Part shown: positions 1 to 22,945 of the stretch, in pieces
Numbering within the stretch: position 1 is the stretch's first letter
Layout of the letters: each line of letters opens with the position of its first letter
IMG/VR virus record: IMGVR_UViG_3300032294_000497
Coordinates: 1 to 22,945 of that record
Reading direction: 5' to 3' (one strand)
DNA from: a virus
Length of the DNA: 22,945 nucleotides
Notes under the pieces: generated by a model
The model's database searches: none
What the model saw: only the letters and a program-made list of their open reading frames with translations
Told to the model about the DNA's origin: nothing
Translations under genes and position numbers: made by a program

Positions 1-383
1 AGTTGTTGACCTGGTATTGCTTCTGCCACATACTTGTTTTCAATTTCTTGAACCCACTCTTTAAGACTATGCTTCTTGCCGGGCTTGCCAGGAAGACCTT
101 TCTTGGGAATATTACCAACCATAAAACTTTGTAGGTTCTTAGCATTGTCATACTTTGCTACTTGTCCTGTATCACTATCCGCACCCTTTTTAGGACGTCC
201 ACGACCACGCTTTGCAGCAGGTTGTGCTTTCTTTTTCTTATCGCCATCATCGTCACCTTCTTCGTCGGTGTCAAACTTACGACCATAACCACCTGGCTCA
301 GCCTTATGAACTCTTCCCTTTTCAGTTTCTTTTGTTGATTCTGACAACTGGCTAAGTTGTGCTAACATTGATTTGAAATCCAT
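1..383 (-). CDS. AT-hook-containing basic/acidic protein of unknown function (C-terminus beyond window)
   Basis: An open frame starts at the ATG at 381-383 (minus) and runs off the left edge after 127 codons with no stop. The N-terminus (MDFKSMLAQLSQLSES) looks helical. It is followed by a charged linker with an Asp/Glu run and a KKKK run, then a GRGRPKKG sequence (about residues 63-72) that matches the AT-hook core G-R-P for binding the minor groove of AT-rich DNA. The next part is Gly/Lys-rich, followed by a second predicted helix. It lies 11 nt downstream of the preceding gene, so it is probably co-transcribed from the late promoter at 1044-1051. The position after small terminase suggests a virion or packaging-related role, but this is inference. 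The function is unknown. Confidence 0.7.
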   Translation of the reverse strand, partial: MDFKSMLAQLSQLSESTKETEKGRVHKAEPGGYGRKFDTDEEGDDDGDKKKKAQPAAKRGRGRPKKGADSDTGQVAKYDNAKNLQSFMVGNIPKKGLPGKPGKKHSLKEWVQEIENKYVAEAIPGQQ

Positions 384-394
384 TTCATGTTTCC

Positions 395-1024
395 TTATTT
401 GTTAAAAGCAGCACCAGTTTGTGGTCTTGCTGGTTGTGAAATTTTAGTCATTGGGCTAGTAGTGTCTATCTTATCACCTTTAACTACCTTAAACGGGTCA
501 AAACTATCTGGAGTCTTCTTACCTGCATAGGGAATATCAATTTTTGACTTTTCCATTTGGCCCTTTATTTTAGATAGATAAGACTCTCCATATTCTTTAC
601 TGGCTTCTTTACTACCTGGTTGTTGCCCCAATTCTTCTTTGTCTAGTAATGGACTATCTTTCATTTGATTAGCATACTCGTCAGATTCTACGTTTATACT
701 ATCTTCAAAATCTGGTGTCATAGCACGAACCATATTGATATTATATCCTAATAGTTGCGCTACTTGTTGTATCATAGGTTCAGTTGCAGGATATCTAAAG
801 TTTGCTTTGATAACAGTAACTGGCTGATTGCTTAAATTAGGAAAACCGTATGGTGCTTTTTGAATTGGAGTGGTTGTAGGAGTGCTGATGTCAATGGCAT
901 CAAACTTTTCTTTCAAGTTGTGACAAAACATATCGCAGAAATTTTTATCAACTTCACCTGCAATTTTGATTGTATAGTGATATGTTTTTACACTTTCGGT
1001 AATAAAATGTTTTAGACTTTTCAT
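395..1024 (-). CDS. Conserved T4-like phage protein, possible head/prohead-core protein
   Basis: 209 aa. The N-terminus MKSLKHFITES has the short helical opening common to many T4-like virion proteins. The region around residues 15-110 appears folded, with a strand-rich start (YHYTIKIAGE). The C-terminal 90 residues are polar, low in hydrophobics and Pro/Lys-rich, probably disordered. I recall similar proteins in marine T4-like phages. A prohead-core (gp68-like) role is possible from length and style but not shown. It has its own late promoter (GATAAATA at 1044-1051, overlapping the gp16 stop codon) and a good ribosome binding site (AGGA, 1033-1036). It directly follows gp16, where T4 would have the large terminase gp17. 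Confidence 0.6.
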   Translation of the reverse strand: MKSLKHFITESVKTYHYTIKIAGEVDKNFCDMFCHNLKEKFDAIDISTPTTTPIQKAPYGFPNLSNQPVTVIKANFRYPATEPMIQQVAQLLGYNINMVRAMTPDFEDSINVESDEYANQMKDSPLLDKEELGQQPGSKEASKEYGESYLSKIKGQMEKSKIDIPYAGKKTPDSFDPFKVVKGDKIDTTSPMTKISQPARPQTGAAFNK

Positions 1025-1043
1025 CGTGTAATCCTGTATATAG

Positions 1044-1051
1044 TATTTATC
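1044..1051 (-). promoter_or_regulatory. T4-like late promoter, GATAAATA
   Basis: GATAAATA on the minus strand, 19 nt before the start codon of the 209-aa gene and overlapping the gp16 TGA stop (TGATAAATA). With T4 spacing, RNA would start near 1038, leaving a 14-nt leader that contains AGGA. This fits late expression of the 209-aa and AT-hook genes. Confidence 0.6.
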
Positions 1052-1532
1052 ATTGATCTTTATTTTTGGTTGTTAACATTTTGAGAATTTCGTTTCTATC
1101 TAACAGTGAGCCCTCACCAACTGGCGTAGATTCAATCTCTTCGTTTTTAGTTGCAATCTTTTGATCTAATACAGCCTTGCGCAATTGCAGTTCTATCATT
1201 TTTAACTTCTTATTCATTTTGGCTGTCTTTGCAGTGATCGCATGACCAAGCATATTGCTAGCAACACCGAATATTTCTGCACTAAATCTACTGTCTACTT
1301 GCATGCCAAGATCGATCAAATCTTTATAACTTGAAGTTGCTAGATTCGCGAGTTCGTCCATTTCATTGTCGCTTGCTTCAAGGCCGCGAACTTGCGGTAA
1401 TGCTTCATTGATTTTATCAAGCGTGGTTATTGCTTCTGTTGTAATAATTTCTGCATGATCAGGGATAGGTTTTGCTAATGCATCTATCTCTTCTTGTGGC
1501 AATTCAAACAATTCTTCTAAACGTTTTGTCAT
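1050..1532 (-). CDS. 16: Small terminase subunit (gp16-like)
   Basis: 160 aa, almost the length of T4 gp16 (164 aa). T4-like small terminase forms a ring that recognises concatemeric DNA and stimulates the large terminase during head filling. The sequence is nearly all helical. An acidic N-terminus is followed by a central pair of long amphipathic helices (about residues 55-130, with FSAEIFGVASNMLGHAITAK then a Lys-rich helix). This matches the central coiled coil of gp16 that ends in a Lys-rich helix. Its neighbours are gp4 upstream (12 nt gap) and a conserved unknown downstream. No Shine-Dalgarno is visible before the ATG. Instead AATAAATA sits 6 nt upstream, so a leaderless late transcript is possible. 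The assignment rests on length, helical pattern and tail/head context. Confidence 0.65.
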   Translation of the reverse strand: MTKRLEELFELPQEEIDALAKPIPDHAEIITTEAITTLDKINEALPQVRGLEASDNEMDELANLATSSYKDLIDLGMQVDSRFSAEIFGVASNMLGHAITAKTAKMNKKLKMIELQLRKAVLDQKIATKNEEIESTPVGEGSLLDRNEILKMLTTKNKDQ

Positions 1533-1538
1533 AGAAGA

Positions 1539-1546
1539 TATTTATT
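1539..1546 (-). promoter_or_regulatory. Possible late promoter, AATAAATA, adjacent to gp16 start
   Basis: AATAAATA on the minus strand, 6 nt from the gp16 ATG, replacing a Shine-Dalgarno. T4 spacing would start RNA at 1533, directly before the ATG. It matches 7 of 8 bases of the GATAAATA seen elsewhere. A single such match in AT-rich DNA is weak on its own. Confidence 0.35.
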
Positions 1547-1982
1547 ATTTTTTTCCACCGTTGTAAAAGATGTCATTTTCGGTTATGACACGAAAAATAA
1601 AACCTTGATTTTTACAGTAGGCCATTGCTGCTGCCCACTTAGCATGGTTGACTGCAACTATTGCTCTATCTCTGGCACTCGCCGCTTTGCTCTCAATAAT
1701 GCTTTGTTTCTTGGGTTTTATTTCTACAACTTCGGCTACCTGTTTACCTAACCTGTTTTGATAGACTACAAAAAAATCAGGAACATAAATTGTTTGCTTA
1801 CCTGTCAATGGATTTCTATAAGGTATGCGTAGCGATTCGCTAGCCCAATACAATACATTTTTGTTTGTATCGGCAAAGGTCATGAAGGTCAATTCCCATC
1901 CGGACCTATATTTTGGTTTATTATTACCTATATATTTTTCAGGATTTTTAGGCGTAAATCTGCCTTGTGCATAATTAGGCAT
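1545..1982 (-). CDS. 4: Head completion nuclease (gp4-like)
   Basis: 145 aa, close to the 150 aa of T4 gp4 (also called 50/65), which is needed to finish DNA-filled heads before tails attach. The fold is restriction-endonuclease-like. Visible catalytic-type residues are Glu30 in YRSGWELTF, Asp69 in VPDFFV, and Glu87-x-Lys89 in VEIKPKKQ, the expected E...D...ExK arrangement. The segment RSGWELTF-MTFAD with the following WASESLRIPY and GKQTIYVPDFFVVY is characteristic of the family. The ATG follows the upstream gene's TGA by a single base, so translation is probably coupled. The active-site pattern appears intact. Confidence 0.85.
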   Translation of the reverse strand: MPNYAQGRFTPKNPEKYIGNNKPKYRSGWELTFMTFADTNKNVLYWASESLRIPYRNPLTGKQTIYVPDFFVVYQNRLGKQVAEVVEIKPKKQSIIESKAASARDRAIVAVNHAKWAAAMAYCKNQGFIFRVITENDIFYNGGKK

Positions 1983-1983
1983 T

Positions 1984-2346
1984 TCATAAAACCACGTTTC
2001 TTGCTACTGGTATATTTGGCTGTGGAATAACACTTACCCCATATAATGAGGTCTTAGACTTTAGCCCATTTAAATAATAAGCCATTTTTTTATTCATTTG
2101 TAAATTGTTATTAGAACCTTTAAGTTCCTCTAATAATGTTAAAACATTTATACCAGTTTCAGATGAAATTCTGAAAAGTATTACTGTAAAATTATCAGCG
2201 ATGTTTTTAGTCTCACACACATTAGTAAAGTATCCATGAACAATATCATATTCGTTAGTACCCACAACTAGATCCACACTGTAAAAGCTGTCAAAGATTC
2301 TCACTGTTTGATCTAACGATGTTCTGTTATCTAGTATTTTAGCCAT
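1984..2346 (-). CDS. Hypothetical T4-like virion-region protein, 120 aa
   Basis: 120 aa with mixed helix and strand, no signal peptide, no membrane segment and no cysteine-rich motif. The opening MAKILDNRTSLDQTVRIFDSFYSVDLVV and the ending SLYGVSVIPQPNIPVARNVVL look like a compact globular domain. I recall similar short proteins among tail/neck genes of marine T4-like phages but no function. It starts 2 nt after the TAA of the 87-aa gene and ends 1 nt before gp4, so it is embedded in one translation-coupled string. No clear ribosome binding site is seen, which fits coupling. A minor structural or assembly role is inferred from position only. Confidence 0.6.
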   Translation of the reverse strand: MAKILDNRTSLDQTVRIFDSFYSVDLVVGTNEYDIVHGYFTNVCETKNIADNFTVILFRISSETGINVLTLLEELKGSNNNLQMNKKMAYYLNGLKSKTSLYGVSVIPQPNIPVARNVVL

Positions 2347-2348
2347 AA

Positions 2349-2612
2349 TTAAAAATTATTTTGTATTCCTGCAGTTGGATATATGCTTATTGGTTTGGGG
2401 GATACTATCGCTAGTACTGTGGGGGACCCTGCACCGGGATTAGGAGTAGAAAAATTTACAGGGGACTGAAAATTTATGTTTCTATTTTTAGTAGGGTCAT
2501 CTCTAAGTGACAATTTCAATCCAACAGTAGATGCTAAGTTGTCACTAGTAACAACGTTATTGTTCTTTTGGTAATTATATGCTACGTTTGCGTTTACTAA
2601 AAGTCGAGACAT
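2349..2612 (-). CDS. Small hypothetical protein, 87 aa, between tail and head genes
   Basis: 87 aa, polar and Asn/Pro-rich (YNYQKNNN; PNPGAGSP), without a recognised domain. The start codon directly follows the stop of the preceding gene (TAAATG at 2610-2615), with GGGAG upstream as ribosome binding site inside the end of that gene. This supports a real, translationally coupled gene. The low-complexity composition fits a short structural or connector protein. The function is unknown. Confidence 0.6.
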   Translation of the reverse strand: MSRLLVNANVAYNYQKNNNVVTSDNLASTVGLKLSLRDDPTKNRNINFQSPVNFSTPNPGAGSPTVLAIVSPKPISIYPTAGIQNNF

Positions 2613-3533
2613 TTAAGCACTCCCTGATCCATAGACAAATCCACCATTAGACTCAATATAAGAACCTTGTCCAGGAACTAGTCCTTCATTATTCGGAGGA
2701 GTTATTGGGCTCGGATTTCTATCGTATGAATTTTCTAATCCAAATCCAGTTACTATATTACTAGGCTCTCTTCCATCCATAGCGCCTTCGTTATAAACTA
2801 CTGTTTCATATTGAAGTTCCATCTGAGTTTCCATAGTACCATTGCTCTCGGAATAACTATATGTGTCATGTGACAACCGCTGTATGATTGGATTTATCAA
2901 CGTATATGCAGTAAACAAGTGCCTGTTAAAGCCAAATATTGTTATTTTTTTGAAGAAAGGTATTTTCGAAATGTTTACAGACCCGGGCACCTCTCCTATG
3001 TAGCCCCAGTTATTTCTACCACGTAATTCTGCGCTGCTATCGTAAATATTTCTATTGTTATAATCTGAATCTTGATTGTAAGAAGTAGGTCTTGTAATAC
3101 CACCAGTTAAACTACCAGTGTCACCTTTCAATACGTTGAAATTAGTTCCGTCTTTGTAATAATATGTGTAGTATGCTTCCCATAAACTAGTTATAGTATT
3201 ATCACTATCGTCATGAAATGTTAAGTTAACATTATCATATTTTATTTTAGTTTGGACTATTCTTTTTCTATTATATTGATTCATCTCATGCGTAGTTATG
3301 TTATAACTAGGCAGTTTGACACTTTTTACTAGCAATCCAAAATTATCGCCGGTGCTTAAATTCTGATTGTACGCTTGCTCGTTTATGTCAAAATAGACAT
3401 GAAACAAAAACTTCATCTTAGGTGCTAACGCATAACCATTAGACCTAAAAGTTTTACTGGCGTGAGTGAAATCCCTAAGGGACGGGCTCCCGGATCCGGG
3501 AGCCCTCTGTATATCTTGACCCCAATATGGCAT
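2613..3533 (-). CDS. Tail tube-like structural protein (gp19/gp48/gp54 superfamily candidate)
   Basis: 306 aa. It contains the tube-type pattern LLVKSVKLPSYNITTHEMNQYNRKRIVQTKIKYDNVNLTFHDDSDN (about residues 66-112). This corresponds to the strand pair and middle strands of phage tail-tube folds. A later segment (FKKITIFGFNRHLFTAYTLINPIIQRLSHDTYSYSE, about 196-232) and LQYETVVYNEG complete the sheet. It is longer than T4 gp19 (163 aa) and near gp54 (320 aa), so it may be a tube initiator or a second tube subunit. It lies 12 nt downstream of gp19 and has no good ribosome binding site. Codons 10-17 (RAPGSGSP) are written by a perfect 22-bp GC-rich palindrome, foreign in composition to the rest of the gene. 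The C-terminus is Gly/Pro/Asn-rich. Confidence 0.65.
   Translation of the reverse strand: MPYWGQDIQRAPGSGSPSLRDFTHASKTFRSNGYALAPKMKFLFHVYFDINEQAYNQNLSTGDNFGLLVKSVKLPSYNITTHEMNQYNRKRIVQTKIKYDNVNLTFHDDSDNTITSLWEAYYTYYYKDGTNFNVLKGDTGSLTGGITRPTSYNQDSDYNNRNIYDSSAELRGRNNWGYIGEVPGSVNISKIPFFKKITIFGFNRHLFTAYTLINPIIQRLSHDTYSYSESNGTMETQMELQYETVVYNEGAMDGREPSNIVTGFGLENSYDRNPSPITPPNNEGLVPGQGSYIESNGGFVYGSGSA
3484..3505. repeat. Perfect 22-bp GC-rich palindrome inside a gene
   Basis: GGGCTCCCGGA followed by its reverse complement TCCGGGAGCCC, without a mismatch. It lies in codons 10-17 of the tube-like gene and is far more GC-rich than its surroundings. In mRNA it would fold into a 9-bp stem with a four-base loop, 28 nt after the start codon. 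Confidence 0.9.
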
Positions 3534-3545
3534 CTAGTTTATACT

Positions 3546-4193
3546 TTATGCTATTGCTATATTGGTTGCTGTTCCATCGCCACCACGTGGGAATGTACCA
3601 GCGGCCTGACCTACTCCAGATTCATTGCCAAATGGTCCTGTTTGAATTGCATTGTCATATTGAACGGTTAGTGCAATTTTGATATCTTCACTAGTTCCAT
3701 AATTCACAGTATTGTAGTTGACACTTTCTAAATAGCAACCATACAATTGCCATTGTTCTAGTATCGATGGTGTATTGACGCCGTTTCCGCCATCTAATAT
3801 ATCCAACAATAGTTCGAACTTATAGTCGCTAGCAGATGCTGCACTTGCTTGTTCCATAAAATCAAGTTGCTTCTGTAACTGTGCGCCTACTAACCTAGAA
3901 ATATTGCCGCCAGCATCATCTCTAATGTTGATCGACATTGTATTCCATGTGTGTTTGCCTGCCATATATATAGTAGAGTTATATACTGGCAATGTAATTT
4001 TTGCAAAACTTAGATTAGGTCTTGAACAGTCAACAACTTGTCTGGTCAATTCTAACGAATCTGGACCGCCTGTTGATAAGCCAAAATTACTGAATAATAG
4101 TCTAAATCTATATTGTAATTTAGGCATCAGCAATGGTTGATTACCTGCTGCTGTATCTGCTACCGACAAGTTTCTTAATGATGATGCTGACAT
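3546..4193 (-). CDS. 19: Tail tube protein (gp19-like)
   Basis: 215 aa. gp19 hexamers stack into the inner tube that the sheath drives through the cell envelope. The core (about residues 25-185) shows the family pattern: VVDCSRPNLSFAKITLPVYNSTIYMAGKHTW, then NTMSINIRDDAGGNISRLV, and near the end WQLYGCYLESVNYNTVNYGTSEDIKIALTVQYDNA. This corresponds to the last strands and the typical 'tyr-asp-asn' end of tube proteins. It is longer than T4 gp19 (163 aa), with a flexible N-terminus and a Gly-rich tail. A GATAAATA late promoter (4219-4226) and AGGAG (4206-4210) precede the start. It sits directly after sheath gp18, as in T4. Confidence 0.75.
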   Translation of the reverse strand: MSASSLRNLSVADTAAGNQPLLMPKLQYRFRLLFSNFGLSTGGPDSLELTRQVVDCSRPNLSFAKITLPVYNSTIYMAGKHTWNTMSINIRDDAGGNISRLVGAQLQKQLDFMEQASAASASDYKFELLLDILDGGNGVNTPSILEQWQLYGCYLESVNYNTVNYGTSEDIKIALTVQYDNAIQTGPFGNESGVGQAAGTFPRGGDGTATNIAIA

Positions 4194-4218
4194 TTTATTT
4201 TCATTCTCCTGTTTATTT

Positions 4219-4226
4219 TATTTATC
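4219..4226 (-). promoter_or_regulatory. T4-like late promoter, GATAAATA, for gp19
   Basis: GATAAATA on the minus strand, 25 nt before the gp19 ATG. Predicted RNA start near 4213, with AGGAG at 4206-4210 in the short leader. It lies just after the hairpin behind gp18, so gp19 can be transcribed separately from the sheath. Confidence 0.65.
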
Positions 4227-4230
4227 TTTA

Positions 4231-4259
4231 ATATAATGGGTGCATAGCACCCATTATAT
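4231..4259 (-). terminator. 13-bp hairpin between sheath and tube genes
   Basis: A perfect 13-bp stem (ATATAATGGGTGC and its complement) with a three-base loop, overlapping the last base of the gp18 stop codon. No T-run follows on the minus strand, so it may be an mRNA 3'-end stabiliser or a partial terminator rather than a classic terminator. Confidence 0.6.
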
Positions 4260-7200
4260 TATGCAGAACCTAACTCACCGGTGTTCAATATACGCACTGG
4301 TATGTAGATAAATTCGACTGCTTTTACTGGTTCGATAGCAACATCGACCCAAAGTTCATTTCTATCTATACGAGAAGGTGTGTTGTTTGACGAGTCGCAT
4401 ACTACTAAGTAGTCAAATACTCCCCTCTTTGCAACTAAATCAAGCATCAATGATTCAACTACTCCACTTATTTGAGTTCTAGTAAATGCATCATTTGGTT
4501 CGAACACAAACGGTCTTGCTGCTAGTGTTAGTTGTCTACGAATATATGCGACTAGACGAGCAACATTGGTTCTATCTAGCGCAGATTGCGAGTTGAAACT
4601 AGTTTTATTTCCGTAATTTAACAATCCATTTCCAGTAAAGAATACTAGAGGATTAATGAAATTAACATATAGTGCATCTCTAATGCCCAAACTAGTCTTA
4701 ACGCTCACGAATTCGCCAGTTTGTCTATCAACATATCCAATGCTTAATGCATTGTCAATGCTTCCACGACGAGTACCGGCAGCAGCCAACCATGGATAAG
4801 CCAAGGTGTCATTTCGTAAGAAAGTGCGCAACATCATATGACTTGCAGGCACCGCAACCTCATTTCCACTCAAATCAGTAGCCAATCCACTTGGATAGAA
4901 CAATCCTAAATAAGTGTCACGTGTAACACATCCATCTTCACCTGTTGATTGTGCTGATGCTGCATTAGTTGCCCAATTTTGAATAGCTGTGGCGTTGCAT
5001 GCTAATCCTAATGGAGTATCGCCTATTATGTATCCAGTTTGGCCGCGGTCGTTGTTTAAGACTACCATGTTAGGTTGTAACTCTGGATAGTTAGGAGAAG
5101 CCATTAGGTTGAAGAAATTATCTTCATCACGGACTGCTTGATTAGTGTCAACTGCTGCACGTAGAGCCTGCACTACCATCGCTCTCTGAGCCTTACGACC
5201 CATGAAAGGTGCCCCATTGCTTTGTAATCCACTAGCAGATACCCATGCGTTTGTTTCTACTGGTAAATTTTCTCCTGGGAAGTTTGTACCGCTGAAATAA
5301 TTTTCCTTAAATTGCTTAACATTGTACCCCGAACGACGAGTGTTGAACAATATCATACCTGTTGGGTACAAACTTGACGACGGTGCATCCAAATCCTTGT
5401 AATTACTTGTTAGTAATGACTTGATAGTTGGAATGGGGTCATCAGTAGGACTTATAGTTCCATTAGTTGCCCAGCGTGCATCTGCGAAAACTACGCCGTT
5501 AGAATTTACTTGATCAGTATTGTCTATCAAGATCCACTGTGGAGAACCATCTACTACTTGCCAGCGACTAATGACTGGATAGTTTTCTAAATTAGTAGTA
5601 TTAATCCATAGATCGCCATATACCAATGGAGTACCGTCGCTTTGTGTAGTAGGAGCAGTTGGACTTATGATTGGTCCATTTGGATCAGTCGCATTACTAC
5701 CAGTTGGTGTGGGGAAACCATTTAAATCATAATTTTGATTCTTGTAGCCTTTCCATTCCCCGTTATAGTTAACCATGATATCAACTTGGTCTACAACACT
5801 ATAGAACCAGTTTGTATTGTTTGCAGGTGCTGCCACCGGCGCGCCCTCGTTCGAAGTGTATACAAACTCTACCCAATTACTCATTTCAATGCTGTAATTG
5901 AGCACAGGTGTTCCGGAAACATATTGACACGATACTCCTGGGCCTGTTGGGCCGGGGCCACTGATTTGAGAAACCCTAATAACTAAATTGTTTGATGGAT
6001 TTCCTCCGCCTAAGTTTACACCCGATACAGTAACTGTATCACCGACTGCATATCCTGTTCCACCTGTAGCACCTGTATTAGTATCAATTAAATATATGCT
6101 GCCTGCAACAGTGACATCCACTGCTAAGCCAACGCCAGATCCACTAGTTGAAAGTTGAGGTACATCAAACATCTCAACTGTTACTATTGGTCCGGTTTTG
6201 CAACCACTAGTAGATCCAGCAACAAAGCCTGCCTCATTCAATACCCCTGATGACCTGTTAATTTGCGGTCCATTTAAGTATACGTCATTTATTAGTATAG
6301 TACCGCCTTGAGTATGTGTCAGTTGTATTGCGCCGTCAGTAGTGACCTCGGCCGTTGTGTACGGTATTCCCGCCGCAAGCCATGCAGTCACGAACCCAGT
6401 AGCAGTAGTTCCTTCATTTATATTAAATGAGTATGTAGAACTTAGTGCCGAATTACCTGCCATTGATACTTGTACATTGACTGGATAAGGTCCTGTTCCA
6501 GCAGGTCCTAAATTACTAAAATTAGGATTAGTTTCGGTACCTGTTATAACTGTGGGACCAGTTGCAACTCGCTCCCAGAAATAAACAGGGGCAATTGAGG
6601 TTATTCCGTTGTATTGATATTGATTATACACAGTACCTGCAGGTATATTTAGACCACCTTCAGGATCTAAAGCATTATTTGCTTCCCAATCAGATTGGAA
6701 CAGTCCTACATTCTTGGATGTCCAAGAAGAACCTATCGTATTCCATATTGACATTACTGGATTCAATCCAGATCCAGTTGATCCTACTTTGACCCAAACA
6801 GAACCTGTAGGTCTAGGATTAGTTTGTCCAGCCTGCCACAAAGGCTGCTCAGAAGAATATCCAAAAATCAACTTAGGTTGATAATAAGTTCCTGCAGAAA
6901 TACCCATATCATTAAGAACACCAGTGCCTGAACCTAAAGTTATATATCTTGCATCTGCTATACCTTCGGGGTATTTTTCAAAAATGCATAATTTTCCATT
7001 TCTAACACTTGCTGATAGGTAAGCCCAACCTAAGTTGTTAATAGCAGTAGCAACACCGGTCACAGTTCCAAGGCCGCCGCCTTCGTCAGGAACAGCAATA
7101 GTGACTGTTACATCACCGTCAAGATTAAGAGTAAATGTCTCTCCTGCAGTTAATACAGGATTAGAGATAGTTCCTTGCACTGTAGGCCAATCTGAGCGCC

Positions 7201-7855
7201 ATGCGCTACTTCCCAATCTTACCCATGTGTTAGATGTAGTTTTATAGAAAAACTGACCTTGTGCTATATAAGTGGCAGTTATTTGAATAGCATTCACCGC
7301 ATAATCACCTATATTACCTAAACTTGCATTAGGGGTGCCGGCGGTCAAATCACTGGGATTTGTAATTACGATTGGATTTTGTAATGTAAATGCGCCTGTA
7401 GTGGCATCAAATTCATATATACCCCAAGTAGAAGATGTGGTGTCCAACCAGTATGTTCCATCGGATGGATCTCCCGATGGTCGGCCGGTTTGGCCTACTA
7501 GACCAGCCAAATCTACGTCAGCCCTTAAAACATAACAACGATTTGTTACTCCTAACAAACTATATGCTGCTAACAAACCGTACTCATTTAATTCATAACC
7601 TTGAATAGGGGATCCATTCGTAGTAGTGTAGAAGAACGGAGATCCATATAGTGTGACAAGGTCTCGTTGACTTGTTACTTGATACAACTTACCAGCATTT
7701 GCTGCTGTTGTAGCCTGTGCTACACCGGTGCCATTTGGATTTGCTTTATTTTGCGCAGTAGCAACTAGAACAAGTGGTACCGATCCTGTTGGAGCAGGAA
7801 GATATTGACTTTCATCGGTTACTGTGACTTCTACGCCTGGAGATGTTAATGCCAT
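4259..7855 (-). CDS. 18: Tail sheath protein (gp18-like) with very large insertion
   Basis: 1198 aa, nearly twice T4 gp18 (659 aa). The sheath contracts to drive the tube into the host. The N-terminus (MALTSPGVEVTVTDES, about 1-115) and the C-terminal 400 residues (ending DELWVDVAIEP-type: RNELWVDVAIEPVKAVEFIYIP) are the conserved sheath parts that form the inner and linking domains. Residues about 125-790 are an added Gly/Ser/Thr/Asn-rich region with repeated short strand modules (GTYWLDTTSST, GSVWVKVGSTG, GDLWINTTN), predicted to lie on the outer surface. Ribosome binding site AAGGAAAA and a GATAAATA late promoter (7911-7918) precede it. A 13-bp hairpin follows the stop. Confidence 0.9.
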   Translation of the reverse strand: MALTSPGVEVTVTDESQYLPAPTGSVPLVLVATAQNKANPNGTGVAQATTAANAGKLYQVTSQRDLVTLYGSPFFYTTTNGSPIQGYELNEYGLLAAYSLLGVTNRCYVLRADVDLAGLVGQTGRPSGDPSDGTYWLDTTSSTWGIYEFDATTGAFTLQNPIVITNPSDLTAGTPNASLGNIGDYAVNAIQITATYIAQGQFFYKTTSNTWVRLGSSAWRSDWPTVQGTISNPVLTAGETFTLNLDGDVTVTIAVPDEGGGLGTVTGVATAINNLGWAYLSASVRNGKLCIFEKYPEGIADARYITLGSGTGVLNDMGISAGTYYQPKLIFGYSSEQPLWQAGQTNPRPTGSVWVKVGSTGSGLNPVMSIWNTIGSSWTSKNVGLFQSDWEANNALDPEGGLNIPAGTVYNQYQYNGITSIAPVYFWERVATGPTVITGTETNPNFSNLGPAGTGPYPVNVQVSMAGNSALSSTYSFNINEGTTATGFVTAWLAAGIPYTTAEVTTDGAIQLTHTQGGTILINDVYLNGPQINRSSGVLNEAGFVAGSTSGCKTGPIVTVEMFDVPQLSTSGSGVGLAVDVTVAGSIYLIDTNTGATGGTGYAVGDTVTVSGVNLGGGNPSNNLVIRVSQISGPGPTGPGVSCQYVSGTPVLNYSIEMSNWVEFVYTSNEGAPVAAPANNTNWFYSVVDQVDIMVNYNGEWKGYKNQNYDLNGFPTPTGSNATDPNGPIISPTAPTTQSDGTPLVYGDLWINTTNLENYPVISRWQVVDGSPQWILIDNTDQVNSNGVVFADARWATNGTISPTDDPIPTIKSLLTSNYKDLDAPSSSLYPTGMILFNTRRSGYNVKQFKENYFSGTNFPGENLPVETNAWVSASGLQSNGAPFMGRKAQRAMVVQALRAAVDTNQAVRDEDNFFNLMASPNYPELQPNMVVLNNDRGQTGYIIGDTPLGLACNATAIQNWATNAASAQSTGEDGCVTRDTYLGLFYPSGLATDLSGNEVAVPASHMMLRTFLRNDTLAYPWLAAAGTRRGSIDNALSIGYVDRQTGEFVSVKTSLGIRDALYVNFINPLVFFTGNGLLNYGNKTSFNSQSALDRTNVARLVAYIRRQLTLAARPFVFEPNDAFTRTQISGVVESLMLDLVAKRGVFDYLVVCDSSNNTPSRIDRNELWVDVAIEPVKAVEFIYIPVRILNTGELGSA

Positions 7856-7910
7856 TTTTCTTTTCCTTTATAGTAATATTGTGAGGTTTACCACCTAAAA
7901 TGCATAATAA

Positions 7911-7918
7911 TATTTATC
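7911..7918 (-). promoter_or_regulatory. T4-like late promoter, GATAAATA, for sheath gp18
   Basis: GATAAATA on the minus strand, 55 nt before the gp18 start. It is one half of a 12-bp inverted repeat (7909-7920 and 7953-7964) whose other half is the late promoter of the endonuclease gene, so the two promoters point apart. Confidence 0.65.
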
Positions 7919-7954
7919 AATCTGTTATAAAAAGAACCTAATTTCTCGCATTTT

Positions 7955-7962
7955 GATAAATA
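7955..7962 (+). promoter_or_regulatory. T4-like late promoter, GATAAATA, for GIY-YIG endonuclease
   Basis: GATAAATA on the plus strand, 21 nt before the endonuclease ATG. Predicted RNA start near 7968, with AAAGAG in the 16-nt leader. It diverges from the gp18 promoter. Confidence 0.65.
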
Positions 7963-7983
7963 TTAATACCTTTAAAGAGTTTT

Positions 7984-8928
7984 ATGAATTTACAAAGCGC
8001 AATTATCTACTGGATACACTTACCTGAGCATACTGACCCTTGCACTGAAGGTTACTTGGGCGTGTCAACAAATTTTGAGCTAAGAATGAAAAATCATATA
8101 ACTGATATTTATAAGAATAAACACAAAAATCCTCATTTGGTAAACGCGGTGAAAAAATATGGGTGGGACAATCTTGTAAAAGATATTATCATGTCGGGTG
8201 AAGAAGCATACTGTTACGACATTGAAGAACAAATGAGACCAAAAAAAGCGATAGGGTGGAATATTGCACCTGGTGGACATAGGGGTCCCGGATGGACAAA
8301 GGGAAGAAAGAAAAGACCAGAGTCAATTGAAAAGCAACAACAAACTATTGCACCTATAAATGAAGCAAAAAGAAAAGCGCGTTTATTAAAACGAGAACTA
8401 CGATTGAGGGAACGAGAACAAAAACGCCAAGCAAAGGCACAAGAAGTTGAACTAGCTAAACAAAAGAGAGAAGAAAAACGTCAAAATAATATAATTAAAA
8501 TGGCAAATAGGCTTAAAGAAAGGGCTAGGCGAATAGAAAAACAAAAACAAGAAGGTACTTATGGATTAGTTCCTAATTATTTTAAACGTCCGATGTGTGC
8601 TATTTGCAATAAAAACTGCCGCGCAATAAACTACATCCGCAATGGAGTAACACACTACCGAAGTACATGTGATGACTGCGGGAGAAAAAAGAAAAAACTT
8701 AAACCACGAAAGCCAAATTGGTTAAACGGTGGCTATAAGAAAAAAACCACATGTGATTTATGTGGTTTTCATGGCATTATTAGTTCTCAATTTACAGTAT
8801 ACCATATAGATGGTAACTTAGAAAACATACAATTAACTAATTTAAGAACTATATGCTTAAATTGCGTAGAAGTAGTAAAAAAGAAAGAAGTAAATTGGAA
8901 ACGTGGTGATTTAGAAATTGATTATTGA
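7984..8928 (+). CDS. GIY-YIG homing endonuclease with C-terminal zinc-finger/HNH-like domain
   Basis: 314 aa. Residues 7-100 form a GIY-YIG nuclease domain: IIYW (7-10), YLGVST (24-29), Arg34, His38, a candidate catalytic Glu at 81/82, and the usual end GWNIAPGG (91-98). Residues about 100-190 are a very charged Lys/Arg/Glu coiled-coil linker. Residues about 204-312 hold four cysteine pairs (C205/C208, C229/C232, C257/C260, C291/C294) and YHIDGNLENIQLTNL (273-287), an HNH-like zinc domain that I recall as a stand-alone protein in marine T4-like phages. It stands on the opposite strand to its neighbours with its own GATAAATA promoter (7955-7962) and a weak AAAGAG site. It overlaps the end of gene 1 by 18 bp. 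Confidence 0.85.
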   Translation: MNLQSAIIYWIHLPEHTDPCTEGYLGVSTNFELRMKNHITDIYKNKHKNPHLVNAVKKYGWDNLVKDIIMSGEEAYCYDIEEQMRPKKAIGWNIAPGGHRGPGWTKGRKKRPESIEKQQQTIAPINEAKRKARLLKRELRLREREQKRQAKAQEVELAKQKREEKRQNNIIKMANRLKERARRIEKQKQEGTYGLVPNYFKRPMCAICNKNCRAINYIRNGVTHYRSTCDDCGRKKKKLKPRKPNWLNGGYKKKTTCDLCGFHGIISSQFTVYHIDGNLENIQLTNLRTICLNCVEVVKKKEVNWKRGDLEIDY

Positions 8929-9516
8929 CTCTATTTGAGAGTGAAGGTCCGTTATAGATCCATCATTACTAATAATATGGTCATATTTTAATCCTACACT
9001 GCTGTACTCGCTTGCGTGTATGTTTTTATATTTCTTAGCAAATTCGAGTGTTCTGCCAGTTTCTAAATATTCCAAGACCCATTCTGGATTTGGGCCACGT
9101 AATACTCGTAGGGTTGTTCCGCCTATATTTTTTATAGCATTCAGTTCATTTTCGAATCTAGTATCTGATATAACAATGTTATCATTTGTGGTACGCAATT
9201 TATTTTCTAAACTCGCTACCCATATATCATCATGATATCCCTGTCTACAAACTTCGGTTCCCCATTCTTGCAATACAGTTCGGGGTGTTACTGTCATGCC
9301 TAATTTGTTGCTCCACCAACTATCTGGTGTTTCTCTCCACGCTCTACTTTCGTTGGTTTTGCCCTCCAACATAATTCTATCCCAACCAAATACAACAGAG
9401 ACTGCATCTTTTAATGCTCCTGCCCAACTTTCTCTACGAAAGCCATGTGTAATAACTAGATAATCGGCTATCGTGTCCTTTCCCGACCCTATTAAACCTG
9501 ATATTGATATGATCAT
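8911..9516 (-). CDS. 1: Deoxynucleoside monophosphate kinase (gp1-like)
   Basis: 201 aa. The T4 gp1 family phosphorylates dGMP, dTMP and hydroxymethyl-dCMP for phage DNA synthesis in the cytoplasm. The P-loop is visible at residues 7-15 (GLIGSGKDT). It is followed by the family patterns WAGALKDAVSVVFGWDR (about 31-47), LQEWGTEVCRQGYHDDIWV (about 83-101) and VISDTRFENELNAI (about 115-128), which carry the nucleotide-binding and acidic residues. It is slightly shorter than T4 gp1 (241 aa). A sigma-70-like promoter (9536-9564) and AGGAG (9524-9528) precede the start. The same AGGAG can be hidden in a hairpin when transcription comes from further upstream. Its 3' end overlaps the convergent GIY-YIG gene. 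Confidence 0.9.
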   Translation of the reverse strand: MIISISGLIGSGKDTIADYLVITHGFRRESWAGALKDAVSVVFGWDRIMLEGKTNESRAWRETPDSWWSNKLGMTVTPRTVLQEWGTEVCRQGYHDDIWVASLENKLRTTNDNIVISDTRFENELNAIKNIGGTTLRVLRGPNPEWVLEYLETGRTLEFAKKYKNIHASEYSSVGLKYDHIISNDGSITDLHSQIESIINF

Positions 9517-9520
9517 GTAA

Positions 9521-9553
9521 AAACTCCTATCCTGTAGTATAATACAGGAGTTT
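9521..9553 (-). promoter_or_regulatory. Hairpin that hides the ribosome binding site of gene 1
   Basis: On the minus strand AAACTCCT (9546-9553) can pair with AGGAGTTT (9521-9528), an 8-bp stem with a 17-nt loop. The second arm contains the AGGAG used by gene 1 and is followed by a short T-run. Transcripts coming from upstream would fold it. RNA starting at the local promoter would lack the first arm. An inner CCTGTA/TACAGG pairing could compete. Confidence 0.5.
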
Positions 9554-9564
9554 GAAAAAGTAAA
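9536..9564 (-). promoter_or_regulatory. Sigma-70-like promoter for dNMP kinase
   Basis: Minus strand: TTTACT (-35, 4 of 6 matches) at 9559-9564, 17-bp spacer, TATACT (-10, 5 of 6) at 9536-9541. RNA would start near 9529, just before AGGAG. This fits early expression of a nucleotide-metabolism gene. Confidence 0.45.
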
Positions 9565-9572
9565 GAGTCAAT

Positions 9573-10400
9573 TTAACCTTGAGCCGAACAATAATCCTCA
9601 TACAATTGTTCTTTGGTCTTGTGGCAATCAGCACCTTTGATTGAATTTTGTATTTTCGGAATTAATCTTAAATTAGTCCAATGACCAATAATTTCAGGTG
9701 GTACATTATTTTTGAATCCTTCAGCAATGCTATAGATATGATCTAAATGAAGGTCACGGCTTCTCTGTAATCTATCAGGGTTAATAATGTAAAAATGTTC
9801 ATACCAGCTACGATTAGTTACCAACTTAACTGCATTGTAATATTCAGTTGCAGCCGATCTATCTATTTCAGAATATCGGTTTAGTGAGGAGGTTGACAGT
9901 TTCTGTTGAATTGCCGGACATTTAGATGGGTTGTCAACTCCATATTTTTTTATCCAAGTCTTTCGTGCGGCCGCGAGACTTGCTACATAGTCTCTATTGC
10001 GTTCTTCCCATGGTTTATGTTTACCTTCATTAAACCCATTAGAAAATTTCTCGTTTGCTTTTTTAGATTTGTCGGGATCACGTTGACGCCAGTGATTTCC
10101 AGTCGTTGCCTTGCTTATTATTTCTCCAATGCCCTTATTTTTCGCCTTAATAGATGAGAATCGTAAATATTCTTTTTCTTTCCATCGCAGAGCTTCTTCA
10201 GTTATAGGACATATTTGGATAGTATAGTTTTCGTTAATAACATGCCAAATTCTCTGTTTTGGTTTAGCATCCTTCGGTAAGAAAGAGGTATTTTCTACAA
10301 TCCAACTCCATAAGTCAGGATGAGTTTTATAGAGGTACCGAGTAACCGATTTGTTATAACTAATGTCGTTTGTAATAAGGGATTCAAGTATGTTCTTCAT
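9573..10400 (-). CDS. HNH homing endonuclease
   Basis: 275 aa. The C-terminal part carries an HNH-type active site: LDHIYSIAEGF with Asp220-His221, TNL with Asn243, and IQNSIKG with Asn252, ending in a CHKTKEQLY helix. The middle has a DNA-binding-type segment (WIKKYGVDNPSKCPAIQQK, about 149-167) that is frequent in phage homing endonucleases. The N-terminal 90 residues are probably a further DNA-recognition part. It is a free-standing gene inserted between gp13 and gene 1. No Shine-Dalgarno is seen. GCTAAATA sits 5 nt before the ATG, so a leaderless late transcript is possible. All HNH residues appear intact. Confidence 0.8.
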   Translation of the reverse strand: MKNILESLITNDISYNKSVTRYLYKTHPDLWSWIVENTSFLPKDAKPKQRIWHVINENYTIQICPITEEALRWKEKEYLRFSSIKAKNKGIGEIISKATTGNHWRQRDPDKSKKANEKFSNGFNEGKHKPWEERNRDYVASLAAARKTWIKKYGVDNPSKCPAIQQKLSTSSLNRYSEIDRSAATEYYNAVKLVTNRSWYEHFYIINPDRLQRSRDLHLDHIYSIAEGFKNNVPPEIIGHWTNLRLIPKIQNSIKGADCHKTKEQLYEDYCSAQG

Positions 10401-10405
10401 ACTTG

Positions 10406-10413
10406 TATTTAGC
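10406..10413 (-). promoter_or_regulatory. Possible late promoter, GCTAAATA, at the HNH gene
   Basis: GCTAAATA on the minus strand ends 5 nt before the ATG, so T4 spacing puts the RNA start exactly on the A of the ATG. It differs from GATAAATA by two bases, so it is weak evidence alone. Confidence 0.3.
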
Positions 10414-10437
10414 CCTCATCCGCTAATCCAAGTTAAT

Positions 10438-11235
10438 TTAGCCTTGGATCCAGGTCAGGGGGGCGGAAAAGTCCACATAACGCTTTAGGTCTTCTAACAA
10501 TTGTTCCTGCAATGCTTTGCTTTCGGCTTTCATTGCAGTGCCATTTAATGTAGTTCCGCCGCCGGGTCCCGCAATAGTACCGAATTTTTCTCTGGCTTCC
10601 CCTATGATACCTTTGAGGATTGCTAATGTGTAGTCACCTATCCAAACTCCGGCGCCAGGATCTTGTAATAACTCTGCGACTGGTCGTTGAACATCAGCCC
10701 ATATAAGTATTCTTTCACCTGTTCCTTTAAAGTCACGAACTACGCGTAGGGCTTTGGTCACTGGATTAAAAGTGTAATTTACATACCCACCAAACATTCT
10801 TGCTGCTAATTCGACGTACCCAGCATAGAAATCATAGGTAGCCATACCACCCGTGTAGTTATAGTTCAATAAATAGGTGTTTAGTATGGCACTACTGAAT
10901 GGATCAAAACTTGTTGAACTAGGACCAGTTTCTAGGCCAACTGTACGCCTGTATAAACATCTTACATTAATAAACTCATCGGGTAATGTATATGTATCGA
11001 CATTTTTTACCACTGTCATTAGAGTGTATGACTCTATGTTGGCATTTTGCGCACGTTGTCGATATATTTTTATCGCATAATTAAACGCAGCCTCATAATG
11101 TTGTGGATCTAATTCTAGATCCACAATGTCTCCGCCTAATCGCAATCTTATATTGTTATATAATGCTTCTTTTAATTGGTCTAGGTTAAGACCTGATGGG
11201 GTGTTTAATGGGCTTGCTACTGGTCCTATTGTCAT
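10438..11235 (-). CDS. 13: Neck protein (gp13-like)
   Basis: 265 aa (T4 gp13 is 309 aa). gp13 and gp14 close the filled head and form the neck that receives the tail. The N-terminal helix pair (LRLGGDIVDLELDPQHYEAAFNYAIKIY, about 30-57) and the C-terminal pattern (YTLAILKGIIGEAREKFGTIAGPGGGTTLNG with a following long helix and final W-I-x-G) match the gp13 layout. I chose ATG 11235 rather than GTG 11244, because AGGTGA (11241-11246) lies 5 nt before this ATG. The leader contains a 13-bp hairpin that hides this site, with a late promoter inside it. The gene lies 43 nt after MazG, at the end of an operon with an early-type promoter. Confidence 0.85.
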   Translation of the reverse strand: MTIGPVASPLNTPSGLNLDQLKEALYNNIRLRLGGDIVDLELDPQHYEAAFNYAIKIYRQRAQNANIESYTLMTVVKNVDTYTLPDEFINVRCLYRRTVGLETGPSSTSFDPFSSAILNTYLLNYNYTGGMATYDFYAGYVELAARMFGGYVNYTFNPVTKALRVVRDFKGTGERILIWADVQRPVAELLQDPGAGVWIGDYTLAILKGIIGEAREKFGTIAGPGGGTTLNGTAMKAESKALQEQLLEDLKRYVDFSAPLTWIQG

Positions 11236-11237
11236 AA

Positions 11238-11273
11238 GTATCACCTGATAATAATGTATTTATCAAGTGATAC
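11238..11273 (-). promoter_or_regulatory. 13-bp hairpin hiding the gp13 ribosome binding site
   Basis: Minus strand GTATCACTTGATA (11261-11273) pairs with TATCAGGTGATAC (11238-11250): 13 bp with one G-U pair and a 10-nt loop. The second arm contains AGGTGA, the gp13 ribosome binding site. Read-through RNA from the early operon would fold it. The late promoter lies at the end of the first arm, so late RNA would start in the loop, lack that arm and leave the site open. Confidence 0.7.
11257..11264 (-). promoter_or_regulatory. T4-like late promoter, GATAAATA, for gp13
   Basis: GATAAATA on the minus strand, 21 nt before the gp13 ATG. Predicted RNA start near 11251, the last loop base of the hairpin. 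It explains how gp13 can be late although it follows an early operon. Confidence 0.7.
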
Positions 11274-11278
11274 AGTGA

Positions 11279-11719
11279 TTACAAATCTCCGTCTTTGCGG
11301 TTCTCAGAATAAAATGCGTCAAAATGACCGCCCGGGTACCTAGACTCAAGTTTTTTGATATTTTCTTGAATCACATCATTGGGGTCTACATTAAGGGCCC
11401 TACAAGCATTAATCCAGTACCACATTACATCTCCTAACTCCCTAACCATATGGAAGACATTCTCATCATCCAATGGCTTACCTTGGAAGATGATCTTTTT
11501 GGGCACTTCGATGAATTCACCCGCTTCTGCTGCCAAACCAAAACATGCAGTCATGAGCAAAGGTACATTGATATCAGGGCCATGTGTGCATACAGTGGCA
11601 TCAAAGTTCCCGTCTAGTTCATCTAGCCGATTTATAAATGTAGTCAAGTCATTACTTGCTTTGCTGGTTACAGCCTGTACAAATTCTTGGTATTTGTTTA
11701 GATCAATTTGCTTTGTCAT
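11279..11719 (-). CDS. mazG: MazG-like nucleoside triphosphate pyrophosphohydrolase
   Basis: 146 aa. MazG enzymes hydrolyse (d)NTPs to monophosphates and pyrophosphate, and phage forms are thought to adjust nucleotide pools in the infected cell. The metal-binding signature is visible as AAEAGEFIE (Glu65, Glu68, Glu71) and ELGDVMWY (Glu94, Asp97), followed by the family ending ENIKKLESRYPG (119-130). It starts inside the end of the PTH2-like gene (17-nt overlap) with GGAA 5-6 nt upstream, so it is translationally coupled. It belongs to the 424-aa/PTH2/MazG early operon. The N-terminal 45 residues add a helical segment before the core. Confidence 0.9.
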   Translation of the reverse strand: MTKQIDLNKYQEFVQAVTSKASNDLTTFINRLDELDGNFDATVCTHGPDINVPLLMTACFGLAAEAGEFIEVPKKIIFQGKPLDDENVFHMVRELGDVMWYWINACRALNVDPNDVIQENIKKLESRYPGGHFDAFYSENRKDGDL

Positions 11720-12047
11720 TAATTTCCTTAGTTATTGGTTTCCAAAGTTTTGCAAATTTCAAAACATTTGGAACTTTGTCATTCTCACAGGGAACTGGAA
11801 TAGCGCATGACTTTTCCCCGTTCAATGTGTTATTTTCGTGCCCCAAATATGTATTGGGTAATTCAGAAATTTTCTGAAATTCTTTTCTGTTGACTCTAAC
11901 TACGCATTTTTTGAATGAGTTAGATAGCCACATACAATATGTGGCATCATCTACGAATTTAAGATGAGCACCCAATACTGCATGTGCTACTAATGTAGGA
12001 GTCATGTAGTCTGGAAATTCATCCAGTACTGCTATGTACAATTTCAT
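11703..12047 (-). CDS. Possible peptidyl-tRNA hydrolase 2-like protein
   Basis: 114 aa, starting at ATG 12047 (the upstream GTG at 12050 lies inside the stop context and is less likely). The pattern KLYIAVLDEF...TLVAHAVLGAH, then KKCVVRVNRKEFQKI, then a final SCAIPVPCENDKVPNVLKFAKLW resembles the Pth2 fold. In that fold a first strand leads into an Ala-His helix, a VVKV strand follows, and the chain ends in a strand-turn-helix with 'TVLAIGP'. The usual catalytic Asp is not clearly placed, so activity is doubtful. The start overlaps the upstream stop (TGATG) and the end overlaps MazG. The name is a fold-level suggestion only. Confidence 0.5.
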   Translation of the reverse strand: MKLYIAVLDEFPDYMTPTLVAHAVLGAHLKFVDDATYCMWLSNSFKKCVVRVNRKEFQKISELPNTYLGHENNTLNGEKSCAIPVPCENDKVPNVLKFAKLWKPITKEINDKAN

Positions 12048-13321
12048 CACCAGGCCTTTAGAATCAGCATACTCTCATTGAACCTACCATTAGGTGCAAC
12101 TGATACTGCCTTAATGTCCTTGAAGTATTTACGTGCAGCAGGCTTGCTACCCATAATTTCCTTCAACTGTTCATTTGGCCTGCGCAATGTCTTGATTTCG
12201 CTAGTAGACTTATCAAAGCCCAACAGTGTGTTGCCCTTTACAGTAAAGGTCTTGCTGTATTCATCGGCGATATAGTGGTGTAGTTTGCGCTTGGCAGTGT
12301 CAAACACCCAAGCTTCGCTTGCACCATGCAGTTTCACAGGGTGAAGTCCGACCAAGTCTAATTTGAGCGCATCATCCTTAAAAGCCTTGAGGTACTTAAG
12401 TTTTGATACCTGCTTTTCGACTGGAACTGCCTTACGTGCGCGTGGCGCCTTTGCAGTCTTCTTGATACTGACGTAACTGTTAAAGTCGCTCAAAAATTGA
12501 TCAATAAACTTGAGCAGGTTCTTGAGTTGGGTCTTGTTGTAATGACTATACGCCTCAGACAATTGCTTGTCCTTACCACGAATCACTTCATCAATTTCGT
12601 TACGCTTTTTCTTCCACGTATCAGTTAGAATACTGATATGCTGTGGTAGAACATTCTTTTTTGCCAACTCGTCAATTGGTTTGAAATTGAAGTTAGCCTT
12701 AGCGCCAGAAAGAATGTAATCATCCAGCATACCTTCAATTTCGCCCGCAGCCTCACGTGTACGGTCTCGCATGATTTCCTGCACGTTGGGGCGATTAGAT
12801 TCTTTTACTACTACTTCCTTCTTGCCACCAGTAACACTTACTTTGGTATCAGGGGTAATCACTGATTGAATCAGTTTAGCGACCTCACCGTCGATTCTTT
12901 CCTTTTCAGATTCTGTCAATACAAGTCCACGAAGGCTCATTCTGGCTAGCCAGGCAATGCTGGTCATAAACTGGTTGTCATCTGCCTTTCTGACCTGTTT
13001 GGATTTGTCAGCAGAACCAGTAAGTTCTAGATATTGACATAGCAATTCTTTTGCGTCTTTGCGCCCATAGAACTTGCTGTACCAGTTAAAACTGGACATT
13101 AGTGCAACTTTGCGGCTTTCGGGTTGCGAACTAAAAACTGGCTCAGAACCCATATATTGAAGATCAGGATCTTTGGGAGAAAGAGCCTTAACTATTGAAG
13201 GGTCAATGTTCTTATTCTTGACAGTTCTGGTCACTGTATTTTCTGGTACCTTAGGCCTCACAACCGTTTTTACCTTAGTTTTGGATACTGCCTTCTTTGC
13301 GATAATCTTTTTGGTAGCCAT
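12047..13321 (-). CDS. Conserved T4-like phage protein of unknown function, 424 aa
   Basis: I chose ATG 13321 over an ORF start 39 nt upstream, because AGGAG lies 7 nt before it and the protein then opens MATKKIIAKKAVSKTK. Residues 1-40 are Lys/Ala/Val-rich and histone-tail-like, probably disordered and nucleic-acid binding. Residues about 65-160 are helical (SSFNWYSKFYGRKDAKELLCQYLE is distinctive). The middle is helical with a charged stretch (about 190-290), and the C-terminus has a small strand-rich domain. No catalytic motif is seen. It is the first gene of the operon driven by the perfect sigma-70 promoter at 13349-13377, so early expression is likely. Confidence 0.7.
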   Translation of the reverse strand: MATKKIIAKKAVSKTKVKTVVRPKVPENTVTRTVKNKNIDPSIVKALSPKDPDLQYMGSEPVFSSQPESRKVALMSSFNWYSKFYGRKDAKELLCQYLELTGSADKSKQVRKADDNQFMTSIAWLARMSLRGLVLTESEKERIDGEVAKLIQSVITPDTKVSVTGGKKEVVVKESNRPNVQEIMRDRTREAAGEIEGMLDDYILSGAKANFNFKPIDELAKKNVLPQHISILTDTWKKKRNEIDEVIRGKDKQLSEAYSHYNKTQLKNLLKFIDQFLSDFNSYVSIKKTAKAPRARKAVPVEKQVSKLKYLKAFKDDALKLDLVGLHPVKLHGASEAWVFDTAKRKLHHYIADEYSKTFTVKGNTLLGFDKSTSEIKTLRRPNEQLKEIMGSKPAARKYFKDIKAVSVAPNGRFNESMLILKAW

Positions 13322-13348
13322 ATATGCTCCTATTTCAGTATAGATTGT

Positions 13349-13377
13349 ATTATATATCACTTACCATTTAATGTCAA
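13349..13377 (-). promoter_or_regulatory. Perfect sigma-70 promoter for the 424-aa/PTH2/MazG operon
   Basis: Minus strand TTGACA (13372-13377), exactly 17 bp, then TATAAT (13349-13354). Both boxes match the consensus completely. RNA would start near 13342, giving a 20-nt leader with AGGAG before ATG 13321. This indicates transcription by unmodified host polymerase, hence early expression. Confidence 0.85.
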
Positions 13378-13385
13378 GATAAATA
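13378..13385 (+). promoter_or_regulatory. T4-like late promoter, GATAAATA, for gp14
   Basis: GATAAATA on the plus strand directly abuts the -35 box of the divergent early promoter and ends only 4 nt before the gp14 ATG. T4 spacing would start RNA at 13391, so the gp14 mRNA would be leaderless or start one base earlier than usual. Confidence 0.6.
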
Positions 13386-13389
13386 CATT

Positions 13390-15090
13390 ATGCCAAAGCT
13401 CAGCCTCTATCGTCCCAATAAACAAAATGACTATCGTTTTCTAGACCGCACTATCAGCGAATCTTTTACTGTGGGCGGAACGGATCTATACATACACAAA
13501 TATTTAGGTCCCAAAGATCAGGGCCAAAGTATTGACTATACGCAACCAGAGTATGCTACACTAAGCCCCACGAACATCCAAGATTTGTTATTCTTAGAAA
13601 ACCGTGATAGGACGTATGACCCCAACATCTATAGATTGCGTGGTCACTACAACGTACAAAATTTAGATTTTGATCTAAGTCAATTTGGTTTGTTCTTAAA
13701 CAACGATATCATATTCATAACTATACACTACAATGACATGATTGATCTTGTAGGTAGAAAATTAATGGTCGGCGACGTATTAGAATTACCGCACTTATTA
13801 GATTACAATCCACTAAAAGAAACTATCCCAACAGCACTTAAAAGGTTTTATCAAATTACAGATGCAAATTATGCGAGTGAAGGTTTTAGTCAAACATGGT
13901 TTCCGCATCTATGGCGTATAAAATGTGAGCCACTGGTAGACAGCCAAGAATTTAGCGAGATATTACAAGAGCCAATCAACAAAGATAATTACCTGGGTGT
14001 ATGGGATAACACAAAAACATATCCTGCAGGATACGTGATTCAATATGGGGATAAAAATTACAAATCAAAAATTGAAGTACCGGCAGGAATTTCTCCACCC
14101 AATGCTACGTACTGGGAACTAGATACTGGTGGTGATCTTAAAGATATATTATCAGCGTATAATAAAAATATACAAATCAATAACGCTGCGTTGGAAGAAG
14201 CAAAACGTATAGTACCTAAGTCTGGATATGACCAGAGCAATTTGTACATTGTACCTACATACGGTGAATATGAGACTAACACTCAATTATCAGGTAAGAC
14301 AAATCAGCCTGCTCCACCTATAAATGTCACTATAGTTCCTGGGCCCCCTATAACAGTTTCGGTAGTTAACAACCCCAATTATAGACTTTCTAGTATTGGT
14401 CTAAGAATACCAAAGCAAACATTAAAAAATATATGGGACCTTACTGCGGATATAGATGACGTTAGCATCTTAGATAAGTTTGTGCCTGCTAATCTAGATT
14501 TGATTTATCAAGCACCAAAATTATCTAGTACCGGGTCAGGACCATTAGAAGGAGACATGTTGCTTGCCGTAAGTCCATTGGGAGCAGTCAGTGGACCATA
14601 TGGAACTGCGGATAATACTTTTGCTACTGCGGACCAAGACCCCACTGCCCCCGGATTTAATGGCACAGTAAGTTCAGTGATGAACTACCGGGCAGATTGC
14701 GACCCCGCGTTTCAGTTTATTGCTAGATCAACTCCTAGAACGTTTGGATATACAACCGGTTATCTAACTGGCGATGGTACTGCACCTAATGGGTTCCCGA
14801 CCGGCGCAGGAATAGCATTTCCGCAAAATCCACAAGTAGGTGATTACTTTTTGCGGATAGATTATTTACCTCAAGTGTTATTCCGTTGGGATGGAAAATT
14901 ATGGTTAAGAATATCAGAAAACGTAAGAACAGAAACTGGATTTGGTATAAATGATAAATCATTGATGTCAACGTTTATAAATAACACTAATGAAATCTAT
15001 TTAGAAAGCGAACAACAATTGGTACCTGAAGCTCAGCCATTGTCAGAAATATTAATGACCCCAAAAGATCCATTACCACCTACACCGTAA
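13390..15090 (+). CDS. 14: Neck protein (gp14-like), enlarged
   Basis: 566 aa, more than twice T4 gp14 (256 aa). The N-terminal part keeps the gp14 pattern: GTDLYIHKYLGP (30-41), LFLENRDRTYDPNIY (67-81), LSQFGLFLNNDIIFITIHYNDM (96-117), then VGDVLELPHL (127-136). Residues 200-246 (YLGVWDNTKTYPAGYVIQYGDKNY...YW) look like a carbohydrate-binding-module type insert (W...Y..GD.V.Y...Y...W). Residues 480-510 (PQVGDYFLRIDYLPQVLFRWDGKLWLRI) form another surface-type module, and the C-terminus is acidic and Pro-rich. No Shine-Dalgarno is visible: GATAAATA ends 4 nt before the ATG. It lies on the plus strand, unlike gp13. Confidence 0.8.
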   Translation: MPKLSLYRPNKQNDYRFLDRTISESFTVGGTDLYIHKYLGPKDQGQSIDYTQPEYATLSPTNIQDLLFLENRDRTYDPNIYRLRGHYNVQNLDFDLSQFGLFLNNDIIFITIHYNDMIDLVGRKLMVGDVLELPHLLDYNPLKETIPTALKRFYQITDANYASEGFSQTWFPHLWRIKCEPLVDSQEFSEILQEPINKDNYLGVWDNTKTYPAGYVIQYGDKNYKSKIEVPAGISPPNATYWELDTGGDLKDILSAYNKNIQINNAALEEAKRIVPKSGYDQSNLYIVPTYGEYETNTQLSGKTNQPAPPINVTIVPGPPITVSVVNNPNYRLSSIGLRIPKQTLKNIWDLTADIDDVSILDKFVPANLDLIYQAPKLSSTGSGPLEGDMLLAVSPLGAVSGPYGTADNTFATADQDPTAPGFNGTVSSVMNYRADCDPAFQFIARSTPRTFGYTTGYLTGDGTAPNGFPTGAGIAFPQNPQVGDYFLRIDYLPQVLFRWDGKLWLRISENVRTETGFGINDKSLMSTFINNTNEIYLESEQQLVPEAQPLSEILMTPKDPLPPTP

Positions 15091-15093
15091 ATA
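15086..15093 (+). promoter_or_regulatory. Possible late promoter, CGTAAATA, at gp15
   Basis: CGTAAATA spans the gp14 stop and ends 8 nt before the gp15 ATG. No Shine-Dalgarno is present. It differs from GATAAATA by two bases and includes the stop codon, so it may be chance. Confidence 0.25.
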
Positions 15094-15101
15094 AGTAAAA
15101 T

Positions 15102-16469
15102 ATGGCACAATTTTTCTATGATTCTCAGGTCCGCAGATTTTTAATTCAATTTGCAAAAATATTCAGCTCTTGGTACGTTACCAAAGGAAAAGATCCTAAT
15201 GGAAATGACATTTTAGTCAGAGTTCCTGTTATGTATGGTGACAGTAGTAGACAAGTATCTGCTATCATCGCCAATAACTCGGCCAGTAATTTGCCTAGCG
15301 CACCCATGATAACTTATTATATTTCTGGTCTTGAGTACGACCAACGCAGGACACAAGATCCCACATATACTGACAAAGTACAAGTTCGCCAAAGAACATA
15401 TAATCCAAATACACAATCATATGAATCTACACAGGGCCAGGCGTTTACGGTAGAAAGATTGATGCCAGTGCCATATACATTACGAATTACCGTAGATTTT
15501 TGGACTACGAATTATAATCAAAAACTAGAACTTATAGAACAATTAGGTACACTCTTTAACCCTTCGCTAGAAATACAAAGCACAGACAATTTTATAGATT
15601 GGACTTCGCTAACGGTCGTATATCAAGACGGACTTACTTTTTCCAGTAGGACAATACCTCAGGGTACTGGTAATCCAATAGATGTTATGTCTTGGAAGTT
15701 TTATATGCCAATTTGGATTAGCACAAGCGCCAAATTGAAAAAGATGGGAGTTATACAAAAAATCATTGCGAGTATATTTAGTGGTAAAGCATTACAAGAT
15801 ATGCAAGATGATGATTTATTACTAGGCACTAGACAAAAAATAACTCCATATGGATACAAGATATTGTATATGAATGGAGCATTACAACTACTACCTGCTG
15901 ATCAACCATTTTACCCATCTAATCAAACTTTGGACATGCCTGATGCACCTAATACATCATTATATTGGGCTGCATTTTTAAACGCATACGGTGTATATAA
16001 GCCCGGTGTTTCTCAAATTTGGTTACAAAATTCATATATGGATACTGAAATTGTAGGCACTATAGTGATGGATCCATTAGACAACAGAATATTAATTTAT
16101 GATGTTGACGTAGACACGCTACCCGATAATACATTAGATCCAGTAGACGGTGTCATAAATCCACTTTTAGTTGGGCCTGATGCGGGGTTGCCAGCACCTA
16201 TAAATGGTGTAAGATATCTAATAGTAGAGGACATCGGTGGAACTAGCCCGACAACTGCCTGGGGAACTTTGGTGGCTAGAGCAAACGACATCATAGAATA
16301 TGATTCTACATCAAGCGAATGGATAGTTGCATTTGATTCCAATAATTCATCTAACGTAGAGTACGTTACCAATTTAACCAATGCAGTGCAATATAGATTT
16401 GTAGATCAGGCTTGGATGAAGTCAGTCGAAGGGTTCTACGAAGCGGGAGATTTTAGTATTGTACTCTGA
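15102..16469 (+). CDS. 15: Tail completion / sheath stabiliser (gp15-like), enlarged
   Basis: 455 aa against 272 aa for T4 gp15, which forms the terminator ring holding sheath and tube to the neck. The opening MAQFFYDSQVRRFLIQFAKIFSSW, then RVPVMYGDSSRQ (40-51), ERLMPVPYTLRITVDFWTTN (118-137), QLGTLFNPSLEIQSTDNFIDWTSL (147-170) and MSWKFYMPIWISTSAKLKKMG (196-216) follow the gp15 layout. Residues about 230-455 are an extra region. GVRYLIVEDIG...AWGTLVARANDIIEYDS...WIVAFD (369-412) resembles the DUF2793-type phage surface module. It starts 11 nt after gp14 without a clear ribosome binding site, although TAAATA lies just upstream. Confidence 0.8.
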   Translation: MAQFFYDSQVRRFLIQFAKIFSSWYVTKGKDPNGNDILVRVPVMYGDSSRQVSAIIANNSASNLPSAPMITYYISGLEYDQRRTQDPTYTDKVQVRQRTYNPNTQSYESTQGQAFTVERLMPVPYTLRITVDFWTTNYNQKLELIEQLGTLFNPSLEIQSTDNFIDWTSLTVVYQDGLTFSSRTIPQGTGNPIDVMSWKFYMPIWISTSAKLKKMGVIQKIIASIFSGKALQDMQDDDLLLGTRQKITPYGYKILYMNGALQLLPADQPFYPSNQTLDMPDAPNTSLYWAAFLNAYGVYKPGVSQIWLQNSYMDTEIVGTIVMDPLDNRILIYDVDVDTLPDNTLDPVDGVINPLLVGPDAGLPAPINGVRYLIVEDIGGTSPTTAWGTLVARANDIIEYDSTSSEWIVAFDSNNSSNVEYVTNLTNAVQYRFVDQAWMKSVEGFYEAGDFSIVL

Positions 16470-16881
16470 TGAAAAAATAAGTAACGTGGGTGCTGGAGTT
16501 TTTTTCTACGCTAGAGAAACTAAACGGTATTTGTATCTTTTGCGAACGGACAAAAATCTATATAACTGGGGTATACCCGGCGGAAAAATAGAACCACATG
16601 AAACATTATTGACCGGCTTGATTAGAGAGTGTCGAGAAGAAATAGGCTTTGAATTATCTGAATCTAAATTGATCCCTATACAAAAGTTCACAAATAATTC
16701 ATTCACCTATCATACTTTTTTTTGTGCTGTAAAATCAGAATTCGTACCTAAATTAAATCACGAACACTGTGGTTATGCATGGGTAGGCAATAATCAATAT
16801 CCAAAGCCATTACACTCAGGATTATTCAATACTATCAATTTTGAAGTAGTACAAGAAAAGTTACTAACACTGATAAATTAA
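16459..16881 (+). CDS. Nudix hydrolase
   Basis: 140 aa. Nudix enzymes cleave nucleoside diphosphates linked to another group and often act on oxidised nucleotides, NAD-like compounds or capped RNA ends. The Nudix box is perfect at residues 42-64: GKIEPHE, seven residues, then RECREEIGF (Arg56, Glu57, Glu60, Glu61, Gly63). The start is taken as the TTG at 16459, which overlaps the gp15 end by 11 nt and has GGGAGA 8 nt upstream. A GTG at 16486 is an alternative. It is the last gene of the plus-strand group and is followed by a strong hairpin terminator. The substrate cannot be told from sequence. Confidence 0.85.
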   Translation: MYSDEKISNVGAGVFFYARETKRYLYLLRTDKNLYNWGIPGGKIEPHETLLTGLIRECREEIGFELSESKLIPIQKFTNNSFTYHTFFCAVKSEFVPKLNHEHCGYAWVGNNQYPKPLHSGLFNTINFEVVQEKLLTLIN

Positions 16882-16886
16882 ATGGA

Positions 16887-16913
16887 AAAGCCAGCAATTG
16901 CTGGCTTTGTTTT
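16887..16913. terminator. Bidirectional terminator between Nudix and 414-aa genes
   Basis: A 9-bp stem (AAAGCCAGC, loop AATT, GCTGGCTTT) followed by a T-rich run on the plus strand. It lies between the convergent ends of the Nudix gene (16881) and the 414-aa gene (16927), and can act on both strands because an A-rich run precedes it. Confidence 0.85.
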
Positions 16914-16926
16914 ATCGTAAGATAGA

Positions 16927-18171
16927 TTAACTGTTGTTGATCTGTACGATAGGGTAAGGTTGTGCGTTTGCTGTATTTGCTGTTGCTGCGCTATTAAATG
17001 TGACAAATACTGGGCTCGCATTTTGAAGCACAATGTTTCCAGTAGCGATTGGACCTGATGTTGCAGTAAACAACTCACCGGTATGATCGCTCAAACTTTG
17101 CACTGTTGCAGTTGCTGCATTAGCATATGTTGCAGTAATAGTCATTGTGTTTGGTGTCAGTGCTGTATTAGCAACGTTAGCAGTTAAACACTGTGCAGTT
17201 AGTCCGGTAGTTGCGCCAGTAACGAGATACTTTTGTTTACCTTTTTGACGAACGATATATGCTGCCTCATCGTCAGCATAGATAAAACTAGCACCATTAA
17301 ACACTATTGGACAGTTGGCAGTCAATACAACTCTGTTTTGCAATGCATTTGGTGTGCCCGTTGCAGTCGATAATAGTACTTCGGCGCCACCTTGGGTTGC
17401 AGATACTGTAAATGCAGTGGTATTAGCAATTGCTTTTACAAAGTACGTAGTTCCAGTTACTAATCCACCTAAGTTTGCACTAAAAGTTACTGGCTTATTT
17501 ACAGAAAATGTTTGTGCATTTCCAGTAGTTCTAATGATATTACCAGTAGCGTTGGTGTTTGCTACAGCAACTGTGATGTTGCCTATAGTAGCACTTGCAA
17601 ATCCTACGTTCACAAAATCAGTTCTACCATTGATGTTAGATACTGCAACTTGAATTGCTGAACCAGTACTCAATTGACTAGCCAAATTACTACCAGCACC
17701 ATATAAACTTGTGTCATTATTAGCAGTGGCATCAGAATATAATGTTCCGGTACCGGATCTTCCTATCGCTGCACCTACTAATACTTGCTTGCCATAGAAT
17801 GCTGTATTGCCACCTACAACCGAGTATGTGTTGGCAGCACCAGCTGGATTATTAAATCCACTACCAACTAAACCTACAGTGGTAGCCACAGTTACTGGGC
17901 CAGCACTACTTAGATTAAATGGAGTATAGGTTGGATTGGCATTAAGTGGTGTCGCAGAAACAGTGAATGCGCTTGCTCCAGTAATCGATAGAATCCAATA
18001 TGTGGTGCCAGCCACTAATCCACCTACGTTCGTTGCGACGATGAATGGCATACCAGCAATCACTCCCACAGTCGATAGTGTTTGAGATACAGTTACTACT
18101 TCAGTGCTGGCGTCAGTAGCCGTGATTGTTAAGACTGTTTGAGCCTTTGAAATTTTAAGAGGACGTCCCAT
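16927..18171 (-). CDS. Virion surface / fibre-like structural protein, repeat-containing
   Basis: 414 aa, starting at ATG 18171 (AGGAG 7 nt upstream; an ORF start 33 nt further out lacks a site). The opening MGRPLKISKAQTVLTITATD is one I recall from marine T4-like virion proteins. The sequence is Ala/Thr/Asn/Val-rich beta structure with two copies of a module: GMPFIVATNVGGLVAGTTYWIL...FTVSAT (about 40-86) and VTFSANLGGLVTGTTYFVK...FTVSAT...VLL (about 225-272). It ends with another beta region. A related module recurs in the 841-aa fibre. A GATAAATA promoter lies 86 nt upstream, and the gene ends at the bidirectional terminator. It is probably an exposed tail or head decoration. Confidence 0.7.
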   Translation of the reverse strand: MGRPLKISKAQTVLTITATDASTEVVTVSQTLSTVGVIAGMPFIVATNVGGLVAGTTYWILSITGASAFTVSATPLNANPTYTPFNLSSAGPVTVATTVGLVGSGFNNPAGAANTYSVVGGNTAFYGKQVLVGAAIGRSGTGTLYSDATANNDTSLYGAGSNLASQLSTGSAIQVAVSNINGRTDFVNVGFASATIGNITVAVANTNATGNIIRTTGNAQTFSVNKPVTFSANLGGLVTGTTYFVKAIANTTAFTVSATQGGAEVLLSTATGTPNALQNRVVLTANCPIVFNGASFIYADDEAAYIVRQKGKQKYLVTGATTGLTAQCLTANVANTALTPNTMTITATYANAATATVQSLSDHTGELFTATSGPIATGNIVLQNASPVFVTFNSAATANTANAQPYPIVQINNS

Positions 18172-18256
18172 TTGTTTTCTCCTGTAATGGGTTGCGGGTT
18201 CCAACCGCCGTATGTAGTTAAAACAATACGAAGCACATTATTATGCTATAGTAATG

Positions 18257-18264
18257 TATTTATC
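18257..18264 (-). promoter_or_regulatory. T4-like late promoter, GATAAATA, for the 414-aa surface protein
   Basis: GATAAATA on the minus strand in the gap behind the 174-aa gene. Predicted RNA start near 18251, giving an 80-nt leader with AGGAG just before ATG 18171. Confidence 0.6.
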
Positions 18265-18276
18265 AAAAGGTAATTT

Positions 18277-18801
18277 TTAGAAGCCTGTAGCGCCCGTATT
18301 CGCATGCGGCATTCCTAATTCAGTAATGCTAAATGGTGCAGCAGTCGCACCAGTGACATTCAAAAATGACACTATATTTCCTTGCCCTACTGTTACACTG
18401 TTTACAATGTTATTTGCAGGGATAATTTCGCTACTTGTAGTCGCAACAGTGTAGGGTACACCATATGGATTATATCTTGCGGTCGCCCCAGAAATAGCAA
18501 CTGCTGCATTTGCTCTCAATGTCAAACTAGTATTATTTGCAATAGAAGATACTATACCCACGGTATTACCAGAAGTATTGCCCAACCAACTTCCAATTGT
18601 CAATTGAGTAGTAAAACTAGTACCCACGCCAGTTATTGTGGGACTATTAGTAGCACAAGTTACTGTTCCTGTTAGTGCTACATTGGGGAAACTAGTAGTA
18701 AAGTGAACTGGACTACTAGTGGTAGATATTCTAATTTTATCAGTAGTAATATTTGCTGATGCTGCTGCTGTGCCAGCTGCTGTGTATACAAATGATGCCA
18801 T
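18277..18801 (-). CDS. Small virion appendage protein with tail-fibre-type repeat module
   Basis: 174 aa, Ala/Thr/Ser-rich, predicted all-beta. The central part (about residues 42-108) contains GTVTCATNSPTITGVGTSFTTQLTIGSWLGN...GIVSSIANNTSLTLRANAAVAISGA. This is the 'GTVT...VTGVGTxFT...vGdxi...V.sI.sdt.LTL' pattern that recurs in phage tail fibres and neck whiskers. The ribosome binding site is AAGGAAA before ATG 18801, and the gene lies 22 nt after the long fibre gene, so the two are probably one transcription unit. It is likely a fibre partner or decoration protein. The exact place in the virion is unknown. Confidence 0.65.
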   Translation of the reverse strand: MASFVYTAAGTAAASANITTDKIRISTTSSPVHFTTSFPNVALTGTVTCATNSPTITGVGTSFTTQLTIGSWLGNTSGNTVGIVSSIANNTSLTLRANAAVAISGATARYNPYGVPYTVATTSSEIIPANNIVNSVTVGQGNIVSFLNVTGATAAPFSITELGMPHANTGATGF

Positions 18802-18823
18802 GTTTTTCCTTTATTATATTTTA

Positions 18824-21349
18824 TTACGCATAGGTCGCGCCCACAGTGTACCATTGAGTAGATGAAAACGCCACGTACTGCAAAGTTGCCGAGTTTACGT
18901 GCGTGTAACCAGCATTCACTCCTAGTGTATTTATTACTGCTCCGGTCGAAGGATACACTAACAAATTACTGCCTGTTGTATTGTTTACTACGATGGACAT
19001 TCCTGGTACTGCAACTGGAAGTAAGACTCCTTGGCCGGTGGTACCAGTAGAAACTCCATTAAATTCTTTGCTCAATACAGTAGCAGTCCCCTGAGTAGAC
19101 CCATTTGCACTCAATCCGGTTGCAATAGATCGTATGAAATATGATGTGGGTGTTATATTTCCTGAAGCAGAAATATTTCCGGTTATTGAAGTATTACTAG
19201 ATTTTAGTACTATACCAAACGGATCACTGGTACCTTCCCCTACTCTTACATAAGACGAGACACCGTTTCCAGTAGAATTTCCACCAGTTATATAAACAGT
19301 TCCGGGAGAACTTGAACCAACCGAGTATGCTAATATATCTACTGGCAGAACAATTATACCAGTAGCCAAATTGTCAGCATGATTTAAAACATAAGGGGGA
19401 GGGTTTGTTGTACTGGTGTACGAGTTTGCCCCTGAAATATAACTATTAAATGCAAGAACATCAGCAGAATTTATGTTTCCACTATTGACAAGATCAAAAC
19501 TTGGTCTCACGAATACTTTACTAAAATTAGTAGAGTTATATGCGGTTCTAGTTAATACTTCAGTTGTGTTTCCTAGATACAAACTGTTAGTTAAGTTTAT
19601 ATTTCCGCCTATGTTTGCGTTGCCACTAGATACTAATAATCCGGCTGAATTCAAATTACCTACATTAGCATTTCCGGTAGTGACTAGGTTGCCACCTGTT
19701 ATATTGCCAGTGGCTGTAATTAACCCAGTAGTTCCTAAATTGCCTACATTGGCGTTGCCTGTGGCATTAATAATTGTCGCTGATAAATTTCCAGTCGCAG
19801 CATTAAATGAAATATTACTATTAGACGCTAAAGAGTAGTTACCAGTAGTTGATCCACTAACAAATACTGGATAAAACAATCCTGTTGTTTGTGTGGTGAC
19901 CACTTCGAAGTCACTGACATTGGCATAATTAACATTCAAATTTGCTACTCTAGTGGTACTAGTCACTGTCATAGGTGCAGTACCAGTTGCTATATTAGAA
20001 ATCAATCTACTAGCACTAACTGTAGCAGTAGAATTTAAATTACCGACATTGGCATTACCATTAATAGTTAGAACTTTAGCCCCTGAAAAATTCCATGTAA
20101 AATCGGAATCTCCTGCCATGATGTTATTGTTGTTATATTGAACAGTTGTGTTAGATCCTGCAGCAGCAACTGATCCTGAACCACTAATGGTAGCGACTGC
20201 TCTTCCCCCACTGGTAAACACATTAGCAGTAACAGTAGAGTTACCTAACTGCAACGTGCTTCCACCTACCGTTTCGCTCAACGTAATCCATGTATTGGGC
20301 GCAGAGGTATCTTTTGTAAGAACATAATATACTTGTCCAGCAATAATACCACTATTTGATTGGTCAGTATTACCGACGAAAATGACAGGGTCGTTAACTG
20401 TGAAAGGTGTTGCGTCACCTACGGTGACTTGATCAGTACTACTTGAAGTTGCCGTTACTGAACTATAGGGAAAGGTGCCGTATGTGACAGAATTAACCGG
20501 GATCGTCAACCCAATATCAGTGTACAAACTAAAAGTGTTAGATGTTAGTACATTGGCATAGAAAGAATTACCATTCAACGGTGTCATTACAGGGACATTG
20601 GTTATTGTAACTTGTTGTCCTTTAACAAGATCATTATTTTCTGTAGTAGTAATTTGTAACTCTACTTTTCTCATGGTCAACGAACCAGACGCAGTTGATA
20701 GCGTTACGTTGCCGCCTCCCAGTGTAGTAGAGACTGTAACCTGTGTAGAGCTGACATTATTTCGTATGTAATATGTACTGTTGGCTACCAACCCACCTAT
20801 TGCAGAAGTAAAATAAACCGCGGTGTTAGCGGAAAAACTGGCGCTGTTGCCTACAGTTATTATGTTAGTAGTAACTGTAGTATTTGTTACGGTCGTATTA
20901 GGACTATTAACCTGAGTAGCGTTCTGTATAAACGCAGTAATCGTTGTTTTAGGAGCCCAAGATAAATTTCCCGTACCGTCAGTCTGCAACACATAACCAA
21001 TTGCGCCGCCACCTAACTTAACATTCGACACCTCTCCTAAATTTATTAGGCCGCCTACATTTCCACCGCGATTAGTCCAATTATTGCCGTTATACGTGAA
21101 AATTTGACCATTGGCCAAATTTGCGCCGTCTATATCTAGATTGCCGCTGGCACCGTTGAGTTGGTCAAAATCAATGGTAGAGTATGATGTTAGTACTTCA
21201 ACATTTTCTACCCCAGTAATATTGTTGTCGTTACCGATGAATAATTGTCGGGCGTCAGCAGCCCAACCCAATTCAGCGTTGTCCAACTGTGGTAAATCTA
21301 CTATGTTACCTGATCGCTGGGTTATTTTAGAAATTTGTACAATGGCCAT
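18824..21349 (-). CDS. Long tail fibre-like protein, 841 aa
   Basis: 841 aa. The N-terminus (IVQISKITQRSGNIVDLPQLDNAELGWAADARQLFIGN, about 3-40) is the attachment domain frequent in T4-like fibre proteins, typically reading 'QISKI..R.G...DLPQL..AELGW..D.RQLYIGN'. Several beta modules follow: about 167-223, 238-290 and 306-371. A region with the repeat GNANVGNL (431, 531 and 559) and GNANIGGN (576) suggests a beta-helix or triple-beta shaft. The C-terminal 200 residues look like a different, receptor-type head. Expression is from a GATAAATA promoter (21375-21382). The ribosome binding site is weak. The host receptor is unknown. Confidence 0.8.
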   Translation of the reverse strand: MAIVQISKITQRSGNIVDLPQLDNAELGWAADARQLFIGNDNNITGVENVEVLTSYSTIDFDQLNGASGNLDIDGANLANGQIFTYNGNNWTNRGGNVGGLINLGEVSNVKLGGGAIGYVLQTDGTGNLSWAPKTTITAFIQNATQVNSPNTTVTNTTVTTNIITVGNSASFSANTAVYFTSAIGGLVANSTYYIRNNVSSTQVTVSTTLGGGNVTLSTASGSLTMRKVELQITTTENNDLVKGQQVTITNVPVMTPLNGNSFYANVLTSNTFSLYTDIGLTIPVNSVTYGTFPYSSVTATSSSTDQVTVGDATPFTVNDPVIFVGNTDQSNSGIIAGQVYYVLTKDTSAPNTWITLSETVGGSTLQLGNSTVTANVFTSGGRAVATISGSGSVAAAGSNTTVQYNNNNIMAGDSDFTWNFSGAKVLTINGNANVGNLNSTATVSASRLISNIATGTAPMTVTSTTRVANLNVNYANVSDFEVVTTQTTGLFYPVFVSGSTTGNYSLASNSNISFNAATGNLSATIINATGNANVGNLGTTGLITATGNITGGNLVTTGNANVGNLNSAGLLVSSGNANIGGNINLTNSLYLGNTTEVLTRTAYNSTNFSKVFVRPSFDLVNSGNINSADVLAFNSYISGANSYTSTTNPPPYVLNHADNLATGIIVLPVDILAYSVGSSSPGTVYITGGNSTGNGVSSYVRVGEGTSDPFGIVLKSSNTSITGNISASGNITPTSYFIRSIATGLSANGSTQGTATVLSKEFNGVSTGTTGQGVLLPVAVPGMSIVVNNTTGSNLLVYPSTGAVINTLGVNAGYTHVNSATLQYVAFSSTQWYTVGATYA

Positions 21350-21374
21350 AAGTTAATCTTCATCGTTATTAACT

Positions 21375-21382
21375 TATTTATC
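21375..21382 (-). promoter_or_regulatory. T4-like late promoter, GATAAATA, for the long fibre
   Basis: GATAAATA on the minus strand, 25 nt before the fibre ATG and just after the exonuclease stop. It separates a late fibre unit from the exonuclease gene upstream. Confidence 0.65.
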
Positions 21383-21389
21383 ATTGTTA

Positions 21390-22076
21390 TTATAGGAAAC
21401 GTGTGTAATATTCTTCTAATTTATTGAACCACCTATCGGTCCATGTGTCGAAGTCATTGCCCTCTATAATGAATTCTTGATACACATTATCTGCTGTACA
21501 CATAAAAATTACACCTTTGCGTATTTTTGTACCATACACTTCGTTGTGTGCGGCCGCATATGCAGCTAACTGCACGAAGTAATCGTCAATCCATTCGCGC
21601 TTTTTTAGTTTATTAGATTGCTTGTGATCCATAATTGCGTCTGCACCATCATGAACCCCTATCAAATCTGTTGTACCTGCATAAATTTTAGGATAGTACA
21701 GATTTACTTCTGTGCCATAAAATTCATTGCATTTACTCAACCCTTCAGATATAATAGACTGAGCCATTTTGTGGCTTTGAATACTGTATGGATTAGACCC
21801 TGGCTCATTTATTACACCAGTTTTTACGTAGTCTTCCAGAAATTTATGCATTCGTGTACCACGTCCTGCGGCTTCAGTTGTTATTTGTTGCGCTTTTTTG
21901 TGCCCTATTCTATTACGCCATTCATTTAATGCTTTTTTGCTCTCAATAGATTTAGTAGCATCTAATATAGTAGTAACACTGGGTAACTTTTCACCGTCCG
22001 GAGTTAGGTATTTTCTAGATCCGTCTATGGTTTCACGTGATAGTTCTTTGTAGTTGAATTTGTTTGGATTATACAT
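21390..22076 (-). CDS. PD-(D/E)XK exonuclease, MGME1-like
   Basis: 228 aa. This family resects single-stranded DNA ends and resembles the mitochondrial exonuclease MGME1 and RecB nuclease domains. Visible parts are GRGTRMHKFLED (71-82, the N-terminal His motif), Glu123, TTD with Asp137, DHK with Asp150 and Lys152 (the D-x-K motif), and the downstream QLAAYAAAHNE with Gln169. The order matches the RecB/MGME1 core. Only two cysteines are present, so it is not an iron-sulphur (Cas4/AddB-type) nuclease. A sigma-70-like promoter (22083-22111) lies between IscA and this gene and would start RNA at or next to the ATG. Its job is probably recombination or processing of replication ends. Confidence 0.85.
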   Translation of the reverse strand: MYNPNKFNYKELSRETIDGSRKYLTPDGEKLPSVTTILDATKSIESKKALNEWRNRIGHKKAQQITTEAAGRGTRMHKFLEDYVKTGVINEPGSNPYSIQSHKMAQSIISEGLSKCNEFYGTEVNLYYPKIYAGTTDLIGVHDGADAIMDHKQSNKLKKREWIDDYFVQLAAYAAAHNEVYGTKIRKGVIFMCTADNVYQEFIIEGNDFDTWTDRWFNKLEEYYTRFL

Positions 22077-22082
22077 TCTACT

Positions 22083-22111
22083 ATATTACACGTTTACTAT
22101 AAGAATGTCAA
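22083..22111 (-). promoter_or_regulatory. Sigma-70-like promoter for the exonuclease
   Basis: Minus strand TTGACA (22106-22111, perfect), 17-bp spacer, TAATAT (22083-22088, 4 of 6). It fills the gap between iscA and the exonuclease. RNA would start at or beside the ATG (22076), so the mRNA would have almost no leader. Confidence 0.55.
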
Positions 22112-22113
22112 GG

Positions 22114-22434
22114 CTATACTCTAAAACTCTCGCCGCAACCGCAGCGGTCTTTTTCATTGGGATTCGCAAACTCAAAGCCCTCATTCAAACCATTGCGAAC
22201 ATAATCTATTGTCATTCCTTGCAAGTAAGGACAACTCTTAGGATCAATATATAATTTACAATTATTACAATCTATTGACACATCAGTGTCTAATGGAGAA
22301 TCTACAAATTCTAATACATAGGCTAGACCAGAACATCCAGTGGTTTTAACACCAATACGAATTCCTAATCCACTACCTCTTTTTTGTAATTGCTGTTTTA
22401 TTTTGTTACTAGCAGTTTCTGTGACAGTGATCAT
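22114..22434 (-). CDS. iscA: Iron-sulphur cluster assembly protein IscA-like
   Basis: 106 aa, essentially the length of bacterial IscA (107 aa). A-type carriers receive Fe-S clusters or iron and pass them to target enzymes. The three ligand cysteines are at Cys34 (TTGCSGLAYVLEFVD), Cys98 and Cys100 (RCGCGESFRV), the exact family spacing. The match to Escherichia coli IscA as I recall it is strong (RGxGxGxRxGVxTxGCSGxAYVLEFVD; GLNEGFxFxNPN). It therefore looks like a true bacterial IscA rather than a distant phage HesB. The ATG overlaps the stop of the 109-aa gene (ATGA), so the two are translationally coupled within a virion gene region. Confidence 0.95.
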   Translation of the reverse strand: MITVTETASNKIKQQLQKRGSGLGIRIGVKTTGCSGLAYVLEFVDSPLDTDVSIDCNNCKLYIDPKSCPYLQGMTIDYVRNGLNEGFEFANPNEKDRCGCGESFRV

Positions 22435-22760
22435 TTAGGTAAGTTTGTGGCTTTTTTAGCCATTTGTTGAACTACTTTTTCTTGTTGATCGTCTGGTATT
22501 TCTGGCTCCGCAAAACCCTTGAATACGATGTTTTCGCCCTGAATATTATCTATAATATTTTTTAATGGGGGTTTTTTGATCATATTAAACAAGTCTGCTT
22601 GATCAATAGTTATGTCGTATTTCTGTAGGTATTGCAAAAATTCGTCTACTGACATATTGGTTTTCGTTTGGTCTTGGGTCAGATCAGTTTTTAACTGATC
22701 TGATACTGCTACCAATTTAGTAATTAGTGGGTTTACATCAGCAAACTCATAAAGGCGCAT
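22431..22760 (-). CDS. Conserved T4-like phage protein of unknown function, 109 aa
   Basis: 109 aa, helical and acidic, opening MRLYEFADVNPLITKLVAVSDQLKTDL and ending with a Lys/Gln-rich tail (KVVQQMAKKATNLPK). The central sequence FLQYLQKYDITIDQADLFNMIKKPPLKNIIDNIQGENIVFKG looks like a small helical domain. I recall related short proteins next to head genes of marine T4-like phages but no function. It begins 2 nt after the upstream stop and overlaps iscA by the ATGA pair, so it is inside one co-translated group. Function is unknown. Confidence 0.65.
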   Translation of the reverse strand: MRLYEFADVNPLITKLVAVSDQLKTDLTQDQTKTNMSVDEFLQYLQKYDITIDQADLFNMIKKPPLKNIIDNIQGENIVFKGFAEPEIPDDQQEKVVQQMAKKATNLPK

Positions 22761-22762
22761 AT

Positions 22763-22945
22763 TTACCTTTTTGCTCTTCCTACTCCGCCCATAGACGTTG
22801 CCTCAGGGGGTTCCTCGACATTAATATCAGTATCCATCTCTGCGCCCATACCCATATCACCGCCCATGTCTGCACCCATATCACCGCCCATGTCTGCACC
22901 CATATCACCGCCCATGTCTGCGTCTGGTTCAAATGCTGCGCCTGG
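22763..22945 (-). CDS. C-terminal end of a Met/Gly/Asp-repeat-tailed virion protein (portal candidate), start beyond window
   Basis: The last 60 codons of a larger gene that enters from the right edge. The stop is TAA at 22763-22765. The segment begins PGAAFEPDAD, then has three copies of the 8-residue repeat MGGDMGAD, then an acidic Glu/Pro stretch and a basic end (VGRAKR). The repeat is written by a 24-bp tandem repeat at 22851-22922. Such flexible acidic Met/Gly tails occur on several T4-like head proteins. I suggest the portal gp20 because the next gene resembles its usual small neighbour in marine phages, but this is weak. It is cut by the window, not broken. Confidence 0.55.
   Translation of the reverse strand, partial: PGAAFEPDADMGGDMGADMGGDMGADMGGDMGMGAEMDTDINVEEPPEATSMGGVGRAKR
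22851..22922. repeat. Three tandem 24-bp copies coding MGGDMGAD
   Basis: Three head-to-tail copies of a 24-bp unit beginning CCCATATCACCG, identical except for the last base of the third copy. They are in frame with the partial gene at the right edge and give three copies of an 8-residue repeat. Near identity suggests recent duplication. Confidence 0.9.

Follow-up and report, generated by a model that had tools for sequence, protein, structure and literature searches.

A late promoter inside a hairpin over the ribosome-binding site of the phage neck gene gp13: a probable translation gate kept by compensatory change among jumbo-phage relatives

Background

How can a late virion-assembly gene stay silent early in infection when it lies behind an operon that is read from an early promoter? 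The question is raised by a gp13-like neck gene in a virus record of 22,945 bases (IMG/VR IMGVR_UViG_3300032294_000497), which was analysed at its full length and is called the window below. Control at the level of translation is familiar from the fold-back inhibition of read-through transposase mRNA in IS10 and other insertion sequences. There, a transcript begun at a promoter outside the element folds back on its ribosome site, and a transcript from the element's own promoter lacks the 5' part and is translated. Gates that combine a late promoter with a hairpin over the ribosome-binding site have been described for T4 e, soc, 49, 25, 26, I-TevI/II/III and segB and for Aeh1 mobE (PMC3014915, PMC2988022). 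A sequence-only reading of the window had proposed that gp13 carries a gate of this kind, and that proposal is followed up here by folding and by comparison with related phages.

Results and discussion

The neck gene and the operon upstream

The identification of gp13 as a neck protein in the sequence-only reading is borne out by a match to PHROG 211 (head-tail adaptor Ad2, E 1e-23) and by tblastn matches to jumbo-phage proteins annotated as neck proteins, the closest relatives with annotation being jumbo phages at roughly 32-41% protein identity. The gene lies downstream of co-directional genes (Table 1), and the "perfect early promoter" claimed for this operon is present at 13377-13349 on the minus strand, with all 12 consensus bases of TTGACA-17-TATAAT. 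The promoter is conserved: at orthologous junctions at least 11 of 12 bases match in 23 of 29 distinct cases, as against 3 of 348 random stretches. No terminator-like site was found on the minus strand between this promoter and gp13. Early timing of the operon is suggested by its sigma70-type promoter and its gene content. The first open reading frame of the operon opens with GTG at 13360, and an ATG at about 13321 is the likelier start.

The gene order is kept in relatives as bp566 (divergent) / 437-aa gene, (115-aa gene), mazG, gp13, dNMK, sheath. In the window, dNMK is flanked by two probable homing-endonuclease-type genes, at 9573-10400 (minus strand) and 7984-8928 (plus strand); of these, the gene that separates dNMK from gp13 is missing from many relatives.

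Anatomy of the gp13 leader

On the minus strand the gp13 leader reads GTATCACTTGATAA-ATACATTA-TTATCAGGTGATAC-TT-ATG and folds into a hairpin (11238-11273) with an 8-nt loop. The sequence-only reading had described this structure as a 13-bp hairpin; the hairpin is there, and its length comes to 14 pairs, 13 of them Watson-Crick and one U-G. The free energy that had been proposed as a check of stability was calculated as -16.6 kcal/mol for the stem. AGGTGA was located in the 3' arm, at 11246-11241, as claimed. The late promoter had been placed at the end of the 5' arm, which holds for the first five bases of GATAAATA, the remainder lying in the loop. The late start at 11251, deduced from T4 spacing, is correct as a position, but this base is the first of the 3' arm and not the last of the loop. 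With these small corrections the observation is real. The 5' arm is found only in RNA begun upstream, and the computed probability that the Shine-Dalgarno sequence (SD, scored on the GGTGAT match) is unpaired is 0.00 in the long RNA and 0.44 in the late RNA, with a range of 0.44-0.58 for late RNA whose start is predicted by spacing.

Stem length by itself does not decide against chance; dinucleotide shuffles yield about 0.7 stems of 14 pairs per strand of the window when G-U pairs are allowed. The local fold at the leader is nevertheless exceptional (z = -3.9; 1 of 200 shuffles), and chance is ruled out by this fold taken together with its exact placement on promoter and SD and with its compensatory conservation in relatives.

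Table 1. Features of the gp13 region, in coordinates of the window
Feature	Position	Strand	Basis or remark
dNMK (deoxynucleoside monophosphate kinase), early-type, downstream of gp13	8911-9516	-	PHROG 139, E 2e-43; PF21448
Candidate mirror-image gate: hairpin over the dNMK SD, early-type -10 (TATACT) inside	9521-9553	-	10 pairs, -9.5 kcal/mol
gp13-like neck / head-tail adaptor gene	10438-11235	-	ATG at 11235; 265 aa
3' arm of gp13 hairpin, TTATCAGGTGATAC	11238-11251	-	Fold
Shine-Dalgarno AGGTGA in 3' arm	11241-11246	-	Sequence; 5 nt before ATG
Predicted late transcription start, loop/3'-arm junction	11251-11252	-	Predicted from T4 spacing
Loop of gp13 hairpin	11259-11252	-	Fold
Late promoter GATAAATA, over 5' arm end and loop	11257-11264	-	Motif scan
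5' arm of gp13 hairpin, GTATCACTTGATAA	11260-11273 (read 11273-11260)	-	Fold; covariation in relatives
mazG-like pyrophosphatase gene, early-type, directly upstream of gp13	11279-11719	-	PF03819, E 3.5e-9; PHROG 229
115-aa gene, same operon as mazG	11703-12050	-	PHROG 5822 (function unknown)
First gene of the operon upstream of gp13	12047-13360	-	PHROG 11903 (function unknown)
Sigma70-type early promoter of the operon upstream of gp13, TTGACA-17-TATAAT	13349-13377	-	12/12 match
bp566 (virion protein), divergent, probably leaderless late gene	13379-13390; ATG at 13390	+	First A of late motif 11 nt before ATG

Late promoter and transcription start

The late motif is nearly invariant in related gp13 leaders, being ATAAATA in 313 of 316 and CTAAATA in the other three. 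The position at which late RNA begins can be calibrated on bp566, in which a conserved ATG follows the end of the late promoter after 4-5 nt and an SD is absent from most of the 31 distinct relatives listed; in the window, the first A of ATAAATA precedes this ATG by 11 nt. The late mRNA of bp566 is thus probably leaderless, and its promoter-to-ATG spacing without an SD places late starts in this group some 11-12 nt downstream of the motif's first A. Measured against the beginning of the 3' arm, the predicted gp13 start falls at a median of -2 nt (range -6 to +3, n = 49 leaders). One related record encodes a late sigma factor of the gp55 type (G001; PHROG 12791, E 4e-76), and no match to such a factor was found in six other related records searched, all of them fragments. 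For jumbo phage CBB a gp55-like factor and an ATAAATA late motif have been reported, and the motif has been reported for GAP32 too (PMC5259590).

Taking leader and promoters together, we consider it highly probable that the gp13 leader gates translation according to the point at which the RNA was begun. RNA made early from the 13377-13349 promoter would run through the mazG operon into gp13 with both arms present, the SD would be locked in the 14-pair stem, and neck protein would not be made early. Once the phage late sigma factor acts, RNA polymerase would start at GATAAATA and produce RNA from 11251-11252, in which, without the 5' arm, AGGTGA would become accessible and gp13 would be translated. 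Early read-through, the late RNA 5' end and the effect on translation at gp13 are what we infer.

Compensatory change in related leaders

Viral contigs were scanned five times with gp13 proteins, and 316 leaders could be used, one of them the window's; they reduce to 75 distinct leaders at 85% similarity; 65 of these have a coding gene upstream and nine lie behind a noncoding element. In the 65, the native arm duplex has an energy of -12.1 kcal/mol, compared with -7.17 +/- 0.30 kcal/mol when arms are exchanged between leaders, and none of 20,000 permutations was as low as the native value. Covariation was scored in three gap-free alignments, each of leaders with equal loop length, and amounted to 0.43, 0.44 and 0.29 against 0.19, 0.18 and 0.11 after shuffling (0 of 500 shuffles as high). 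Six to seven pairs per alignment had changed on both sides (two-sided changes in 23, 18 and 12 cells), and the signal was gone when the partner was slid by one to three bases. Compensatory changes of the stem in relatives had been set beforehand as a test of the proposal, and the outcome of both the arm exchange and the covariation analysis is strongly positive.

The predicted switch is also computed for these leaders: the SD has a median unpaired probability of 0.004 in read-through RNA and of 0.49 in late-start RNA, the change being seen in 58 of 65 leaders (p = 8e-9). The pairing sets gp13 apart from other late genes of eight records (8 vs 86 genes, p = 1e-7), the median pairing of the other late-promoter genes in these records being 0.24. 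Comparison thus supports the interpretation of the leader as a probable gate.

Alternative explanations

The pairing might be a by-product, in which promoter GATA(AATA) and the TATC and AGG of the SD region simply happen to be complementary. The GATA/TATC tip pairs are indeed nearly invariant in part of the set and carry no covariation signal there, as this explanation would have it. With the GATA core left out, however, native pairing is equally specific (-8.04 vs -4.57 +/- 0.24 kcal/mol for exchanged arms), and the other late-promoter genes of the same genomes show no such pairing. The arm-exchange test refutes a by-product, whose probability we regard as close to negligible. It is highly unlikely, too, that the hairpin is an intrinsic terminator of the mazG operon whose overlap with the late promoter is incidental. 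Its position as a stable stem between two operons would suit that role, and in XaC1, 121Q and GAP32 the gp13 stem is followed by 6-8 T, so that it may serve in transcription termination there as well, in a double role. In the window's group, by contrast, a run of at least five T in the eight bases after the stem occurs in none of 49 stable stems, the window itself having TTATGACA at this place, and termination was rejected for this group on the absence of T-runs; moreover, a terminator would require neither an SD in the 3' arm nor a late start at the arm edge.

Alternatively, the inverted repeat could act as DNA, as an operator at which a dimeric repressor blocks the late promoter early. The palindrome does overlap the late promoter, and autorepression by I-TevI at such sites, at its own late promoter in T4, is known (PMC2988022). 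What argues against an operator is that the arm sequence varies as long as both sides change together (CCTG/CAGG, CCAG/CTGG, CCCG/CGGG, TCCG/CGGA) and that loop length varies, which would shift the half sites; it is this combination of covariation and loop-length change that disfavours the reading. The repeat is also lost where upstream read-through is less likely. G-U pairs are tolerated in sense RNA, and the non-Watson-Crick pairs are biased to G-U over A-C (24 to 13), although the significance against composition is modest (p = 0.03). On this evidence we judge an operator extremely unlikely. A gate that is not directed at early RNA specifically, acting against other late or middle RNAs or tuning the dose of neck protein, is unlikely as well. 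It would accommodate some gated late genes of XaC1 and related records, which were not tied to early operons, and the timing of the upstream operon is read from promoter type and gene content only. Yet the promoter upstream of gp13 is sigma70-like, not late, and conserved, and the upstream genes include one for nucleotide metabolism of the mazG type. The reading we prefer remains a gate against early read-through RNA.

Loss of the hairpin behind a noncoding element

A hairpin with a dG of at most -5 kcal/mol is present in 75% of the 65 leaders with a coding gene upstream. In the remainder, about a quarter, the stem is weaker, and in eight it is essentially absent; the leaders with weak or no stem despite a coding gene upstream are L007, L045/L039, L071, L175, L257, L330, L160 and L297. 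Some relatives have gp13 separated from the upstream genes by a conserved noncoding element, about 370 nt long (L013, 3540-3950; L053, 3545-3945; L008, 3540-3930; L068, about 3545-3990). Located between mazG and gp13, it shows 71-76% identity between phages, with invariant blocks, reaches the gathering score of no Rfam family (matches below it being at chance level) and has no match in cultured phage records. It is likely an undescribed structured RNA. An opposite-strand protein gene, suspected as the separating element from the motif CTACTCGCC, was not supported, there being no convincing open reading frame at that place, and no tRNA genes were found between mazG and gp13 at weak-hairpin loci.

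None of the nine leaders behind the noncoding element has a hairpin at the -5 kcal/mol threshold, against 75% of the 65 (p = 7e-6), and the hairpin is kept where an extra same-strand coding gene has been inserted instead (e.g. L033, L035, L036, L048). The window belongs to a supported group of four of which the other three carry the element and are devoid of the hairpin. Mapped on the gp13 tree, the element has been gained or lost at least eight times; among independent pairs, four are well supported, with hairpin loss accompanying the element in 3.6 on average and running against it in none, and the phylogeny-corrected contrast, drawn from only these four pairs, falls short of significance (p = 0.125). 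Reduced read-through behind the element is a plausible reason for the loss; a clear terminator ahead of it was seen at one of nine distinct loci. Retention of the promoter with loss of the pairing, which the sequence-only reading had named as evidence against a gate, therefore does occur, mostly where read-through is less likely (the nine distinct leaders) and otherwise in the minority of exceptions listed above. The rule that this suggests, a hairpin where upstream read-through is possible and none where it is unlikely, would make transcript overlap predictable from sequence. When gated late genes close behind a same-strand gene were sought across seven related records, there was no difference by strand of the neighbour.

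Cultured jumbo phages and known systems

At gp13 of the cultured phages XaC1, 121Q, RaK2, GAP32, XbC2, Munch/PHA46 and Hallingskeid, in all of which gp13 lies behind co-directional genes, a hairpin that sequesters the SD encloses a promoter of the late type (CTAAATA or ATAAATA); the RaK2 case was read from the sequence by eye and not scored. The arms differ among these phages (CCTC/GAGG, CCCC/GGGG, CACCCC/GGGGTG, CACCTC/GAGGTG). The gate is weak in PA5oct, and no strong one was found at gp13 of Atu_ph07, Phosso, Vibrio 2.275.O or SCTP-2, where the upstream gene is on the opposite strand. Accessibility of the SD in late RNA is only about 0.5 by folding, and some of the cultured phages have low values, such as 0.19 in XaC1. 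Genome-wide, gates were in significant excess in XaC1 (9 of 40, p = 2e-4) but not in 121Q (p = 0.06), although the two strongest gates of 121Q are at sheath and gp13. In the deposited genomes of 121Q and RaK2 the annotated gp13 start, ATGAGGTGC, lies within the SD (L368, 1459-1474, and L407, 853-865, respectively). The gate reading requires a shift, and the start is likely 12-15 nt downstream of the annotated one in both; likely wrong start codons in deposited genomes are thereby pointed out. The sheath leaders of XaC1 (L367) and 121Q (L368) have the form ATCCTCC(A)ATAAATA ... TTGGAGGAT, with an SD arm that pairs across the late promoter over a loop of about 40 nt, and sheath is possibly a second gated gene in these phages.

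That T4 uses such logic, as the sequence-only reading had stated, agrees with the published cases e and 49, which yield the same computed signature with the same script: the probability of an unpaired SD goes from 0.00 to 0.58 and 0.81 in e (two late promoters), from 0.00 to 0.53 in 49, and from 0.28 to 0.89 in I-TevII. As in T4 e, the gp13 leader has a late promoter in or beside the 5' arm, an SD in the 3' arm and a predicted late RNA without the 5' arm, and the gated gene would lie within an early/middle read-through unit. The gp13 gate is thus very probably one more case of the type known from T4 e, soc, 49 and I-TevI; its comparative support is unusually strong, and it comes with a contrast set of leaders that have lost it. 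It differs from the T4 cases in that the gene is a neck gene of jumbo-phage relatives, not one for lysis, decoration, recombination, baseplate or homing, and in that it reaches much deeper phylogenetically, its arms varying from phage to phage, and has contrast loci from which the hairpin is gone. The earlier statement that no neck-gene case had been reported fits our full-text search of the available literature, which found none, and the gp13 leader of T4 itself has neither a late promoter nor a hairpin. In IS10 fold-back guards the transposase against chance outside promoters, whereas the gp13 gate would provide stage-specific timing through a phage late promoter.

If read correctly, the gp13 leader extends the T4 device beyond lysis and homing genes to a virion-assembly gene, where it would have been maintained by compensatory evolution across a large jumbo-phage group that includes cultured phages of E. 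coli and Salmonella. It would also explain how a gene for a late structural protein can keep its place among genes of nucleotide metabolism.

A mirror-image arrangement at dNMK

Downstream of gp13, the leader of dNMK presents what looks like the same device in reverse (Table 1). In 19 of 68 distinct leaders of dNMK orthologues the SD (CTCCTGTAATATAATATATATTTTACAGGAG) forms the 3' arm of a hairpin that contains an early-type -10, and in these the expected start falls at the loop/3'-arm junction. The arms co-vary in a cross-pairing test in relatives (p = 1e-4), and in gated leaders taken by themselves the native value is -15.0 against -11.7 +/- 0.5. In another 12 of the 68 the -10 is placed for an RNA that begins at the ATG, i.e. 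leaderless. We hypothesize that the hairpin would silence dNMK on late read-through RNA from gp13. Some dNMK stems are followed by T-runs, and a terminator for the gp13 RNA is an equally simple explanation for part of these stems. Such an early-type promoter within the hairpin over its own ribosome site, in some relatives, is the newest element of the findings, and IS10 is the closer parallel for it, given the sigma70-type promoter. More broadly, several interleaved early and late genes may be translated only from RNA initiated at the promoter of the gene itself, read-through RNA being shut out both early and late, with hairpin gates and leaderless starts interchangeable, a tentative generalization to which we give somewhat less than even credence; if true, both would be solutions to an interleaved gene order with overlapping transcripts.

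The sheath gene of the window and its relatives has a long 5' leader after the late promoter (minus strand, about 7856-7917 in the window), which contains a conserved small stem-loop, AGGTGGTAAACCT (variants AGGGTTGTTACCCT and AGGCTTGTTGTAAGCCT), followed by TTTTACATAAAGGAA, with apparent compensatory variation. A perfect hairpin of 15 pairs, not followed by a T-run, lies at 4229-4261, where the sheath gene ends and immediately ahead of the tail tube gene's late promoter. The window also encodes an Fe-S_biosyn (iron-sulphur cluster assembly) protein on the minus strand, at 22114-22434, in what is a phage fragment.
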